A stretch of DNA of 64,000 nucleotides from Bordetella parapertussis (GTDB taxonomy: Bacteria; Pseudomonadota; Gammaproteobacteria; Burkholderiales; Thiobacillaceae): positions 1 to 64,000 of the forward strand of contig CAMDCO010000006.1 of NCBI GenBank assembly GCA_945890495.1. Reading direction: 5' to 3'. The notes beneath the pieces are model-generated. The model saw only the letters and a program-made list of their open reading frames with translations, was not told the origin of the DNA and searched no databases. Every line of letters begins with the position of its first letter. Within the stretch, counting starts at the first letter, position 1. A program made the position numbers and the translations under genes. This document shows positions 1-64,000 of the stretch, piece after piece.

Positions 1-130
1 GGGCATCACCTTCTTGTACGGTCTTTATTTGCGCCTGTGCCAGGCGCTCACCCGACTCGGGAAATGGCTCGAAGTTTCACTCGAACCCGTCGCGCCGCCG
101 GAATACCGGCTTGCGAGGGTGTGGAAATGA
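1..130 (+). CDS. C-terminal end of an unidentified protein (partial)
   Basis: An open frame enters from the left edge and stops at TGA 128-130, giving about 42 residues that end in ARVWK. The piece mixes hydrophobic residues (FLYGLYLRL) with a charged, proline-containing tail (EPVAPPEYRLARVW), which reads like real protein. I do not recognise the family from this fragment. It converges on dctM, whose stop is 89 bases further on. Confidence 0.5.
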   Translation, partial: GITFLYGLYLRLCQALTRLGKWLEVSLEPVAPPEYRLARVWK

Positions 131-197
131 ATAAATCAGGGACGACTAACTAACGGACAATCCGGCGGCCTTTTTCAAGCGGCCCTTGCCCGCGATA

Positions 198-217
198 GCG
201 CTACGCTCCCGTAGCGC
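198..217 (-). terminator. Hairpin just downstream of dctM
   Basis: GCGCTACG and CGTAGCGC form a perfect 8-bp stem around a 4-base loop, directly after the dctM stop codon. No T-run follows on either strand, so it may be a stabilising 3' hairpin rather than a classical intrinsic terminator. Confidence 0.45.
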
Positions 218-218
218 C

Positions 219-1607
219 TTAGTAGCCCGCCGCCGCAGGATCAAAGGGGATGTCAATCATCTCAACCGTGGCATCCGCGACCGGCGCCACCCCAATCAGC
301 GACGGAAAGGCGAGCACCATCGCCAGCATCACGAGCTGAAGGATCACAAAGGGGATCACGCCACGGTAGATGTCGCGGCTCTCGACCCCCGCCGGGGCCA
401 CACTCTTCAGGTAGAACAGGGTAAAGCCCATCGGCGGGGTCAGGAACGAGGTCTGCATGTTCAGCGCCAACATCACGCCAAACCAGACCGGATCAATCCC
501 CAGCGCATGCACCACCGGCACCAGGAGCGGGACCAAGATGAAGGCGATCTCGAAGAAATCGATAAAGAAACCGAGAGAAAACACCAACAGGTTGATCAAC
601 AGCAGAAAGCCGATCTCGCCACCAGGCACCGCCGTCAGCAAAGACTCGACCCAGCGATCTCCATCCAGACCGCGAAACACCAACGCAAACACCGTCGAGC
701 CGATCAAGATGAACATCACGAAACTGGTGAGCCGCGCCGTACTGCCCATAGACTCGCGCAACAAGGTCAGATTCAGACGCCGATGCGCCGCCGCCAGCGC
801 GAGCGCACCCACGGCACCCATCGCACCGCCCTCGGTCGGTGTGGCGATACCCATGAAAATGGTGCCCAACACGAGAAAAATAAGCGCCAGCGGCGGCAAC
901 AAAGAAACCAACATGCGCCGACCCAGCGCCCAACCACGCAGGCTGCGCGCCGAAAGCGGCAAGGCTGGCATGCTCTCCGGCCTGAGCCAGGACAGCGCAA
1001 ACACATAGAGCACAAAAAAGGCCGCCAACATCAACGCCGGCACCATCGCCGCGCTATACATGTCACCGATCGACACGCCCAACTGATCGCCCAGCACGAT
1101 CAACACCAGCGAAGGCGGGATGATCTGCGCCAAGGTTCCCGAAGCGGCAATCACCCCACTGGCCAAGCGTTTGTCATAGCCATAACGCAACATGATGGGC
1201 AGCGAGATCAGCCCCATGGCGATGACCGATGCCGCCACCACGCCCGTGGTCGCGGCCAGCAGGGCACCGACAAAGATCACCGCATACGCCAACCCGCCGC
1301 GCACCGGACCAAACATCTGGCCGATGGTTTCAAGCAGATCCTCGGCCATGCCGCTACGCTCCAGGATCAGCCCCATGAAGGTGAAGAACGGGATGGACAA
1401 CAACACCGTGTTCGACATGATCCCGAACACGCGCTCAGGCAAGGCCTGCAAAAAGACCACCTCGAAGAAACCCGCCTGGATGCCGATCACGGCGAACAAG
1501 AGGCCATTCGCCGCCAACGCAAACGCCACCGGATAGCCCAGCAACATAAACAGCACCAAGCCCATGAACATGAGCGGGGCCATCAACGGCAACAGATCGA
1601 GACCCAT
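219..1607 (-). CDS. dctM: TRAP transporter large permease (DctM-type)
   Basis: Large membrane subunit of a tripartite ATP-independent periplasmic (TRAP) transporter, which uses an ion gradient to import an organic acid or similar solute. About 462 residues, hydrophobic throughout with roughly a dozen membrane segments. It has family-typical stretches such as ATPTEGGAMGAVGAL and the C-terminal MQTSFLTPPMGFTLFYL. I chose ATG 1607, which lies one base after the dctQ stop with AGGAG about 9 bases upstream; the longer frame from 1646 would overlap dctQ. The substrate-binding DctP protein is not encoded nearby, so the substrate cannot be named. Confidence 0.95.
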   Translation of the reverse strand: MGLDLLPLMAPLMFMGLVLFMLLGYPVAFALAANGLLFAVIGIQAGFFEVVFLQALPERVFGIMSNTVLLSIPFFTFMGLILERSGMAEDLLETIGQMFGPVRGGLAYAVIFVGALLAATTGVVAASVIAMGLISLPIMLRYGYDKRLASGVIAASGTLAQIIPPSLVLIVLGDQLGVSIGDMYSAAMVPALMLAAFFVLYVFALSWLRPESMPALPLSARSLRGWALGRRMLVSLLPPLALIFLVLGTIFMGIATPTEGGAMGAVGALALAAAHRRLNLTLLRESMGSTARLTSFVMFILIGSTVFALVFRGLDGDRWVESLLTAVPGGEIGFLLLINLLVFSLGFFIDFFEIAFILVPLLVPVVHALGIDPVWFGVMLALNMQTSFLTPPMGFTLFYLKSVAPAGVESRDIYRGVIPFVILQLVMLAMVLAFPSLIGVAPVADATVEMIDIPFDPAAAGY

Positions 1608-1608
1608 A

Positions 1609-2148
1609 TCAGACCCGCTCCTCTGGCTGTTCATCCACCCACGCAACGCGGCCTTGCAAAAAGGCGGCCCGCTTGATCATCTCAGAGACACCCTGCAAGG
1701 CCAGCAGGAACAGGCCCAGCGGCAACAACAAGCGTACCGGCCAGCGAATCAGCCCCCCTTCGTCAGGCGACATCTCCTGACTCTGCCAGGAAAGCACGAA
1801 GCCCTCCCAAGAAAACCAAAGGATCAACAGCATCACCGGCAACAGAAACAGCGCTGCACCGAACAGGTCAATCCACGCCTGGGTACGCGGCGAAAACCGG
1901 CTATAAAACACATCCACCCGCACATGACCGTTGTGGCGCAAGGTGTATCCCGCGCCGAGCAAGAAGATGGCCGCGAACAGATACCACTGCAATTCCAACC
2001 AAGCGTTCGAGCCCAACCCGAAGGCATAACGAAAGATCGCATTACCGGCCGACACCAGGGCCACCCCCAGCACCAACCAGTTCACCATGCGCCCGACCCG
2101 CTCGTTCAGCGCATCGATCCAGCCCGAAAAACGCAGCAAGCCCTGCAT
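1609..2148 (-). CDS. dctQ: TRAP transporter small permease (DctQ-type)
   Basis: Small four-helix membrane subunit that pairs with DctM. About 179 residues with four hydrophobic segments and the conserved pattern of an aromatic patch (NAWLELQWYLFAAIFLLGAGYTL) followed by HVRVDVFY, typical of DctQ. ATG 2148 shares its A with the pmbA stop (TGATG), so translation is probably coupled; a GTG one codon earlier is also possible. It sits between pmbA and dctM on one transcript. Confidence 0.93.
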   Translation of the reverse strand: MQGLLRFSGWIDALNERVGRMVNWLVLGVALVSAGNAIFRYAFGLGSNAWLELQWYLFAAIFLLGAGYTLRHNGHVRVDVFYSRFSPRTQAWIDLFGAALFLLPVMLLILWFSWEGFVLSWQSQEMSPDEGGLIRWPVRLLLPLGLFLLALQGVSEMIKRAAFLQGRVAWVDEQPEERV

Positions 2149-3515
2149 CACCCGTCCACCCCTTCGGAATCGCCCGCCACACGCATGGCGTCAATCAGGA
2201 TGGAGCCCACCTGACGCGAGCCACGCGTCTCGACATCGCTGCCAATGGCCGTAATACCGGCAAACATATCGCGCAGATTCCCCGCCACCGTAATCTCTTC
2301 AACCGGATAGGCGATCTCGCCCCCCTCCACCCAGAAACCGGCTGCGCCCCGCGAATAGTCGCCGGTCACCATATTGGTGCCGTGACCGAGCATCTCCGTG
2401 ACCAACAAACCAGAACCCATGCGGGCTAACAGCGCCGCAAAATCCTCGCCCGTCGACGGGATGATCAGGTTGTGGTTACCGCCAGCATTGCCGGTGCTCT
2501 GCATCCCCAGCTTGCGGGCGCTGTAACTCCCCAAGAAATAGCCCTCAACGCGCCCATCCTTCACCACGGTACGGTCGCGAACCGCCACGCCCTCGGCATC
2601 AAATGGCGACGAGGCCACACCGCGCGGCAAAAAGGGGCGTTCCTCAATCTGCATAAACGCCGGAAACACCGGCGTACCCAGGCTGTCCCGTAAGAAGCTG
2701 GATTTTCGGTACAGATTGCCGCCCGACACGGCCGAAACAAAACTCGCAATCAGGCCCGTGGCAATCGGGGCCTCAAGGATCACTGGACAACTTTGGGTTG
2801 GCAAACGCCGTGCGCCAAGACGCCGCACAGCACGCTCACCGGCACGCCGTCCCACGCCCTCCACCGCCTCCAAGTCCTCGGCCGCCCGCGCACCGGTGTA
2901 CCAGTAATCGCGCTGCATCGCGCCATCCTCCTCAGCAATCACCGAGCAGGAAACAGACTGCCGCGAGGTCGGGTAGCCGGCACAAAAACCGTTCGAATTG
3001 GCATAGATAAACTGAGCTTGTTGCTGACTGACCGTTGCCCCTTCGGTATTGCCAATGCGCCGATCCACCGCCAGCGCCGCCGCTTCGCAGGCACGGGCCA
3101 TCTCTACGGCATCGGCCACCGCCAGTCCCCACGGATGGAACAGGTCAAGGGCCGGAAACTGCGTCGCCAACAGGGTCGGATCAGCCAAACCCGAAAACGC
3201 ATCCTCAGCCGTAAAGCGGGCAATCGCCACCGCCTTCTCAACGGTCTGACGCAACGCTGCCGCAGAAAAATCGGAGGTCGCCGCGTGCCCTCGCCGTTGC
3301 CCGACATAGGCCGTTACGCTCACCGACTTGTCACGATTGTGCTCAATCGTCTCAATCTCGCCATGGCGCACGGTCACGCCCTGACCCGATCCCTCGGAGA
3401 TCTCCACCTCAGCACTCGTCGCCCCAGCCGCTCGCGCCTGGTCCAACACCTGCCGGGCCAGGTCGCTTAAGGCCTGCGCGGTATATGAAAAGCCCTGTTC
3501 TGCCACTTCGGCCAT
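2148..3515 (-). CDS. pmbA: Metalloprotease subunit PmbA/TldE
   Basis: TldE/PmbA forms a heterodimeric zinc protease with TldD, known for microcin B17 maturation and CcdA degradation. About 455 residues, normal for the family, with N-terminal segments (VRHGEIETIEHNRDKSVSV), the GNAGGNHNLII region and the C-terminal VTEMLGHGTNMVTGDYSRGAAGFWVEGGE characteristic of PmbA. PmbA itself lacks the zinc ligands of TldD, as expected. I chose ATG 3515 (MAEVAEQ) because the longer frame adds an unconserved 14 residues. It is divergent from yjgA, a common pairing, and its 3' end overlaps dctQ. Confidence 0.93.
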   Translation of the reverse strand: MAEVAEQGFSYTAQALSDLARQVLDQARAAGATSAEVEISEGSGQGVTVRHGEIETIEHNRDKSVSVTAYVGQRRGHAATSDFSAAALRQTVEKAVAIARFTAEDAFSGLADPTLLATQFPALDLFHPWGLAVADAVEMARACEAAALAVDRRIGNTEGATVSQQQAQFIYANSNGFCAGYPTSRQSVSCSVIAEEDGAMQRDYWYTGARAAEDLEAVEGVGRRAGERAVRRLGARRLPTQSCPVILEAPIATGLIASFVSAVSGGNLYRKSSFLRDSLGTPVFPAFMQIEERPFLPRGVASSPFDAEGVAVRDRTVVKDGRVEGYFLGSYSARKLGMQSTGNAGGNHNLIIPSTGEDFAALLARMGSGLLVTEMLGHGTNMVTGDYSRGAAGFWVEGGEIAYPVEEITVAGNLRDMFAGITAIGSDVETRGSRQVGSILIDAMRVAGDSEGVDG

Positions 3516-3577
3516 TCCTTCTTGTCCCTCTGCAAAGCCGTTATGATACAGGCACACAACACCGTCTCACGCACCCC

Positions 3578-4147
3578 ATGCACACACCTGATCCCCAGTC
3601 TGATAACACAACCCCCAGCCGCACCCAGCGCAAACACGAAGTCGAGGCCTTGCAGACCCTTGGCCGCGCCCTGACCGAACTGGCGCGTGACCAGTTGAAA
3701 CGCATCCCCATGCCGGACGACCTGCGCAATGCCGTCCTCGACTGGCACCGCTTTCCCAAGCACGAGGCTCAGCGTCGTCAATTGCAATACATTGGCCGTC
3801 TGATGCGCAAGGTTGATCCGACCCCCATCGAAGCGGCACTCGCCCATGTGCGCGGCGAGTCCACCGCCGCCAAGGCCCACTTCCACAGCCTGGAGCGCTG
3901 GCGCGAGCGTCTGCTCACCGATCCCGACGGTCTCACCGCCTGGATGGCCGAACACCCAGACAGCGATACCCAACAATTACGCACGCTGATCCGCAACGCC
4001 GCCCGCGAGGCGGCTCAAGCCAAGCCGCCCAAGTCCAGTCGCGAACTATTCCGGCTCCTGCGCGAGGCCATCGAACCCCCTCTGAACGCCACGCCCACAA
4101 CGGATCTGGAGACCGACGCTGCGTCCGATCTAGACGACAACGCTTGA
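3578..4147 (+). CDS. yjgA: Ribosome-associated protein YjgA (DUF615)
   Basis: DUF615 family; the E. coli homologue (also called DarP) acts in late 50S ribosome assembly. About 189 residues, highly charged and helical, with the typical core KRIPMPDDLRNAVLDWHRFPKHEAQRRQLQYIGRLMRK. ATG 3578 (MHTPDP) is preferred to the upstream in-frame start at 3485, which lies inside the divergent pmbA gene. The stop overlaps the next gene's ATG (TGATG). Confidence 0.93.
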   Translation: MHTPDPQSDNTTPSRTQRKHEVEALQTLGRALTELARDQLKRIPMPDDLRNAVLDWHRFPKHEAQRRQLQYIGRLMRKVDPTPIEAALAHVRGESTAAKAHFHSLERWRERLLTDPDGLTAWMAEHPDSDTQQLRTLIRNAAREAAQAKPPKSSRELFRLLREAIEPPLNATPTTDLETDAASDLDDNA

Positions 4148-5964
4148 TGGAGCATCCCGATGGCCCCGCCACTGAAGCGACCGAAAAGCCCACCGTTACC
4201 CTGAGCCAATGGCGCGCAGCGCTCTCGCTGTTCCCTTATATCTGGCAGTACCGGAGTCGCGTCATTGCCGCCTTCGCCCTCCTTATTACCGCCAAACTAG
4301 CCACCGTCAGCGTCCCACTGATCCTAAAAGAGATCGTCGATGGCCTACAGACCCCAAGCCTGCTGACGGCCCCACTGGCGCTGGTGGTTGCCTATGGTGC
4401 CCTGCGGTTTGCCAATACCGCCTGCACCGAACTGCGTGACGGCCTCTTTGCCCGCGTCCTGCAACGCGCCATGCGCGGCGTCATTCACGATGTATTCCGC
4501 CACCTGCACGCCCTGTCGCTACGCTTTCACCTCAACCGCCGCACCGGCGCACTGGCCGCCGAGATCGAACGCGGCGCCCGTTCAATCCGTTTTCTGATCA
4601 ATTTCTCGCTCTTCAACATCGGCCCGACCCTGCTTGAGATTGCCTTGGTCGCCGGCATCCTGTTCGTCAAATACGACCCCGCCTTCGGCGCCATCACCCT
4701 GTTCACCCTCGTGGTGTACATCAGCTTTACCCTACTCGTCACCAACTGGCGACTAGAGCACCGGCGCGCCATGCACGCCGCCGATGCACGCGCCAACGCC
4801 CACGCCGTCGATAGCCTGCTCAACTTCGAGACCGTCAAGGTCTTCGGCAACGAGGTCTTCGAAGCCGAACGCCTCAAGGCCGCCCTGAGCGACGCCGAGA
4901 ACGCTGCCGTACGCACCGAAAGCTCGCTGGCCTGGCTCAACACCGGCCAAGCCCTGATCATCTCGGCCAGCCTCATCGCCATGATGTCCCTCGCCGTGGA
5001 CGGCGTCGCCGCCGGGCGCATGACCCTGGGCGACCTCGTGCTGGTCAACGCCTTCCTGATCCAGCTCTTCATACCGCTCAATTTCCTCGGCACCGTTTAT
5101 CGCGAGATCCGCAACGCCCTCACCGACATGGAGAAGCTGTTTGGCCTCCTCCACACCGCGCCCGAGATCCGCGACCTGCCGGGCGCGCCCGCCCTTGCTG
5201 TCAGCGCAGGCGAGATACGCTTCGAGTCCGTGAGTTTCGCCTACGACCCGCGCCGCCCCATCCTGTCCGATATCAGCTTCAGCATCCCGCCCGGCCACAA
5301 GGTCGCCGTCGTCGGCGCCAGCGGCAGCGGAAAATCCACCCTGGCGCGTCTGTTATTCCGTTTTTACGAGGTCGATGACGGCCGCATCCTGATCGACGAC
5401 CAAGACATCCGCGCGGTCACCCAGGCCAGCCTGCGCGCCGCACTCGGCATGGTTCCACAAGACACCGTCCTGTTTAACGACACGCTCTACTACAACATCG
5501 CCTACGGTCGCCCCGATGCCGACCATGCAGCCGTCATTGAGGCCGGACGCGCCGCCCGTCTCGATGGCTTTGTCGCCAGCCTGCCGGATGGCTGGGAGAC
5601 CCGCGTCGGAGAACGCGGATTAAAGCTCTCCGGGGGCGAAAAACAGCGCGTCGCCATCGCCCGCGCCCTACTCAAAAACCCGCCCATTCTGGTCTTCGAC
5701 GAGGCCACCTCCTCGCTCGATTCCATCACCGAACAAGCCATCCAAGCCGAGATCCAGCTTGCCGCTCAGAACCGCACCAGCCTGGTCATCGCCCACCGTC
5801 TCTCCACCGTCATTGACGCCGACGAGATCCTCGTTCTGGAAGTGGGACGCATTGTTGAGCGCGGCAACCACAACGCCCTGCTCGCTCAAAATGGCCGCTA
5901 TGCCGAGTTGTGGAACCTGCAATTACGCAACGACACCGGCAACGCAGCCCACAACGGCGGCTGA
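4147..5964 (+). CDS. ABC exporter, Atm1/HMT1-like, fused permease and ATPase
   Basis: Half-transporter of about 605 residues: six membrane helices in roughly the first 320 residues, then an ATPase domain with Walker A GASGSGKST (about residue 389), signature LSGGEKQR (about 495) and Walker B ILVFDEATSSLD. The permease part (SVPLILKEIVDGLQ, FHLNRRTGALAAEIERGARSIRFL) matches the Atm1/HMT1 group, which exports glutathione-linked compounds and supports iron-sulfur or heavy-metal handling. ATG 4147 overlaps the yjgA stop. The exact substrate cannot be read from sequence. Confidence 0.9.
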   Translation: MEHPDGPATEATEKPTVTLSQWRAALSLFPYIWQYRSRVIAAFALLITAKLATVSVPLILKEIVDGLQTPSLLTAPLALVVAYGALRFANTACTELRDGLFARVLQRAMRGVIHDVFRHLHALSLRFHLNRRTGALAAEIERGARSIRFLINFSLFNIGPTLLEIALVAGILFVKYDPAFGAITLFTLVVYISFTLLVTNWRLEHRRAMHAADARANAHAVDSLLNFETVKVFGNEVFEAERLKAALSDAENAAVRTESSLAWLNTGQALIISASLIAMMSLAVDGVAAGRMTLGDLVLVNAFLIQLFIPLNFLGTVYREIRNALTDMEKLFGLLHTAPEIRDLPGAPALAVSAGEIRFESVSFAYDPRRPILSDISFSIPPGHKVAVVGASGSGKSTLARLLFRFYEVDDGRILIDDQDIRAVTQASLRAALGMVPQDTVLFNDTLYYNIAYGRPDADHAAVIEAGRAARLDGFVASLPDGWETRVGERGLKLSGGEKQRVAIARALLKNPPILVFDEATSSLDSITEQAIQAEIQLAAQNRTSLVIAHRLSTVIDADEILVLEVGRIVERGNHNALLAQNGRYAELWNLQLRNDTGNAAHNGG

Positions 5965-6016
5965 ACGGCGTTAATGTGAAACGCACCCCCTTAGCGTAAA
6001 ACAACACGGTCATTGG

Positions 6017-6200
6017 CGTAGGGGCAACCCCCCGTGGTTGCCCTGCATCCCCCCGTGGTTGCCCTGCATCCCCCTGTGGTCGCCCATTTACCACCAGGGC
6101 AGGCACAGGGGCCTGCCCCTACGAGGTGACCGCCCTTCAACAGGCGTAGGGGCAACCCCCTGTGGTTGCCCTGGTTGGGCAGGCACGAGGGCGGCCCCTG
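6017..6200. repeat. Cluster of palindromic G/C-rich repeat units
   Basis: Between the ABC exporter and the HAD gene lie two related units beginning GTAGGGGCAACCCCC, at 6017 and 6146. The first closes with the complementary GGGGCCTGCCCCTAC at 6108-6122, so the unit can fold end to end. Inside it a 21-base unit (core CCGTGGTTGCCCTGCATC) is repeated in tandem about 2.5 times. No ORF fits this sequence. It resembles dispersed intergenic REP-like palindromes rather than a single-copy regulator. Confidence 0.75.
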
Positions 6201-6243
6201 CAATCGGTTTCATGATTTGGGGTAGCGTGCGTCGCAATGAGCA

Positions 6244-6903
6244 TTAGCGCAGCGAACGCACCGGCCAGCCCGCCGCCTCGGCATGGGCACGCAGGGTGGC
6301 ATCCGGATCCACCGCCACCGGCGACTTCACCCGCGCCAAGAGGGGCAAGTCGTTGAGCGAATCGCTGTAAAACCAGCTTTCCTCCAAATCCTCGAAGCCC
6401 AGCCCACGCTCGCTCAACCACGCCTCCAGACGCGCCACCTTGCCCTCGCGAAACGGCGGCAGGCCCGCCACGCCGCCGGTAAATTCACCCTCGGCACCCA
6501 CCTCCGGCTCGGTTGCAATCAGATGTGGCACGCCCAGGAGGCGCGCAATCGGTGCCGTCACAAAGCTGTTGGTCGCCGTGATGATCATGCAAGTGTCGTC
6601 GCCATGCTGCGCCAGAAGCGCGGGCGTACCCGGGGCCACCATGGGGATGATGTGATCACGCATAAATTCAGCGTGCCACGCGTCCAGTTGCGTGCGCGAA
6701 TGACGCGACAACGGCCGCAACTGAAAATCAAGGAAGGCATGGATATCGAGGCAGCCCGCCTTGTAGTCGTCATAAAACTGCTGATTGCGGGCCTCGTACA
6801 CCTCACGATCGAGCACCCCCTTGCTGATCAGGAACTGTGCCCATTCAAAATCAGAATCACCGGCCAACAGGGTGTTATCGAGGTCAAACAAGGCTAAGCG
6901 CAT
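6244..6903 (-). CDS. HAD superfamily phosphatase, subclass IB (SerB-like)
   Basis: Haloacid dehalogenase-fold phosphatase of 219 residues. Motif I LFDLDNTLL (nucleophile Asp about residue 8, acid Asp at +2) is at the N-terminus, motif II is MIITATNS, and motif III/IV is FYSDSLNDLPLL. The sequence fits the HAD-IB subgroup (TIGR01490-like) that contains phosphoserine, phosphoethanolamine and histidinol-phosphate phosphatases. Substrate is not determinable here. It is divergent from the CbiM-like gene across a 66-base gap. Confidence 0.85.
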   Translation of the reverse strand: MRLALFDLDNTLLAGDSDFEWAQFLISKGVLDREVYEARNQQFYDDYKAGCLDIHAFLDFQLRPLSRHSRTQLDAWHAEFMRDHIIPMVAPGTPALLAQHGDDTCMIITATNSFVTAPIARLLGVPHLIATEPEVGAEGEFTGGVAGLPPFREGKVARLEAWLSERGLGFEDLEESWFYSDSLNDLPLLARVKSPVAVDPDATLRAHAEAAGWPVRSLR

Positions 6904-6969
6904 GGTCTCGGGTTCCGGTACAAGGTACCGGTTCAGTCATCAGGAAAGAGGCCGCAGTATACTCAAGGC

Positions 6970-7629
6970 GTGAACCTAGTGACCTCCAACATCCCCACCG
7001 ACTGGCTGATCCCGCTCTGGGCGATAGCCGCCCTTCTGTTTCTCGTCATGGTCAAACGCCTCGACTGGAAACACCTGCGGCAAGAGAACGATCTCAACAT
7101 CTTCCTCGGCGCGACGGTGGCCGTCCTCGGACTCTGGATGATCCACACCGGCATCCGGCCCGGCCTGTCCTTCCATCTCCTCGGCGCCAGTGCCCTCACC
7201 CTCATGTTCGGCCCCTGGTTCGCCCTCCTCGCGTTCGCTCTTATCAATACCGCGCTCGCCTTATGGCTCGGACAACTGAGTGCCTTGCCCATCAACTGGC
7301 TCATCTACGGCGCCCTGCCCATCCTATTTAGTTGGCGCTTATACCGGTTTGTGGACCAGCGCCTCACCAACCATTTCTTCGTCTACATCTTTCTCAATGC
7401 CTTCTTCGGTGCGGCCCTTGCCGTCAGCCTGACCGGTCTCACTTCAACGGGCTTCCTGGCCCTGTCCGAGGCCTATACGCTGGACTATCTGCTCGATCAA
7501 TACCTGCCCTATTGCCTGCTCATGGCGTGGGCCGAGGCCTTCTCGACCGGCATGCTGATCACCATCATCGTGGTATACAAACCGGCCTGGATCGCCACCT
7601 TCGATGACCGTCGCTACCTGAACCGCTAA
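6970..7629 (+). CDS. CbiM/ECF-like integral membrane protein (COG3235-type)
   Basis: A 219-residue protein with about six to seven membrane helices, starting at GTG 6970. The pattern GWxP-like N-terminus, GPWFALLAFALINTALAL and a late AWAEAFSTGMLITIIVVYKP resembles energy-coupling-factor permeases of the CbiM group seen as orphans in proteobacteria. No ECF ATPase or EcfT subunit is adjacent, so transport of cobalt, nickel or a vitamin is only a family-level guess. It ends 3 bases before the hrpA start and is probably co-transcribed with it. Confidence 0.7.
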   Translation: MNLVTSNIPTDWLIPLWAIAALLFLVMVKRLDWKHLRQENDLNIFLGATVAVLGLWMIHTGIRPGLSFHLLGASALTLMFGPWFALLAFALINTALALWLGQLSALPINWLIYGALPILFSWRLYRFVDQRLTNHFFVYIFLNAFFGAALAVSLTGLTSTGFLALSEAYTLDYLLDQYLPYCLLMAWAEAFSTGMLITIIVVYKPAWIATFDDRRYLNR

Positions 7630-7632
7630 GTC

Positions 7633-10600
7633 GTGCCCTTACCCCCCCATCAGCCCACCGCGACGCCGGCGGCCCCCCGCATCGAATTCCCCGTCGAACT
7701 GCCCGTCGCCGCGCATCGCGACGCCATCATCAAGGCCATCCAGCAGCATCAGGTCATCATCGTCTGCGGCGAGACCGGCTCGGGCAAGACAACGCAACTG
7801 CCCAAGCTCGCCTGGCTGGCGCGTCAAGGCACAGGCCAAAACAACGACACCCGCCGCCCACGCCGCATCGGCATGACCGAACCGCGCCGCATCGCCGCGC
7901 GCAGTGTCGCCCAGCGCCTGGCCCAAGAGACCGAAACCCCACTCGGTCAGTTCATCGGCTGGAAGGTACGCTTCACCGACGAGGCCGGCCCCGCCACCCG
8001 CATCAAGGTCATGACCGACGGCATCCTGCTCGCCGAGACGCAGGGCGACCCGCAACTCTCCGCCTACGACACGATCATCCTCGACGAGGCCCACGAACGC
8101 AGCCTCAACATCGACTTCCTGCTCGGTTTCCTGCACGACCTCCTGCCGCGCCGACCCGACCTGAAACTCATCCTATCCTCGGCCACGCTGGAGGCCGATC
8201 GCTTTTCCAAGTGGTTCCACGGTGCGCCGGTCATCGAGGTCTCGGGCCGCACCTATCCGGTCGAGATGCGTTACCGCCCCATCGAAGAGGCCGAGGCGGC
8301 CAAGGAAGCCGCCGATGGCGACCTACACGCCGCGCTTCTAGCCGCCACCGACGAACTCGCCCGCCACGGGCCCGGCGACATCCTCGTCTTTCTGCCCGGC
8401 GAGCGCGAGATCCGCGAGGCCCAAGAAGCGCTGCGCAAACACCACCCCGATCACACCGAGATCCTGCCGCTGTTTGCTCGCCTATCGATTGCCGAGCAAG
8501 ACCGCATCTTCCAGTCGCACACCGGGCGGCGCATCGTCCTCGCCACCAATGTCGCCGAGACCTCGCTCACCGTGCCCGGCATCCGCTATGTCATCGACAC
8601 CGGGCTGGCGCGGGTCAAACGCTACTCGCTGAAGAACCGCATCGAGCAACTCAAGACCGAAAAGATCGCCCAAGCCCAGGCCAACCAACGCGCCGGCCGC
8701 TGCGGCCGCCTCGGCCCTGGCGTTTGCATCCGCCTCTATGCCGAGGCCGATTTCCAGTCCCGCCCCAACTATCCAACCCCAGAATTGCTACGCTCCTCGC
8801 TGGCCGGCGTCATCCTGCGCATGAAGTCGCTGGACTTGCCCGACATTGCCGACTTCCCCTTCCTCGACGCCCCCGAACCGCGCCGCATCAAAGACGGCCA
8901 ACAACTCCTCGCCGAGCTGGGCGCGATCGATGCCGACAACGCCCTCACCGAGATCGGTCGCCAGCTTGCCCGCCTGCCGGTGGACCCGCGCATCGGGCGC
9001 ATGCTGATTGCCGGTCACAAACACGCCTGCCTGCACGAGATCCTGGTCATCGCCGCCTTTCTTTCGGTGCAAGACCCGCGCGAACGGCCCATGGACCGCG
9101 CCCCCGCCGCCGACGAAAAACACCGCCGTTTCACCCATCCGCGTTCAGACTTCCTCGCCATCCTCAACCTCTGGCAACACATCGCGGCCCAGGTTGCGCA
9201 CCGCAAATCGCAACGCAAACTGCGCGAACAACTGCATGGCGAATTCCTCTCGCCGCTGCGCATCCGCGAATGGCGCGAGGTCTACAACCAGCTCACCAGC
9301 CTGGTGAAAGAACTCGGCTTCCCCACCCGCGACGAACCCCCTGCGCCGGGCGAAGACCCGTGGGCCGCGCGCTACGCCCCCATCCACCAAGCCCTGCTCA
9401 CCGGCCTGCTCGGCAACCTCGGCTTTCTCACCGAAGACAACACCTATCTCGGCGCACGCGACATCCGCTTCCTGCCCTTCCCCGGCAGTAGCGTGAAGCA
9501 GAAACCCAAATGGATCATGGCCGCCGAGATCGTCGAGACCCGCCGCATCTATGCCCGCACCGTGGCCCGCGTCGAACCGGAATGGATCGAGGCCGCCGGT
9601 GAGCATTTATTGAAATTCAGCTACAGCGACCCCCATTGGGAAAAGAAGCCCGCCCAAGTCAACGCGTTGCTAAAGGCCACCCTCTACGGCCTACCCGTCG
9701 TCAATGAGCGGCGCGTGCATTACGGCCCTGTCGACCCCACCTTGTGCCGAGACCTATTCATCCGCCATGCCCTGGTACGGGGCGAGTGGGAAAGCCGCGC
9801 GCCCTTCTTCCGCCACAACCTCGACCTCCTCACCGAGCTAGACGAACTCACACAACGCACCCGCAACGCCCGCATCGAAGTGGACGAAGAAGTGGTCGTC
9901 GCCTTTTTTGCTGCCCGCCTCCCGCCCGACATCCACACCGGTGCGGGGCTCGACCGCTGGCGACGCAACGCCGAAAAGGCCGACCCGCGCCTCCTCTTCC
10001 TGGAACGCGCCGACCTCTTCCCAGCCCACCACCCCAATCTTGACGCCCACCCCGAAAGGCTCGACTGGGCCGACCAGCACTGGAAACTCAGCTACCGGTT
10101 CGAGCCCGGCGCGGCCGACGACGGCGTCACCCTTGTGGCCCCCATCGAGGCCCTCAACCAGATCCCCGCCGCACGCTGCGAATGGCTAGTCCCCGGGTTC
10201 ATCGAGGCCCGCATCGACGCCCTGATCCGCAGCCTGCCGCAAGGCCTGCGCCGCAACTTCGTCCCCGTGCCCGACTACGCCCGCGCCGCTGCCGCCGCAC
10301 TCACCCCCAGCGACACCCCGCTGACCGAAACACTAGCCGACTTTCTCGAGACCCGCAGCGGCGTGCGCATCCCGCACGACGCCTGGCGCGAGGAAGCCCT
10401 GCCACCCCACCTGCGCATGAACTTCCGCCTCCTCGACGCCGAGGGTCACCGCATCGACGAATCCCGCGACCTTGACGCCCTACGCAACACCCACGGCCAC
10501 ACCGCGCAGAGCCACCTGGCCAGCGCCTCGACCCATCTCGAGCGCGACAACCTGACCCACTGGGACTTCGAAGCCCTGCCCGAACAGATCAGCCTGCAAC

Positions 10601-11403
10601 GCGGCAAACAGACCCTCACCGCCTGGCCCGCCCTCGTTGAAGAGGCCGACGGGCGCGTCAGCCTAAAACCGCTCGACCACCGTGACGCCGCCCTCACCGC
10701 CCACCGGCGCGGCGTGTTGCGCCTCTACTGGCTGGGCCAGGGCGCACGCCTCAAACAAACCCACGCGACCGTCGCCCAGCGCCTCAAGACCGCCTTGCTC
10801 GCCTACGGGCTATGGGGCGGTCAAAGCGAAATCCTGATCCGCGATGTGCTCTACGCCGCCGCGCTCAAACTCGCCCCCACCGATCCCGCCAGCCTTCGCG
10901 ACCCAGCCGAGATACGCGACCGTGCCGCCTTCGAGACGCTAAACCGCCTGCCGCCCGGCGAACTCTCCAGCGAGGCCGACCGCCTCGCCCAGCTTGCCGC
11001 GCAATGCATCACCCACGCACACACCCTGCAAGGGCGACTAGCCAAGCTTCCCGCCCCCTGTGCCGCCGCCGCGAAAGACATCAGCCAACAACTCACCGGC
11101 CTCGTCTCCGTCGGCTTCATCGCCAGCCACCCACCCCAGCGCCTGCACCACCTGCCACGCTACCTCACCGCCCTTGAGCGCCGCTTAGAAAAGCTCCCCC
11201 GCGACCTAGTCCGCGACACCCAAAACCTGCGCGACATGGCCCCCCTTATCCAAGCCACCGCCACCCTCAAGGGCGAAAAAGCCACCGAGTTTCGCTGGGC
11301 ACTAGAAGAACTGCGCGTCTCCCTGTTCGCCCAAGAACTCAAGACCCCCGAACCCATCTCGATCAAACGGCTAGAAAAACGGTTGGCAGAAATACGGCGC
11401 TGA
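7633..11403 (+). CDS. hrpA: ATP-dependent RNA helicase HrpA
   Basis: DEAH-box helicase of 1256 residues, close to the usual ~1300. Walker A GETGSGKT (residues 46-53), DEAH (151-154), the SAT motif (ILSSATLEADRF) and QRAGRCGR are all present, followed by the HA2/ratchet and OB-fold regions and the long HrpA-specific C-terminal domain. HrpA unwinds RNA, processes fimbrial mRNA in E. coli and helps resolve stalled ribosomes. GTG 7633 is the likely start. The accessory region begins right after its stop codon. Confidence 0.95.
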   Translation: MPLPPHQPTATPAAPRIEFPVELPVAAHRDAIIKAIQQHQVIIVCGETGSGKTTQLPKLAWLARQGTGQNNDTRRPRRIGMTEPRRIAARSVAQRLAQETETPLGQFIGWKVRFTDEAGPATRIKVMTDGILLAETQGDPQLSAYDTIILDEAHERSLNIDFLLGFLHDLLPRRPDLKLILSSATLEADRFSKWFHGAPVIEVSGRTYPVEMRYRPIEEAEAAKEAADGDLHAALLAATDELARHGPGDILVFLPGEREIREAQEALRKHHPDHTEILPLFARLSIAEQDRIFQSHTGRRIVLATNVAETSLTVPGIRYVIDTGLARVKRYSLKNRIEQLKTEKIAQAQANQRAGRCGRLGPGVCIRLYAEADFQSRPNYPTPELLRSSLAGVILRMKSLDLPDIADFPFLDAPEPRRIKDGQQLLAELGAIDADNALTEIGRQLARLPVDPRIGRMLIAGHKHACLHEILVIAAFLSVQDPRERPMDRAPAADEKHRRFTHPRSDFLAILNLWQHIAAQVAHRKSQRKLREQLHGEFLSPLRIREWREVYNQLTSLVKELGFPTRDEPPAPGEDPWAARYAPIHQALLTGLLGNLGFLTEDNTYLGARDIRFLPFPGSSVKQKPKWIMAAEIVETRRIYARTVARVEPEWIEAAGEHLLKFSYSDPHWEKKPAQVNALLKATLYGLPVVNERRVHYGPVDPTLCRDLFIRHALVRGEWESRAPFFRHNLDLLTELDELTQRTRNARIEVDEEVVVAFFAARLPPDIHTGAGLDRWRRNAEKADPRLLFLERADLFPAHHPNLDAHPERLDWADQHWKLSYRFEPGAADDGVTLVAPIEALNQIPAARCEWLVPGFIEARIDALIRSLPQGLRRNFVPVPDYARAAAAALTPSDTPLTETLADFLETRSGVRIPHDAWREEALPPHLRMNFRLLDAEGHRIDESRDLDALRNTHGHTAQSHLASASTHLERDNLTHWDFEALPEQISLQRGKQTLTAWPALVEEADGRVSLKPLDHRDAALTAHRRGVLRLYWLGQGARLKQTHATVAQRLKTALLAYGLWGGQSEILIRDVLYAAALKLAPTDPASLRDPAEIRDRAAFETLNRLPPGELSSEADRLAQLAAQCITHAHTLQGRLAKLPAPCAAAAKDISQQLTGLVSVGFIASHPPQRLHHLPRYLTALERRLEKLPRDLVRDTQNLRDMAPLIQATATLKGEKATEFRWALEELRVSLFAQELKTPEPISIKRLEKRLAEIRR

Positions 11404-11428
11404 AACGAATTCCAGCTACTCGCCCATC

Positions 11429-11572
11429 AAGCCCGGGCGATGCCACGCCTGGTTGAGGCAGGTGATAAGGAGCACGGGTTTCAATCCGCGCCCGGTCCGA
11501 AGACCGGGCGATGCTAGGGGGCGGTGGAGATGCTACAAGCATCGGATTTGGTTTCAATCCGCGCCCGGTCCG
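11429..11572 (+). CRISPR. Relic CRISPR mini-array: one full repeat, two partial repeats
   Basis: A 37-base unit at 11478-11514 begins GTTTCAATCC, has a perfect stem CGCCCGGTC/GACCGGGCG around CGAA, and ends GATGC: the classic layout of a type I/III repeat. A second copy keeps only its first 22 bases (11551-11572). A third, to the left, keeps its last 15 bases with one mismatch (11429-11443). The spacers are 34 (11444-11477) and 36 bases (11515-11550), normal sizes. No cas gene is in the window, so this is a decayed array remnant. Confidence 0.75.
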
Positions 11573-11587
11573 TTACAAGGAGCCGCT

Positions 11588-11821
11588 ATGTCACAAATCA
11601 CGCTCTATCTGGATGATGCCACGCGGGCATTAGTGGATCAGGCCGCTCAGGCCAATGGGGTGTCGAAAAGCCGTTGGGTGGCGGAGATTATCCGCAAGCA
11701 CGCTCATCAGGAGTGGCCCAAGGCCTGCCTGGAACTGGCCGGAAAGTTCCCGGACTTCCCTTTGCTTGAGGCTGACGGCTCAAGCGGCATGCCGGCCGAT
11801 GCGCCGCGCATCGGGTTTTGA
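11588..11821 (+). CDS. Ribbon-helix-helix (CopG-like) antitoxin
   Basis: A 77-residue protein starting at ATG 11588 behind AAGGAG. The N-terminus (SQITLYLDDATRALVDQAA, then NGVSKSRWVAEIIRKH) is a ribbon-helix-helix DNA-binding fold, and the C-terminal tail is the usual toxin-neutralising extension. The partner gene directly downstream is a broken vapC (11832-11928), so this is an orphaned antitoxin that may still bind DNA. Its ribosome-binding site lies only a few bases after the truncated CRISPR repeat. Confidence 0.8.
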   Translation: MSQITLYLDDATRALVDQAAQANGVSKSRWVAEIIRKHAHQEWPKACLELAGKFPDFPLLEADGSSGMPADAPRIGF

Positions 11822-11831
11822 GGGGCAGATC

Positions 11832-11928
11832 GTGCTGATCTTCGATCAGTAACATCATCAGCTATTACCTTCGCGGCGACCCGCAGGTCGTGCCGCGCCT
11901 GCAAGCCCTTTCCCCCGTCGACATCGGC
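11832..11928 (+). pseudogene. Frameshifted and truncated vapC (PIN-domain toxin) remnant
   Basis: From GTG 11832 the frame reads VLIFD and then hits a stop. Removing one base after GAT restores SNIISYYLRGDPQVVPRLQALSPVDIG, which is a clear PIN-domain N-terminus (D-S/T-N-I-I-S-Y-Y). Homology stops at the slyX 3' end, so about three quarters of the gene is missing, including the remaining acidic catalytic residues. The toxin is therefore inactive. It follows the intact antitoxin at the spacing expected for an ancestral vapBC operon. Confidence 0.8.
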
Positions 11929-12135
11929 TCAGTAATGCGGCGGTCTTTCCTGTGCGATGAGGCCTTCGTTTCCCGCATCGGATAGCGTGCGCAGTTGCCG
12001 GGCAAGCGTCTCGAAAAGGGTTTCGAGCTGTTCCAACTTCTGCTGTTGCGCGTAAACCGTCTTGTTGAGCGTTTCGATCAGGTCTTCTTGAAAGGCCAGT
12101 TTAATTTCAATATTCACCAAGCGTTCTTCGTTCAT
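11929..12135 (-). CDS. slyX: SlyX family protein
   Basis: A 68-residue protein with a coiled-coil body (FQEDLIETLNKTVYAQQQKLEQLETLFETLARQL) and the diagnostic C-terminal end RPPHY of SlyX. Function is unknown in general; the name comes from proximity to slyD in enterics. The vapC fragment abuts its stop codon on the opposite strand, consistent with foreign DNA having landed between hrpA and slyX. Confidence 0.9.
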   Translation of the reverse strand: MNEERLVNIEIKLAFQEDLIETLNKTVYAQQQKLEQLETLFETLARQLRTLSDAGNEGLIAQERPPHY

Positions 12136-12242
12136 GCGCCAACTCTGAATGTATTGCGACAGGCAGCCATTTTAGTTCAACAGGGCGGGAACCCGGGGTG
12201 GGGGTTACAACCGATTCTCCGGCACAAGAAGCAGGAGCGGCA

Positions 12243-12338
12243 ACAGGGTCAGGTCTTTCAACATAACATTACATTTTTGCTGAATTTTCATACACTCGCA
12301 TGGCACAGGGGATGTGATAGTGAAAGACCTGACCCCGT
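12243..12338. mobile_element. 96-bp element with 18-bp terminal inverted repeats (MITE-like)
   Basis: The left end, 12243-12260, and the right end, 12321-12338, are inverted copies of TGAAAGACCTGACCCCGT with one mismatch in 18. The interior is AT-rich, in contrast to the surroundings, and encodes nothing. GGTCAGGTCTTTC-type ends occur on short dispersed elements in many proteobacteria, so this is probably a non-autonomous insertion or a REP-type element in the slyX-rhodanese gap. Confidence 0.65.
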
Positions 12339-12354
12339 CTTTGCAAACAAGTGA

Positions 12355-12777
12355 TCAGCACGCCGCGCAGCTTTCGAGCGGTAGTCCGCGCCGGGTCCAG
12401 CCAGGGCCGGCGGCGCTGCCGGCCATGCCTTCCTTGACATTGAACACTTGGGTGAAGCCCTGCTGTTGCAGGAATTTCTGCGCTTGAGTGGTGCGGTTTC
12501 CGGTGCGGCAAATGAGGGCGATGGGCGCATTGCGGTCGCCCTTGGCCTCTTGCAGAACACCACGCAGCAGATGCTCTGCCCCGCGATACATGTCCACACG
12601 GCCCGCGCCTGGGGCCACGCCCGTTTGCCGCCATTCCTGTGGGGTGCGGATATCGATCAATCTCACCTTGCCGCTTTGGGCGGCCTCAAACGCCTCGGGC
12701 GCGGTCATGTCCGGTTCGGCACTGGCGGCCAGCGGCAGTAGCGTGAGGGCAAAGACGAGGGAGCGCCAAAACGGCAT
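12355..12777 (-). CDS. Exported rhodanese-like sulfurtransferase
   Basis: About 140 residues. ATG 12777 is preceded by AGGAGA, and the protein opens with a signal peptide (MPFWRSLVFALTLLPLAASA). One rhodanese domain follows, with VRLIDIRTPQEW and the active-site loop CRTGNRT; the first Cys is the persulfide carrier. The family moves sulfane sulfur; the periplasmic location suggests a role in sulfur or cyanide chemistry there. The C-terminus ends in CAAC, two extra cysteines worth noting. Longer upstream starts would add a proline-rich, unconserved leader. Confidence 0.88.
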   Translation of the reverse strand: MPFWRSLVFALTLLPLAASAEPDMTAPEAFEAAQSGKVRLIDIRTPQEWRQTGVAPGAGRVDMYRGAEHLLRGVLQEAKGDRNAPIALICRTGNRTTQAQKFLQQQGFTQVFNVKEGMAGSAAGPGWTRRGLPLESCAAC

Positions 12778-12895
12778 ACCAATTTTCTCCTGTGGCGGGG
12801 GGCGGGGGACTTGGGGGGCGAACACTACCACGCCGATGGCATGGGGATGGGACAAATGCGCGGCTGGCGTAATGTTAGGGAAGCACTGATCAAAT

Positions 12896-12920
12896 CCTTC
12901 GACAGGCTCAGGACGAACGG
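12896..12920. repeat. Dispersed repeat TTCGACAGGCTCAGGACGAA
   Basis: CCTTCGACAGGCTCAGGACGAACGG lies alone in the 277-base gap between the rhodanese and hicB genes. Its core (given in the call) is a motif I remember as frequent in intergenic regions of many bacteria. The rest of the gap, 12778-13054, shows no ORF, terminator or strong promoter to me. Confidence 0.5.
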
Positions 12921-13054
12921 TAACCCTATAATTCCATTCGTGGTTAGCTTATAGAACCGTAGGCGGAATCGAATAAATAAGGCGCTAGGTGATTTGGAGT
13001 AGGTAAGGGCATTGCCGGGTGCGTGACACTACAAAACAGCACCATTACGACTAA

Positions 13055-13396
13055 TCAAGCGGCGTGAATTTCGTGGCGAATCGCCTTCTCAACTAGTGCA
13101 TTCAGACTGATGCCAGTGGCAACGGCCACCGCCGATGCCTTGGCATGGAGACTCGGCGGCAGGCGCACTACAAATTTCCCACTGGCCCGCTTGCGCGGCT
13201 CCATGCCGTGTTTGGCGCAAGTCTCAAGAAAAAAATCGAGCGATGTGCGAAATTCACGACGCAAATCGTCCGGCGTGCGGCCATAAAAATCCGCGCCCCC
13301 GTTTAGCCCCTGAATCTCACCACGAAATTCGTCGGTTTCCGGATTAAAGCGAATCACGGCCGTGTAGCCGTCCAGTTCCATCGTATTCATCGTCAT
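13055..13396 (-). CDS. hicB: HicB family antitoxin
   Basis: A 113-residue antitoxin: an N-terminal RNase-H-like HicB domain (GYTAVIRFNPETDEFRGEIQGL, FYGRTPDDLRREFRTSLDFFLETC) followed by a ribbon-helix-helix DNA-binding segment (GKFVVRLPPSLHAKASAVAVATGISLNALVEKAI). It neutralises HicA and represses the operon. ATG 13396 overlaps the hicA stop as ATGA, the usual coupling. Confidence 0.9.
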   Translation of the reverse strand: MTMNTMELDGYTAVIRFNPETDEFRGEIQGLNGGADFYGRTPDDLRREFRTSLDFFLETCAKHGMEPRKRASGKFVVRLPPSLHAKASAVAVATGISLNALVEKAIRHEIHAA

Positions 13397-13650
13397 GGCG
13401 TTACTCCGTGTTGTTCCAACCAGTCGCGTATGGCGGTGACCGCGCCTTTGTCCATATTGGGCGAAGGATGGGGTTTGTGCAGCACTCGCACCTCGCCAAA
13501 CAGCACCACACCTACGCGTGAACCCTCGCGGTCTATCTCAATCAGCGCGCCGAGTTCGGTCAGCAAGGCCATCACATCACTGTGCTTTACATTCGCCGAT
13601 ACCGGTCGGTGAAAGATCAGCACGAGTGTTTTGGCGTGTTTGCGTTTCAT
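13393..13650 (-). CDS. hicA: HicA family toxin (mRNA interferase)
   Basis: An 85-residue double-stranded-RNA-binding-fold toxin starting at ATG 13650 (MKRKHAKTL); the upstream in-frame extension contains the promoter and is rejected. It carries GSRVGVVLFGEVRVLHKPHP followed by DKGAVTAIRDWLEQHG, the variant HicA type in which the canonical catalytic His after GS is Arg and the histidines lie in HKPHP. It cleaves translated mRNA when free of HicB. Confidence 0.88.
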   Translation of the reverse strand: MKRKHAKTLVLIFHRPVSANVKHSDVMALLTELGALIEIDREGSRVGVVLFGEVRVLHKPHPSPNMDKGAVTAIRDWLEQHGVTP

Positions 13651-13657
13651 CGGTCTT

Positions 13658-13685
13658 ATGATACTAACAAACAGTATCTTGTCAA
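13658..13685 (-). promoter_or_regulatory. hicAB promoter with internal palindromic operator
   Basis: On the minus strand a perfect -35 hexamer TTGACA (13680-13685) is followed after 16 bases by TATCAT (13658-13663), 7 bases before the hicA ATG. A 6-bp inverted repeat GATACT/AGTATC (13660-13678) sits between and over these elements. Binding of the HicB ribbon-helix-helix domain there would block RNA polymerase, fitting known HicAB autoregulation. Confidence 0.75.
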
Positions 13686-13741
13686 GCCTACGGCTAATCC
13701 AAGGGAGGGTTACCCGCACCAACCAAAAGCATCCGCTTCGG

Positions 13742-13936
13742 CTATTTCCCCGGCGGGTTGACCTTCAGCCAGATGCGCGTCTTACGCGCCCATCGCCAGA
13801 CATATTGGGTGCCCGAAAAGGCGGCCAGCGCGGCGGTAATGACGATGGGTGGCGGGAAGGCGATCTTTCCTTTCAAGCCGTTGACAACTGCGGTAGCGAC
13901 CGCTGTTGGTTCGACATTGTAGCCATCCGGGGGTAT
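13742..13936 (-). pseudogene. Displaced 3' fragment of a pgsA copy
   Basis: On the minus strand a frame of 64 codons with no start codon ends TAG 13742-13744. Its last ~40 residues (ITAALAAFSGTQYVWRWARKTRIWLKVNPP) match the C-terminus of the complete pgsA product at 15060-15632 almost exactly, then diverge (GK instead of EG). The N-terminal portion of the frame (about 13868-13936) does not resemble pgsA. This is a second pgsA 3' end separated from the intact gene by the fic islet. Confidence 0.8.
13750..13866. repeat. Left copy of ~117-bp direct repeat flanking the fic islet
   Basis: Starting CCGGCGGGTTGACC, this copy matches 15068-15183 with a single difference in the first 58 bases and about a dozen over the full length. 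It is the DNA form of the duplicated pgsA 3' end and marks the left border of a 1318-bp unit containing fic. Confidence 0.8.
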
Positions 13937-14008
13937 CTAACCAATAATCTTTCCAAATATGGTTAGATAGTAGATAATTCCTTGAGAATCATGAGGTAAA
14001 TCTAACCA
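13934..14008 (+). promoter_or_regulatory. Three-site operator of the fic gene
   Basis: TATCTAACCA at 13934-13943 and its exact inverse TGGTTAGATA at 13960-13969 form a 10-bp perfect inverted repeat with a 16-base spacer. A third copy, ATCTAACCA, at 14000-14008 lies between the GAGG ribosome-binding site (13993-13996) and the ATG, sharing the A of the start codon. The N-terminal HTH of the Fic protein is the obvious candidate binder, implying autoregulation. Confidence 0.75.
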
Positions 14009-15009
14009 TGAATGACTTGCTTGATTTTGTCAGCGCCCATCCAAAGGGGGTGTCAGCGACCGAGCTTGAACGACATTTCAAGCTCAGCCGTACGACATTG
14101 AATCGCCGTCTGAGGGGTGAGCGGCTGGCGGGAACCCTGGTGGTCACCGGGAAAGGCCCAGCCACCCGTTACCACAGCGCCGACCCGCTATCTGCCTTGC
14201 GCGCTTACTTTGCGAACCCGTATACGGAGCGGGTGGTGGCACCCTATCTTGAAACGAAACTCGAGCCCACGCCCGATCTGGCTGCCGAATCCGTGCAACC
14301 GTTTGCAGATCTCCCAGAATACCTGCTGAATAGGCGTGAACTCGGGAAGTTCCTGATCGATTTTTCCTGCTCGTCCTCGATTCTCGAAGGTGGAACTTAT
14401 TCGCTGCTGGATACGCAAGCCTTGCTTGAGTACGGTGAGAAGTCCGCAGGGAAGTCATTGGAAGACGCCGTCCTGGTCTTGAACCACAAGGATGCCTTTG
14501 AGTATCTCTACGACCATATGGAACTGGATTCGATCTACACGGTGCATGGCCTGCTGACCAACGACCATGATTTCCCGGAGTTGAAGGATTCTGCCCACTT
14601 CCTTTCCCATGAGTACCGCGGGGTGGCGCGCGAGTACAGTGAAGTGGACATCCGCTTTAGCACCTACCTACCGCCCTTCAGACCGGGTACCGGTTATATC
14701 AAAACGATGCTGGAACGGGTATTGGCCACGGCCGCCGACATCACCAACCCGATCCAGGCGGCGTTTTATCTGCTGACACGGATTGCTTACCTGCAGCCGT
14801 TCCAGGACGGGAACAAGCGTACCTCCCGGGCAATCTGCAATGTGCCTCTGATCAAGGCAAAGCTACCGCCGATATCGTTTGTTGATTTCGGCAAACAGGA
14901 CTACATCGTTTCAACGCTGGCGTTCTATGAACTGGGCGACATCAGGCTCTTCGAGCGTTGTTTTGTGGAAGCCTACAAAAAATCCATCCGCCGGCTTGGC
15001 GTCCGGTAA
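14008..15009 (+). CDS. HTH-Fic domain protein with Gln in place of the catalytic His
   Basis: A 333-residue protein: N-terminal winged helix (residues 1-48, VSATELERHFKLSRTTLNRRLRG), a linker, an inhibitory-type motif S123xxxE127G, and a Fic core ending at QPFQDGNKRTSR (263-274). In Fic AMPylases this motif is HPFx(D/E)GNxRxxR and the His is the catalytic base; here it is Gln (codon CAG). The anion-binding GN and the later Arg residues are kept. I recall related Fic-like proteins with QPF, so this may be a subfamily without classical AMPylation. It lies alone in an islet between two pgsA 3' ends and has its own operator array. Confidence 0.88.
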   Translation: MNDLLDFVSAHPKGVSATELERHFKLSRTTLNRRLRGERLAGTLVVTGKGPATRYHSADPLSALRAYFANPYTERVVAPYLETKLEPTPDLAAESVQPFADLPEYLLNRRELGKFLIDFSCSSSILEGGTYSLLDTQALLEYGEKSAGKSLEDAVLVLNHKDAFEYLYDHMELDSIYTVHGLLTNDHDFPELKDSAHFLSHEYRGVAREYSEVDIRFSTYLPPFRPGTGYIKTMLERVLATAADITNPIQAAFYLLTRIAYLQPFQDGNKRTSRAICNVPLIKAKLPPISFVDFGKQDYIVSTLAFYELGDIRLFERCFVEAYKKSIRRLGVR

Positions 15010-15059
15010 TCCGTGGCCACCGGCCATCGGGATGCCCGGACAAAGAGGGCCGCTCGCGG

Positions 15060-15632
15060 CTAACCCTCCGGCGGGTTGACCTTCAGCCAGACGCGCGTCT
15101 TACGCGCCCATCGCCAGACATATTGCGTACCTGAAAAGGTGGCCAGCGCGGCGGTCAGGGCGATGAGCAGCGGGAATACGGCCACGATTTCGGTACTGAG
15201 CAGATGCTGGCCGAGCAACAGGCTGATGAGGACGAACTCGGCGAAGGTGGCGACCTTGCCGCCCAGCGTGGGGGCCACATCAAGATGACCGGTGAGGTTT
15301 AGCCAAGCGGCTGCGCCCACCAGGACGGTGACATCACGCAGGACAACGATGAGGGCCAGCCAAACCGGCAGGATGCCTTGATCGGCAAGGAGCAGGATGA
15401 CGGTGAGCAGCATGGCCTTGTCGGCCAGTGGGTCAAGCCAGGCCCCGAGGGCACTTTTCTGATTTAGAAGCCGGGCAAGGTAGCCATCAAAAAAGTCGGT
15501 GACGGCGGCGATGACGAAATAGACGAAGGCTCCGGGCAGGTCGCCTTCCAGCAAGCGCCACGCCACAAAGGGCACCAGGATGAAGCGCCCCAGGGTGAGC
15601 AGGTTGGGAATCGTGTACAGGCGATTGTCCAT
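15060..15632 (-). CDS. pgsA: CDP-alcohol phosphatidyltransferase (PgsA-like)
   Basis: Integral membrane enzyme of about 190 residues that joins a CDP-diacylglycerol-derived phosphatidyl group to an alcohol such as glycerol-3-phosphate. The complete signature D-x2-DG-x2-AR-x8-G-x3-D-x3-D is present (DFFDGYLARLLNQKSALGAWLDPLADK region, about residues 46-72), with hydrophobic segments on either side. Start at ATG 15632 (MDNRLYTIPN) is preferred to the ATG at 15641. PgsA itself or a cardiolipin-synthase-like paralogue cannot be separated with certainty. Its 3' end is duplicated at 13742-13866. Confidence 0.85.
   Translation of the reverse strand: MDNRLYTIPNLLTLGRFILVPFVAWRLLEGDLPGAFVYFVIAAVTDFFDGYLARLLNQKSALGAWLDPLADKAMLLTVILLLADQGILPVWLALIVVLRDVTVLVGAAAWLNLTGHLDVAPTLGGKVATFAEFVLISLLLGQHLLSTEIVAVFPLLIALTAALATFSGTQYVWRWARKTRVWLKVNPPEG
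15068..15183. repeat. Right copy of ~117-bp direct repeat (3' end of pgsA)
   Basis: The homologous partner of 13750-13866, forming the last ~40 codons of intact pgsA. The two copies are nearly identical over the last ~20 codons and diverge upstream, the pattern expected if an element supplied a replacement 3' end on integration. Confidence 0.8.
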
Positions 15633-15650
15633 GCCGCGCACAATACGGTT

Positions 15651-16415
15651 TCAGGCCTCCAACCGCAACACGGCGCGGGCGTTGGCGGATGTGGCTGCCG
15701 CGATTGTGGCGTCATCGACACCGCGCAGGCAGGCGAGCTCGGCGGCAATGCGCGGCAATTCGCCCGGTTCGTTGCGACGCTTGTCGGGGGACAACCAGAC
15801 CGGCGGGATGTCGGGGCTGTCGGTCTCCAGCACGAGGGCGTCCAGCGGTAATTCACGCGCCAGTTGTTGCAAGCGCGTGGCGCGTTCGTAGGTGAATGCC
15901 CCACCAAAACCTAGCTTGAAGCCGAGATCGATGAAGGCCTGCGCTTGTTGCGCGCTGCCGGAAAAGGCGTGGGCAATGCCGCCGGGAACGCGAATGCGGC
16001 GCAGATGCTTGAGACAGAGATCAACGGCGCGGCGGCTGTGCAGGATAACCGGCAGGTCGTACTCCCGCGCGAGTTCAAGTTGGGCGATGAAGATCTGTTC
16101 TTGGGCGGCGAAGTCGGGATGACCGTCAAACAGATCGAGTCCGATCTCGCCTACGGCGACCGGCCGCCAGGCCTCGATCTGGGCACGCACGGCGTCAATG
16201 TCGTCCGGTCGATGCGTGTAGATGGGGTGCAACCCCCAAGCCGGCAGGCAACCCGGATAGTGCCGGCATAGATCGGCCACCGCCGTCAGATTGGGGCGCG
16301 AGACGGCGGGGATGATCTGCCTCTCCACCCCGGCGGCCCACGCCCGGGCATAGACCGCATCGCGGTCGAGATCGAACTCGGCCGCATCGAGATGGCTATG
16401 AGTGTCGATCCACAT
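15651..16415 (-). CDS. TatD-family metal-dependent hydrolase (YjjV/YcfH type)
   Basis: A 254-residue TIM-barrel DNase-like hydrolase. It opens with MWIDTHSHLD (metal-binding HxH), has GEIGLDLFDG, ILHSRRAV, HAFSG and the late ETDSPDIPP with the metal-binding Asp. ATG 16415 overlaps the mutY stop (TGATG), which fixes the start; the frame extends 37 codons further up but that part lies within mutY. Related proteins are 3'-5' DNases or quality-control nucleases; the exact substrate is not certain. Confidence 0.9.
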   Translation of the reverse strand: MWIDTHSHLDAAEFDLDRDAVYARAWAAGVERQIIPAVSRPNLTAVADLCRHYPGCLPAWGLHPIYTHRPDDIDAVRAQIEAWRPVAVGEIGLDLFDGHPDFAAQEQIFIAQLELAREYDLPVILHSRRAVDLCLKHLRRIRVPGGIAHAFSGSAQQAQAFIDLGFKLGFGGAFTYERATRLQQLARELPLDALVLETDSPDIPPVWLSPDKRRNEPGELPRIAAELACLRGVDDATIAAATSANARAVLRLEA

Positions 16416-17461
16416 CAGCCGCGCTCCCGTTCCAACAAGACCCGCACCGGGGCGGGCAGGGCCGCGCCGTCCATGTCGTCCAGCGCCAACCAGACCTGTC
16501 CCGGCAGTGATTCTTGTAACGGCCAACGGCGCACGGCAAAGCGGCGCGGACGAATGTTGAGGCGGAAATGGCTGAAGGTGTGCGTTAGCGCGGTGGCCTC
16601 GGGCAGCTCGTCAAAAGCGGCGTCGAAACGCTGTTCCAGCAGGGCCGCTGGCGTGTCCGGCGTAGCCTCAGGCAGTGACCACAGGCCGCCCCAGATGCCG
16701 CTGGCCGGGCGCCGCTCAAGCAAGATCTGATCGGCCTGACGCAGGATCAACAGGGCCACATCTCGTTCCGGAATAGCCTTGCGCGGCCGAGCCTGCGGCA
16801 GTTCGGCCTGACGAGCTTCGCGTGCGGCCACGCAGTCGTCGAGCAGCGGGCATTCGGCACAACGCGGTCGGCTGCGCGTACACAGGGTCGCGCCAAGGTC
16901 CATCAAGCCTTGGGTGTAAGGGCGGATATCGGCGACATCCGGCAACAGCGATTCGGCCAGCGCCCACAAACGGGCCTGCACGGCGGCCTCGCCCGGCCAG
17001 CCTTCGACCCCAAAGACCCGGCACAGAACACGGCGCACATTGCCGTCGAGGATGGCCTGGCGTTCGCCCAAGGCAAGGGCGGCAATGGCCCCGGCCGTCG
17101 AGCGCCCCACGCCGGGCAGGCTCGCGATGGCGGGGAAATCGGCGGGAAAACGCCCCCCTTGTGCGGCCATCTCTTGCGCCGCGCGGTGCAGGTTGCGGCC
17201 ACGGGCGTAGTAGCCCAGCCCGCTCCAAAGACCCAACACCTCGTCAGAACTTGCGGCCGCCAATGCGGCCAAATCGGGGAAACGGGCCATGAAACGCTGG
17301 TAGTACGGGATCACCGTCTCGACCTGGGTCTGCTGCAACATGATCTCGGACACCCACACGGCATAGGCATTGCGCCCCTGCCAAGGCAGGTCGTGGCGGC
17401 CGTGCGCGGCCTGCCAGGCACAAACACGGGCAGCAAAGGTGTCGTTAGATTCGGTCTCCAT
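16415..17461 (-). CDS. mutY: A/G-specific adenine glycosylase MutY
   Basis: Base-excision repair enzyme removing adenine mispaired with 8-oxoguanine. About 348 residues, normal length. It shows the helix-hairpin-helix GVGRSTAGAIAALAL, the catalytic LDGNVRRVL region, the [4Fe-4S] cluster cysteines CTRSRPRCAECPLLDDC and a C-terminal NUDIX-like domain (GIWGGLWSLPE, THTFSHFRL). ATG 17461 (METESNDTF) is chosen; the upstream 80 codons of the frame are low-complexity and unconserved. Confidence 0.95.
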   Translation of the reverse strand: METESNDTFAARVCAWQAAHGRHDLPWQGRNAYAVWVSEIMLQQTQVETVIPYYQRFMARFPDLAALAAASSDEVLGLWSGLGYYARGRNLHRAAQEMAAQGGRFPADFPAIASLPGVGRSTAGAIAALALGERQAILDGNVRRVLCRVFGVEGWPGEAAVQARLWALAESLLPDVADIRPYTQGLMDLGATLCTRSRPRCAECPLLDDCVAAREARQAELPQARPRKAIPERDVALLILRQADQILLERRPASGIWGGLWSLPEATPDTPAALLEQRFDAAFDELPEATALTHTFSHFRLNIRPRRFAVRRWPLQESLPGQVWLALDDMDGAALPAPVRVLLERERG

Positions 17462-17488
17462 GCGAGTGAGTGTGCCACAATCCCCGCC

Positions 17489-18352
17489 ATGAGTGCCGCC
17501 ACCACCACCCTCCTCAGCCCCGCCAACCACAACACGAATGTGTCCGGGATGACCTATGTCTATCCGGTGGTGTCGCGTCGCATGGGCGGGGTGTCGATCG
17601 GCATCAACCTCAACCCCAACAACGCCTGCAACTGGCATTGCGTCTATTGCCAGGTTCCTAACCTGACCCGTGGAGGCCCGCCACCGATCGACTTGGTGCA
17701 ACTGGAAAATGAACTACGCCACATGCTGCAGGAAATCGTCCTAGGCGACTTCATGGCCCAACATGTCCCCGAGGGCCTGCGCGTACTGAAAGACATCGCC
17801 TTTTCTGGCAACGGCGAGCCGACCAGCGCGGCGGCCTTTCCCGATGCCGTGGCCGTGGTGGGCCGGGTCATGGCCGATTTCGAATGGGTCAACAAGATCA
17901 ATGTCGTGCTCATCACCAACGGCAGCCTGATCGGCCAGGCCCGCGTCCAAAAAGGTCTCGCGGCCCTGAACGCGCTGGGCGGCGAACTGTGGTTCAAGAT
18001 CGACTCCGCCCTGCCCGCCGGCAACGCCCGCATCAATGGCCTGCGCCAGGAACCGCAACGGGTCATGCGTCGTCTTGCGATTGCCAGCCGCCTCTGCCGC
18101 ACCCGCATCCAGACCTGCGTATTTGCCGTAGATGGCCAACCCCCGAGCGCCACCGAAACGAACACCTACCTCGCCTTCCTGCGCCGCGCCCTGGCCGATG
18201 AACTGCCCCTCGCCGGCGTATTGCTCTACGGCCTGGCACGACCGTCCATGCAGGCCGGGGCAGAACACCTCTCGGCCCTGCCCGCCAGCTGGCTAGAGGC
18301 GCACGCCGAGCGCATCCGCGCCTTGGGCCTCAGCGTCCAGGTCAACCCCTGA
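17489..18352 (+). CDS. Radical SAM protein of unknown substrate
   Basis: A 287-residue protein with the iron-sulfur motif CNWHCVYC (about residues 49-56), followed by AFSGNGEPTSAAAFPDAV and VLITNGSLI, both typical of a radical SAM partial TIM barrel. The organisation resembles the COG0731 group (TYW1-like enzymes), but no activity can be assigned. ATG 17489 is divergent from mutY with 27 bases between. The gene ends just before a 274-base gap holding repeats and a hairpin. Confidence 0.82.
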   Translation: MSAATTTLLSPANHNTNVSGMTYVYPVVSRRMGGVSIGINLNPNNACNWHCVYCQVPNLTRGGPPPIDLVQLENELRHMLQEIVLGDFMAQHVPEGLRVLKDIAFSGNGEPTSAAAFPDAVAVVGRVMADFEWVNKINVVLITNGSLIGQARVQKGLAALNALGGELWFKIDSALPAGNARINGLRQEPQRVMRRLAIASRLCRTRIQTCVFAVDGQPPSATETNTYLAFLRRALADELPLAGVLLYGLARPSMQAGAEHLSALPASWLEAHAERIRALGLSVQVNP

Positions 18353-18478
18353 CAGGCTGCTGAAATACCCCCCCGGCCGGCGCACCTCTCCCTGCCGTCA
18401 GAAGTCAAGCTGCCGCCAATTCATTGCCCCCCCGCCTTCATGCGCAAATCCAACACCTTCACCGAGCTGTCGCAAGTA

Positions 18479-18500
18479 TCGTGCTCAAACTGGAGCACGA
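18479..18500. other. Perfect 8-bp hairpin in the gap before yjjJ
   Basis: TCGTGCTC and GAGCACGA pair perfectly around AAACTG. The gap 18353-18626 also contains a short open tail ending LEHEEYLR at a TAG (about 18511-18516), which could be the very end of a lost gene. I cannot identify it. No clear T-run follows the hairpin. Confidence 0.45.
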
Positions 18501-18588
18501 GGAGTATCTGCGTTAGGCGTCCGGCTTTAAATCGGGCCGTTTTTGTGAGTTTCAGGAAAATCAATGCTCGATTTCATTTTCGTGTAAT

Positions 18589-18624
18589 ATCCATTCAACT
18601 ATCCATTCAACTATCTATTCACCG
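18589..18624 (+). repeat. Three tandem 12-bp repeats directly upstream of the HipA-like gene
   Basis: ATCCATTCAACT occurs at 18589 and 18601, and an imperfect third copy (ATCTATTCACCG) at 18613, ending two bases before the ATG. They leave no room for a ribosome-binding site. A TAATAT sequence at 18585-18590 could be a -10 element. The array looks like an iterated operator for the winged-helix domain of the encoded protein. Confidence 0.65.
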
Positions 18625-18626
18625 GC

Positions 18627-19970
18627 ATGTCATCCACTCCTGAATCCATCTCGAAGCATCTTGCCATAGGCCCGCGCTCTGCGCGTCAACTCATTGAATA
18701 TTATAGAGTCAGTCAACCCACAGTGTCGCGCATCCTCAAGGGACTTGAGAGCGAAATCGTTCGAATCGGTGCGGCACGATCTATTCAATACGCGTTGCGT
18801 GACCGACTGCGAGGATTGCCCGACATCCCGGTTTATCGGGTGGACGCCGAAGGAAAGGTGCAAAAACTGGGCCTCCTGATTCCCGTGCGCCCCGAAGGTT
18901 TTGTCATGCGTCAGGAAGAGGGCATCACGCAACATAGTGAGAGCCTCCCCTGGTGGGTTTTCGACATGCGACTTCAAGGCTATCTAGGCCGTGCCTATGC
19001 CGCACGCCATGGCGCAATGCTCGGACTGCCCGAACGACTGACCGACTGGACGGATACCCATGCGTTGCTGGCATTGCTGGCCCATGGGCAGGATGTCATT
19101 GGCAATCTTTTATTGGGCGATTGGACACGCGACCGTTTTCTGACGGCCCCTCCCCCCATTTCAATCCCTGCACCGAAAAAACCAGAAGCCTATGTCCAAC
19201 TGGCCAAAAATGCCGCGCAGGGCGACCTGCCCGGTTCTTCCGCCGGCGGTGAACAACCGAAATTCACCGCGTTTGTCGAAACACCGGAAGGCCCACGCCA
19301 TGTCATCGTGAAATTTTCCGAACAGGAAAAAGGCCCCGTCAGCGAACGCTGGCGCGATTTGTTGTTGGCCGAACATCACGCATTGAACACGCTCGGAGGA
19401 GCCGGCTTCTCGGCAGCAAAAACACACCTCATCGACCATGAAGGGCAACGCTTTCTGGAAACAGAACGATTTGATCGCATCGGTTCTCAGGGACGGCAGG
19501 GCATTCTCTCGTTGGCCGCACTGGATGCGGAATTTGTCGGAGCCGGCGCGAACGGCTGGCCCCTCCTCACTCAGCGATTGGCCGCAGAAAAACATATTCC
19601 TCCTGAAGCGGCCGATCAGGCGGCATTTCTGTGGGCGTTCGGCACATTGATCGGAAATACCGACATGCACCACGGCAACCTGTCCTTCATCTCTAAACAG
19701 GAACGCCCCGACCGCCTGGCCCCGGCCTACGACATGACCCCCATGGCGTTTGCGCCGCGTACAGGGGGCGGATTGCCCGACACACTTTCAGAAGCCGTTA
19801 TCCACGCCAGCGTCTCCAACGAAACCTGGCGACACGCCGAAAAATGGGCGCGTGCGTTCCTCGGTCGCATCCAATCTGAATCAAGATTTAGCCAGCGATT
19901 TATTCCGTGCATCGTCGCACTGGATCATCACATTCAAACCGCAAGAGCAAAGATTGAACGGCTGGGGTGA
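18627..19970 (+). CDS. yjjJ: Solo HipA-family kinase toxin with N-terminal HTH (YjjJ type)
   Basis: A 447-residue protein. Residues about 18-40 (SARQLIEYYRVSQPTVSRILKGL) are a helix-turn-helix, then a HipA N-terminal domain, then the kinase: glycine-rich SSAGGEQPKF (204-213), ATP-lysine in VIVKF (229), catalytic GNTDMHHGN (343-351) and the metal-binding Asp in AYDMTP (369). HipA kinases phosphorylate aminoacyl-tRNA synthetases and cause dormancy. No separate hipB is present, as in E. coli yjjJ, so the HTH may serve as built-in antitoxin or repressor. Codon use is somewhat more AT-rich than its neighbours, suggesting acquisition. Confidence 0.9.
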   Translation: MSSTPESISKHLAIGPRSARQLIEYYRVSQPTVSRILKGLESEIVRIGAARSIQYALRDRLRGLPDIPVYRVDAEGKVQKLGLLIPVRPEGFVMRQEEGITQHSESLPWWVFDMRLQGYLGRAYAARHGAMLGLPERLTDWTDTHALLALLAHGQDVIGNLLLGDWTRDRFLTAPPPISIPAPKKPEAYVQLAKNAAQGDLPGSSAGGEQPKFTAFVETPEGPRHVIVKFSEQEKGPVSERWRDLLLAEHHALNTLGGAGFSAAKTHLIDHEGQRFLETERFDRIGSQGRQGILSLAALDAEFVGAGANGWPLLTQRLAAEKHIPPEAADQAAFLWAFGTLIGNTDMHHGNLSFISKQERPDRLAPAYDMTPMAFAPRTGGGLPDTLSEAVIHASVSNETWRHAEKWARAFLGRIQSESRFSQRFIPCIVALDHHIQTARAKIERLG

Positions 19971-20046
19971 TATTCGGATATGCGCGCGTGGGCGGTGTCA
20001 TGGTTGGGCTGACAAGGGCGGGGGGGGTGTGGTAGATTCCACGACC

Positions 20047-21342
20047 ATGTCTGCCGATAACCTGCCCCAGAACCTCCTCGACCGGATTTCGCCGCGCGTC
20101 CGCAACTGGCTGACGCTTCTGGTTGCGATCCCTCTGTTCGGCGGCGTGGCGGCCTTCGGCATTGCGCCCGATACCGATACAGACGGCATGCCGCGCGAAA
20201 CGGTAACCGGCACGATCGCCCTGCCGGCCGCCGTCCCGACCGAAAAGGGCCCCCTCGATTTCTGGCGTGAAGAACGCATCGCACGCGGCGACAAGCTGCC
20301 TGCCCTCCTCGCCCGACTGGGTGTCTCGGCCGAAGAGGCGCAGCGGGTCTTGGCGGCCACTCACAATCAACGCGCCCTGAAGCAACTCAAGCCCGGTCGC
20401 ACAGTCCTCGCGCGCGTCACGGCCGATGGCCAGCTACTCCTGTTGCGCCACCTGGCCGACAACCAGCGCCTGCTCAGCGTCGTGCGTCAAGGCGATGCAT
20501 TTACAGCCAAGGACGAACTCGTCCAGCTTGAAACCCGCACCCTCATGAAAAGTGGTTCGGTCAGCAATTCGCTCTTTGGCGCCATGGATGCCGCCGATGT
20601 GCCCGACCACTTTGCCACTCAATTGTCAGAGATCTTCTCCGGCGAGATCGACTTCCACCGTGACCTCAAGGATGGCGATCAATTCTCGGTCGTGTACGAG
20701 GCCCAGTATTTCAACGGCGAATTGATTCAGACCGGAAACCTGCTGGCCGCCGAGTATGTCAATGGCACAGAGGCGCATCAGGCCGTGCGCTTTGCGGGCC
20801 GCTATTACACACCAACCGGGCGCAGCCTGCAGCGCGCCTTCCTGAAGTCGCCGATGGTCTTCTCGCGTATTTCCTCCGGCTTCAGCAACGCCCGTTACCA
20901 CCCGGTGCTCCAAGAATGGCGTGCCCACCGGGGCGTGGATTACGCGGCCGCCACCGGCACGCCGATCCGCGCCATCGCCGATGCCCGCGTGCAATTCGTC
21001 GGCAGCAAGGGCGGCTATGGCAATCTGGTTGAACTAAAACACAGCGGCGCCTACAGCACGGCCTATGGCCACATGTCGCGCTTCGCCAAGGGCCTGCGCC
21101 GTGGCGCACAGATCAAGCAGGGCCAGGTCATCGGTTATGTCGGCCAGACCGGCCTCGCCACCGGCCCCCATCTGCACTACGAATTCCGCATCAACGGCGA
21201 GCAGCGCGACCCGCTCGCCCTCAAACTGCCGACCTCCGTTCCGCTGGAGGCCCGCGAGCGTGCCACCTTCAATCTGGCGGCCGCCCCTCTGGCCGATCAG
21301 CTACGCCTGATCCGTGGCCACAACCTCGCCGCCTTTGATTGA
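20047..21342 (+). CDS. Membrane-anchored M23 peptidoglycan endopeptidase (MepM-like)
   Basis: A 431-residue cell-wall hydrolase that cuts peptide cross-links to allow wall growth. It has an N-terminal membrane anchor (residues about 21-40), an OapA/LysM-like region (about 80-130), and a C-terminal LytM domain with zinc ligands in HRGVDYAA and HLHYEF, all intact. ATG 20047 is chosen; the long in-frame upstream extension overlaps yjjJ. The next gene, anmK, starts inside its 3' end, a known pairing for wall turnover. Confidence 0.9.
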   Translation: MSADNLPQNLLDRISPRVRNWLTLLVAIPLFGGVAAFGIAPDTDTDGMPRETVTGTIALPAAVPTEKGPLDFWREERIARGDKLPALLARLGVSAEEAQRVLAATHNQRALKQLKPGRTVLARVTADGQLLLLRHLADNQRLLSVVRQGDAFTAKDELVQLETRTLMKSGSVSNSLFGAMDAADVPDHFATQLSEIFSGEIDFHRDLKDGDQFSVVYEAQYFNGELIQTGNLLAAEYVNGTEAHQAVRFAGRYYTPTGRSLQRAFLKSPMVFSRISSGFSNARYHPVLQEWRAHRGVDYAAATGTPIRAIADARVQFVGSKGGYGNLVELKHSGAYSTAYGHMSRFAKGLRRGAQIKQGQVIGYVGQTGLATGPHLHYEFRINGEQRDPLALKLPTSVPLEARERATFNLAAAPLADQLRLIRGHNLAAFD

Positions 21343-22438
21343 TAAGCCGCCGGACCTCTACATTGGGCTGATGTCCGGCACCAGCCTCGATGGGGTTGAT
21401 GCCGCGCTGGTCGATTTCTCACAGGCGTCCCCGATCCTGCTGGCCACGCACTGGTTGCCGTACCCGGACGACCTCAAGACCGCCCTGCTGGCCTTGCACA
21501 CTCCCGGCCCGGACGAACTGGACCAGAGTTGTCGTCTGGCCAACCGGCTCGCCGATCTCTATGCCGAGGCCACGCACACCGCCCTCGCCCAGGCCGGGGT
21601 CAGCGCTGCGGCGGTGCGCGCCATCGGCTGTCATGGCCAGACCGTGCGTCACCAACCGGCGCGGGGCTACACCCTCCAGATCAATAATGCGGCCCGTCTG
21701 ACCGAACTGACCGGCATCACCACCGTAGCGGACTTTCGCAGCCGCGACATTGCGGCGGGCGGGCAAGGCGCACCGCTAGTACCCGCTTTCCACGCCCATT
21801 GCTTCAGCGACCCCCACGAGCACCGCGTCATCGTCAACATCGGCGGCATCAGCAACCTCACCGACCTGCCCCCGGGCGGCACCGTGCGCGGCTGGGATTG
21901 CGGCCCGGGAAACCTACTCATGGATGCCTGGACACGCCGCTGCTTTGGCTGCGAATACGACGCGGGTGGGGCCATTGCCGCGCGTGGCCACATCAATGCG
22001 ACGCTCCTGTCGCAGATGCTGGCGCACCCCTTCTTGTCCGCCCCACCACCCAAAAGCACAGGGCGAGAGGACTTCAGTCTTGACTGGCTACTCACCCTCG
22101 TTCCGACAGAGGCGACCCCGGAAGATGTCCTGACCACCCTGACGGAACTCACCGCCCGGGGCATCGCCGAGGCCATCGGCCAGCATTGTCCCGGTACGCA
22201 GGCCGTTTATCTGTGTGGGGGCGGCGCACATAACCAGACCTTGGTCACACGCCTGTCGGCCCTTTTTTCGATCGCACGGGTTGAACCCACGGACCGTCTG
22301 GGTATTGCCGTTGATTGGGTCGAGGCCGCGGCCTTTGCCTGGTTGGCCAAACGCACCCTGGAAGGCCGTAGCGGAAATCTACCCGCCGTGACCGGCGCCC
22401 GCGGCGAACGCATCCTCGGCGCCATCTATCCAGCCTGA
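21314..22438 (+). CDS. anmK: Anhydro-N-acetylmuramic acid kinase
   Basis: Converts anhydro-MurNAc from peptidoglycan recycling to MurNAc-6-phosphate. A 374-residue protein with the ATP-binding GLMSGTSLDGVDAAL near the N-terminus, GCHGQTVRH, the substrate-binding NIGGISNLT, and the late CGGGAHNQTL. GTG 21314 overlaps the upstream endopeptidase gene by 29 bases; a TTG at 21335 is an alternative start. Coupling to an endopeptidase fits the recycling role. Confidence 0.95.
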   Translation: MATTSPPLIDKPPDLYIGLMSGTSLDGVDAALVDFSQASPILLATHWLPYPDDLKTALLALHTPGPDELDQSCRLANRLADLYAEATHTALAQAGVSAAAVRAIGCHGQTVRHQPARGYTLQINNAARLTELTGITTVADFRSRDIAAGGQGAPLVPAFHAHCFSDPHEHRVIVNIGGISNLTDLPPGGTVRGWDCGPGNLLMDAWTRRCFGCEYDAGGAIAARGHINATLLSQMLAHPFLSAPPPKSTGREDFSLDWLLTLVPTEATPEDVLTTLTELTARGIAEAIGQHCPGTQAVYLCGGGAHNQTLVTRLSALFSIARVEPTDRLGIAVDWVEAAAFAWLAKRTLEGRSGNLPAVTGARGERILGAIYPA

Positions 22439-22446
22439 CGGCGGAT

Positions 22447-23193
22447 CTACAGCATCATCTCGAAGGGAATATCCTGCTCGCAGAGGCGCGGACGATGTTG
22501 TTTGTCGATGGTCACAAAACGCAGATTGATGACATGTTTCCCGGCGCTGATCTCGGGCACGCAAGGCAAGTCCGGCCGCACACGCACCGTCAACAGCATC
22601 GGCGTTCGCCCCCCCAGATTGATCTGATAGAGCCCCTTCTCTGCCCGCAAGTCAGATCGCTGCCGACCTTCGCGGAGCAGGCGCATCACCAACAGGACAG
22701 CCTCCCGAATCGGATCCAGCACCGCGAGCCAGCCACCGAGATCGACGGCCCGTTCTACGGCCGGCAGGTTCAGCCAATAGTGATAGCTCGGAATATCAAA
22801 GCTGCATGAGGCCCCGGGGATGAAGCTGCGGTTGCGGATAGTCCCGAGCCACTCGTTGTCGCGCAGGGACTGGCAAGGCTTCCCGGAAGTCGCCAGAAGA
22901 GCCTCACGAATCGCCTGCATCTGAGTCAGAATGGCCTCCAGCGCCCGGCCATCGACGGCAGGATTATTGCGCAGCGGTTCAAACGCGATGCGCTGGCGTT
23001 CAATCTCTTGCAGCAATTCAGACTTTAGGTCAGGACGCGCTGTCACCTCAACCAGTTCAAAGATTGCCTGCAAGGATGCGTGGTGGTCGCGCTGTTCCGT
23101 GCGCGCCATAAACTCCGATGCCTTGGCAAACAGATCCTCAATACGCAACCAAGTGCGCGTCCGTTCATTAAGCGGATATTCGTAGGCGATCAT
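22447..23193 (-). CDS. zapD: Cell division protein ZapD
   Basis: FtsZ-bundling protein (DUF1342, formerly YacF). A 248-residue all-soluble protein starting MIAYEYPLNERTRTWLRIEDLF, the standard ZapD opening, with SFDIPSYHYWLN and the C-terminal FEMML. It stabilises the Z ring at the division site. It lies downstream of coaE, as usual; the third member of that cluster, yacG, is displaced to 46.9 kb. It converges on anmK with an 8-base gap. Confidence 0.93.
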   Translation of the reverse strand: MIAYEYPLNERTRTWLRIEDLFAKASEFMARTEQRDHHASLQAIFELVEVTARPDLKSELLQEIERQRIAFEPLRNNPAVDGRALEAILTQMQAIREALLATSGKPCQSLRDNEWLGTIRNRSFIPGASCSFDIPSYHYWLNLPAVERAVDLGGWLAVLDPIREAVLLVMRLLREGRQRSDLRAEKGLYQINLGGRTPMLLTVRVRPDLPCVPEISAGKHVINLRFVTIDKQHRPRLCEQDIPFEMML

Positions 23194-23246
23194 GGGGGGT
23201 CAGGAGCGTGGGCGAACAACTGTCATAATTCGACCTTTTGCCACAT

Positions 23247-23912
23247 TTATTGGCCTTGTGCAACCGCTAATACCTTGTAATGTAAATCAAGATCTCTCAC
23301 TCGCGTGGCAAGACCCCCTCCGCCTGCCTCCGTATCCACCTCGTTCAGCAGGACATCATCGGCGATCACCAGGCGGGCCGCCCGTGTCACCTGCATATCC
23401 AGCATCGCCTGCGCCTGTCCAACCTCTATCCCGTCACGACGCAGCACGCGCTCAAGCTGCCGCTGCGGACTACAGTCGATCACCAGGACGCGATCCAACA
23501 AGGCGGCATAGGGGTTGGGCGTATGTTGGCCTCGATTTTCCGCCAACAGGGGAATGACCAGGATGACATAGGGCTCCGTAGCGGAATACACCCGCGCCTC
23601 GACCAGGGCACGAATGCGCGGATGGAGGATGGCCTCTAGTCGCCGGCGCGTCTCCGGTTCGCTGACCATGCGCTGGCGCAGGGCGGCACGATCCAGCCGG
23701 CCATTGACCAGAACATCGCCCCCGATCTGTGCCGCAATCTCAACCAGCGCCTGTTGTCCCGGCTCGACCAGTTCGCGGGCAAGCAAATCCGTATCGACGA
23801 TCTCCACGCCCTGCGCGGCAAAAAGGGCCGCGACCGTGCTCTTGCCGCTGCCAATCCCGCCGGTCAATCCCACACAGAAAGGACGCCTCAGCCCAGCCAC
23901 AGCCTCACCCAT
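23247..23912 (-). CDS. coaE: Dephospho-CoA kinase
   Basis: Last step of coenzyme A synthesis, phosphorylating the 3'-hydroxyl of dephospho-CoA. A 221-residue P-loop kinase: GGIGSGKST near residue 20, DTDLLARELV, LRQRMVSEPETRRRLEAILHP and the RD motif in RVLRRDGI, all typical. It overlaps the end of pilD by 25 bases, so it belongs to the pilus-gene transcript. Confidence 0.93.
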   Translation of the reverse strand: MGEAVAGLRRPFCVGLTGGIGSGKSTVAALFAAQGVEIVDTDLLARELVEPGQQALVEIAAQIGGDVLVNGRLDRAALRQRMVSEPETRRRLEAILHPRIRALVEARVYSATEPYVILVIPLLAENRGQHTPNPYAALLDRVLVIDCSPQRQLERVLRRDGIEVGQAQAMLDMQVTRAARLVIADDVLLNEVDTEAGGGGLATRVRDLDLHYKVLAVAQGQ

Positions 23913-24697
23913 TCCCGCCCCCAGACAATAGCCAAGCCCCCGGCCAGCGCCAGAAAGGGCCCAAAGGGCAAGGCCGTATGCCGGTTGGCACGCCCGCGCA
24001 ACAAGGCCAGCCCTCCGACCAGCAAGGCCAGAAGACTGGCCAACAAGACCAGCAACGGCAAGACCATCCAGCCCAACCAGGCCCCCAATGCGGCAAGCAG
24101 CTTCGCATCACCCAGGCCCATGCCCTCGCGCCCGGTCAATCGGGCATAGCCCCAGGCCACCGTAGCCAGGGCTGCATAACCGGCGACCGCGCCCAACACC
24201 GCGTCTGGCAGAGAAACAACGCCCCAGTAACCCAGTGCATTGGCCAGCAAGCCGACCCACAGCAGCCCCAAGGTCAGGCGATCTGGCAACAACAGGGTTC
24301 GGACATCAATCACCGCCAACGCCAGCAGGGTCCACAGAAAACCCATGACCAGCGCCACCTCCTGGGTCGGGCCCAAGGCCCCCACGGCAGCCAGCGCCAG
24401 GCCCGCCGCCGCCAACGCGACCAACGGATAACGCCAAGGAATTCGAACCGCGCAGGCCCGACAACGGCCACGCTGGAAGGCAAAACTCAGCAAGGGGATG
24501 TTCTCGAACCAGGCCAGCGCGTGTCCACACTGCGGACAGCACGACCCCGGCAGGACCAAGCTAGGGCGGGGGTCTGGCATCGTTTGACCGCACTGTAGCG
24601 CCCAATCGTGCTCCATCTGTTTGGGCATGCGGTAGATGACGACATTCAGAAAGCTGCCTATCACCAAGCCCAGGATGGCCACCAGCGCCTCAATCAC
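23888..24697 (-). CDS. pilD: Prepilin peptidase / N-methyltransferase
   Basis: Inner-membrane aspartic protease that cleaves and N-methylates type IV prepilins. A 269-residue polytopic protein with the N-terminal GSFLNVVIYRMPK, a zinc-binding pair CPQCGH and CRAC, and both catalytic Asp sites (VIDVRTLLLPD and GLGDAKLLAALG). Its ATG overlaps the pilC stop (ATGA). Confidence 0.93.
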   Translation of the reverse strand: MIEALVAILGLVIGSFLNVVIYRMPKQMEHDWALQCGQTMPDPRPSLVLPGSCCPQCGHALAWFENIPLLSFAFQRGRCRACAVRIPWRYPLVALAAAGLALAAVGALGPTQEVALVMGFLWTLLALAVIDVRTLLLPDRLTLGLLWVGLLANALGYWGVVSLPDAVLGAVAGYAALATVAWGYARLTGREGMGLGDAKLLAALGAWLGWMVLPLLVLLASLLALLVGGLALLRGRANRHTALPFGPFLALAGGLAIVWGREWVRLWLG

Positions 24698-25944
24698 AGC
24701 ACACTCCCCATGCGGAAAACGGGCAGATACATCGCGATCACCACGCCGCCGATCAAGAGGCCCAGCACCACCATCAGCACCGGTTCGATCAGATTCGACA
24801 AGCGCGCGACGGTCTCGGCCACCTCCTGCTCGTAATAATCAGCCACCTTGGCCATCAACCCGTCCAGCGAACCGCTCTCTTCGCCCACCGCCGCCATCTG
24901 CACCATCATCGGCGGGAAGACCCGCGCACGCGCCAAGGCCACCGACACCGTCTGACCCGCGGTCACATCGGCCTGCAAGGACACAACGGCCTCGGCATAG
25001 ACCGTGTGACCGGCCGCACCCCCCGCCGCCTCAAGGGTCTGACGCAAGGGGATGCCCGCCGCGAACAAGGCCGCGAAGGTCCCCGCCCAGCGCGCCAGCG
25101 CCGCCTTGGTGATCAGACCGCCCAACAACGGGATGTGCAAGACGAACCGATCCAAGGCCGTACGCAGGGCCGGCCAACGCGACCCCCATCGGCCCAGCAC
25201 ACCGCCCATGCCCAACAACAGGGCCAGAATCCAAGGGCCATACGCCATCAGCCCATCAGAGATCGCCAGCACGACCCGCGTCGGCCAAGGCAGCAGGGCG
25301 CCCGCGTCGGCATACAGACGGGCAAAACTGGGGATCACAAACAGCAGCAAGGCCAGGGTCAGGAGCAGCGCCATCATGAGTACCATGGCCGGATAAAACA
25401 GGGCCGTGCGTACCTTGTCGCGCAGGTTCAGCATGCGTTCCTGATAACCGGCCGCACGATCACACATTACCTCTAAGGCGCCAGACAACTCCCCTGCCGC
25501 GACCATGCGACAGGTCAGGGCATCAAAATTCCGTGGGTAGGCCTGCATCGCCGCCGACAAGGTCTGCCCAGCCTCAAGCCGTTGCCGCAGTTGAAGAATA
25601 ACCGGACGCAGACCGGTGCCTGTCTGGCTGGCCTCGGTCACCCCCAAGGCCTGCAACAGCGGGACACCGGCGCGCAGCAAGGTCGCCAATTGGCGCATGA
25701 ATAACACATGGTCGCGGGCCTTTGACACCGTCTGCCGACCCCGTCGCAAATCAAGCCAAAATTTCCGCCGAACGGGCCGCACATCGTCCACCTCGATTCC
25801 AGCCTCAGCCAAGGCCCAGCGCAGGCTGGCTGCGCCGGCCGCGAGCCGTTCACCGCGCGCGGGTTGACCGCTCGCATCCCGCCCCCGCCACGCGAAGGGG
25901 CGCTGGCCTGGGGCGTCCCAAAGCACGGGACGGGTCTCAGTCAT
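24694..25944 (-). CDS. pilC: Type IV pilus inner-membrane platform protein PilC
   Basis: A 416-residue type II secretion F-family protein that anchors the pilus assembly motor. Two repeats of the T2SF domain each end in a hydrophobic segment; it has FMRQLATLLRAGVPLLQAL in the first and the equivalent ARWAGTFAALFAAGIPLRQTLEAA in the second. It overlaps pilB by 8 bases and pilD by 4, so the three are translationally linked. Confidence 0.92.
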   Translation of the reverse strand: MTETRPVLWDAPGQRPFAWRGRDASGQPARGERLAAGAASLRWALAEAGIEVDDVRPVRRKFWLDLRRGRQTVSKARDHVLFMRQLATLLRAGVPLLQALGVTEASQTGTGLRPVILQLRQRLEAGQTLSAAMQAYPRNFDALTCRMVAAGELSGALEVMCDRAAGYQERMLNLRDKVRTALFYPAMVLMMALLLTLALLLFVIPSFARLYADAGALLPWPTRVVLAISDGLMAYGPWILALLLGMGGVLGRWGSRWPALRTALDRFVLHIPLLGGLITKAALARWAGTFAALFAAGIPLRQTLEAAGGAAGHTVYAEAVVSLQADVTAGQTVSVALARARVFPPMMVQMAAVGEESGSLDGLMAKVADYYEQEVAETVARLSNLIEPVLMVVLGLLIGGVVIAMYLPVFRMGSVL

Positions 25945-27214
25945 TGGTTACCGCCATGACCTCGTGCAAGGAAGTCACCCCACGCAAGACCTTGAGAAGC
26001 CCGGCCTGGCGCAAGGTCAAATACCCCTCGCGCGCCGACTGTGCAGCCACCTCTGCCGCCGAGGCCCCCGCCAAGATCAAGACGCGAATCGCCGGGCTAA
26101 TGGGCATCACCTGAAAGATGCCGGTGCGTCCGCGATAGCCGGTACCGCGACACTGCGGACAACCCGTGGCCACATAGGCCTGCGCCCCGGCCACCCAGTC
26201 TGCCCCAGCCGACCCCACCTCCGTCAGACCCGCCGCACGCAAGACCGCCGCATCATGCAGAACCGACTGCCGACAGTGCAGGCACAACTTGCGCACCAGT
26301 CGCTGGGCGGTAATCAACAACACCGACGAGGCCAAGTTGTAGCCCGCAACGCCCATGCGCACCAGGCGCTCCAATGTTGCCGGGGCATCGTTGGTGTGCA
26401 GGGTCGAAAGCACCAAGTGGCCCGTCTGCGCCGCCTTGACGGCAATATCGGCGGTCTCGGCATCGCGCACCTCGCCGACCATCATGATGTCCGGGTCCTG
26501 GCGCAGAAAGGCACGCAGGGCCGTAGCAAAATCCAGCCCCGCGCGTTCATGCACATTGACCTGATTGACCCCCTCCAGATGGATCTCGACCGGATCCTCC
26601 ACCGTGCAGATGTTGGCCCCTTGCCGGTTCAGGCGGCGCAGACAGGCATACAGGGACAGCGTCTTTCCACTCCCGGTCGGGCCGGTCACCAAGATCATGC
26701 CGTAGGGCCGTTCGATCGCCTCCAGCAGCGCCGTCATCTGTCCCGGTTCGTAACCCAGATCCTCAAGATCGCGACGCAGGGCCGCCGCCGAATCTAGGAT
26801 ACGCAACACCACCTTCTCGCCGTGCAGGGTCGGCAGCGTGGACAGCCGCAGATCCACCTGCGGCCCACCGGCCCGGCTATGTTTGAAATGACCGTCCTGC
26901 GGCAACCGCTTTTCAGCGATATCGAGACGGGCGAGGATCTTCAGTCGCGAGACCACCCGCAGATGCAGGTCCAGGCTCAGGCGTTGTGTCTCATGCAGAA
27001 TGCCATCGAGGCGATAGCGGATCCGCGCCTCGCTCTCACCCGGTTCGAGGTGAATATCGGAGGCCTCCTCGACCAATGCCGTAGCCAGCAGCGTCTCAAG
27101 CGTCCGAATAACAAGGGCATCCTCGCCCCCGCCGTCTCCTGAGGGAACCCCGCTACGGCGCTCCGCAAACCCATCCCAGCCTGCCATCGCCGTCGGTTCC
27201 ATCGCCCCGCTCAA
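25937..27214 (-). CDS. pilB: Type IV pilus/type II secretion assembly ATPase (PilB/GspE-like)
   Basis: Hexameric motor ATPase that powers pilin polymerisation. Walker A GPTGSGKTLS, the Asp box/Walker B (RQDPDIMMVGEVRDAETADIA), a His box (STLHTNDAPATL) and a zinc finger (CLHCR...CPQC) are present. At 425 residues it is shorter than PilB (about 570) and lacks the N-terminal MshEN domain, resembling GspE core or short PilB forms. TTG 27214 overlaps the corB stop; ATG 27202 is an alternative. No pilin gene is adjacent. Confidence 0.88.
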   Translation of the reverse strand: MSGAMEPTAMAGWDGFAERRSGVPSGDGGGEDALVIRTLETLLATALVEEASDIHLEPGESEARIRYRLDGILHETQRLSLDLHLRVVSRLKILARLDIAEKRLPQDGHFKHSRAGGPQVDLRLSTLPTLHGEKVVLRILDSAAALRRDLEDLGYEPGQMTALLEAIERPYGMILVTGPTGSGKTLSLYACLRRLNRQGANICTVEDPVEIHLEGVNQVNVHERAGLDFATALRAFLRQDPDIMMVGEVRDAETADIAVKAAQTGHLVLSTLHTNDAPATLERLVRMGVAGYNLASSVLLITAQRLVRKLCLHCRQSVLHDAAVLRAAGLTEVGSAGADWVAGAQAYVATGCPQCRGTGYRGRTGIFQVMPISPAIRVLILAGASAAEVAAQSAREGYLTLRQAGLLKVLRGVTSLHEVMAVTND

Positions 27215-28479
27215 TCCGTGCGTGGGTAAATCCGTGCCGTCTTGACCATGCGATCCTGGACCTGCAACAGCTCAATCGGATAGCCCGCGACAAGCAGGGT
27301 GACATCGGGTTCTGGCATCGCCTCCAGACGCTCCAGGATCAGGCCATTCAAGGTGCGCGAGCCCTCGATCGGCAGCTCCAGGCCCAGCTTACGATTCAGG
27401 TCGCGCAAACTAGCGCCCCCTTCAACGAGATAGCTCCCATCCGCTTGCGCCACCCATTCCGGATTCTCCAGCGGGTGTCCCAAATCAAACTCCCCCACGA
27501 TCTCCATCAAGATATCGGCCATGGTCAGCAAGCCTTCCAGTTCGCCATACTCGTCCACCACCAGCCCGATGCGGTGTCGATTGTGCTGAAACTGCGCCAG
27601 TTGCGAGAGCAGCGGCGTCCCGGCAGGGATGAAATACGGCTCCCGCAGACAGGTGGTGAACTCGGCACGGTCAAACGGTTCGTCACGCAACCGTGCCAGC
27701 GCACTACGCACCGACAGGATACCGCGCACCTCGTTCAGATCGCCGGCATAGACCACCAACCAGGAATGGTGGCTGGTCTCCAGTTGGTGGACGATCTCTT
27801 CGTCTTCCGACTCCATGTCGATGGCCTCAATCTGGCTGCGCGGATGCATAACATCATCGACGCTGATCTTCTCCAGCTCAAACAGGTTGAGCAAGATGTT
27901 GCGATGAGTGGAGCGCAAAAACTGCCCCGACTCCGCCAGCAAGGTGCGTAATTCCTCGACGCCCATCCGGTTAACCGAACCGGCATCCGGCAAACGGATC
28001 CGCAGAAGGTAGATCAAGCCGCGAACGAACAGGTTAATAAACCAGACCACCGGGCTCAACACACGGGTCAGCAGCGTCAACGGGAAACTGACCCAAGGCA
28101 CCACACGGTCGGCATGAGCGGCCGCCAACACCTTGGGCGTCACTTCCGAGAAAACCAGGATCAAAAAGGTCACCCCGAGGGTAGCGATCGTCAGCGCAAA
28201 CTCGCTATCGCCCATGAGCCGCATGCTAATGAGAGTAACCAGTGCGGCTGCGGCCGCATTAATCAGATTATTGCCAAGGAGGATGACCGCCAGAAGCTGG
28301 TCCGTGCGAGCCAGCAAGACCTCGGCGAGACGAGCCCCGCGATGACCGCTCTTGGCCTGATGGCGCAAGCGGTGGCGATTAACCGCCATCATGCTCGTCT
28401 CGGCGGCAGAGAAGAAGGCCGACAACAACAGCAATGCGGCCAAGACTAGCAGGAGGGCATTAATCGGGATGTCGTCCAC
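27211..28479 (-). CDS. CNNM/CorB-like transporter with CBS pair and CorC/HlyC domain
   Basis: A 422-residue protein with an N-terminal DUF21 (CNNM) membrane domain of about four helices (SAFFSAAETSMMAVNRHRL, NNLINAAAAAL), tandem CBS domains around residues 200-330, and a C-terminal CorC_HlyC transporter-associated domain. CNNM proteins transport or sense Mg2+. The start is GTG 28479. It sits between ypjD and the pil genes, probably in one transcript. Confidence 0.88.
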   Translation of the reverse strand: MDDIPINALLLVLAALLLLSAFFSAAETSMMAVNRHRLRHQAKSGHRGARLAEVLLARTDQLLAVILLGNNLINAAAAALVTLISMRLMGDSEFALTIATLGVTFLILVFSEVTPKVLAAAHADRVVPWVSFPLTLLTRVLSPVVWFINLFVRGLIYLLRIRLPDAGSVNRMGVEELRTLLAESGQFLRSTHRNILLNLFELEKISVDDVMHPRSQIEAIDMESEDEEIVHQLETSHHSWLVVYAGDLNEVRGILSVRSALARLRDEPFDRAEFTTCLREPYFIPAGTPLLSQLAQFQHNRHRIGLVVDEYGELEGLLTMADILMEIVGEFDLGHPLENPEWVAQADGSYLVEGGASLRDLNRKLGLELPIEGSRTLNGLILERLEAMPEPDVTLLVAGYPIELLQVQDRMVKTARIYPRTD

Positions 28480-28496
28480 AGCGGTGGGGGGTGGCG

Positions 28497-29300
28497 TCAG
28501 GTGCGCCCCAACAAGATTTCAAGGACAAACTGTGCGCCCATGTAGGACAGGAAGAGCATGGCAAAACCGGTCAGCGTGCCGTAAATAGCCCGTTTGCCAC
28601 GCCAACCGTAACGGTGACGACCTAACAACAGGGTCGCAAAGATCAGCCAAGAGGCGATACCAAACACCGTCATGTGGGTGAAAGGCAGATGTTCGCCAAA
28701 GGTCTGTTTGGAAAACACGACACCGGTCAGCAAGGTCAGGGTCAGTATGACAAAACCTATCTCTAAGAGGCGGAACAGCAGGGTCTCGATGGTGAGTAGC
28801 GGCAACATCCCGGCCGGGGCCGTTTTCTCAGCCGGCCTTTGCAGCGCCTGTTCGGCCACGGCCAGAAACACGGCATGCAGGGCCGCAATCAGGAACAGGC
28901 TATAGGCCGTCATCGACATCAGCAGATGGGCCCGGAAGGCGGGATTGTCGCTATGCGGGACGAGCTGACCGTCGCCCATCATGCCCTGTAACAAGACCGC
29001 CACAGCCGCAATGGCCAGCACCACGCCCTGCATCCCACCTAGGCTATAGCGCCAAGAAGCCGCCCCATAGACCAACACCGAAAGGGCGGCAATCGCTGAC
29101 AGCATCGTGGAAAAGCCCAAACGAACCCCGTCACCGCCCAAAAAGGCGCCTATCAGCAAGGCCATGTGCAGCATAAGGGGCACCAGAGGCACCAACCTCC
29201 AGTATCCCGGGCGCTGCGAAGTAATGCGGCCAGGCCAAAAAACCACGGCCTGAGCCGCGTAGGCCACCGCACAAATCAGGAAAGGCAAAAGATCAGGCAT
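28497..29300 (-). CDS. ypjD: Cytochrome c assembly-type membrane protein YpjD
   Basis: A 267-residue integral membrane protein with about eight helices, of the CcsA/CcmC-like family. It has H-containing segments (VPHSDNPAFRAHLLMSMTAYSLFLIAALHAV and HLPFTHMTVFGIASWLIFATLLLGRHRYGWRG) that match the haem-handling fold. The E. coli YpjD function is not settled. It is divergent from ffh with CorB following, a gene order seen repeatedly in proteobacteria. Confidence 0.87.
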   Translation of the reverse strand: MPDLLPFLICAVAYAAQAVVFWPGRITSQRPGYWRLVPLVPLMLHMALLIGAFLGGDGVRLGFSTMLSAIAALSVLVYGAASWRYSLGGMQGVVLAIAAVAVLLQGMMGDGQLVPHSDNPAFRAHLLMSMTAYSLFLIAALHAVFLAVAEQALQRPAEKTAPAGMLPLLTIETLLFRLLEIGFVILTLTLLTGVVFSKQTFGEHLPFTHMTVFGIASWLIFATLLLGRHRYGWRGKRAIYGTLTGFAMLFLSYMGAQFVLEILLGRT

Positions 29301-29363
29301 CCGGGCAGTTCTCGATTTGTTAGACTAGCGGTCGCCAGTTTAGCCTAATTTCCCTCAAAGCCT

Positions 29364-30716
29364 ATGTTCGACAATCTCACCCAACGCCTCGGCACCGTCG
29401 TTAAAAATCTGCGCGGTCAGGGTCGCCTGACCGAAACCAACATCCAGGACGCCCTGCGCGAGGTGCGCGTCGCCCTCTTGGAGGCCGATGTCGCCCTGCC
29501 GGTCGTGCGCACCTTCATTGATCAGATCAAGACCCGCGCCTTGGGGCAGGAAGTCATCGGTAGCCTGACGCCGGGCCAGGCCTTGGTCGGCGTGGTGCAC
29601 AAGGAGCTCACGGCCCTGATGGGCGGGGCCACAGCGCCGCTGTCCTTCGCCAGCCAGCCGCCCGCCGTATTCCTGATGGCCGGCCTGCAAGGCGCCGGCA
29701 AGACCACCACCACCGGCAAGTTAGTGCGCGTCATTCGTGACATGGGGCGGAAAAAGATCCTCGTGGTCTCGGCCGATGTGTACCGCCCCGCCGCTATCGA
29801 GCAGCTGAAGATGGTGGCCAGTCAGGCCGAGGCCGAGTTCTTCCCCTCCGAGGTCGGGCAGCAACCGGTCGCCATCGCGCTGGCCGCGCTCGATTACGCC
29901 AAAAAACATTTCTTCGATGTCCTGATCGTCGACACCGCCGGCCGTCTTGCCATCGACACCGTGATGATGGCCGAGATCCAGGCCATCCACGCCGCCGTCA
30001 AGCCGGTCGAGACCCTGTTCGTCGTCGATGCCATGCAAGGTCAGGACGCCGTCAACACCGCCAAGGCCTTCAACGAGGCCCTGCCGCTGACGGGCGTCAT
30101 CCTCACCAAACTGGATGGCGATGCCCGCGGCGGTGCGGCGCTGTCGGTGCGCCACATCACGGGCAAGCCGATCAAGCTGGTCGGCGTGGGCGAAAAACTC
30201 TCCGGCATCGAGGTCTTCCACCCCGAACGCATGGCCAGTCGCATCCTCGGCATGGGCGATGTGCTGTCCTTGATCGAAGAAGCGCAGAAGGGCGTCGATG
30301 AAGCGGCCGCCCGCCGTACCGTCGAGAAGCTCAAGTCCGGCAAGGGCTTCGACCTCGAAGACTTCAAGGAACAGATGCAGCAGATGAAAAAACTCGGCGG
30401 CCTGGGCAACCTGGTCGACAAGCTGCCCGGCGCGGCCAAACTTGGCGCAGGTGACATCGCCCAAGGCGAACAGCAGATGCGCCGCATCGAGGGCCTCATC
30501 AATTCGATGACCCCGCAGGAACGGCGCAAACCGGAGATCCTCAAGGCCAGCCGCAAGCGCCGCATCGCCGCCGGTGCCGGCCTGCAGGTGCAGGATGTCA
30601 ATCGCCTGCTGGCCCAATTCGAGCAGATGCAAAAGATGATGAAGTCCATGGGCAAGGGCGGCGGCATGGCCAAGATGATGCGCGGCATGGCCGGCAAGAT
30701 GCCCGGTCTGCGCTAA
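29364..30716 (+). CDS. ffh: Signal recognition particle protein Ffh
   Basis: GTPase of the signal recognition particle, which delivers nascent inner-membrane proteins to FtsY. A 450-residue protein: N domain, G domain with GLQGAGKTTTTGKL, DTAGRL and TKLDGDARGGAAL, and a Met-rich M domain near the C-terminus (EQMQKMMKSMGKGGGMAKMMRGMAGKMPG) that binds 4.5S RNA. ATG 29364 fits. Its RNA partner gene (ffs) was not seen in this window. Confidence 0.97.
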   Translation: MFDNLTQRLGTVVKNLRGQGRLTETNIQDALREVRVALLEADVALPVVRTFIDQIKTRALGQEVIGSLTPGQALVGVVHKELTALMGGATAPLSFASQPPAVFLMAGLQGAGKTTTTGKLVRVIRDMGRKKILVVSADVYRPAAIEQLKMVASQAEAEFFPSEVGQQPVAIALAALDYAKKHFFDVLIVDTAGRLAIDTVMMAEIQAIHAAVKPVETLFVVDAMQGQDAVNTAKAFNEALPLTGVILTKLDGDARGGAALSVRHITGKPIKLVGVGEKLSGIEVFHPERMASRILGMGDVLSLIEEAQKGVDEAAARRTVEKLKSGKGFDLEDFKEQMQQMKKLGGLGNLVDKLPGAAKLGAGDIAQGEQQMRRIEGLINSMTPQERRKPEILKASRKRRIAAGAGLQVQDVNRLLAQFEQMQKMMKSMGKGGGMAKMMRGMAGKMPGLR

Positions 30717-30741
30717 GTTGCATTAAGCCAGGACCCGGGGT

Positions 30742-31479
30742 TTGCCCGAACTCACTGATCTCCTCTGGGCGGCCCCTGTCCTGCTGGCGGCCTATTTCAT
30801 CCGTGGCATCACCGGCTTTGGCTCCGGTCTCATCGCCGTCCCGCTGCTCGCCCTGCACTGGCCGCTCACCTTTGTCGTCCCCCTGATCCTGCTCACCGAT
30901 TTCACCGCCTCGCTCATCCTAGGTGGGCGCAACTTCGACAAGGTCGCCTGGCCGGAGATCAAACGCCTGTTAGCGCCCGGCCTGACCGGGGTGCTGATCG
31001 GGGTTTGGCTACTGGTGTCTCTGCCGCGCGAACCCTTGCTGATGGTTCTGGGCAGCTTCATCATCCTCTACGCCCTGCGCAACCTGCTCCTCGACACCGA
31101 ACACCCGCAGCTGGCCAGTACCCGTTGGGCCTGGCCAGCAGGTCTCACCGGCGGCGCGGTCGGTGCCCTGTTCGGCACCGGCGGCCCGCCCTATGTGATC
31201 TATCTCTCGCACCGCCTGTTCGACAAAGGCCAATTGCGCGCCACCTTATCCGGCCTGTTTTTCCTCGAAGGGCTGGCGCGGATCACCGCCTTCACCGCCA
31301 GCGGACTGCTGCTGCATCGCGAACTCTTCATCGCCTATGCCGGCGCCCTGCCGCTGACGCTGGGCGCTTTATGGATTGGCAGCCATGTCCACAGCCGGCT
31401 GACCCAGGCGCAAATGATCCGCCTCATCAGCCTGATCCTGATCGGCAGCGGTGTCGCCTTGTGGATTAAGGCGCTGTAG
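30742..31479 (+). CDS. Sulfite exporter TauE/SafE family permease
   Basis: A 245-residue membrane protein with about eight helices. Two repeats of the TauE/SafE signature are visible (IRGITGFGSGLIAVPLLAL at the start and GGAVGALFGTGGPPYVIYL in the second half). The family exports sulfite, sulfoacetate or related anions. The start is TTG 30742 immediately after a 25-base gap from ffh. Specific substrate unknown. Confidence 0.85.
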   Translation: MPELTDLLWAAPVLLAAYFIRGITGFGSGLIAVPLLALHWPLTFVVPLILLTDFTASLILGGRNFDKVAWPEIKRLLAPGLTGVLIGVWLLVSLPREPLLMVLGSFIILYALRNLLLDTEHPQLASTRWAWPAGLTGGAVGALFGTGGPPYVIYLSHRLFDKGQLRATLSGLFFLEGLARITAFTASGLLLHRELFIAYAGALPLTLGALWIGSHVHSRLTQAQMIRLISLILIGSGVALWIKAL

Positions 31480-31513
31480 GGGACGCTGTAGGAAACAATC
31501 TGACGGCGTAGCC

Positions 31514-32413
31514 TTAACCACGCGGGTGGTGTTGGGCGTGCAACTGCTTCAGCCGCTCGCGCGCCACATGGGTGTAGATCTGGGTAGTGGAGATATCGGC
31601 GTGGCCGAGCAGCATCTGCACCACACGCAGGTCGGCACCGTGATTGAGCAAGTGGGTGGCAAAGGCGTGACGCAGGGTGTGCGGCGAGATCGGCGCACGG
31701 ATGGCGGCGGTCGCCGCGTGTAGCTTGATCCGGTACCAGAAGGCCTGGCGGGTCATGGCGGCACCCCGCGCGGTGACGAACAGGGCATCGCTAATCCGCC
31801 CGTTCAGTAGATCGACCCGCGCCTCGCGCAGGTAGCGCGTCAGCCAGTCGAGGGCGATCTCGCCCGTGGGCACGAGCCTTTCCTTGCGCCCCTTGCCCAT
31901 GACGCGCACCACGCCCATCTGTATCTGCACGGCAGAAAACGGCAGATTGACCAATTCGCTGACACGCAGGCCGCAGGCGTAGAGCAACTCAAGCATGGCG
32001 CGGTCGCGCAGGCCTTGCGCTGTGGCCGTCTGCGGCGCGGCGAGCAAGGCCTCGACCTCGGCCTCGCTGAGATTCTTCGGCAAGGGCCGGGGCAGACGCG
32101 GCGCCTCGATGTTGATGGTCGGGTCATCGCTGCGCTGGCCCTGGCGCAACAGCCAGCGGTAATAACGGCGCAGGGCGGTCAACTGGCGGGCCAGGCTGCG
32201 GGCGGCAATGCCCTGTTTCAGGGTGCGCTCGGCCAAAAAAGACTGGATGCTGGCGGCATCTGCCGTCAACAAACCGGAATCACGCCCCTTGGCCCACAAC
32301 GCGAACTGGGTCAGGTCGCGGCGATAGCTCTCCAGGCTGGTCGGCGCGAGGCCGTCCTCCAACCAGAGCGCGTCGCAAAAGGCGTCGAGTTCAGGAAGGA
32401 CAGCTGCCTTCAT
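31514..32413 (-). CDS. xerD: Tyrosine recombinase XerD
   Basis: Chromosome-dimer resolution recombinase acting at dif with XerC. A 299-residue protein: N-terminal SAM-like core-binding domain and C-terminal catalytic domain with ACGLRVSEL (Arg), GKGRKERLVP (Lys), HTLRHAFATHLL (His-x2-Arg), GHADISTTQIYTHV (His and the nucleophile Tyr). All six catalytic residues are there. Its ATG lies 23 bases inside the ogt 3' end. Confidence 0.93.
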   Translation of the reverse strand: MKAAVLPELDAFCDALWLEDGLAPTSLESYRRDLTQFALWAKGRDSGLLTADAASIQSFLAERTLKQGIAARSLARQLTALRRYYRWLLRQGQRSDDPTINIEAPRLPRPLPKNLSEAEVEALLAAPQTATAQGLRDRAMLELLYACGLRVSELVNLPFSAVQIQMGVVRVMGKGRKERLVPTGEIALDWLTRYLREARVDLLNGRISDALFVTARGAAMTRQAFWYRIKLHAATAAIRAPISPHTLRHAFATHLLNHGADLRVVQMLLGHADISTTQIYTHVARERLKQLHAQHHPRG

Positions 32414-32891
32414 GCGTCAGTAGCCAGCGTTTTACGGTGAGAGGGAAAGGATCTTGCATAGGGTCCTGAGTATGCATGAAACCGCCCAGCCCGGTCGCAG
32501 AGAGCACTCGGTGACACGGGATGACGATGGGGATGGGATTGTCGCCCAGGGCCTGTCCCACCGCACGGGCGCTGCTGCCGATCTGCCGCGCCAAGGCCCC
32601 ATAGGTGGTCGTCCCGCCCGCCGGAACCGTGCTCAGGGCCGCCCAGACACGCTGCCGAAACGGGGTTCCCATCAGGGCCAGCGGCAGTTCGAACGGCCGC
32701 GCGGGGTCGGCGAAATAGGCCTCCAGCGCCTGGGCCACCGGGCGCACCCGCGCCGGGACCTGACGACGGCCAGAGGGTAGAAAGACCAACTCGGCCAGTC
32801 GCTCGCCCGCCATGCGTACGCCCAGCGCCCCGAAGGGTGCCGGGACGATCCCGTCAAAGCGGCGAGGAGAGGGCGCGGCGATACCACTCAT
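32391..32891 (-). CDS. ogt: Methylated-DNA--[protein]-cysteine S-methyltransferase (Ogt-like)
   Basis: Suicide repair protein that takes a methyl group from O6-methylguanine. About 166 residues ending with the acceptor loop IPCHRVL, preceded by GTPFRQRVWAALSTVPAGGTTTYGALARQIG, all normal for Ogt. ATG 32891 is my choice; it overlaps the Rieske gene by 38 bases, and the long upstream extension is a shadow of that gene. It is followed by xerD on the same transcript. Confidence 0.9.
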   Translation of the reverse strand: MSGIAAPSPRRFDGIVPAPFGALGVRMAGERLAELVFLPSGRRQVPARVRPVAQALEAYFADPARPFELPLALMGTPFRQRVWAALSTVPAGGTTTYGALARQIGSSARAVGQALGDNPIPIVIPCHRVLSATGLGGFMHTQDPMQDPFPLTVKRWLLTHEGSCPS

Positions 32892-33960
32892 GGAAGTGCA
32901 CCATGCCATCTTCGGTCGGCGATTGATAGGGGCCCGTCTCATTGAGGCCCTGTCGGTACAGGGCACGACGGCCGTGGTGCATGCCGTAGCAGATGTCATC
33001 GTCCTCGACCGCCGTCTCACGATAGGCCGCCTGCTCGGCCTCGACAAACTCGCGTTCAAACAGGGCGATGTCTTCCGGGTAATAAAACTCAACCACATTG
33101 AGGCAGGACTCCACGCCCGTCGGCACGATGTGCGAGACCACCAGGGTATGCGGATACCACTCGACCATGATGTTGGGATAGAGGGTCAGCCAGATCGCGC
33201 CCTGTTTCGGGTCGCGACCCTCGTTGTAACGCCGCACCTGATTGCGCCAGGCGTTGTAAACGGGTGAGCCGGCACGGTTCAGATGCTCGTATACGCCCAC
33301 CGTCTGGACCGACCAGTTGGCCCCGTATTCCCACTTCAGTTGGTCACAATCGACGAACTGTCCGAGACCCGGATGGTAGGGAACGACATGGTAGTCCTCC
33401 AGATAGACCTCAATGAAGGTCTTCCAGTTGAAGGCGTATTCGGTCACGGTCGTCCGGTCATAGACGAAACCGCTGAAATCGAGATCAGCCGCGGCCAGCA
33501 TCCCAGCCAGATCAGCGTTGACATCACGCTTACCCTCAAAGAGCAGGCCATGCCAGTTTTGCAGGGGCTTTTTGCCCAGATGCAGGCAGGGGTTGTTGGG
33601 AAACTGCGGGGCGCCCATCAACTGGCCTTCGAGGTCGTAGGTCCAGCGATGGAAGGGGCAAACGATGTTCTGCGCCGCGCCGCGTCCCTTCAGCATCAAG
33701 GCCTGGCGATGACGGCAAACATTGGATAACAGTTCCACCCCACCGGGGTTTCGGACCAGCATCTTGCCACCACCGGCATACCAGTCGAGCACCTGGTAAT
33801 GACCCAGTTCCGGCAGCATGAGCTCATGACCGACATAGCCCGGTCCCTGACGGAACAGGTGTTCCATCTCTAGTTCGTAAATCTGTGGATTAAAGTAGCT
33901 CTCCACCGGCAGGGCTTGGCCCACTTGGCCCAGCGTGGAGGCGTGTATCAATTCGGACAT
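32854..33960 (-). CDS. Rieske-type ring-hydroxylating oxygenase, alpha-like subunit
   Basis: A 368-residue oxygenase. The Rieske [2Fe-2S] centre is CRHRQALML ... CPFHRWTYDLEGQL (about residues 82-110), and the mononuclear iron site follows as EVYLEDYHVVPYHPGL with a conserved Asp in the C-terminal third. Such enzymes hydroxylate aromatic or other substrates using electrons from a reductase, none of which is nearby. Similar genes often sit beside xseB-ispA-dxs in betaproteobacteria; the substrate is unknown. Confidence 0.88.
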   Translation of the reverse strand: MSELIHASTLGQVGQALPVESYFNPQIYELEMEHLFRQGPGYVGHELMLPELGHYQVLDWYAGGGKMLVRNPGGVELLSNVCRHRQALMLKGRGAAQNIVCPFHRWTYDLEGQLMGAPQFPNNPCLHLGKKPLQNWHGLLFEGKRDVNADLAGMLAAADLDFSGFVYDRTTVTEYAFNWKTFIEVYLEDYHVVPYHPGLGQFVDCDQLKWEYGANWSVQTVGVYEHLNRAGSPVYNAWRNQVRRYNEGRDPKQGAIWLTLYPNIMVEWYPHTLVVSHIVPTGVESCLNVVEFYYPEDIALFEREFVEAEQAAYRETAVEDDDICYGMHHGRRALYRQGLNETGPYQSPTEDGMVHFHEWYRRALSSPL

Positions 33961-34093
33961 GAGGCGAAAAACATGAAAATTGCTGCAATCAGGCCGATTA
34001 TCCCCTCGGGAACAGGCACGGGCAACCGCTCGAGGCCCTCTAAAATGGCTTTATCGGCTATCATCAGGTGACCTTGCATCGCAACAATCAACC

Positions 34094-34339
34094 ATGAGTA
34101 AGACTGTCAAAACCGCCCCGCCGAAGGACTTCGAGACCGCGCTCGCCGATCTGGAAACCTTGGTCGCCTCCTTGGAGTCCGGTGATCTCACCCTGGAGGC
34201 CTCGCTGACGGCCTACAAACGCGGTGTGGAACTGACCCGTTTCTGCCAGCAATTCCTGGCCCAGGCCGAGCAACAACTCACCGTGCTGGAAAACGACAGC
34301 CTCAAACCCCTGACCTTGGATACCCCCGGTGATGCCTGA
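34094..34339 (+). CDS. xseB: Exodeoxyribonuclease VII small subunit
   Basis: An 81-residue, helical, acidic protein of the XseB family ([43 protein letters not shown]). It partners with XseA for single-stranded DNA degradation. ATG 34094 is preferred; the earlier in-frame start at 33980 lacks conservation. It overlaps ispA by 8 bases. xseA is not in the window. Confidence 0.93.
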
Positions 34340-35219
34340 TTTTGCCGCGTGGTCGCGGGCCCTGCAGGCACGCATGGAATCCGCCCTCGAACACGCCATT
34401 CCCGCCCATGTCGCGCCCGAACGCCTGCACGAGGCCATGCGCTATGTCTGCTTGGGCGGCGGCAAGCGGGTGCGCCCGATGCTGGTCTTCGCGGCGGCCG
34501 AGGCCGTGGACGGCAACCTCGTCTGCGCCGAGTCGGCGGCCTGCGCGGTCGAACTGATCCATGTCTATTCGCTGACCCACGACGACCTGCCCTGCATGGA
34601 TAACGACGACCTGCGCCGGGGCAAGCCGACCTGTCATGTCGCCTACGATGAGGCGACCGCGCTGTTGGTCGGCGATGCCTTGCAAGCACTGGCCTTCGAA
34701 CAACTCGCACGCAAGGGACTGCACGAAGAGGCCGCCACCCAGGTCGAGATGCTGCACCTCTTGGCCCACGCCAGCGGCTCACGCGGCATGGCCGGCGGTC
34801 AGGCGGTTGATCTCTCCAGCACTGGAAAACAGCTTGATCTGGCCGAGCTGGAGTTCATGCACATCCACAAGACGGGCGCGTTGATTAGGGCCGCCACCCT
34901 GCTCGGCGGTCTGTGCGGAAAACCCCTGACGGCGACGCAGCGGAGCGCTCTGGAGCGTTACTCGCACTGTATCGGCCTGGCCTTCCAGGTGATGGACGAT
35001 TGCCTTGATGCCGAGGCGGATACCGCCACCTTGGGCAAAACCGCCGGCAAGGACGCCGCCCACGGCAAGGCCACCTACCTCACGCTGATGCCCGCCGCCG
35101 AGGCGCGCGCCTATGCCCGTACGCTGGTCGATGAGGCCTGCGCGGCAGTTTCAATCTTCGGTGACCGCGCAAGACACCTCATCGACATCGCCCACTTCGT
35201 GGTCACGAGGGCCTATTGA
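34332..35219 (+). CDS. ispA: Farnesyl/geranyl diphosphate synthase
   Basis: Builds C10-C15 isoprenoid diphosphates from IPP and DMAPP for quinones and undecaprenol. A 295-residue polyprenyl synthase with the first Asp-rich motif [10 protein letters not shown] (about residue 85), GGQAVDL, and the second motif DDCLD. ATG 34332 is preferred over GTG 34329; both overlap xseB. Its stop overlaps the dxs ATG as TGATG. Confidence 0.93.
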
Positions 35220-37072
35220 TGAGCGCTCCTACCACCCCGCTACTCGACGGCATCGCCAGCCCGACTGACTTGCGTAACCTCAGCCTGGATGAACTCAAGA
35301 CCCTGGCCGGTGAACTACGCAACGACATCATCCATAGCGTCTCGAAGACGGGCGGGCATTTTGCCTCCAACCTTGGCGTGGTCGAACTCACCATCGCCCT
35401 GCATCGCGTCTTTGACACGCCCGATGAGCGACTGGTCTGGGATGTGGGTCACCAGACCTACGCGCACAAGATCCTCACCGGCCGCCGTAGCCGCATGCCC
35501 ACTCTGCGCCAGACCGATGGCCTGTCGGGCTTTCCCAAACGGGAAGAAAGCGAATACGACAGCTTTGTTGCCGGCCACTCCAGCACTTCGATCTCTGCCG
35601 CGTTAGGCATGGCCATCGCGGCGAAGCGTTCGGCGTCAAACCGTCGCACCGTGGCCATCATCGGCGATGGCGCCCTGTCTGCCGGCATGGCCTTCGAGGC
35701 CCTTAATAATGCCGGCGCATCCGATGCCAACCTGATCGTGGTCCTGAACGACAACGAGATGTCGATCTCGAACAATGTCGGCGCCCTGTCGAATTACTTG
35801 ACCCGCCTCCTATCTGGCCGCTTTTACAACTCCATGCGCAGCCAGGGGGAAAAGATCCTCGCCACGATGCCGCCGCTCTATGAGCTGGCCCGCCGGGCTG
35901 AAGAACACATAAAGGGGATGGTGACCCCCAGCACCCTGTTCGAGGAATTCGGCTTTAACTATTACGGCCCCATCGACGGCCACGATCTACCCACCCTGAT
36001 CACCACGCTGGCCAACCTGAAAAAACTGGACGGCCCGCAACTCCTGCACATCGTCACCAAGAAGGGTAAAGGCTACGAGCCGGCCGAGAGCGAGCCGACC
36101 TTGTACCACGGTGTGGGCAAATTCAAGGTCGAGGCCGGCTTCGAGGCAGCCACCAACAGCCAACCCACCTATACCGAGGTGTTCGGCCAGTGGCTACTCG
36201 ACCAAGCCGCCGCCGACCCGCGCCTCTACGCCATCACACCCGCCATGAGCGAAGGATCCGGCATGGTGGCCTTCGCCGAACGCCACCCCGATCGCTATTT
36301 CGATGTGGGCATTGCCGAACAGCATGCACTCACTTTTGCCGCCGGCCTCGCCTGCGAAGGCGTCAAGCCGGTCGTGGCCATTTACTCGACCTTCCTGCAG
36401 CGCGCCTACGACCAGTTGATCCACGACATCGCCCTGCAAAATCTACCGGTGCTGCTGGCCGTCGATCGCGGCGGCTTGGTCGGCGCCGACGGACCCACCC
36501 ATGCCGGCGCGTTTGACTTGTCCTTCCTGCGCTGCATCCCCAATATGGTTATTGCCGCGCCCTCCGACGCGGCCGAATGCCGACGCCTGCTCTCGACCTG
36601 CTATCAATACCCCGGCCCGACCGCCGTGCGTTACCCGCGTGGCGCCGGCCCGGCCGTCGAGACCCCCACCGATCTTGATAGCGTACCGATCGGCAAAGGC
36701 GTCATCCGTCGTCACGGCGAGGGCATCGCCGTCCTCGCCTTCGGTAGCCGTGTCGCGGCCGCACTGACCGCCGCCGAGGCCGTCAATGCCACCGTGGTGG
36801 ACATGCGTTTCGTCAAACCGCTGGATGTCGACCTGATCCGCACGCTGGCCGAGACCCACCGTGTGCTGGTGACCGTGGAAGAAAACGCCTTGGCCGGCGG
36901 CGCCGGCTCGGGCGTGGCCGAGGCCTTGACCGCGATGGGCATCGACACCCCCATCCTGCATCTGGGCCTGCCCGACCGCTTTATCGAGCACGGTGACCCA
37001 CAAATCCTCTTGGCGCGTTGCGGACTGGATGCGGCCGGGATCGAAACCCACCTGCGCACATTACTTGACTAA
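35219..37072 (+). CDS. dxs: 1-deoxy-D-xylulose-5-phosphate synthase
   Basis: First enzyme of the MEP isoprenoid pathway, condensing pyruvate and glyceraldehyde-3-phosphate with thiamine diphosphate. A 617-residue protein: TPP-binding [18 protein letters not shown]...[16 protein letters not shown], and transketolase-type Glu in [13 protein letters not shown] 35219 overlaps the ispA stop; an in-frame TTG lies just upstream. It supplies ispA. Confidence 0.96.
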
Positions 37073-37134
37073 TTTACTTTGGTATTGGCCTCGGGTAGAA
37101 TCCGCAGCATACCTTCACACGGAATTGTCCCAAC

Positions 37135-37986
37135 ATGTCTCAGAACGACCGCAACGCTGACTGTCAGAGCGCCTGCAACACCGATGCCCCCTGCCCCGCC
37201 ACCGAGGCTATCGCCGATGTGCAGAACTATGCCGACACCCGGCAGATCGCCATCGACAAGGTCGGCATCAAGGCCATCCGCCATCCCATCAAGGTGGCCG
37301 ACAAAACCCAGGGCGTGCAGCATACCGTCGCCAATTTCAATATGTATGTGTACCTGCCGCACCACTTCAAGGGCACGCACATGTCGCGTTTTGTGGAGAT
37401 CCTCAACAGCCACGAGCGTGAGATCTCGGTCGAGAACTTCGAACAAATGCTGCGCCAGATGGTCGAACGCCTAGAGGCCGAATCCGGCCATGTCGAGATG
37501 AGTTTCCCCTACTTCATCAGCAAGGCCGCACCGGTATCGGGCGTGCAAAGCATGATCGACTACGATGTCACCTTCATCGGCGAAGTGGACAAGGGCGAAT
37601 ACCGGCAGTGGATCAAGGTCGTGGTACCGGTCACCAGTCTGTGCCCCTGCTCCAAAAAAATCTCCGACTACGGCGCCCATAACCAGCGCTCACATGTCAC
37701 TCTGACCGTGCGCACCAACAGCTTTGTCTGGATCGAAGAGATCGTCCGCTTTGCCGAGGACAACGGCTCGTGCGAACTCTGGGGTCTGCTCAAGCGCCCG
37801 GACGAAAAATATGTCACCGAACGCGCCTACGACAATCCTAAGTTTGTCGAAGACCTGGTGCGCGATGTGGCGGCGGCGCTCAATGCCGATGCGCGCATCG
37901 ACGCCTATGTCGTTGAGGCAGAGAACTTTGAGTCCATCCACAATCACTCGGCCTACGCGCTGATTGAGCGCGACAAGTCCAAATAG
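37135..37986 (+). CDS. folE2: GTP cyclohydrolase FolE2
   Basis: Type IB GTP cyclohydrolase, first step of folate or queuosine precursor synthesis, which works with metals other than zinc. A 283-residue protein with the active-site Cys in [12 protein letters not shown] and [10 protein letters not shown] nearby, both diagnostic of FolE2. ATG 37135. It follows dxs after a 62-base gap and may have its own promoter; I do not see a Zur-like palindrome there. Confidence 0.93.
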
Positions 37987-38031
37987 GCCAAACGGCTCGG
38001 CCCGAGGACTGGCCTACAAACCCCGCAGGGA

Positions 38032-38871
38032 TTACTCCGGCTCCCGTCGCCGCCAATAACGCGCAAAACGCGGGATCCCCTCAGCCGTGCGTCCCGTATA
38101 GCGATAAGTCACCGTACTGCCCACCGGCGGCGGGTCTCGCCGCACGGCATCGGTAAACCCAGTACCCAAATCAAACTCCAGCCCCTCCGGCGAACGCACC
38201 CGCAACGCGCCTAGGCGTCCGGCGTGTTTGCCTTGACCTGGCTGATGGGCGATGACCACCGCCTCGGCATCCTGCCAGGGCTTCAGCTTCAACAAGGCCT
38301 CCGAACGGCCCGTGACATAGGCCGCATCAGCCCGATGCAACATCAATCCCTCGCCACCCTGAACCACCACGGCCTCTAGACGCTGCTGCAACGCGGCCCG
38401 ATCGGCCACCCGAAACTGTTCCACCGCCTGCACCCAAGGCCGGTTGATATGGACCACGAGGCGGCGAATGGCCGCGACGCGCGCCGTGAAATCCCCCTCC
38501 ACGCCGGGGAGTTCGAAGAGCATGTAACGCACGGCCCGCCATTCCTCGTCCACCGGAACCGATCGCCGCACCGTACCCGAAAGCCGCTCGAAGGCCCCAC
38601 GCTCCATCCACAGTTCCCCGTCGAGCGGGGCCTTGGGCAGGCTGGCGACAAACCAATCCGGTGCGGCGATGCGGCGACCACTGCGAAACAACAAGGCCTG
38701 ACCATCCCAATAGGCCCGCACCCCGTCGAGTTTTTCACTGACCCAGTAATCCGCCGGGTCCACCGAGTCCGGACAGACCTCGGCCAACAATAAATCGGCC
38801 GCCCACGCGGAAGACCCAAACCCAGCCGTCATTGTGGCCAAGGTCGCCAGACAAAATTGCCGTCGATCCAT
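38032..38871 (-). CDS. Exported ATP-dependent DNA ligase (LigE-like)
   Basis: About 279 residues. The N-terminus MDRRQFCLATLATMTAGF carries a twin-arginine-like motif (RRQF) and ends in a cleavage-like AWA. The ligase core follows: catalytic lysine motif EKLDG (Lys48), DGELW, YMLFE, EGLML and LLKLKPW with its OB-fold C-terminus. It resembles the small periplasmic ligases reported in Haemophilus and Neisseria, thought to seal DNA during natural uptake. ATG 38871 is preferred since the longer frame lies over the divergent amidotransferase gene. Confidence 0.85.
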   Translation of the reverse strand: MDRRQFCLATLATMTAGFGSSAWAADLLLAEVCPDSVDPADYWVSEKLDGVRAYWDGQALLFRSGRRIAAPDWFVASLPKAPLDGELWMERGAFERLSGTVRRSVPVDEEWRAVRYMLFELPGVEGDFTARVAAIRRLVVHINRPWVQAVEQFRVADRAALQQRLEAVVVQGGEGLMLHRADAAYVTGRSEALLKLKPWQDAEAVVIAHQPGQGKHAGRLGALRVRSPEGLEFDLGTGFTDAVRRDPPPVGSTVTYRYTGRTAEGIPRFARYWRRREPE

Positions 38872-38944
38872 TTCACCCCCCCTGCTTTCGTCAAGACCAT
38901 CTGTTTGTGGCAATGGCATAATGGCGCAAACTTTCCCCGCCATC

Positions 38945-39652
38945 ATGAAACCCATCACCATTTTCCGCCATACCCCCAGCGAGGGGCCCGGACATATTGC
39001 CGAATTCCTTCGCGCACAGGGCATCCCGTTTGTTCTGCACCTTGTTGATCAGGGCAATCCGATACCCACCTCCGCCACCGACAGCTCGGGCCTGGTCTTC
39101 ATGGGCGGGCCGATGAGTGTAAACGACGACCTCCCCTGGATTGCCGACAGCCTGGCCCTGATCCGCGCCGCCGTCGCGGCCGACATCCCGGTACTGGGCC
39201 ATTGCCTGGGTGGCCAACTCATGGCCAAGGCCCTCGGAGGCACGATATCGGCCAACCCAATCAAGGAAATCGGTTGGGGCAGCGTCTCAACCATTGACAG
39301 CCCGATCGCGCAACACTGGCTAGGCGACAGTCCCGGTTTTGACGCCTTTCACTGGCATGGCGAGACCTTCTCTATCCCCCATGCGGCGACGCGCATCCTG
39401 GAAAGCGCGTACTGTCCAAACCAGGCCTTTGCGCTGGGCCCGCATCTGGGGCTGCAGTGCCATGTCGAAATGACCGCGCCCATGATCCACGACTGGTGCC
39501 GCGTCGGGGCTGACTATCTGGCCGGGGCGGCCGACAGCCCCGCCGTGCAAAGCGCCGCTGTTATGCAGGCCGAAACACCCACCAAACTACCCGCCATGAC
39601 GGCCATCGCCGATCGGCTGTACGGCCGCTGGATCCAGGGACTCAAGCCATGA
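38945..39652 (+). CDS. Class I glutamine amidotransferase
   Basis: A 235-residue protein with the catalytic Cys in GHCLGGQLMA (about residue 86) and the His/Glu pair in CHVEMT, defining the GATase1 fold. Similar stand-alone members include GMP-synthase-like amidotransferases with unknown substrate. ATG 38945 (MKPITIF) is more likely than the upstream ATG at 38921. Its stop overlaps the glk ATG, so it heads an operon of sugar and Moco genes. Confidence 0.85.
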   Translation: MKPITIFRHTPSEGPGHIAEFLRAQGIPFVLHLVDQGNPIPTSATDSSGLVFMGGPMSVNDDLPWIADSLALIRAAVAADIPVLGHCLGGQLMAKALGGTISANPIKEIGWGSVSTIDSPIAQHWLGDSPGFDAFHWHGETFSIPHAATRILESAYCPNQAFALGPHLGLQCHVEMTAPMIHDWCRVGADYLAGAADSPAVQSAAVMQAETPTKLPAMTAIADRLYGRWIQGLKP

Positions 39653-40599
39653 ACCTCCTCGTCGGTGATATCGGCGGCACCCACACCCGCCTCGCCATTG
39701 CCGAGGTCGGCATCGGCGGCAAGGTACGCATCTCCCCGGTCAAGCGCTTCCTCAACCAAACACACACCAATCTGACCGTCACCCTGCGCGACTACCTGAC
39801 CACCCAGAAACGCCTGACCCGTGCCAGTCTGGCCGTCGCTGGGCCCACCGATGGCCAATCGTGCAACCTGACCAATCTGGGTTGGCAAATTGACGCACAC
39901 CAACTGGGTGCCGAACTCGGCCTGCGTCTCTCCCTGCTCAACGACTTTGCCGCCGTTGGCTGGGGTGTGGGCGCACTGAACCCGGAAAATATCCACACCC
40001 TGCAAACCGGAGACCCCAAATCCAACGCCGCCCGTGTCGTACTGGGCGCTGGCACCGGTCTGGGCGTAGCTCTCTGCGCGCCGCAAGGCAAGGCCTGGCG
40101 ACCGCTCCCCGGTGAAGGCGGTCACATCGCCTTTGCCCCTCTGGATGCCGAACAGGATGCCTTGCTGGCCTTCCTGCGTAGCACGCATCATGGCCGAGTC
40201 TCCGTCGAGCGCATCCTCTCCGGCCCGGGCATCCTGTCCCTGTATCGCTTCCAGTGCACACGACTCAACCAAACCCCGGCGCTACAAGACTCCGCCACCG
40301 TCAGCGCAGCCGCCCTGGCCCGCTCAGATACCGCCGCAGAGGCCGCACTCCAGCTCTTCGCGCGGATCTACGCGCAAGTCGCCGGGGACCTGGCGCTCGC
40401 TGGCGGGGCACGCTGTGGCGTCTATCTGGCGGGGGGCATTGCCCCACAAATCCTGCCCTTTCTGCAGGCACCGGCCTTTCTGGAGGCCTTTCTTGCCAAG
40501 GGCCGCTTTACGGACTGGATGCGCGCCATCCCGCTGCATGTCGTGCTTGATCCCGATATCGGCCTCAAAGGTGCCGCCCTCGCAGCGTGCGACGCATGA
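39649..40599 (+). CDS. glk: Glucokinase
   Basis: Phosphorylates glucose with ATP. A 316-residue Glk-family protein: GDIGGTHTRLAI, SLAVAGPTDG, NDFAAVGWGV, GAGTGLGVAL, GEGGHIAFAP. It lies between the amidotransferase and mobB with ATGA overlaps on both sides, although no link between glucose and Moco is known. Confidence 0.93.
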   Translation: MNLLVGDIGGTHTRLAIAEVGIGGKVRISPVKRFLNQTHTNLTVTLRDYLTTQKRLTRASLAVAGPTDGQSCNLTNLGWQIDAHQLGAELGLRLSLLNDFAAVGWGVGALNPENIHTLQTGDPKSNAARVVLGAGTGLGVALCAPQGKAWRPLPGEGGHIAFAPLDAEQDALLAFLRSTHHGRVSVERILSGPGILSLYRFQCTRLNQTPALQDSATVSAAALARSDTAAEAALQLFARIYAQVAGDLALAGGARCGVYLAGGIAPQILPFLQAPAFLEAFLAKGRFTDWMRAIPLHVVLDPDIGLKGAALAACDA

Positions 40600-41093
40600 A
40601 GATCCTCGGCATTGCCGGCTACAGCGGCGCGGGAAAGACCACCCTGATCGAGAAACTGCTCGCGGCCTTTGTCGCGCGTGGGCTGGCCGTCTCCGTCATC
40701 AAGCAAAGTCACCACGATGTCGAGGTCGATCGGCCGGGCAAGGATTCCTGGCGTCACCGCCAAGCCGGTGCGCACGAGGTCCTGCTGACCTCTCCCCAGC
40801 GCTGGATGTTGGTCGGGGAACTACGCGCTGCGCCGGAGCCCGGCCTCGACACCTTATTGGCCCGCCTCGGTCCCTGCGACCTAGTCCTCGTCGAGGGCTT
40901 TCGCCATGCCGATCTGCCCAAGCTGGAGGTTTGGCGTATTGCCAACGGCCAGCCTTGGCTGCATCCGGCGGATGCCCGGGTCATCGCTATCGCCAGCGAT
41001 AGTGCCCCACCCGGCGACCTGCCCCACTTTGACCTTAATGACAGCGCCGCCCTCGCGGCCTTCATCCTCGACACACTGGACATCCCATGCTGA
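40596..41093 (+). CDS. mobB: Molybdopterin-guanine dinucleotide biosynthesis adaptor MobB
   Basis: A 165-residue P-loop GTPase that assists MobA in adding GMP to molybdopterin. Walker A GYSGAGKTTLIEKLL near the start, SHHDVEVDRPGKDSWRHRQAGA and LVLVEGFRH are characteristic. ATG 40596 (MKILGIAG) overlaps the glk stop; the GTG at 40587 is less likely. MobA is not adjacent. Confidence 0.92.
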   Translation: MKILGIAGYSGAGKTTLIEKLLAAFVARGLAVSVIKQSHHDVEVDRPGKDSWRHRQAGAHEVLLTSPQRWMLVGELRAAPEPGLDTLLARLGPCDLVLVEGFRHADLPKLEVWRIANGQPWLHPADARVIAIASDSAPPGDLPHFDLNDSAALAAFILDTLDIPC

Positions 41094-42274
41094 GCATCGA
41101 AGAAGCCCTGCAAACACTGCTTTCTGCCGCCCACCCCGTCGACACCCGCGAATGGCTGCCGCTGGCCTTAGCTCAGGGCCGTATCCTGGCCACCCCCCTG
41201 GTCTCCCGCGTCAGCGTCCCGCCCCTCGATAACTCGGCCATGGACGGCTATGCCGTGCGTTGCTCGGAATGGGCAGAAGACCGTCTGTTTCCCGTCTCCC
41301 AACGCATCCCCGCCGGACACCTTGGCACCGACCTTGATCCCGGTACGGTAGCGCGCATCTTCACCGGCGCTCCGGTGCCCCCCGGTGCCGACGCCATCGT
41401 GATGCAGGAAGATTGCGTTGCCGAAGCTAAGCAGATTCGCATCTCGCGCCCACCACGGCCGGGCGACCACATCCGCCGCGCCGGCGAGGACTTTGCCGAG
41501 GGGCAGGTCATCCTGACCGCATGTACCCGTTTGGGCCCGGCCCAGCTCGGACTCGCTGCCGCTGCGGGGGCCGCCATCCTCCAGGTCATCCGCCCCCTCA
41601 AGGTGGCCGTGTTCTTCACCGGCGACGAACTCAAGGCACCGGGTGAGCCTCTCGGCCCAGGCCAGATCTACAACAGCAACCGCGCCACCCTCACCGCCCT
41701 CCTCCACCAGATGGGCTGCTTGGTCGTTGATCTCGGCGATGTCCCGGACACCCTGGATGCGACCGTTACCGCGCTGCAGCAGTCCGCCGCCAGCGCCGAT
41801 GTCATCGTCACCAGCGGTGGGGTATCCGTCGGCGAAGAAGACCATGTCAAGGCGGCCCTGACTCAGCTTGGCCGACTCGACATGTGGAAGGTCGCTATGA
41901 AGCCGGGGAAACCGCTCGCCTTCGGCCGCATCGGCGAAACAGATTTCCTTGGCCTGCCCGGCAATCCGGTCTCCGCCTTCGTGGTGTTTTGCCTGTTTGC
42001 GCGCCCCTTCCTGCAGGCGCGCATGGGCATGACCCCGGGGCCCCTGACTGCCTTCACGCTGCCCAGCGGATTTGACAAGCCCAGGCCCGGCAACCGGCGC
42101 GAGTTCATGCGCGCCCGTATCGAAAACGGCCAGGCCGTCCTTTACCCAAACCAGAGTTCCGGCGCCCTGTCGTCCTTGGCCTGGGCCGAAGGCCTGGTTG
42201 ACATTCCCGCCGATACGGCGATAAAACACGGCGACCCTGTTCAGTACATCCCCTTGGCGAGCCTGCTGTCATGA
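41087..42274 (+). CDS. moeA: Molybdopterin molybdotransferase MoeA
   Basis: Inserts molybdate into adenylated molybdopterin. A 395-residue protein with VPPLDNSAMDGYAVR, the MoCF-binding GDELK and TSGGVSVGEEDHVK loops, and PGNPVSAFVVF. ATG 41087 overlaps the mobB stop by 7 bases, and its own stop overlaps moaD. Confidence 0.94.
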   Translation: MLSIEEALQTLLSAAHPVDTREWLPLALAQGRILATPLVSRVSVPPLDNSAMDGYAVRCSEWAEDRLFPVSQRIPAGHLGTDLDPGTVARIFTGAPVPPGADAIVMQEDCVAEAKQIRISRPPRPGDHIRRAGEDFAEGQVILTACTRLGPAQLGLAAAAGAAILQVIRPLKVAVFFTGDELKAPGEPLGPGQIYNSNRATLTALLHQMGCLVVDLGDVPDTLDATVTALQQSAASADVIVTSGGVSVGEEDHVKAALTQLGRLDMWKVAMKPGKPLAFGRIGETDFLGLPGNPVSAFVVFCLFARPFLQARMGMTPGPLTAFTLPSGFDKPRPGNRREFMRARIENGQAVLYPNQSSGALSSLAWAEGLVDIPADTAIKHGDPVQYIPLASLLS

Positions 42275-42525
42275 CCCTGAAACTGCTCTTTTTCGCCCGT
42301 CTGCGCGAGACCCTGGGCGTCTCCCGTGAGGCGTTGACGCTAGAGCCCCCGGCCACGGTGGAGGTCCTCCTTGACCATCTGCGTGCGCGAGGCGAAGTCT
42401 GGGCCACGGAACTGGCTGCGGGACGAAATTTCCGCATCGCGGTAAATCAGGAAATGGCCGGCCTCAACACGCCGCTCAGCGAAGGCGACGAAGTGGCCGT
42501 CTTTCCCCCCGTGACCGGAGGCTAG
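42271..42525 (+). CDS. moaD: Molybdopterin synthase sulfur carrier subunit MoaD
   Basis: A ubiquitin-like 84-residue protein ending in the required double glycine (PPVTGG), which becomes a thiocarboxylate that donates sulfur to precursor Z. ATG 42271 overlaps the moeA stop (ATGA). It is one base before moaE, its partner. Confidence 0.92.
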   Translation: MTLKLLFFARLRETLGVSREALTLEPPATVEVLLDHLRARGEVWATELAAGRNFRIAVNQEMAGLNTPLSEGDEVAVFPPVTGG

Positions 42526-42526
42526 G

Positions 42527-42970
42527 ATGAAGATCGCCGTGCAGACCGAGCCCTTCGACCTTAGCGCCGAGGTTGCCGCCTTGCATCGCAACAATCCCTC
42601 CGTCGGGGCTGTCGCCTCTTTTCTCGGCACGGTACGGGGCGAATCGGGCCAAGTCAGCGAGATGGCCCTGGAACACTACCCCGGCATGACCGAAAAGGCC
42701 CTCGCCACCATCGTACAGGAGGCACAGGCGCGCTGGGCCGTGATCGACGCCACCGTGATCCACCGCATCGGCCCTCTCGCTCCCTGCGATCCCATCGTTC
42801 TGGTGGCCGTGGCCAGCGCGCACCGTGGCGATGCCTTCGCCGCCTGCGAGTTCATCATGGATTTTCTCAAGACGCGCGCCCCCTTCTGGAAGAAGGAGAC
42901 AACGGCCGAGGGGGGACAGTGGGTCGATGCCCGCGACAGCGACGAGACCGCCACCCAACGCTGGCAATAG
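42527..42970 (+). CDS. moaE: Molybdopterin synthase catalytic subunit MoaE
   Basis: A 147-residue protein of the MoaE family, with FLGTVRGE, LEHYPGMTEKAL, HRIGPLAPCDPIVLVAVASAHR and the catalytic lysines in FWKKET. It pairs with MoaD to convert precursor Z to molybdopterin. moaA and moaC are not in the window. Confidence 0.94.
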   Translation: MKIAVQTEPFDLSAEVAALHRNNPSVGAVASFLGTVRGESGQVSEMALEHYPGMTEKALATIVQEAQARWAVIDATVIHRIGPLAPCDPIVLVAVASAHRGDAFAACEFIMDFLKTRAPFWKKETTAEGGQWVDARDSDETATQRWQ

Positions 42971-43054
42971 CCATGGCATTAAAATGGTTTATGGCCGGCA
43001 AAAAATAACTTACAATTAGCCGTCCCTCCCCCCTAACCCATTTTGGAGGTTGTA

Positions 43055-43243
43055 ATGCAAGCAAATGTTGGCGGTGTAGACCGCATCCTGCGTATCGTTG
43101 TTGGCTTGGCCTTGGTCGCTTGGGCCGCCTTACTAGACGGCCCCATCTGGGCTTGGGCCGGTATTGTGCCGTTAGCCACGGGTGCCATCGGTTGGTGCCC
43201 GGCCTACCTGCCCTTTGGCATCAAGACCTGCAAGGTGAAGTAA
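43055..43243 (+). CDS. Small DUF2892 membrane protein
   Basis: A 62-residue protein with a typical DUF2892 pattern: MQANVGGVDRILRIVVGLAL, two hydrophobic segments, and a Cys-containing GWCPAYLPFGIKTCKVK end. GGAGG lies upstream of ATG 43055. The family (YgaP-like TM part) is membrane-bound with unknown function, sometimes beside sulfurtransferases. An intrinsic terminator follows. Confidence 0.85.
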   Translation: MQANVGGVDRILRIVVGLALVAWAALLDGPIWAWAGIVPLATGAIGWCPAYLPFGIKTCKVK

Positions 43244-43265
43244 TCGGCGTAACCGGCTTCATCCC

Positions 43266-43299
43266 CACAAAAAACCCGGCTCGCGCCGGGTTTTTTGTG
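43266..43299. terminator. Bidirectional intrinsic terminator
   Basis: A stem of ACCCGGC/GCCGGGT with loop TCGC is flanked by A6 on the left and T6 on the right, so it can stop transcription from the DUF2892 gene and from ilvA on the other strand. Confidence 0.92.
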
Positions 43300-43309
43300 T
43301 CCGGGGCCT

Positions 43310-44818
43310 TTACGCCAGAAACAGCTTGTACGCCGGGTTGCGGCTTTCGTTCCAATAGCGATAGCCCAAGCCATCCAAAAACTTCTGGAACTTGGCCTTG
43401 TCCTTGGGGGGAACCTGGACTCCACACAGCACGCGGCCATGGTCGGCACCGTGATTACGGTAATGAAACAGGCTGATGTTCCAGCCCGCATTCATGCTGT
43501 CCAAAAAGCGCATCAACGCACCGGGGCGCTCCGGAAACTCGAAGCGATAGATCACCTCGTTCTCGGCCTGCGGCGCACGGCCGCCCACGAGGTGGCGGAT
43601 GTGCAGCTTGGCCATCTCGTTTTCGGATAAATCCAGCACAGGGAAATCGTGTTTTTGCAAGGCGGCGACCAGCTTCTCACCCTCGGCACGGTTAGGCACC
43701 TGTACGCCCACATAGATATGCGCCACCGCCGGATCGTCAAAACGGTAGTTGAACTCGGTGATGCTGCGCGTGCCGAGCAGGTGACAGAAGGTACGGAAAC
43801 TACCCGGCCTTTCGGGGATCGTCACGGCCAGAACCGCTTCGCGCTTTTCACCCAGCTCGGCGCGTTCGGCCACAAAACGCAGGCGATCAAAGTTCATGTT
43901 GGCACCCGAGGCGATCGCCACGAGGTTCTTGCCCTTGGCCTTCTCGCGCGCCGCCCAGGCCTTGGCCCCAGCCACGCCCAACGCCCCCGCCGGTTCCAGA
44001 ATAGAGCGCGTGTCCTCAAACACATCCTTGATCGCGGCGCAGATGGCGTCGTTATCGACCCGAATGATCTCGTCCACAAACTGCTGGCAAAGGCGGAAGG
44101 TCTCTTCGCCCACCTCTTTCACCGCCACACCATCCGCAAACAGCCCGACCTGCGGCAAGCGCACGCGCTCTTTTTTGCACAGGCTGCGCGCCATCGCGTC
44201 GGCCTCTTCCGGCTCAACGCCAATCACCCGGATCTTGGGGTTCAGCCGCTTGAGATACACCGCGATGCCCGCGATCAGCCCGCCGCCACCGACCGGCACA
44301 AATACCGCATCGATCGGCTGGCGTGCCTGGCGCAACAATTCCATGGCGATAGTGCCCTGGCCGGCGATCACTTCCGGGTCATCATAGGGATGCACAAAGA
44401 CCTTTTTCTCGGCACGCGCCAAGGCCTTGGCATGGTGATAGGCCTCGTCGTACGAATCACCGTGCAGCACCACCGTGGCACCACGACTGGCCACCGCATC
44501 GATCTTGATCTGCGGCGTGGTCGCCGGCATCACGATGGTCGCCGCACAGCCCAACACCTGCGCCGACAAGGCCACGCCCTGCGCGTGATTGCCCGCCGAG
44601 GCCGCCACCACGCCGCGCTTTAACTGCGCCGGGGTCAGACTGGACATCTTGTTATAGGCCCCGCGCAGCTTGAACGAGAACACCGGCTGCAGATCCTCGC
44701 GTTTCAGCAACACCGTGTTGTTCAGCCGCCGCGATAGGTTCGTGGCCACTTCAAGCGGTGATTCGATCGCGACATCGTACACACGGGCAAGGAGGATTTT
44801 TTCTAGGTAATCGGTCAT
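43310..44818 (-). CDS. ilvA: Threonine ammonia-lyase, biosynthetic
   Basis: Converts threonine to 2-oxobutyrate for isoleucine synthesis. A 502-residue PLP enzyme with the PLP lysine in FSFKLRGAYNKM, the glycine-rich VPVGGGGLIAGIA, and two ACT-like regulatory domains in the C-terminal third (VTIPERPGSFRTFCHLLG and the later FEFPERPGALMRFLD), as expected for the feedback-inhibited form. It is divergent from rpiA. Confidence 0.95.
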   Translation of the reverse strand: MTDYLEKILLARVYDVAIESPLEVATNLSRRLNNTVLLKREDLQPVFSFKLRGAYNKMSSLTPAQLKRGVVAASAGNHAQGVALSAQVLGCAATIVMPATTPQIKIDAVASRGATVVLHGDSYDEAYHHAKALARAEKKVFVHPYDDPEVIAGQGTIAMELLRQARQPIDAVFVPVGGGGLIAGIAVYLKRLNPKIRVIGVEPEEADAMARSLCKKERVRLPQVGLFADGVAVKEVGEETFRLCQQFVDEIIRVDNDAICAAIKDVFEDTRSILEPAGALGVAGAKAWAAREKAKGKNLVAIASGANMNFDRLRFVAERAELGEKREAVLAVTIPERPGSFRTFCHLLGTRSITEFNYRFDDPAVAHIYVGVQVPNRAEGEKLVAALQKHDFPVLDLSENEMAKLHIRHLVGGRAPQAENEVIYRFEFPERPGALMRFLDSMNAGWNISLFHYRNHGADHGRVLCGVQVPPKDKAKFQKFLDGLGYRYWNESRNPAYKLFLA

Positions 44819-44891
44819 GGCAATTTGTATTAGACGGGCTTCCCCGCTATTCTGGCGGGATTCCGGATAACTTCATAGAGAGACGACAGAA

Positions 44892-45548
44892 ATGAACCAG
44901 GACGAATTAAAAAAAGCCGTTGCCCGCGCCGCCCTCGAACACATCCCCGCCGGCATCATTGGTGTCGGCACCGGCTCGACCGCCAACCATTTCATCGATG
45001 CCTTGGCCGACATCAAGGGCCGTATCGACGGCGCCGTAGCCTCGTCAGTCGCCACCGCCGAGCGCCTGAAAAAGATCGGCATCCCGGTGCTGGAACTCAA
45101 CAGCGTCGGCGAGATGGAGGTCTATGTCGATGGCGCCGATGAAATCACCCGTCACATGGCCATGATCAAGGGCGGCGGCGGGGCGCTCACCCGCGAAAAG
45201 ATCGTCGCCGCCTGCGCCAAGCGCTTCATCTGCATCGCTGACGACAGCAAGCTGGTCGATGTACTCGGTCAGTTCCCCCTGCCCGTTGAAGTCATCCCCA
45301 TGGCCCGCTCCTATGTCGCCCGCCAACTCGTCAAACTCGGCGGCAACCCGGTCCTGCGTGAAGGCTTCACCACCGACAACGGCAATGTCATCCTCGATGT
45401 TCACGGCATGAGCATCGTAGACCCCGTCGCCATGGAGTCCGCGATCAACCAGATCGTCGGCGTCGTCACCAATGGCCTGTTCGCCCACCGGGGTGCGGAT
45501 GTATTCCTGATGGGCACGCAGGATGGGGTCAAGACGCTGACGCGGTAA
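44892..45548 (+). CDS. rpiA: Ribose-5-phosphate isomerase A
   Basis: Pentose-phosphate enzyme interconverting ribose-5-P and ribulose-5-P. A 218-residue Rpi[36 protein letters not shown] and LDVHGM are diagnostic. ATG 44892 follows GAGAGACGACAGAA. It is divergent from ilvA across 73 bases carrying presumably both promoters. Confidence 0.95.
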
Positions 45549-45572
45549 TTTTAAACACACAGAGAATCATCC

Positions 45573-46052
45573 ATGCACCCCAGCAAAACACTCCTTGCCT
45601 GCTTTCTGATGACCGCCTCCACGATTGCGACGGCCAAAGACAATCGCCAAACCCTGACGCTGTCCGAGGCCCAGCGCGGCCATGTTTACGCAGAGATGCA
45701 GGCCCTACTTTCCGGCACGCAAGGCATCCTGGCGGCGCTGGCGCGTGACGACATGGCGGCGGTAGCCAAACAAGCGCTGCCGCTGGGGATGGGGATGAAC
45801 CACAAAGCGGAGGATCATCTTCACGGGGTGCTGCCCAAGGATTTCATAACGCGGGGCATGGCCGTGCATCAGGCCTTTGATCAAATCGCCGCAGATGCGA
45901 CGGCTAAAAAGGACCCTAAGCTAACCCTACGGCAATTGAGCGAGACCCTGGGTCAATGCGTGGCCTGTCATGCCACCTATCAAATCCGCCCGACAGCCCG
46001 TTCCGAAAAACCGGCGCCCACCCAGCCGTCGGACCACGATCACCATCATTAG
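45573..46052 (+). CDS. Periplasmic c-type cytochrome, c'-like four-helix type
   Basis: A 159-residue protein with a signal peptide (MHPSKTLLACFLMTASTIATA), a helical body and one haem-binding CVACH at residues 129-133, placed near the C-terminus as in cytochrome c'/c556 proteins (followed by ATYQI). It ends in a His-rich tail (HDHHH). Function could be electron transfer or NO binding. The tail may bind metal. Its stop codon is immediately followed by a truncated DUF4160 frame. Confidence 0.82.
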   Translation: MHPSKTLLACFLMTASTIATAKDNRQTLTLSEAQRGHVYAEMQALLSGTQGILAALARDDMAAVAKQALPLGMGMNHKAEDHLHGVLPKDFITRGMAVHQAFDQIAADATAKKDPKLTLRQLSETLGQCVACHATYQIRPTARSEKPAPTQPSDHDHHH

Positions 46053-46171
46053 TACGAGGCGAAATCACCGATGGACGCCTCCCCAACAAAGCCGCAGTTA
46101 TCGTCAAGGAATGGTGCCAAAAGCATCAGGCCGGACTGCTGACCAACTGGAAAACACGCACAGCGTTTTGA
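46053..46171 (+). pseudogene. Truncated DUF4160 fragment
   Basis: Right after the cytochrome stop, the frame reads VRGEITDGRLPNKAAVIVKEWCQ...LLTNWKTRTAF and stops at 46171, matching the C-terminal half of DUF4160 proteins. The N-terminal half (with its FHA motif) is absent and no start or ribosome-binding site is apparent, so a deletion appears to have joined it to the cytochrome gene. It precedes an intact DUF2442 gene, the usual partner. Confidence 0.75.
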
Positions 46172-46203
46172 GCCCATGGAGCGCAGACCTGGAGCCGACC
46201 AAG

Positions 46204-46452
46204 ATGAATAAGATCATTCACGCCCGTTATTTTGGGCACTTTCAGATTGCATTGGAATTCTCCGACCATGCTGAAGGCGTCTTCGATGCCGCCGAACTGT
46301 TGACCCGACATGGCCCATTGCTCGATGCGCTGCGAGGCGAGGCCTATTTTCAGCGAGTTTTTATCGATGCCGGAGCCTTATGCTGGCCCAACGGGCTAGA
46401 GCTTTCACCGAGAAAGCTGCGTGCGCGCCTCAAGGAAACTGCACTTGCCTGA
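46204..46452 (+). CDS. DUF2442 domain protein
   Basis: An 82-residue protein beginning MNKIIHARYFGHFQIALEFSDHAEGVFDAAELL, the standard DUF2442 opening, and ending in LSPRKLRARL. DUF2442 genes regularly follow DUF4160 genes in a suspected toxin-antitoxin-like pair; here the DUF4160 half is broken, leaving this one orphaned. Function unknown. ATG 46204. Confidence 0.8.
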   Translation: MNKIIHARYFGHFQIALEFSDHAEGVFDAAELLTRHGPLLDALRGEAYFQRVFIDAGALCWPNGLELSPRKLRARLKETALA

Positions 46453-46900
46453 AACTTTACAAACAACAATCCCTATATCGCCCATAAACACCCTCCTCGC
46501 CCGTGTGGAGTGCTCTTACAAGGGCGAGACGGTCGTGCTGGAGGCCAGCATCGATCTGGATCGCCATCTAGCCAACAGTGAAGACGCGCCCTACTTTCAT
46601 CAGATCTTAGCCCGCGCGGGCGGGGTTGACCCCTATTCCTACCTGTACGAGGTCCTGGAGTCGGAGGAAATCCGCTTTTCACAACCCACCGGATTGGCGG
46701 TTGACTGTTGCGTGGAGGGCCGCTTCGACTGGGACGGCTTTGTACATCGTTCCCGTGAGGCACAGATCGTTCAAGCCGTTCAGGCAATTTCCGCGCGGGA
46801 GTTGGATGTGCCGGATCTGGATGCGCACACCGAGCTAAAGGCGGCCCTGTTGGCGGCCTATCATGAAGGCCTGCGTGTAGGACTGGCCGCCGGTCGATAA
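46445..46900 (+). CDS. Conserved-looking protein of unknown function
   Basis: About 151 residues, not recognised. TTG 46445 is a likely start, with AAGGA about 8 bases upstream, and overlaps the DUF2442 stop, so the two are translationally coupled. The protein is acidic and soluble, with VLEASIDLDRHLANSEDAPYFHQILARAGGVDPYSYLYEVLESEEIRFS in the middle and a C-terminal helical part. No signal or membrane segment is visible. It converges on yacG. Confidence 0.7.
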   Translation: MPETLQTTIPISPINTLLARVECSYKGETVVLEASIDLDRHLANSEDAPYFHQILARAGGVDPYSYLYEVLESEEIRFSQPTGLAVDCCVEGRFDWDGFVHRSREAQIVQAVQAISARELDVPDLDAHTELKAALLAAYHEGLRVGLAAGR

Positions 46901-46934
46901 GGCTGGCTATGCGCGATGGCGATTGAGCCTTCGC

Positions 46935-47114
46935 TCAGGTGATATCCGCATCAGGCCGGTCTTCCGCCGGAACGCGGTAGCCATCGCTGGCCCACTCGCC
47001 CAGATCAATCAGCTTGCAACGCTTGGAGCAAAACGGTCGGAAGGCGTTCTCAGGCCGCCATTCCACCGCCTGGCCACAGGTCGGACAGGCGACGATCTTG
47101 ACGGTGTCTGTCAT
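46935..47114 (-). CDS. yacG: DNA gyrase inhibitor YacG
   Basis: A small zinc-finger protein of about 59 residues: CPTCG near the N-terminus and FCSKRCK later, then [13 protein letters not shown]. YacG binds GyrB and inhibits gyrase. ATG 47114 (MTDTVKIV) is preferred; 47123 is possible. It normally follows coaE-zapD, so here it is relocated beside erpA. Confidence 0.9.
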
Positions 47115-47182
47115 GGCAGTCATGGCCTTGCGCTCCATGAACAAGAGCGGCCTTCGCCGCCCTGTCGGGTTGACAGCCTGGA

Positions 47183-47521
47183 TCAGGCCGAGAAGGACGA
47201 ACCACAACCGCAGGTCGTGGTCGCGTTGGGATTACGAATCACGAACTGGGCGCCTTCCAAGCCTTCGCTGTAGTCGATCTCGGCACCGTTCATGTATTGC
47301 ATGCTCATGGAGTCGATCAACAGGGTCACGCCGTCCTTGGACATGGTGAAGTCATCTTCGTTCTGGGCTTCGTCAAAGGTGAAGCCGTACTGGAAGCCGG
47401 AACAACCGCCACCCGAAACGAACACGCGCAACTTCAGCTCGGGATTACCCTCTTCTTCGATCAGGGCCTTCACCTTGGCGACGGCGTTGTCGGTAAAATT
47501 CAACGGGGATGCGGCGGTCAT
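47183..47521 (-). CDS. erpA: Iron-sulfur cluster insertion protein ErpA
   Basis: A-type carrier that delivers [4Fe-4S] clusters, e.g. to IspG and IspH. A 112-residue HesB/IscA family protein with the three conserved cysteines ([11 protein letters not shown] and the C-terminal TTCGCGSSF). It is downstream of argC across the promoter region and has an IscR-like site in front (47537-47561). Its ISC-derived cargo serves the isoprenoid pathway begun by dxs. Confidence 0.95.
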
Positions 47522-47536
47522 GATGTACTCCAGATA

Positions 47537-47561
47537 AAGGTTGACTGATTTAGTATGCTAT
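47537..47561 (-). promoter_or_regulatory. Putative IscR type-1 binding site upstream of erpA
   Basis: On the minus strand the 25-base site reads ATAGCATACT followed by AAATCAGTCAACCTT. Against the E. coli type-1 consensus (ATASYYGACTRWWWYAGTCR..., 25 bases) I count 21 of 25 positions. It lies 16 bases upstream of the erpA ATG, overlapping the probable -10; TTGACC at 47574-47579 could be the -35. In E. coli, erpA is known to be IscR-regulated. Confidence 0.6.
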
Positions 47562-47580
47562 AAAAAACCGGCCCGGTCAA

Positions 47581-48609
47581 TCAGGGCATGACCGGTATCT
47601 GGGTCAGTCCTAGCGTTTCTTCAAGCCCAAACATCAAATTCATATTCTGCACCGCTTGGCCGGCCGCACCTTTGACCAGATTGTCGATGACCGACAGGAT
47701 CACCACGGTATCCCCGCCCTGGGGGCGGTGCACGGCGATACGGCACAGGTTCGAGGCGCGCACCGAGCGGGTTTCGGGATGGCCCTTGGCCGGTAGCACA
47801 TCGACGAAATACTCGTGGGCGTAGCGTTGCTCAAACAGCGCTTGCAGGTCGACATCTTTCGTTAGCCGGGCGTACAGCGTGGCGTGGATGCCACGAATCA
47901 GCGGCGTCAGGTGCGGCACAAAGGTGAGATTAACATCGTGTCCGGCCATGCGCGCCAGGCCCTGACGAATCTCCGGTTGATGCCGATGGCCCGGTACCGC
48001 GTAGGCCTTGAAATTGTCGCTGGCCTCGGGGAACAGGGTGGGCACCTCGGCCTTGCGACCGGCACCCGACACGCCGGATTTACAATCGGCGACCAGAAAG
48101 TTCGTATCAATCACACCCGCCTCGATCAAGGGCATAAAACCCAGTTGCGCGGCGGTCGGGTAGCAACCGGGGTTGGCAATCAGGCGTGCGCCCTTGATTT
48201 GTGCGCGGTTAATCTCCGGCAGACCGTAAACCGCCTCGGCCACCAAGTCCGGGCAGGCATGCTCCATGCCATACCACTTCGACCACACCTCAATGTCGGG
48301 AATCCGGAAATCAGCGGCCAGATCAATCACCTTAACGCCGGCGTCAAGCAACTCGCGCGTCTGGGTCATGGCCACGCCGTTGGGGGTGGCAAAGAAAACC
48401 ACATCGCAGCCCTTGAGATTGGCATCGTCCGGTGTGGAAAAGGCCAAGTCAACGCGCCCGCGCAGCGAAGGAAACATCTCGGCGACCGGCATCCCGGCCT
48501 CCTTGCGCGAGGTAATAGCGGTCAACGCCACGCCTGGATGCTGAGCCAGTAAACGCAACAACTCCACACCGGTGTAACCGGTCCCGCCAACAATACCTAC
48601 CTTGATCAT
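47581..48609 (-). CDS. argC: N-acetyl-gamma-glutamyl-phosphate reductase
   Basis: Third step of arginine synthesis. A 342-residue NADPH-dependent reductase with [14 protein letters not shown] at the N-terminus and the active-site Cys in [15 protein letters not shown] 48609. It follows rpsI after an intrinsic terminator and so has its own promoter in 48610-48651. Confidence 0.95.
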
Positions 48610-48651
48610 GTTTTAGCCTCAAAAAACGGATACCCGAGGATATACCGGCAA

Positions 48652-48684
48652 CAAAAAAGCCGCCATCGCGGGCGGCTTTTTTTG
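48652..48684 (-). terminator. Intrinsic terminator after rpsI
   Basis: AAAAAAGCCGCC, a short loop and GGGCGGCTTTTTTT form a strong G+C stem with poly-A/poly-T flanks between the rpsI stop (48695) and the argC start. Confidence 0.92.
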
Positions 48685-48694
48685 CGTGCAGCAA

Positions 48695-49087
48695 TTAACG
48701 CTTGGAGAACTGCTTGCGACGACGGGCCTTGCGCAGACCGACCTTCTTACGCTCAACTTCACGAGCGTCACGAGTCACCAGACCCGCGGCCTTGAGCGGC
48801 GGCTTGAGGGCGGCGTCAAAGTCGATCAAGGCGCGGGTAATGCCATGACGCACGGCACCGGCCTGGCCGGACTCACCGCCACCGTTGACATTAACCATAA
48901 TGTCAAAGCTGGCGAGGCGGTCAACGAGAACCAGCGGCTGACGCACGATCATGCGGCCGGTCTCGCGGGCGAAGTATTCGTCCACCGGCTTGCCGTTGAC
49001 GACGATCTGGCCAGAGCCAGCCTTGACGAAGACGCGGGCAACCGAGCTCTTGCGGCGGCCGGTCCCGTAATAATATTCACCGATCAT
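48695..49087 (-). CDS. rpsI: 30S ribosomal protein S9
   Basis: A 130-residue protein with [15 protein letters not shown] at the start and the positively charged C-terminal tail [17 protein letters not shown] that reaches the ribosomal P site. It is 9 bases downstream of rplM. Confidence 0.98.
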
Positions 49088-49096
49088 GTGCGTGCC

Positions 49097-49525
49097 TTAA
49101 ATAGAGAGTGTTTGCGGTTGCTGTGCGGTATGCGGGTGTTCGCCACCGGCATAGACCTTCAGCTTCTTCAGCATGGCGTAGCCCAACGGGCCCTTCGGCA
49201 GCATGCCCTTGACAGCAAGCTCCAGGGCGCGGCCCGGGTGCTTGTCCTGCATCTTGGCGAAGGTGGTCTCACGAATACCGCCCGGGTAGGTCGTGTGACG
49301 ATAATAAATCTTGCCTTCGTCCTTGGCACCGGTCACACGCAGCTTCTCGACATTGACCACGACGATGTAATCGCCGGTATCGCAGTGCGGCGTATAGATG
49401 GGCTTATGCTTGCCGCGCAAACGACGCGCAATCTCGGAGGCAAGGCGACCAAGCACCTTGTCGTGGGCATCTACTACAAACCAGCCGTGCACGACTTCGT
49501 GCGGCTTAGCGGAAAAGGTCTTCAT
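49097..49525 (-). CDS. rplM: 50S ribosomal protein L13
   Basis: A 142-residue protein with [28 protein letters not shown] and [22 protein letters not shown], standard L13. It starts the rplM-rpsI operon. The 225-base gap to the next gene, 49526-49750, must hold the operon promoter; I see no further feature there. Confidence 0.98.
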
Positions 49526-49750
49526 GGCCTGTCCTTAACGGTTACTGTTGGCTCTTCTGGGGCATACACCCAAGCGAAGAACCGCTGAATCTGGGAAAGC
49601 GTCGGATTGTATGGGAATCCACTGCTGCGTGTCAAACCCATCTCACACCCAATCTCACACGCGTCTCACCTGCGTTGAGTTTTCTGCACACCAAACACCT
49701 CTAGGCGCCCAATATCCTATGCCGATCCATCTCGTGGATAATGCCTCTCC

Positions 49751-50524
49751 ATGAATACCGGCTTCCTCCTTACCAACCTCATCGCGGCCTTGCTGTTGCC
49801 GCCGCTCAACCTCATCCTGGTCGGTCTCCTGGGCCTGTGGTTCTTGCGCGCCACGGCAAAGCGCCGCCGCGTCCTGCTCGGCAAGACGCTGATCCTCATC
49901 GCCCTGCTAGGCATCGGTCTCTTGTCCACGCCGTGGATCGCCAAGCGCTATCTCGCCGCATTCGAGGCCCCCGCCCTGACGCAAATCGACCGCAACGCGG
50001 CGGATGCCATCGTCATCTTGGGCGGCGGGAAATACCGCAATGCGCCCGAGTTTGGCGCGGACAACATCAAGGGCGAATCCTTGGAACGGCTGCGCTACGG
50101 CGCGCACCTGGCGCGCCAAACTGGCAAACCCATCCTGGTCACCGGCGGTGCGCCCGACGGCGGGCTGGCCGAGGCGCCGCTGATGCAGGCGGTGCTGGAG
50201 CACGATTTCCGCGTCAAGGCCCGCTGGATCGAGGATCGTTCCGACAACACCCGCGAGAACGCCGCCTATTCGGCCGAAATGCTGAAAAAAGCGGGGGTCA
50301 CCCGCATCTGGCTGGTCAGTCAGGCCTGGCACCTGCCACGCGCCATTCCCGAGTTCGAACGCCACGGCCTGACCGTCATCGCCGCTGGCACGGGCTTCGT
50401 GAACACGGCACCGACAACCCCGCTGGATTTTGTGCCTAACGGGGGCTATCTACGCCTCAGTCACCACGCCACCCACGAGGCCATTGGCCGGGCCTGGTAT
50501 CGTCTGCGGGCCCTCTTTAACTAA
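49751..50524 (+). CDS. YdcF-family (DUF218) membrane protein
   Basis: A 257-residue protein with two N-terminal membrane segments and a DUF218 domain: DAIVILGGG, ILVTGG, the acidic EDRSDNTRENA and VSQAWHLPRA. The family includes SanA, YdcF and ElyC, which affect envelope integrity and vancomycin sensitivity. ATG 49751 is divergent from rplM. The exact reaction is unknown. Confidence 0.85.
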   Translation: MNTGFLLTNLIAALLLPPLNLILVGLLGLWFLRATAKRRRVLLGKTLILIALLGIGLLSTPWIAKRYLAAFEAPALTQIDRNAADAIVILGGGKYRNAPEFGADNIKGESLERLRYGAHLARQTGKPILVTGGAPDGGLAEAPLMQAVLEHDFRVKARWIEDRSDNTRENAAYSAEMLKKAGVTRIWLVSQAWHLPRAIPEFERHGLTVIAAGTGFVNTAPTTPLDFVPNGGYLRLSHHATHEAIGRAWYRLRALFN

Positions 50525-50538
50525 TAGGAACTGACACA

Positions 50539-50958
50539 ATGAAAACGCGCGTGAAATGGGTTGAGGATGTCTGCTTCATGGGCGAGGCCGACAGCGGCCA
50601 TGCCGTCATCATGGATGGCTCGCCCGAGATTGGCGGGCGCAACCTGGGGCCGCGCCCCATGGAACTCCTGCTCATGGGCACGGGCGGTTGCACCTCGGTG
50701 GATGTGATCATGATCCTCAAGAAGAGCCGTCAGGATGTCACCGCCTGCGAGGTCGCCATCGAGGCCGACCGCGCCGACGATCACCCCAAGGTATTCACCC
50801 GGATACACATGCACTTCACCGTAAAGGGCCGCAACCTCAAGCCCGAGATCGTCGATCGCGCCATCAAGCTATCGGCCGAAAAATACTGTTCAGCCAGCAT
50901 CATCCTCGGAAAGACGGCGGTGATGACGCACGATTTCGAGATCATCGAAGCGGCGTAG
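50539..50958 (+). CDS. OsmC family protein (YhfA type)
   Basis: A 139-residue OsmC-fold protein. The two redox cysteines are visible in TGGCTSVDVIMIL and YCSASII. Family members reduce organic hydroperoxides, though the YhfA subgroup is less well characterised. It is 14 bases after the YdcF gene and probably co-transcribed. Confidence 0.87.
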   Translation: MKTRVKWVEDVCFMGEADSGHAVIMDGSPEIGGRNLGPRPMELLLMGTGGCTSVDVIMILKKSRQDVTACEVAIEADRADDHPKVFTRIHMHFTVKGRNLKPEIVDRAIKLSAEKYCSASIILGKTAVMTHDFEIIEAA

Positions 50959-50972
50959 CTGAAACCAAACCA

Positions 50973-51650
50973 TCACACCCGATAAACCAGCGCCTTCATC
51001 ACCTTCGCCATCCCTTGCATGGCGAACTTGACCGGCGCAGGCAGCGGCGCGCCGCCGTGGGCCACGGCGGTGTCGGCATGTTTCGCCTCATCCACCTTCA
51101 TCTGCTGCACCACGGCACGACTTTTTTGATCCTGCTGCGGCAGCCATTCGAGATGATCGTTGAGGTGGCCTTCCACCTGCCGCTCGGTCTCGGCCAGAAA
51201 GCCCAGATTCCACTTGTCGCCCAGGGCCCCGGCGAACATGCCGAGGCCAAACGAGCCGGCGTACCACAGCGGATTAGAGAGGCTCTTGTGGCTACCTAAG
51301 GCATCCAAGCGCTTTTCGCACCAGGCCAGATGTTCGGTTTCTTCGGCCGCCGCTTCAACCAGCGCCTTTTGCACGGCGCCATTGCGCGCGGTCAGCGCCT
51401 GCCCAGCGTACAGCGCCTGGGCACACACCTCGCCGGTATGATTGATACGCATCAGCCCAGCGGCGTGGCGGCGTTCAGCCTCGGATAATTCGCCCTCTGG
51501 CAGGGCCGCATCGGGATACGGGCGGCGCGACTGCGCGCTGGCAAACACCGTACGCAAGGCGTTGTCGAACTGGAGGATGACCTGCTCAGGCGTGGGCAAC
51601 GGCAATGGCAATGGCAATGGCAATGGCAATGGCAATGGCAATGGCAACAT
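50973..51650 (-). CDS. coq7: Ubiquinone di-iron hydroxylase Coq7
   Basis: Converts demethoxyubiquinone to demethylubiquinone. About 225 residues with di-iron ligands in [35 protein letters not shown] and [10 protein letters not shown]. The N-terminus is odd: it begins M followed by nine LP pairs made by a hexanucleotide repeat (51595-51648), and normal homology begins only at [17 protein letters not shown] 51650 is my choice; several TTG codons within the repeat are alternatives. It is next to ubiX, a related quinone gene. Confidence 0.9.
51595..51648. repeat. Hexanucleotide microsatellite (GGCAAT)n in the start of coq7
   Basis: Seven perfect GGCAAT units (51601-51642) with GGCAAC on each side, nine units in all. 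On the coding strand every unit reads as Pro-Leu (CCA TTG), so each offers a TTG that could serve as a start codon. Changes in copy number would alter the protein by two residues without a frameshift. Confidence 0.9.
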
Positions 51651-51652
51651 AT

Positions 51653-52258
51653 TCAATCTTTCAAATTTCCCCAGCGGGGGATCAGGGTCTGCGCCACCCC
51701 TAACTGGTCAAGGATGCGCGCGACCACAAAGTCAACGATCTCTTCAACGCGTTTGGGATGGTAATAAAAACCGGGATTGGCCGGGAGGATCACCGCGCCC
51801 GCCTCAGCCAGTTGCGTCATGTTGCGCAAGTGGATGAGCGAAAATGGCGTTTCGCGCGGCACCAGGATCAGCGGCCGACGCTCTTTAAGCATCACATCAG
51901 CGGCGCGTGCAATCAGGTTATCAGCCAAGCCATGTGCCACGGCCGCCAGGGTGCCCATACTGCACGGGCAGATCACCATAGCATCGGCCGCACCGCTGCC
52001 GGAAGCCAAGGGCGAGAACCACTCCTTCTCGCCATACGCCATCAGCTCAGCCCTGCCCGCGTAGCGTTGCTGGAGGAGATCCACCAGCGCGGCGTTTTCC
52101 GTCGGCAGGTTCAGATCCATCTCTTGCTTAAGCACGATGCGCGCCGCCTGCGACAGCATCAGGCTGACGCGACAGTCCGCCGCCCGCAAGCATTCCAGCA
52201 GACGCAACCCGTAGGCGGCACCAGAGGCACCCGTCAGCGCAAGGGCAATGTGTTTCAT
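51653..52258 (-). CDS. ubiX: Flavin prenyltransferase UbiX
   Basis: Makes prenylated FMN for the decarboxylase UbiD in ubiquinone synthesis. A 201-residue flavoprotein starting [22 protein letters not shown], with [26 protein letters not shown] and the late [14 protein letters not shown], all diagnostic. ATG 52258 overlaps the Gx transporter stop (ATGA); the 40-codon upstream extension is rejected. Confidence 0.94.
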
Positions 52259-52776
52259 GGGGACGGCTTCGGATTCATCAGGGACGCAACAATCAGGCCA
52301 TTCGCCAATCCCGTCAACCAGGCCACGCCCAAAAAGAGGGGCAGCATGCCCATCAGGTTGACCGCCGGCATCAGCCACCCATTGGCCACGCCCAACTGGG
52401 CCGCGATATGGGAAAAACTGGCCAGCAAGGACAGGCTAACGGGGCCAAACCAACGGCGCGGCAGATAAACAGCCCCGGCAAGCGTCAGCAAACTGGCCAT
52501 CCCGCCCGAGAGACTGAGGACAAAGGTAGGGGTCAAAAAAGTGCCTAACGCCAACGCCCCGGCCACGATACGCAGTAGCGTCACCCAGGCCGCCGCACGC
52601 CAACCCCAACGCCAGAGCACAATGAGCGTTACGATATTGGCCAAGCCCGGTTTGACCCCCGGAAAAGGCGAAGGGATGACCGCCTCGACCAAGGTTAGCC
52701 CCACCGCCACCGCCGCCAGCGCGGCAATACGGCGGTCGGCCTCACTCGGGATCAGATCAATAACCGAGGCTGTCAT
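52255..52776 (-). CDS. Gx transporter family protein (Hpre_diP_synt_I)
   Basis: A 173-residue integral membrane protein of about five helices with FPGVKPGLANIVTLIVLWRWG and GGMASLLTLAG, matching the Gx/heptaprenyl-diphosphate-synthase component I family, an ECF S-component-like group. It follows a NusG-domain-II protein, a pairing often near Rnf or ApbE genes; those are absent here. Role unknown. ATG 52776. Confidence 0.82.
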   Translation of the reverse strand: MTASVIDLIPSEADRRIAALAAVAVGLTLVEAVIPSPFPGVKPGLANIVTLIVLWRWGWRAAAWVTLLRIVAGALALGTFLTPTFVLSLSGGMASLLTLAGAVYLPRRWFGPVSLSLLASFSHIAAQLGVANGWLMPAVNLMGMLPLFLGVAWLTGLANGLIVASLMNPKPSP

Positions 52777-53200
52777 AAGCCAACCGCCCCCATTCCACAC
52801 TGACCCGATTCGGCAAACAAACCGCCGCCTCACCCGCGCTCAGCCAACCTTGGCGGACACAGATCTGACGCGGCGAAGGGTCCGCCGCTACGCGCACCCG
52901 CCCGGAATGAAATTCGACCAGGGTCACCCCCAGCGGCCCGGGCACCTGGAGGATCTGATTGAGGCGCACATCGCCCTCCATGAAAACCTGGCCGGCCTGC
53001 CGGATCACCACCCTCCCGCTAGACACCGGTGCTTGTGTCGCCAGCGCAATGATCGCCGCAAGGCCCAGTAGCGCCACGCCCCAGTCACCGGCGCGCAAAC
53101 CCGTCAGATGTCTCTCAAGAAACTCGCCGGGCCGCCCCAAGAGTTTCTTGCCCCTTGAGGGGAGAACCGAGCGAAGCGAAGGTTTTCGGGGTGGGCTCAT
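52757..53200 (-). CDS. Membrane-anchored NusG domain II protein
   Basis: About 147 residues. One membrane segment (WGVALLGLAAIIALAT) precedes a NusG-II/DUF fold (GRVVIRQAGQVFMEGDV, PRQICVRQGWLSAGEAAVCLPNRV). ATG 53200 overlaps the rapZ stop as ATGA. The first ~34 residues (SPPRKPSLRSVLPSRGKK...) are encoded by a palindromic repeat rather than family-like sequence, and the conserved part begins near LRAGDWG. A TTG at 53098 would remove that part, so the start is uncertain. Confidence 0.7.
   Translation of the reverse strand: MSPPRKPSLRSVLPSRGKKLLGRPGEFLERHLTGLRAGDWGVALLGLAAIIALATQAPVSSGRVVIRQAGQVFMEGDVRLNQILQVPGPLGVTLVEFHSGRVRVAADPSPRQICVRQGWLSAGEAAVCLPNRVSVEWGRLAYDSLGY
53112..53197. repeat. 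Palindromic repeat at the start of the NusG-II gene
   Basis: CAAGAAACTC (53116-53125) and GAGTTTCTTG (53141-53150) form a perfect 10-bp inverted repeat with a 15-base loop. CCCCTTGAGGGG follows (53151-53162), and then the sequence GAACCGAGCGAAGCGAAGG. The set resembles a dispersed intergenic repeat, yet it lies between the rapZ stop and the conserved NusG-II core and is in frame with the latter. Confidence 0.65.
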
Positions 53201-54045
53201 ATACCCTCGGCCCCCGGCAGGTTCCGATGCCGCACCAGCACCTGATACGGGCGGCCAAAATGAACCGCCAATGTTTCGGCAAACCAGACTGAACGATGCT
53301 GCCCCCCCGTGCAACCCAGCGCCACGGTCAGGTAGGCACGATTATCCGCCACATAGACGGGCACCCAGCGCTCCAGAAAACGGCAGATATCGGCCCACAT
53401 CTCGCCCACCTGGGCATCGGCGGCCAGAAAGTCGGCTACCGGGACATCGCGTCCCGTTAGAGACCTCAACTCGCTGCGATAGTGCGGATTCGTTAGACAG
53501 CGAACATCGTAAACAAGGTCGGCGTCCAAGGGCAGGCCGTGCTTAAAACCGAAGGACTCGAATACCAGGGTAAAAGCGCCCCCACCGATGCCCAAAAACC
53601 CCTTCAGCCAGGCGCGCAGGGCATTGGCCGTTACACCACTGGTATCAATACGATGCCCCAAGGCGGCCAAATCGGAGAGCAGCGCGCGTTCGTCTGTAAT
53701 GCATTGGCTGATGGCACGGTCACCTATGCTGAGCGGATGGCGGCGGCGCGTTTCGGAAAAACGGCGCAGCAGACAGTCATCGCTCGCCTCGAGGAATAAC
53801 ACCTGGAGCGCATGCTGAGTGCTCAGGGCGCGGATCGCCGCCACGGCCTCGGCCAGGTTTTGCTGACCGCGTGCATCAATGCCTACCGCCACCTGACCAT
53901 AACCGGTTTGATTCAGGACCTCGACCGTGGCCGGCAACAACGCCGCCGGCAGGTTGTCGATGCAATAAAAGCCCTCGTCCTCAAGCAGGTTAAGGGCCAC
54001 GCTCTTGCCCGCGCCAGACAGCCCGGTGAGAACAATGATGCGCAT
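53197..54045 (-). CDS. rapZ: RNase adapter protein RapZ
   Basis: A 282-residue P-loop protein. In E. coli it guides RNase E to the sRNA GlmZ and so controls glucosamine-6-phosphate synthase. Walker A is GLSGAGKS near the start, and the C-terminal CTGGQHRSVW is diagnostic. ATG 54045 overlaps the hprK stop (TGATG). It ends the rpoN-associated cluster. Confidence 0.95.
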   Translation of the reverse strand: MRIIVLTGLSGAGKSVALNLLEDEGFYCIDNLPAALLPATVEVLNQTGYGQVAVGIDARGQQNLAEAVAAIRALSTQHALQVLFLEASDDCLLRRFSETRRRHPLSIGDRAISQCITDERALLSDLAALGHRIDTSGVTANALRAWLKGFLGIGGGAFTLVFESFGFKHGLPLDADLVYDVRCLTNPHYRSELRSLTGRDVPVADFLAADAQVGEMWADICRFLERWVPVYVADNRAYLTVALGCTGGQHRSVWFAETLAVHFGRPYQVLVRHRNLPGAEGI

Positions 54046-55013
54046 CAAGCGTCTCCGAGCGCGATCTGTTCGCGTTGGCGCAAGGTAAAGTCCTCACCGC
54101 TGTTGTAGCCGCGCTGTTGCAGGATGTAGTTACGCACAGCCACCTCAACGAGGACCGCGAGGTTACGCCCCACCGCAACCGGCAGGCGCACCTTGGGTAC
54201 GGTCACTTCCAGGATCCGACACAATTCGGCCTGCATGTCGAAGCGGTTCGACGCATCCCAAGAATCCGCCGCGGTCAGTTGCACGATCAATCGAAGCTGG
54301 ACACGGTGCTTAACGGCGGCCTCACCAAACAGCAGCCGGATGTTCAGCAACCCCAAGCCGCGCACCTCCATGAAGTCGCGCAACAACTCGGGGCTGCACC
54401 CCTCCAGGGTCTCGGGCGATAAGGCATGGAACTCCACGGCGTCATCCGCCACCAGGCGATGGCCGCGCGAAACCAACTCCAGCGCCAGCTCGCTCTTGCC
54501 GATGGCCGGGTCGCCGGTAATCAGGACCCCCATCCCCGCGACCTCCATGAAAACACCGTGCAGCACCGCATAAGGGGCCAGCGACTGGCTTAGTTGGTGG
54601 TTAAGACCGCGCAACAAGGCCGTAGTCGAAACACCCGACGAAATAAGGGGCGTGGAATAACGCTCGGCACACTCCAAAAACAAATCCGGCACGCGCACGC
54701 CATTGGCGACAAAAATGGCTACGCTATCGAGCGAGAAGAGGGCCTCAATGGCGTGTTGCCGCGCATCGGGTTCGTACGCCGCCAGGAGATTGATTTCGGT
54801 CAGACCCAAAACCTGCAATCGACCCCGCTCAAGCATATCAGCGTGGCCAACCAAGGCCAGCGTCGGTCGATACACGGTGTCAAGCAGGACCTCACGGTCC
54901 GCACTCTGGGCCCCGGCCAGCCAAACCAGTTGCAACTTCGTCTCAACCAGCCGGAACAGTTCGGCAACGGTCTTCCGTGGCTTGATGGGGATCGCTAGGG
55001 ATTCCACTCGCAA
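54045..55013 (-). CDS. hprK: HPr kinase/phosphorylase
   Basis: Phosphorylates or dephosphorylates HPr in response to metabolic state. A 322-residue protein with the P-loop GDPAIGKSELALELV, DDAVEFH and the C-terminal signature EVRGLGLLNIRLLFGE. In proteobacteria lacking carbohydrate PTS permeases it is tied to the nitrogen PTS. It overlaps ptsN by 19 bases. TTG 55013 or GTG 55007 may be the start. Confidence 0.93.
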   Translation of the reverse strand: MRVESLAIPIKPRKTVAELFRLVETKLQLVWLAGAQSADREVLLDTVYRPTLALVGHADMLERGRLQVLGLTEINLLAAYEPDARQHAIEALFSLDSVAIFVANGVRVPDLFLECAERYSTPLISSGVSTTALLRGLNHQLSQSLAPYAVLHGVFMEVAGMGVLITGDPAIGKSELALELVSRGHRLVADDAVEFHALSPETLEGCSPELLRDFMEVRGLGLLNIRLLFGEAAVKHRVQLRLIVQLTAADSWDASNRFDMQAELCRILEVTVPKVRLPVAVGRNLAVLVEVAVRNYILQQRGYNSGEDFTLRQREQIALGDA

Positions 55014-55450
55014 ATCAGCCTATGTATGGCCTCGGCATCCGGTGCTGCACGCAGTCGTTCCCGTACCGACTTGCCGCTCAACATCTGCGCCAATTCAGCC
55101 AGGATCTGCAAATGCTGATCCGTCGCCGTCGCCGGCGCTAGCAGGACAAAGACAAGATCCACGGGCATCCCATCCGGCGCATCGTAATCCAAGGGGGTGG
55201 CCAAACGAAAAAAGGTGCAAACGGCCTCTTTAAGCCCCTTGATACGACCGTGCGGAATGGCAATCCCGTATCCCAGCGCTGTCGAACCGAGCTTCTCACG
55301 CGAAAACAGGCTATCAAACACCTCGGCCGAAGAGACCCCGTGGCTCGCCTCAATTAAGCGTCCCGCCTCTTCCAGCAAGCGTTTCTTGCTCACGATGTTG
55401 GCCCCCGCCACAACATTGGCAGGGACCAACCATTTTGCGATCAGGTTCAT
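54995..55450 (-). CDS. ptsN: Nitrogen-regulatory PTS EIIA-like protein PtsN
   Basis: A 151-residue EIIA-Ntr: the phosphorylatable His is in GIAIPHGRI. It regulates potassium and nitrogen metabolism through its phosphorylation state. The gene order rpoN-hpf-ptsN-hprK-rapZ is widespread. Confidence 0.94.
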   Translation of the reverse strand: MNLIAKWLVPANVVAGANIVSKKRLLEEAGRLIEASHGVSSAEVFDSLFSREKLGSTALGYGIAIPHGRIKGLKEAVCTFFRLATPLDYDAPDGMPVDLVFVLLAPATATDQHLQILAELAQMLSGKSVRERLRAAPDAEAIHRLICEWNP

Positions 55451-55468
55451 AACATCACTGCCGACCCA

Positions 55469-55795
55469 TCAATCCAGGCTGGCGCGTTTGATGCCGCCCT
55501 CGTCGCGATGCCCCGCACTGAGCTTTTCCTTGTGCTTGACGATCTGACGGTCCAGCTTCTCTTCCAAGGCGTCGATAGCGGCATACATATCCGGCTCAAT
55601 GGCCTCGACATGGATATCCTTGCCGGGCAGATGAACCTGGGCCTCGGCCTTGTGATTCAACTTCTCGACACCCAGCGTCACGGACACATCAATGACATGA
55701 TCGAAATGATGGGTAATGCGCTTCACACGGCCTTCAACATAGCTACGGATAGCCGGGGTAATTTCAAGGTGATGACCAGTAACGATAAGGTTCAT
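55469..55795 (-). CDS. hpf: Ribosome hibernation promoting factor
   Basis: A short-type HPF of 108 residues (MNLIVTGHHLEITPAIRSYVEGRVKRITHHF) that binds the 30S subunit and supports 100S dimers in stationary phase. The GGAG in front of ATG 55795 fixes this start; the in-frame TTG four codons earlier lies over that site. Confidence 0.94.
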   Translation of the reverse strand: MNLIVTGHHLEITPAIRSYVEGRVKRITHHFDHVIDVSVTLGVEKLNHKAEAQVHLPGKDIHVEAIEPDMYAAIDALEEKLDRQIVKHKEKLSAGHRDEGGIKRASLD

Positions 55796-55837
55796 GTTGA
55801 ACTCCAAGTGGTTAATAACACCGGGCAGCGCCCGGAC

Positions 55838-57295
55838 TCAAACAATCCTCCGGCGTTGTGTCGCCGGCTCAATATGCATCTGCTCCCGGTATTTTGCCAC
55901 GGTCCGGCGCGCAACCCGAAATCCTTGTTGACCTAGGGCATCTGACAAGGCCTGATCCGACAGGGGCCGCGACGCCTTTTCGTCCTGGATTATTTTCCGC
56001 AACACGACCCTGATGGCTTGGCTGGAGGCCGTCTCGCCGTCATCCGTCGCCACCGCATTGCTAAACAGGCGCTTAAATTCAATCGCACCCCGGGGTGTGA
56101 GCATGTACTTCTGCGTCGTTGCGCGCGAGATCGTTGATTCGTGCAGACCCAACTGATCAGCCACCTCACGCAAGACCAAGGGGCGCAAACCCGCATCGCC
56201 GTGTTCTAGCCAGCCCTTCTGGTATTCCACCAAGGCCCGCGCCACCCTCAAGATGGTCTCAAAGCGTTGCTGTACGCTGCGTATCATCCAGCGCGCCTCC
56301 TGCAACTGAGCCGCCAGCGCGTGGGGCTCGCCCGGCTGATTCAGGATATTGGCATAAAGCGCATTGACGCGCAGACGCGGCATCGCCTCGGCGTTAAGCT
56401 GGACCTGCCAGCGGGCCTTGTCGCCAAGCCCGGTCTTGCGCACGATGACATCGGGGATCACAAATTGCGTCGCCGCCGCGCTATAGGCGGCGCCAGGGCG
56501 CGGGTTCAAAGCGGCCAACACATCACGCACCGCACGCAAATCGGCTTCAGATGACAACCCCAAGGCCCGCCGCAACTGACCGTACTCGCGCTCCGCCAAC
56601 AAAGGCAAATGGTCGTTCACCAATCGAAGTGCGTGAGAACGCCAAGGCGTGTCGGCGGGCAAGACCTGCAACTGCAGCCGCAGACACTCGCCCAGATTAC
56701 GCGCACCGACCCCAACCGGATCCAGACCCTGTAGCACCCGCAAAGCCACCTCCAAGCGTTCGCACTCGTCCTCCTGCGATTCTGGCAACAGGGTCGCCAA
56801 TTCGTCCAGATCGGTCGATAGATAGCCCTCTTCATCCAGCGACTCAATCAGGACCTGCACGCGCTGCCGTATCGGCTCTGCAAGCCGCATCAGGGCCACC
56901 TGATCCAGCAGATGCTGGCGCAGACTCAGCCCCGCCTGATCTTTGGGATTGAAGCGCTCTTCAAACCCATCCTCTTGATCCTGCTCACCCATACCGCCAC
57001 CGCCGCCGTCACCCCACGCCAGATCCAGCAACACCTCGCTCGCTCCATCGCCACTCTCTACCGCCGTTGTAGGCGTCTCAAGGGGTGCCGCCCCAGGCAT
57101 AAACTCGCCCCCCTCCGACTCCAAGGGCGAATCCAACGGCAACTCATCGCATTCCAACAAGGGGTTTTGTTGCAGAAAATCACTGATCTCTTGATTGAGA
57201 TCCACGCTCGACATCTGCAGCAAACGAATCGACTGCTGGAGTTGCGGCGTCAAGGCCAACTGGGCACGCAGCCCAAGATGAAGATTTTGTTTCAC
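55838..57295 (-). CDS. rpoN: RNA polymerase sigma-54 factor RpoN
   Basis: A 485-residue sigma-54: Gln/Leu-rich region I (LRAQLALTPQLQQSIRLLQMS), acidic middle, core-binding region and a C-terminal RpoN box ARRTVAKYREQM. GTG 57295 (VKQNLHLGL) is the best start; the longer frame would overlap the lptB gene. It directs nitrogen-, pilus- and stress-related promoters. Confidence 0.94.
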   Translation of the reverse strand: MKQNLHLGLRAQLALTPQLQQSIRLLQMSSVDLNQEISDFLQQNPLLECDELPLDSPLESEGGEFMPGAAPLETPTTAVESGDGASEVLLDLAWGDGGGGGMGEQDQEDGFEERFNPKDQAGLSLRQHLLDQVALMRLAEPIRQRVQVLIESLDEEGYLSTDLDELATLLPESQEDECERLEVALRVLQGLDPVGVGARNLGECLRLQLQVLPADTPWRSHALRLVNDHLPLLAEREYGQLRRALGLSSEADLRAVRDVLAALNPRPGAAYSAAATQFVIPDVIVRKTGLGDKARWQVQLNAEAMPRLRVNALYANILNQPGEPHALAAQLQEARWMIRSVQQRFETILRVARALVEYQKGWLEHGDAGLRPLVLREVADQLGLHESTISRATTQKYMLTPRGAIEFKRLFSNAVATDDGETASSQAIRVVLRKIIQDEKASRPLSDQALSDALGQQGFRVARRTVAKYREQMHIEPATQRRRIV

Positions 57296-57311
57296 GCAGA
57301 ATGATTCGAAA

Positions 57312-58034
57312 TCAGAGCCGGAAGTTCTCGCCGAGATAGACCCGGCGCACATCCTCATTGTAGACAATCTCGTCAGGACGGCCAGAGATCATGACGCGCC
57401 CCTCACTGAGGATGTAGGCACGATCGCAGATGCCGAGCGTCTCGCGCACATTGTGGTCGGTGATGAGGACGCCAATGTCACGCTCCACCAGAAAGCGAAT
57501 GATCTTCTGGATGTCCAGCACCGAGAGGGGGTCGATGCCGGCGAAGGGCTCGTCGAGCAACACAAAACGGGGCCGCATGGCCAAGGTGCGGGCGATCTCC
57601 ACCCGCCGCCGCTCGCCGCCAGACAGGCTGGTCGCCGCCGCATCGCGCAGGTGATCAATGTGCAGGTCATCCAAAAGATACTGCAGATGTTCCTCCACGG
57701 CCGCCCCTTTGTGGCCCTGCAACTCCAGGATGGCGGAGATATTGTCGGCCACCGTCATGCGCCGGAAGATCGAACTCTCCTGAGGAAGGTAGGACAGACC
57801 TAGCCGGGCCCGGCGATAGACCGGCTCGTGGGTGATCTCGTGTTCATCAATAAAGATCTGTCCGCCATCCGCCGGCACGAGGCCGACCAGCATGTAGAAC
57901 GAGGTGGTCTTGCCCGCCCCATTGGGGCCCAGCAAGCCGACGACCTCGCCGCTCGCGACCTCAATGGAGACATCCTGCAGGATCGTCCGGCGCTGATAAC
58001 GCTTACGCAGGCCAACCGCGCGCAATACGCTCAT
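57312..58034 (-). CDS. lptB: LPS export ABC ATPase LptB
   Basis: ATPase of the LptB2FGC complex that extracts lipopolysaccharide from the inner membrane. A 240-residue protein with Walker [10 protein letters not shown], signature [15 protein letters not shown] and Walker [16 protein letters not shown] 58034 overlaps lptA (ATGA). Confidence 0.95.
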
Positions 58035-58645
58035 TTAGGCACGGCCGGCATGACCGGTGCGGACTTGGGCGGCACGGGTGCTAAGGGGGGCGCTAAGACG
58101 GGCGCCAAGACGGGCGACTTATCCACCCCCGGCGCCGGCGTCTTGCTCTGAATTACCGCAATCACTCGACCGGTGGCGGCGGGTGTCGTACCTCCGCGGG
58201 CCTGATAAACCTGCGTGCGCATATCATAAACAACGGTCTCACTATGCATTTCCTGCAAGTTTCCGCGCTTCAGGCGGGCCTGCCCGGTCAGCTTGACGAC
58301 CTCGGTACGGCCATCATAATCAATACGCTCGGCCCAACCCTCTACGATGTGCCCGGTGCCCTCTTCCTTCTGCCGAAATTGAGCAGGATGACCGTAGGCG
58401 GTGCCTGAATTCAGGCCCCCGGCATCCTGAGCAATCTCGATCCGATCACCCTCAATCTGCAGACTGCCCCGGGTCAGAATAACGCCCCCTTCATAAACGG
58501 TGAGCTTGCGAACATCGTCGAGCCGCAGACTGGCCGCATTGATATAGACCGGCTGGGCCATGTCCGCCTTTTCGGCCCATGCGCAGGCCGCCGTCCACAA
58601 AAAAGAGGTCAGCAACGCGTTCAGCATGAATCCCTTACTTCTCAT
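58031..58645 (-). CDS. lptA: LPS transport periplasmic protein LptA
   Basis: A 204-residue protein with a signal peptide ([17 protein letters not shown]) and an OstA-like beta-jellyroll domain that forms the periplasmic bridge for lipopolysaccharide. The C-terminal tail is unusually Pro/Ala/Lys-rich ([20 protein letters not shown]). ATG 58645 is preceded by GAGGAG. It overlaps lptC by 11 bases. Confidence 0.9.
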
Positions 58646-59216
58646 AAACACTCCTCACCGGCCCAACAAATTCCATGGTGTGTGACTTGCCATCTGCCCT
58701 CATTCCACCCTGCGCATCGATTCGGCTCTGACCCTGCCGTACATGCACCGGTTTATCGGTCCGCATTCGATCGGCACTCAGCATCACGCGCAAATATTCT
58801 GTCGTCAAGTCAAGGGGCGCGCGCCCGTGACCCGCCTCGCGCTGCAATCGTACCTCATCCAGAAAATAAAAATCGTTCCGATCTTCCGAAACCAGACCCC
58901 GTCGGGCGGTGATTTGTACCCGATAGCCTTCGGCCTGAAAACGGTCGTAACGCGGCTCAACCAAGCGCAAGGTGTCGTCGTCCAGGAAATGGGTCATGCG
59001 CTGTGCGGTCAGGACCTGCGTGGCGGCGGACTGACGGCTCACCGAGGTCAAGCGCATATCCTCAACAATCATTCCGGGTTCGTGGCGAAATCCCCGCATA
59101 TCGAACAAGTCAGCGAGATGTGACACATCCTTCAGCCACAAGGAAAGCGCGGCCAGAATGGCCACCGTCACTATGGGCAGAAAAGGGCCGATGCGCCACG
59201 ACGCCATCATCGACAT
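58635..59216 (-). CDS. lptC: LPS export inner-membrane protein LptC
   Basis: A 193-residue bitopic protein: one N-terminal membrane segment (PFLPIVTVAILAALSLWL) and a periplasmic LptC domain. It passes lipopolysaccharide from LptB2FG to LptA. Its ATG is one base after the kdsC stop. Confidence 0.92.
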   Translation of the reverse strand: MSMMASWRIGPFLPIVTVAILAALSLWLKDVSHLADLFDMRGFRHEPGMIVEDMRLTSVSRQSAATQVLTAQRMTHFLDDDTLRLVEPRYDRFQAEGYRVQITARRGLVSEDRNDFYFLDEVRLQREAGHGRAPLDLTTEYLRVMLSADRMRTDKPVHVRQGQSRIDAQGGMRADGKSHTMEFVGPVRSVYEK

Positions 59217-59217
59217 G

Positions 59218-59754
59218 TCAGCGATCGTACAGGGCCAGTTGCGCGGCCCAAGTCCCTTGCGCCTGCATGATGAGTTCGCACAATGCCCGTGCCGCGCCCC
59301 ATCCCCCAGGGTGTGGGGTCACAAAATGCGCCCGCGCCAAGACCTCGTCCGGGGCCTCGGGCACGGTCACGGCCAGACCGCAGCGCCGCAAGATGGGCAG
59401 ATCCACAAGGTCATCACCTATACAGGCCACCTCGTCATGCCGCAGCCCCGCATCGCGACACAATTGTTCGTAGGCCTCCAGCTTGTCCTCGGCACCTTGA
59501 TAGATACGCTCGATCCCGAGGTTCTTCGCCCGATACAAGACCACATTCGAGGTTCGTCCGGTGATAATGGCCGGCTCGACCCCACTCGCCTTAAGCATCT
59601 TGATGCCATGACCATCGCGCGAGTTAAAGGCCTTGTATTCATGGCCGTCATTGTCAAAAAACAGGCTGCCGTCGGTCAGCACCCCATCCACATCAAAAAT
59701 CACCGCACGAACACGGCGCGCCCGCACCAGAACTTGTTCTAGGGTCTCTGCCAT
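59218..59754 (-). CDS. kdsC: KDO-8-phosphate phosphatase KdsC
   Basis: Removes phosphate from KDO-8-P in LPS core synthesis. A 178-residue HAD protein with AVIFDVDGVLTDG, KMLKASGVEPAIITGR and CIGDDLVDLPIL, typical of KdsC. ATG 59754 overlaps the kdsD stop (TGATG). Confidence 0.94.
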   Translation of the reverse strand: MAETLEQVLVRARRVRAVIFDVDGVLTDGSLFFDNDGHEYKAFNSRDGHGIKMLKASGVEPAIITGRTSNVVLYRAKNLGIERIYQGAEDKLEAYEQLCRDAGLRHDEVACIGDDLVDLPILRRCGLAVTVPEAPDEVLARAHFVTPHPGGWGAARALCELIMQAQGTWAAQLALYDR

Positions 59755-60764
59755 CACACCACCCCCGCACGCAATAGGTCGTGCATGTTCAACGCGCCCA
59801 CTAAGCGGTTGTCCGCATCCACGACCAGCATCCCGTTAACGCGCCATTCCTGCATGCGCTCGACCGCTTCTACCGCCAGGGCATCGGCCTGAATCGTCCG
59901 CGGGCCCGCCTTCATGACCTCTCGAATGGACACCCCACGCACATCCACATCGCGATCCAGACAGCGGCGCAGGTCCCCATCGGTAAAGACACCAACCAGT
60001 CCCCCAGCCATATCGACAACCGCCGTCATGCCCAGGCCCTTTTGCGTCATTTCCAGCAAGGCCGCCTTGAAACTGGCCGTCTCACCCACCACCGGCAAGG
60101 CCTCGCCGCTGTGCATCAAGTCACGCACATGGACCAGCAAACGCCGTCCCAACGAGCCGCCGGGATGGGTGCGGGCAAAATCTTCTGCGGTAAAACCACG
60201 CGCGTGCAGGGTCGCCACGGTCAAGGCATCCCCGATCGCCAGGGCCGCCGTGGTACTTGCCGTCGGCGCCAGATTAAGCGGGCAGGCCTCTTGGGCAACG
60301 GCCGCCTCCAGATGCAGATTGGCCTCGCGGGCCAGCGTCGATTCCGGGTTTCCGGTAATCGCGATCAGATAGGCCCCGCGCCGCTTAATCAGGGGCAGGA
60401 TGCTCACCAACTCACCGCTCTCGCCCGAGTTGGACAAGGCAATCACCACATCGTCGTGCTGAATCATGCCCAGATCGCCATGGCTGGCCTCGCCCGGATG
60501 GACAAAGAAGGCCGGCGTCCCCGTTGAGGCCAGGCTGGCCGCAATCTTGCCGCCAATGTGGCCGGACTTGCCCATACCGCTCACCACGACGCGTCCCCGG
60601 CAGGCCAGCAAGGCCCGTACAGCCACCACCAACTCCGGGCCCAAGCGCTCGGCCAGCGCCGTCAGCGCCTCAGCCTCAATCTCTAAGGTACGGCGCCCCA
60701 TGGCGAGAATCTCGTGATCAGGACACATGTAAGGAGTGGAGGTAACTGTCATAATGAGGCTCAT
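59754..60764 (-). CDS. kdsD: Arabinose-5-phosphate isomerase KdsD
   Basis: Makes arabinose-5-P, the KDO precursor. A 336-residue protein: N-terminal SIS domain (VVSGMGKSGHIGGKIAASLASTGTPAFFVHPGEASHGDLG) and two CBS domains in the C-terminal third (RDLMHSGEALPVV and VREVMK-type repeats, seen as IREVMKAGPRTIQ). ATG 60764 is preferred. It is divergent from the Kef-type antiporter. Confidence 0.93.
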   Translation of the reverse strand: MSLIMTVTSTPYMCPDHEILAMGRRTLEIEAEALTALAERLGPELVVAVRALLACRGRVVVSGMGKSGHIGGKIAASLASTGTPAFFVHPGEASHGDLGMIQHDDVVIALSNSGESGELVSILPLIKRRGAYLIAITGNPESTLAREANLHLEAAVAQEACPLNLAPTASTTAALAIGDALTVATLHARGFTAEDFARTHPGGSLGRRLLVHVRDLMHSGEALPVVGETASFKAALLEMTQKGLGMTAVVDMAGGLVGVFTDGDLRRCLDRDVDVRGVSIREVMKAGPRTIQADALAVEAVERMQEWRVNGMLVVDADNRLVGALNMHDLLRAGVV

Positions 60765-60820
60765 TGTAGCGTGACCTTTCTCTTCTACCACAGACAAACC
60801 GGTACACGAACACAAAAACG

Positions 60821-62785
60821 ATGCACACCACCCTAGGCCTTGTCCTCATCCTTCTAGCCGCTGCGGTACTCAGCACCGCGCTGTTTCGCAGCCTGCGCCT
60901 GCCCGCCATGCTGGGCTATGTCACGGTCGGCATCCTGATGGGCCCCTCGGGTTTTAGCCTCGCCAACAACGATACCGAGACTCATACCTTGGCCGAGTTT
61001 GGCATCGTGTTTCTGATGTTCTCCATCGGACTGGAGTTTTCTCTCGGCCGTCTGCGGGCCATGCGCGGACTGGTCTTCGGACTAGGCGGCCTGCAGGTCG
61101 GCTCAGCCCTGTTGATCGCTGCCGGCATCGGCTGGTCACTGGGCTTTTCCATGACCGAAGGCATTGTTCTGGGCGGCATCCTCGCCATGTCCTCCACGGC
61201 CATCGTCAGCAAGGTCCTCGCTGACCGGGGCGAACTCGACACCCCACACGGCCAGATGATCATCGGCATCCTGCTGTTCCAAGACCTCGCCGTTGTGCCC
61301 CTGATGATCTTCATCCCGGCCTTGGCCAGCGGTGTCGGGCTAGGCTGGGCGTTAGGCGCTGCAGCCTTGAAGGCCACCGTGGTTCTGGCTGTGATCCTGC
61401 TACTGGGACAACGCGTCCTGAGACCCTGGTTTCATCTAGTTGCGGCACGCAAGTCTTCCGAGCTCTTCATGCTCAATGTCCTCTTCATCACTCTAGGCCT
61501 GGCCTATCTGACGGCCCAAGCTGGCCTGTCTCTGGCGCTGGGGGCCTTTATCGCTGGCATGCTGATCTCGGAAACGGAATACCGCTTCCAGGTGGAAAGC
61601 GATATCCGCCCTTTCCGCGATGTCCTGATGGGGCTCTTCTTCGTCACCATCGGTCTATCCCTTGATCTCGCCACCGTGAGTGGGCAACTACCTGCTGTAT
61701 TGGCCGTTTTGCTCCTCGCCACCGTGGTCAAGTTTGCCCTCGTGTTCCCGCTGGGGCGCCTATACACCCCGCACACCTCAGACGCCTTGTTGACCGGCAT
61801 GGGCCTCGCTCAGGCCGGCGAATTCGGCCTCGTCCTGCTCACCCTGGCGGGCGACAGCCAGCTCTTCGACCCCCAATTGCGCCAAGCGATTGCCGCCGGC
61901 ATGGTGCTTTCGATGCTAATCGCCCCCCTCCTGCTGCAACACAGCAGCCACATCGTGCTCAGGATTTGCGGCGGCGCTTGGCTGGAACGCGCGCGCGGCA
62001 TCCACGAGATCTCCCGCAAGAGCTTCGGCATTGAAGAACATGTCATCCTCTGCGGCTACGGTCGCACCGGTCAAAGCGTGGCTCGCATCCTGGAGGCCGA
62101 GGGCATCCCTTTCATTGCCCTGGATCACGATCCAAAACGCGTTAAGGCGGCGGCAGCCGCCGGTGACAATGTGGTGTTTGGCAACTGCAGCCGTCAAGAA
62201 GTTCTGATGGCGGCCGGCATCCGCCGCGCCAAGGCCCTGGTCATCAGCTTTGCCCATACCCCGACGGCCCTCTCGGTCCTCGGTGCTGTCCGTCACCTAC
62301 ACCCTGGCCTGCCCGTCCTAGTCCGCACCCTAGACGACTCCGATCTCGAAAAAATCAAACAGGCCGGCGCCACCGAGGTGGTTTCCGAAGTCATGGAGGG
62401 GGCCCTGATGCTCGGGTCACAAACCCTGTTGATGGCGGGCACCCCGCTCGGCCGCGTCCTAAAACACATCCGCCAGATGCGTGAACGGCGCTACAGCACC
62501 ATGCGTGGCTTCTTCCAAGGGGCCAGCGATGGCGAAGAATCGGGGCACGATCAAGAACGACTGACCACCCTGCTCATCGAAAAACACCGGGTGCCAGTAG
62601 GTCGCACGCTCAGCGAACTCGACCTGGTGGATGCCGCGGCCACCGTGGTTGCGGTGCGCCGCCACGGCATTCGTGCCGCAGATCCGTCACCGGATACGCG
62701 ACTGCAAGCCGGCGACATGCTCGTTCTACGTGGCCTGCCCGAAGACCTGGCCGCCATCACCGAACGACTTTCCCGCCCGGTCTAG
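60821..62785 (+). CDS. Kef/CPA2-type cation:proton antiporter with TrkA-N and TrkA-C domains
   Basis: A 654-residue membrane protein: about twelve helices in the first ~380 residues (CPA2 antiporter), then a TrkA-N nucleotide-binding domain starting near GYGRTGQSVARILEAEGIPF (about residue 410) and a TrkA-C domain at the end (VDAAATVVAVRRHGIRAADP). Its layout resembles KefB or YbaL. A KefF/KefG-like partner is not adjacent. The kdsD-kef divergence is a common arrangement. Confidence 0.9.
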   Translation: MHTTLGLVLILLAAAVLSTALFRSLRLPAMLGYVTVGILMGPSGFSLANNDTETHTLAEFGIVFLMFSIGLEFSLGRLRAMRGLVFGLGGLQVGSALLIAAGIGWSLGFSMTEGIVLGGILAMSSTAIVSKVLADRGELDTPHGQMIIGILLFQDLAVVPLMIFIPALASGVGLGWALGAAALKATVVLAVILLLGQRVLRPWFHLVAARKSSELFMLNVLFITLGLAYLTAQAGLSLALGAFIAGMLISETEYRFQVESDIRPFRDVLMGLFFVTIGLSLDLATVSGQLPAVLAVLLLATVVKFALVFPLGRLYTPHTSDALLTGMGLAQAGEFGLVLLTLAGDSQLFDPQLRQAIAAGMVLSMLIAPLLLQHSSHIVLRICGGAWLERARGIHEISRKSFGIEEHVILCGYGRTGQSVARILEAEGIPFIALDHDPKRVKAAAAAGDNVVFGNCSRQEVLMAAGIRRAKALVISFAHTPTALSVLGAVRHLHPGLPVLVRTLDDSDLEKIKQAGATEVVSEVMEGALMLGSQTLLMAGTPLGRVLKHIRQMRERRYSTMRGFFQGASDGEESGHDQERLTTLLIEKHRVPVGRTLSELDLVDAAATVVAVRRHGIRAADPSPDTRLQAGDMLVLRGLPEDLAAITERLSRPV

Positions 62786-62815
62786 GTCGGCCTCAGCCCC
62801 TAAGCTCCTCAGCCC

Positions 62816-63550
62816 CTAAGCCGCCAGAATCAGCCGCTTCATCTCACTGACGGCGGGCGTCCAGCCGGTGAAGATGGCTTGAGCCACGATGGCATGACCG
62901 ATATTGAGTTCTTCAACCCCGGGAATGGCGGCAACCGCTTGGACATTCTGATAGTGCAGGCCATGACCCGCATTAACCTGCAGACCCAGATCTAGACCCC
63001 GCACCACCGCCCGCCGAATCCGCTCCAATTCTTCTACGGCCAACGGCCCTTCGGCCTCAGCAAAACGCCCCGTATGGATTTCCACTATGGGTGCCCCGAC
63101 CGCACGCGCGGCCTCCAGTTGCCGCGCCTCAGCATCAATGAACAGCGAGACCCGGATGCCCGCCGCGCCAAGCCGCTGACACGCATCGCGCATACGGTCC
63201 ATCTGCCCGGCCACATCCAGGCCACCCTCTGTGGTGAGTTCCTGACGGCGTTCCGGAACCAGACAGACATCCTGAGGCCGCACCTTGAGGGCGATGCCGA
63301 TCATCTCCTCGGTGACCGCCATCTCCAGATTCATGCGCGTCTTCAGCAGGGGCCGCAGGGTGAACACATCGGCATCCTGAATATGGCGCCGATCTTCGCG
63401 CAGATGCAGGGTGATCAGGTCAGCACCCGCGGCCTCGGCCAGCAAGGCGGCCTCAATGGGACTGGGGTAGGGTGTGCCTCTGGCTTGGCGCAAGGTGGCC
63501 ACATGGTCGATGTTGACGCCGAGTTTTCGGGTTAGGCTGGCTGGATTCAT
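62816..63550 (-). CDS. pdxJ: Pyridoxine 5'-phosphate synthase PdxJ
   Basis: Makes pyridoxine 5'-phosphate from 1-deoxyxylulose-5-P and aminoacetone phosphate. A 244-residue TIM-barrel with [16 protein letters not shown] at the start, HLREDRRHI and [11 protein letters not shown]. It is 5 bases downstream of recO. Its substrate comes from the dxs product. Confidence 0.95.
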
Positions 63551-63555
63551 GGTTT

Positions 63556-64000
63556 TCAGAGGGTATTGAGATCAATCAGAAGTTGTCGGGTGTGGAGTTG
63601 GCCCGCGCCGAGATGATGGCCGATCAGGGCCCGCATGAGGGATTTGCTGCCCTGTAAAACGGCCGGATGCGACCAATCACCGGCCACTAGAGCCTGCAGC
63701 ATTGCACCCGAATACGCCCCAGGATTGGCGTTGCCATCGACCTCCGAGGCGACCTCCACCAACCCGGTTTCGGGTCGCCAACGATAGCGCCCTTCGGCCT
63801 CAATAGGCTCACCCGCGGCGGTTTGGTGCAGGGGCTCGGCGTAGCCCATCTCTTCAAGCAGGACCAGTTCGAAGCGGCGCAGGCAGCGCTCTGGTGTTTC
63901 ACCCACCGCCAAGGCGTGCAGGGTCGCGCCATAGGCATCGAACAGGGTCGCGTGGGCGTCTTCGGCCGGCAATAGGCGTAGCAGCAATTCGTTGAGATAA
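63556..64000 (-). CDS. recO: DNA repair protein RecO, C-terminal part (runs off the window)
   Basis: The last ~148 residues, with [27 protein letters not shown] at the beginning and the C-terminal helical domain ([21 protein letters not shown]). RecO loads RecA with RecF and RecR. The N-terminal OB-fold lies beyond the right edge; the apparent start at 63987 is only an internal codon. recO-pdxJ is a conserved pair. Confidence 0.9.

What the first reader, a model, noticed from the sequence alone, without database searches (positions are those of the whole stretch)
13742..15183. A 1.3-kb fic islet bounded by two pgsA 3' ends
Seen: the last ~117 bp of pgsA (15068-15183) recur in the same orientation at 13750-13866. 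Between them lies 1.3 kb holding only the fic gene and its operators. The copies are nearly identical at the 3' end (one mismatch in 58 bases) and diverge inward, both keep an in-frame stop, and the left copy has no start codon. Known: elements that integrate in the 3' end of a gene carry a replacement end and displace the native one. Inference: this looks like such an integration, but with no integrase, so it could be a minimal unit moved in trans or a remnant of something larger.
Basis: partly seen in the sequence, partly recalled or inferred. Interest (0 to 1): 0.75.

Follow-up and report, generated by a model that had tools for sequence, protein, structure and literature searches.

The report
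Toxin-type gene between duplicated pgsA ends
A small stretch of acquired DNA carrying two self-regulated toxin-type modules sits beside the lipid-synthesis gene pgsA, with a broken second copy of the end of pgsA inside it; this looks like a scar left when acquired DNA paired with pgsA by ordinary recombination, not like a new kind of mobile element.

Summary
The repeat is real. The last ~120 bp of pgsA (15057-15176, - strand) recur in the same orientation at 13739-13858 (88% identity, 1318 bp apart), and only fic and its operators lie between. The match is mosaic: a 58-bp tract with one mismatch, flanked on both sides by divergent sequence (12/50; Fisher p=0.0005). Three same-genus relatives have a single pgsA 3' end. 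In the most syntenic one (G001), everything from ~12,858 to 15,062 is missing, so the insertion is a ~2.2-kb low-GC islet: repeat element, hicBA, pgsA scar, fic. It is not a 1.3-kb fic unit.

I found no integrase in the islet, no third copy of the core in the genome, and no other C-terminal-only pgsA fragment among 117 family genomes. One genome of another genus (G061) has two nearly full pgsA copies in direct orientation around ~6.2 kb carrying ParE- and HigB-type toxins. The close fic relatives lie elsewhere and lack this bracketing.

Best reading: fic arrived on DNA carrying a pgsA 3' end, and that end served as homology for RecA-type recombination, leaving a truncated duplicate. Site-specific integration is possible but unsupported. 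This is a modest example of a known process.

The parts
15060..15632 (-). pgsA (CDP-alcohol phosphatidyltransferase), intact; its 3' end is the right copy of the repeat; C-terminus NPPEG*
   Evidence: Pfam PF01066 3e-31; TIGR00560 3e-27, below its curated cut-off; 92% aa identity to G001
15057..15176 (-). right copy of the direct repeat (functional pgsA 3' end)
13739..13866 (-). left copy: truncated pgsA 3' end, no gene body, ends NPPGK*; no significant similarity to pgsA further inward
13752..13809 (-). 58-bp core tract, 57/58 identical to 15070-15127
14008..15009 (+). HTH-Fic protein, intact, 333 aa; motif QPFxDGNKRTSR (Gln in place of the catalytic His)
   Evidence: PF02661 1.3e-8; six relatives at 69-70% identity; motif
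13934..14009 (+). operator-like repeats of fic: TATCTAACCA, TGGTTAGATA, ATCTAACCAT
   Evidence: ATCTAACC also lies just upstream of fic in relatives
13396..13650 (-). hicA-like toxin
   Evidence: PF07927 7e-7
13055..13396 (-). hicB antitoxin
   Evidence: PF05534 3.8e-19
13660..13678 (.). GATACT/AGTATC palindrome upstream of hicA (probable operator)
   Evidence: sequence shown
12874..13016 (.). short interspersed repeat at the left edge of the insertion; about 25 full or partial matches in the genome
12346..12873 (.). native flank: rhodanese-like gene and spacer that abut pgsA directly in G001

Best explanation
Shown: a low-GC islet of about 2.2 kb (repeat element, hicBA, pgsA scar, fic) lies in the interval between two convergent genes, where close relatives have a simple junction. 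Inferred: fic was brought in on DNA from a related cell that carried a pgsA 3' end. That end paired with the resident pgsA through RecA-type recombination. The event was either homology-facilitated illegitimate recombination of a linear fragment (one homologous join, one illegitimate join about 110 bp before the resident stop) or a single crossover of a circularised fragment. Either route gives pgsA a new but functional 3' end, places fic behind it, and strands the old 3' end as the left copy. The 58-bp tract is the region that was matched or later homogenised. No integrase is needed.
For: Single pgsA ends in three congeners and a direct rhodanese-pgsA junction in G001. GC falls from ~0.64 to ~0.48-0.59 across ~12,875-15,000. 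The repeat is mosaic: inward of the core the left copy is as far from the right (34/42) as from G001 (34/42), while in the core the two copies share 57/58 and differ from G001 at 11-12 of 58 (Fisher p=0.0005). The two copies share 7 core states not found in G001 and G004. The present pgsA end NPPEG* is atypical and the left copy keeps NPPGK*. The last ~120 bp of pgsA are less like the congeners than the rest of the gene. ComEC is present in all five genus genomes. G061 shows pgsA duplicated at 87-94% around other toxin-bearing cargo. Precedent: HFIR, and circularisation with RecA-dependent single crossover (PMC3240628); displaced 3' ends in toxin loci (PMC5361080).
Against: No donor with fic directly behind pgsA was found. 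The polarity of left versus right differences is not significant with G001 or G002. HFIR is rare (PMC5361080). Neither route by itself makes the core identical: pre-existing identity or later gene conversion has to be added. The linear and circular versions are not separated by these data. The similarity of the 34 bp after the pgsA stop to the native spacer is only suggestive (p 0.003-0.017).
Confidence: 0.5

Rival explanations
1. Site-specific integration: fic is a minimal, non-autonomous element whose attachment site carries a replacement pgsA 3' end (icd/e14-like) and was mobilised by a recombinase acting in trans, or is the remnant of a larger element.
For: Near-identical core bounded by divergence, reading frame and stop preserved, detached end behind the cargo, empty sites in relatives. 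Other tyrosine recombinases exist in the genome, two of them not XerC/D-like in length.
Against: No integrase in the islet; no third core copy in the genome; no other C-terminal-only pgsA fragment in 117 family genomes; close fic relatives at other places without such repeats; none of 2.9 million viral contigs holds the core pattern; pgsA-like homology extends inward of the core, which an attachment site would not need.
Confidence: 0.18
2. Local tandem duplication of the pgsA 3' end, followed by insertion of fic between the copies, with gene conversion keeping 58 bp alike.
For: The two copies share derived states in the core. Tandem pgsA duplication does occur in the family (G061).
Against: The left copy's differences outside the core are of interspecies size and several left-copy states match congeners rather than the resident gene; a simple local copy should start identical. 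It also needs an extra insertion event.
Confidence: 0.22
3. Assembly artefact: two strain variants of the pgsA 3' end were joined in a metagenome-assembled contig.
For: The genome is a fragmented draft (40 contigs, 80.8% complete), consistent with a metagenome assembly; the congeners are named MAGs.
Against: Both flanks are syntenic with G001. The left copy runs into non-pgsA sequence and the fic operator, which a bubble between two pgsA variants would not create.
Confidence: 0.07

Closest known systems
Homology-facilitated illegitimate recombination and single crossover of circularised fragments (PMC3240628)
   Same: Cargo joined through one stretch of homology; leaves a partial duplication; needs no integrase
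   Different: Known from laboratory transformation and conjugation; here inferred from one old event whose donor is unknown
Displaced 3' ends in Rhs/CDI and T6SS effector loci (PMC5361080)
   Same: An incoming module leaves the resident gene with a new end and strands the old 3' end downstream
   Different: Here the gene is a housekeeping enzyme and the cargo is a separate gene, not a new toxin domain
Elements integrated in protein-coding genes with a replacement 3' end, such as e14 and phage 21 in icd (from own knowledge)
   Same: Gene stays functional with an imported end; displaced native end beyond the cargo
   Different: No integrase, no recurrent site, 1.3 kb with one gene
HicAB and HTH-Fic modules
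   Same: Small self-regulated units often found in variable gaps
   Different: Fic carries Gln where the catalytic His is expected

Membership tests
Site-specific integrative element with replacement gene end | integrase encoded in the element | tested here: not met
   only fic between the repeats; hicBA beyond
Site-specific integrative element with replacement gene end | identical core repeated at both ends with in-frame gene restoration | tested here: met
   57/58 core, both copies stop in frame
Site-specific integrative element with replacement gene end | empty sites in relatives | tested here: met
   G001, G002, G004
Site-specific integrative element with replacement gene end | same core reused by other elements in other genomes | tested here: not met
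   0 of 116 other family genomes has a C-terminal-only fragment (listing cut at weak matches); G061 duplicates nearly the whole gene
Site-specific integrative element with replacement gene end | excised circle with a junction in the core | not testable with these tools
   no reads available
Homology-anchored acquisition (HFIR or single crossover) | partial duplication of a homologous anchor next to non-homologous cargo | tested here: met
Homology-anchored acquisition (HFIR or single crossover) | divergent donor allele recognisable in one copy | tested here: inconclusive
   C-terminus and segment identities lean this way; site polarity not significant
Homology-anchored acquisition (HFIR or single crossover) | DNA uptake machinery | tested here: met
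   ComEC family PF03772 in all five genus genomes; presence only, competence not shown
Fic/Doc enzyme | catalytic HxFx(D/E)(G/A)N(G/K)R motif | tested here: not met
   fold family matches, but His is Gln in this protein and its six closest relatives
HicAB toxin-antitoxin | HicA and HicB domains in adjacent genes | tested here: met

The most novel reading that the evidence does not exclude
pgsA 3' ends in this family are a recurrent landing place for toxin-type modules, using a replacement gene end and a recombinase supplied in trans: a one-gene mobile unit with no mobility gene of its own.
Probability: 0.12. Interest if true: 0.6.

Novelty: new member of a known kind. Interest (0 to 1): 0.33.

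Why it matters
If the homologous reading is right, it is a clear natural footprint of how single-gene toxin-type modules can enter a genome next to an important gene without any transposase or integrase, leaving a readable scar. Scars of this kind could be searched for systematically to measure how often such modules arrive by recombination in shared gene ends.

Tried and rejected
A 1.3-kb unit limited to fic: rejected as the full insertion, because hicBA and the repeat element are also missing in G001. A full tandem pgsA in close relatives: not seen. A simple crossover inside the core as the cause of the core's identity: rejected, because a crossover swaps flanks but does not make the two cores alike. 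Further pgsA homology beyond 13866: not significant. The left inward peptide as part of another known protein: no Pfam match and only chance phage hits. Viral contigs with the core: none. Papers on pgsA as an attachment site: only pgsA-tRNA neighbourhood islands in Photorhabdus and Xenorhabdus, where the site is the tRNA; ARAGORN finds no tRNA in this window. A tblastx synteny comparison of G061 with its neighbours was too noisy to use.

Full report
OBSERVATION. The direct repeat is real: 13739-13858 and 15057-15176, 88% identical over 120 nt, both on the minus strand, 1318 bp apart. It is the only long direct repeat in the window, and the genome contains these two copies and no third. The right copy is the 3' end of an intact pgsA-like gene (PF01066; TIGR00560 best but below its cut-off). 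The left copy keeps the reading frame and a stop but has no gene body. Between them lie only fic (14008-15009) and three operator-like repeats, TATCTAACCA / TGGTTAGATA / ATCTAACCAT.

THE REPEAT IS A MOSAIC. A 58-bp tract has one mismatch. The 42 bp inward of it match 34/42, and the 8 bp before the stop end match 4/8. One mismatch in 58 against 12 in 50 gives Fisher p = 0.0005. This is not because the tract is slow to change: the resident gene and G001 differ equally inside it (46/58) and inward of it (33/42). At 80% background identity, 57/58 has a probability of about 4e-5. The two copies therefore have a shared recent history in the core and a separate one outside it.

EMPTY SITES. Same-genus genomes G001, G004 and G002 (named as betaproteobacterial or Burkholderiales MAGs) have one pgsA 3' end each. 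In G001 the rhodanese-like gene lies 78 bp from pgsA, and window 12346-12857 aligns up to that junction. So 12,858-15,062 is absent there, including hicBA, the left copy and fic. The stretch has lower GC than its flanks. Its left edge is a short repeat with about 25 full or partial matches in the genome. The hrpA-pgsA interval is variable in general: 29 bp to 1.8 kb in relatives, 3.66 kb here.

WHICH END IS NATIVE. G001 ends NPPGR*, G004 NPPGK*, the left copy NPPGK*, and the working gene NPPEG*. The last ~120 bp of the working gene are less like the congeners than the rest of it. At sites where the copies differ, the left copy agrees with G004 10:3, with G001 7:4 and with G002 4:5. This leans towards the working gene carrying an imported end and the left copy being the old one, but it is not proof.

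OTHER OCCUPIED SITES. A profile of the pgsA C-terminus over 117 family genomes found a C-terminal-only copy in this genome alone; the listing was cut only among weak matches. Self-comparison of 29 relatives' loci found no similar repeat, while the same test recovers the window's repeat at E = 9e-39. One genome of another genus, G061, has two nearly full pgsA copies in direct orientation (segments of 94% and 87% identity), one with an internal deletion and a lost end. They enclose about 6.2 kb that includes a ParE-type toxin and a HigB toxin. This points to homologous recombination. It could also be an unrelated duplication.

THE CARGO. The closest fic relatives (69-70%) are in six genomes of two other genera, at different places; none shows this kind of bracketing. 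hicB relatives in the family are at most 54% identical. fic and hicBA are therefore independent self-regulated modules that move by whatever route is available.

MECHANISM. Shown: insertion, mosaic repeat, intact pgsA with an atypical end, stranded second end. Inferred: a DNA fragment with a pgsA 3' end and fic used that end as an anchor. Homology-facilitated illegitimate recombination, or circularisation followed by a RecA-dependent single crossover, both have laboratory precedent (PMC3240628), and stranded 3' ends are described at toxin loci (PMC5361080). ComEC is present in all five genus genomes. A crossover alone does not make the two cores alike, so prior identity or later gene conversion must be added. 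An integrase acting in trans would also fit the anatomy, and the genome has recombinases, but nothing found here requires it.

VERDICT. The integration reading is partly right (an insertion with, probably, a replacement end), but the evidence for a dedicated element is weak. It is a good specimen of a known process.

Noticed in passing
window 14008-15009; L070-L075: The HTH-Fic protein and its six closest relatives all have QPFxDGNKRTSR: the catalytic His of the Fic motif is Gln throughout, though the rest is strongly conserved. A more distant family hit (L067) has it too.
   Followed up: partly
L119 3826-11310 (G061 contig C27): Two pgsA copies in direct orientation enclose about 6.2 kb with ParE-type and HigB toxins; the second copy has an internal deletion.
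   Followed up: partly
window 12874-13016: Short interspersed repeat (contains CCTTCGACAGGCTCAGGACGAACGG) with about 25 full or partial matches in the draft genome.
   Followed up: partly
window 18627-19970: hipA-like gene (PF07804) between a radical-SAM-type gene and a peptidase; G002 has the two neighbours side by side without it.
   Followed up: partly
window 11588-11821: Small ribbon-helix-helix antitoxin-like ORF (weak PF01402/PF08681) without an evident toxin partner; not found in the G001 locus.
   Followed up: no
window 11403-15060 and relatives: The interval between the convergent genes hrpA and pgsA varies from 29 bp to 3.66 kb across the family and holds different genes.
   Followed up: partly

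What the first reader, a model, noticed from the sequence alone, without database searches (positions are those of the whole stretch)
18585..18645. Solo HipA kinase behind three tandem 12-bp repeats and no ribosome-binding site
Seen: ATCCATTCAACT repeats run almost to the ATG of yjjJ. There is no Shine-Dalgarno sequence, and a TAATAT is placed so that the transcript could be nearly leaderless. Inference: expression could be held very low and controlled by the protein's own HTH bound to the iterated sites. Repeat number could vary.
Basis: partly seen in the sequence, partly recalled or inferred. Interest (0 to 1): 0.5.

Follow-up and report, generated by a model that had tools for sequence, protein, structure and literature searches.

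The report
Iterated self-operator of HipH toxin kinase
The short repeats in front of this lone toxin-like kinase gene look like docking sites for the kinase's own DNA-binding end, spaced every 12 bases and found in the same place in many related bacteria including E. coli, so the protein probably shuts off its own gene.

Summary
Confirmed: three 12-bp units (TATCCATTCAAC x2, TATCTATTCACC; 18588-18623) end 3 bp before the ATG of a solo yjjJ/hipH gene (18627-19967) without a Shine-Dalgarno. They are not slippage DNA: in 77 of 85 non-redundant orthologues ATTCA recurs at exactly 12 bp before the start (shuffles: mean 0.16 of 85). E. coli K-12 hipH has three units too. A further copy, ATCTATTCAA (18779-18788), lies in the codons of the winged-helix wing and is conserved beyond protein needs: Ile53 is ATT in 70 of 70 genes (24.7 expected). 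The motif changes with the recognition helix (Gln30: ATTCA; Arg30: GTTTCA/GTTGCA) at the same 12-bp pitch. Best reading: HipH represses its own gene by binding head-to-tail on an iterated operator, often helped by a remote site. Binding and repression are inferred. Against: a published ChIP-exo screen found no YjjJ sites, and many E. coli strains keep the array without hipH. The transcript is probably not leaderless (predicted leader about 30 nt). Unit number does vary (2, 3 or 4 in E. coli). New variant of a known kind (toxin autoregulation).

The parts
18627..19967 (+). hipH/yjjJ: 447-aa winged-helix HTH plus HipA-like kinase, no adjacent antitoxin gene recognised (coordinates without the stop codon)
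   Evidence: NCBIfam NF007297 567.5 bits against a cut-off of 401; Pfam HipA_C; AlphaFold model mean pLDDT 88.4, best PDB folds HipA; neighbours scanned
18588..18599 (+). operator unit 1 (ATTCA at 18593)
18600..18611 (+). operator unit 2 (ATTCA at 18605)
18612..18623 (+). operator unit 3 (ATTCA at 18617)
18779..18788 (+). intragenic site ATCTATTCAA: last base of codon 51 and codons 52-54 (wing of the winged helix); its ATTCA lies 166 bp from that of unit 3
   Evidence: only match in the window; synonymous constraint; positional scan; codon table
18583..18588 (+). putative -10 hexamer TGTAAT abutting the array
   Evidence: register with orthologues; inference, no promoter hit in the simple scan
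18714..18743 (+). codons of the HTH recognition helix (residues 30-39); Gln30 and Ser34 covary with the motif
18519..18539 (+). terminator-like hairpin upstream, setting the gene off from the preceding one
   Evidence: 2 overlapping sites found against a mean of 0.1 in shuffles

Best explanation
The repeats are an iterated operator for HipH itself. HipH monomers are proposed to sit head-to-tail on 12-bp direct repeats, each reading TCTATTCA with helix 30-39, where they cover the transcription start and repress hipH. A remote copy (inside the gene here and in most close orthologues; about 100 bp upstream of the start in E. coli-type genes) probably helps by cooperative bridging where it is present. 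Shown by comparison: position, pitch, strand, conservation, intragenic constraint, covariation with the recognition helix. Inferred: binding, repression, head-to-tail oligomers, bridging, and any effect of DNA binding on kinase activity.
For: (1) 77 of 85 non-redundant orthologues (the window's gene included) have at least 2 and 50 of 85 at least 3 ATTCA at 12-bp spacing in -100..-1; 200 shuffles give means of 0.155 and 0.005; on the other strand 0 of 85. (2) A matrix scan of 83 loci from -400 to +1000 gives 189 forward hits at -60..0 (partly by construction, the matrix being built from these arrays), 57 at +140..+159 and 11 elsewhere. (3) Codons 51, 53 and 52 rank 1st, 2nd and 4th of 397 for codon choice beyond each gene's own usage; Ile53 is ATT in 70 of 70, 24.7 expected. 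(4) Covariation: Gln30 homologues have ATTCA pairs at 12 bp in 84 of 96 and GTTKCA pairs in 0 of 96; Arg30 homologues have GTTKCA pairs in 7 of 8 and ATTCA pairs in 0 of 8. With Thr34 the base before ATTCA is T in 0 of 12 units, against 137 of 200 with Ser34. (5) E. coli K-12 hipH has 3 units plus one about 100 bp upstream. Between two E. coli alleles the operator units are identical at 44 of 44 bases but the spacer at only 22 of 54. (6) Published Reg-Seq lists the E. coli yjjJ promoter with two repressor-type sites, one assigned to MarA, the other unassigned (PMC7567609, passages).
Against: A ChIP-exo screen of tagged YjjJ in E. coli found no binding sites (PMC8464067, passages); weak expression or the wrong condition could explain that, but it is a direct negative. 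Many E. coli genomes carry an XRE-type gene in place of hipH yet keep the array (43 of the 60 spread rows are annotated with an HTH/XRE gene and 15 with yjjJ), so something else may use it, or it is a relic. Arg30 is a single clade, and the Thr34 rows look like one group, so the covariation rests on few events. 24 of 85 close orthologues have neither an intragenic nor a distal site at the thresholds used, so the remote site is not universal. The repressor sites of Reg-Seq were not matched here to the array coordinates. The codon test ignores shared descent.
Confidence: 0.8

Rival explanations
1. Another regulator, not HipH, binds the array (a HipB-like or XRE protein, or a global regulator).
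For: E. coli strains without hipH but with an XRE-type gene keep the array. HipB rescues YjjJ toxicity (PMC9948734, passages).
Against: The array goes with hipH across many families and changes with HipH's own recognition helix. HipB's palindrome TATCCN8GGATA is absent from the window even with one mismatch. A relative of the E. coli XRE protein turned up in only 1 of 247 genomes of the order of G443 (Enterobacter), weakly (37% identity).
Confidence: 0.11
2. The repeats act in the mRNA leader (translation control or RNA-protein binding), since the copies lie on the sense strand.
For: Sense-strand arrays only; the leader has no Shine-Dalgarno; array and intragenic copies would both be transcribed in the window.
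Against: E. coli-type genes have a copy about 100 bp upstream, outside the expected transcript. The motif tracks a DNA-recognition helix. No Rfam family reaches its gathering score at 18300-19000.
Confidence: 0.05
3. Chance or slippage tandem repeat without function.
For: The first two units are identical in the window, and unit number varies in E. coli.
Against: Core and pitch are conserved while the spacers differ; 77 of 85 orthologues against 0.155 in shuffles.
Confidence: 0.01
4. The array is a recombination or allele-exchange site, with operator function secondary.
For: In E. coli hipH and an XRE-type gene stand in the same place directly after the array, and SCU-124 (L146) joins a K-12-type upstream part to the XRE-type gene.
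Against: It does not explain the wing-codon site or the helix covariation. Exchange in other lineages was not looked for.
Confidence: 0.03

Closest known systems
hipBA operon autoregulation by HipB (E. coli)
   Same: A HipA-type kinase gene with several operators over its promoter; autorepression.
   Different: There a separate HipB dimer binds palindromes (TATCCN8GGATA; PMC3920265, passages); here the HTH is fused to the kinase, the sites are direct repeats, and one lies inside the gene.
HipH/YjjJ family (Hip clade X, monocistronic)
   Same: Same gene family; the HTH was suggested to bind DNA (PMC8262856, passages).
   Different: No HipH operator is given in the passages read; 'direct repeat' and 'inverted repeat' occur 0 times in that main text.
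BldC of Streptomyces
   Same: Asymmetric head-to-tail oligomers on DNA direct repeats, with sites of varying length (PMC5859096, abstract and outline).
   Different: MerR-like 68-residue protein, not a winged helix fused to a kinase; likeness of mode only.
lac and gal operators inside the first gene (recalled, no call)
   Same: A remote operator inside the coding region assisting repression.
   Different: Here the intragenic site is written in the codons of the presumed repressor's own DNA-binding wing.

Membership tests
HipH/YjjJ (NF007297) | Score above the family cut-off over the whole length | tested here: met
   567.5 bits against 401, residues 5-446
HipH/YjjJ (NF007297) | Single gene, N-terminal HTH, no adjacent antitoxin gene | tested here: met
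   winged helix at residues 4-58 in the model; neighbours are a radical-SAM-like ORF (below cut-off) and an M23 peptidase, and the 67-aa and 115-aa ORFs beside or over the start match no Pfam family at E <= 0.01; a small unrecognised antitoxin cannot be excluded
HipH/YjjJ (NF007297) | Ser/Thr kinase activity | not testable with these tools
   HipA_C domain found; activity reported for the E. coli protein (PMC9948734, passages)
hipBA module | Separate HipB antitoxin gene next to the kinase | tested here: not met
   no HTH family among the six neighbouring or overlapping ORFs scanned
hipBA module | Palindromic TATCCN8GGATA operators | tested here: not met
   0 matches in the window with up to 1 mismatch
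Autorepressed by its own HTH (mode of action) | Operator covaries with the protein's recognition helix | tested here: met
   few independent events
Autorepressed by its own HTH (mode of action) | Protein binds the array and represses | not testable with these tools
   a published E. coli ChIP-exo found no sites (PMC8464067, passages)
BldC-like head-to-tail binder (mode of action) | Direct repeats of constant pitch and variable number | tested here: met
   12-bp pitch; among 85 orthologues the longest array has 1 unit in 8, 2 in 27, 3 in 39, 4 in 11
BldC-like head-to-tail binder (mode of action) | Head-to-tail protein contacts on DNA | not testable with these tools
   needs a structure of the complex

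The most novel reading that the evidence does not exclude
HipH is a one-protein toxin-antitoxin module. Its HTH tiles 12-bp direct repeats as a head-to-tail filament and bridges to a remote operator that is written in the codons of its own DNA-binding wing, so operator and DNA-binding domain evolve as one stretch of DNA; DNA-bound HipH is both repressor and silenced kinase. The array's unit count then sets the toxin dose and can shift by slippage.
Probability: 0.3. Interest if true: 0.8.

Novelty: new variant of a known kind. Interest (0 to 1): 0.62.

Why it matters
How the kinase activity of YjjJ/HipH, the solo Hip kinase of E. coli and relatives, is controlled is called unknown in the Hip phylogeny paper (PMC8262856, passages). 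This gives a concrete candidate operator, a recognition helix that would read it, and a natural series of unit numbers and motif switches to test. It offers a reason to repeat the negative ChIP-exo under conditions in which hipH is expressed, and it would be an unusual case of an operator inside the codons of the DNA-binding domain itself.

Tried and rejected
Considered and dropped: slippage repeat (spacers diverge while core and pitch stay); HipB palindrome; Rfam element (0 matches); a second regulon target (a consensus-like pair in G092:C9 lies inside a 366-aa ORF and is read as chance; the four other stretches fetched were not examined further, so other targets are not excluded); a rule 'either intragenic or distal site' (fails for 24 of 85). 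The XRE-type gene of E. coli was followed as a possible partner: one weak relative in 247 genomes. A same-genus comparison of repeat number was impossible: 0 of 4 same-genus genomes, 72-91% complete, have a hipH match.

Rows dropped before counts: 15 of 112 (L103 cut, L035 frame broken, 13 under 48% identity; the 97 kept include the window's gene and near-copies), 96 eligible rows reduced to 85 at under 90% identity, 2 of 85 for short flanks, L154-L157, L166, L169 and L170 left out as copies or cut, and the Arg30-type L162 and L168 fell out because the reading began at a stop upstream of their start (both show 12-bp repeats of the Arg30 kind by eye). The high ranks of serine codons 104, 239 and 29 are inflated by the AGY/TCN split (my inference). 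The matrix was built from the same arrays. Single-strand folding, tRNA search, and the plasmid, phage and viral collections were not used.

Full report
What is there. The window holds a solo hipH (yjjJ) gene at 18627-19967, family NF007297 with 567.5 bits against a cut-off of 401. The AlphaFold model (mean pLDDT 88.4) has a winged helix at the N-terminus, with helix 30-39 in the recognition position and strands 44-47 and 54-58 forming the wing; overall the best solved folds are HipA chains, and by sequence only two solved relatives, HipT and a HipA_C protein, were found. Neighbouring ORFs give no antitoxin-like family. In front of the ATG lie three 12-bp units at 18588-18623. The paired core YATTCAN6YATTCA is found nowhere else in the window or in the 1.69-Mb assembly, which is 80.8% complete.

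Not a slippage repeat. Orthologues came from whole genomes and named contigs (best 80 of a capped list). In 97 orthologues of at least 48% identity, near-copies included, YATTCA pairs in -100..+12 occur 101 times at spacing 12, 35 at 24, 6 at 36 and 25 at all other spacings together. In 85 representatives under 90% identity, 77 have at least two and 50 at least three ATTCA at 12 bp; dinucleotide shuffles give 0.155 and 0.005 on average, and the opposite strand gives 0. Core and pitch are kept; the bases between vary. The usual place of the last core is 10 bases before the start codon (43 of 77). E. coli K-12 hipH carries three units and one more about 100 bp upstream of its start.

An intragenic copy. 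The sequence ATCTATTCAA at 18779-18788 covers the last base of codon 51 and codons 52-54. A matrix scan of 83 loci from -400 to +1000 (score at least 10) gives 189 forward hits at -60..0, 57 at +140..+159 and 11 elsewhere, and 13 on the reverse strand; the matrix was built from the upstream arrays, so only the second and later numbers are independent of it. In a codon-choice test of 397 columns against each gene's own usage, Arg51 (z 13.3), Ile53 (11.7) and Ser52 (9.5) rank 1st, 2nd and 4th, against a mean z of 2.1; Ile53 is ATT in 70 of 70 genes where 24.7 are expected. The test ignores shared descent, but genes with very high third-position GC keep ATT too. These codons encode the turn and start of the second strand of the wing. 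At the threshold used the site is present in 60 of 85; of the 25 without it only 1 has a distal upstream site. Eight of eight more distant homologues scanned that lack it (E. coli and L036-L038, L040-L043) do have an upstream one, and L131 and L132 have one by eye; background windows of 94 nt have one in 7 of 400.

Who reads the repeats. A search for 9-mers repeated in the upstream region, without assuming a motif, gives 12 bp as the best spacing in the Gln30 group (weighted count 54.7 of 96) and in the others (7.8 of 13). Motif and recognition helix change together. With Gln30, ATTCA pairs occur in 84 of 96 and GTTKCA pairs in 0. With Arg30, GTTKCA pairs occur in 7 of 8 and ATTCA pairs in 0. 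Five Val30 or Ser30 homologues have neither; L045 (TCTTCTCA, one distal and one proximal) and L047 (GTTTAGCA pair at 12 bp) show other motifs, L039 and L159 show no clear one, and L134 has no array. Within the Gln30 group, Thr34 in place of Ser34 goes with loss of T before ATTCA (0 of 12 units against 137 of 200). A tree of 47 proteins makes Arg30 one clade, so these are a handful of events, not dozens. I take this as the strongest sign that HipH reads its own array.

Promoter and leader. In 28 of the 77 orthologues with arrays a hexamer with at least 5 of 6 matches to TATAAT begins exactly 10 bases before the first core, the commonest offset. In the window this is TGTAAT, 18583-18588. The expected start then lies in the first unit, with a leader of about 30 nt, so binding would cover the start site (inference). 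The simple promoter scan found nothing here, while a terminator-like hairpin lies upstream at 18519-18539. 84 of 85 orthologues lack a Shine-Dalgarno-like tetramer; no control genes were counted.

Variation within E. coli. 5347 of 5426 complete genomes match the K-12 upstream region. In 14 loci read, 12 have three units, one four (ETEC1720, exactly +12 bp) and one two (Q65). In the 60 spread rows, 15 carry yjjJ, 43 an HTH/XRE-type gene and 2 nothing annotated under the match. In the ten loci read with that gene (L140, L142, L146-L153) the ATTCA cores are intact, though the base before the first core varies in eight and Q65 has lost a unit. Against K-12 one such allele (L140) is identical at 44 of 44 operator-unit bases and at 22 of 54 spacer bases. 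Either this allele came in with its own array or something still uses it. This is unexplained and counts against a purely hipH-bound operator.

Literature seen. The Hip phylogeny paper says the HTH may bind DNA and that control of YjjJ kinase activity is unknown (PMC8262856, passages). The kinase paper has 0 occurrences of 'operator' and 'autoregul' in its main text (PMC9948734, passages). ChIP-exo found no YjjJ binding and took the protein to lack an HTH (PMC8464067, passages). Reg-Seq lists yjjJ as (0,2), two repressor-type sites, one assigned to MarA (PMC7567609, passages); a later neural-network study failed to recover a RegulonDB site at yjjJ (PMC13052891, passage). A 2024 paper reports that c-di-GMP acts at the hipH promoter (PMC11452175, passages). 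An RpoD survey lists a yjjJ promoter TTTTCA-18-TCTATT, whose -10 falls in the first repeat unit by my reading (PMC3946193, passage). I saw no report of the array in those passages; the searches were 'yjjJ'+'HipA', 'yjjJ'+'ChIP-exo', a HipH/autoregulation set, 'yjjJ'+'genomic SELEX' and 'yjjJ' alone (42 papers, 40 listed). Most listed papers were not opened, and the 2017 YjjJ paper was not seen (known only from reference lists).

Verdict. Binding, repression, bridging and any link to kinase activity remain inferences.

Noticed in passing
L140 3665-3928, L142 2665-2928, L146 1734-1997 (E. coli): An 88-codon XRE-type gene on the opposite strand stands in place of hipH between deoD and lplA in many E. 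coli strains, broken in some (internal stop in L140, frameshift in L153, IS insertions in L152), yet the repeat array beside it is kept.
   Followed up: partly
window 18687-18704, codons 21-26: Codons Gln21 (CAA), Glu24 (GAA) and Ile26 (ATT) also show codon choice beyond usage (z 7.0, 6.2, 5.8); no motif was identified.
   Followed up: no
window 51595-51647: Hexamer GGCAAT repeated about 8.8 times at 97%, not examined further.
   Followed up: no
window 6024-6085 and 62791-62821: Three 21-bp tandem copies (92%) and a perfect 16-bp tandem pair, not examined.
   Followed up: no
same-genus genomes G001-G004: 0 of 4 same-genus genomes (72-91% complete) have a hipH match, so the gene may be patchy: lost there or gained here.
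   Followed up: no
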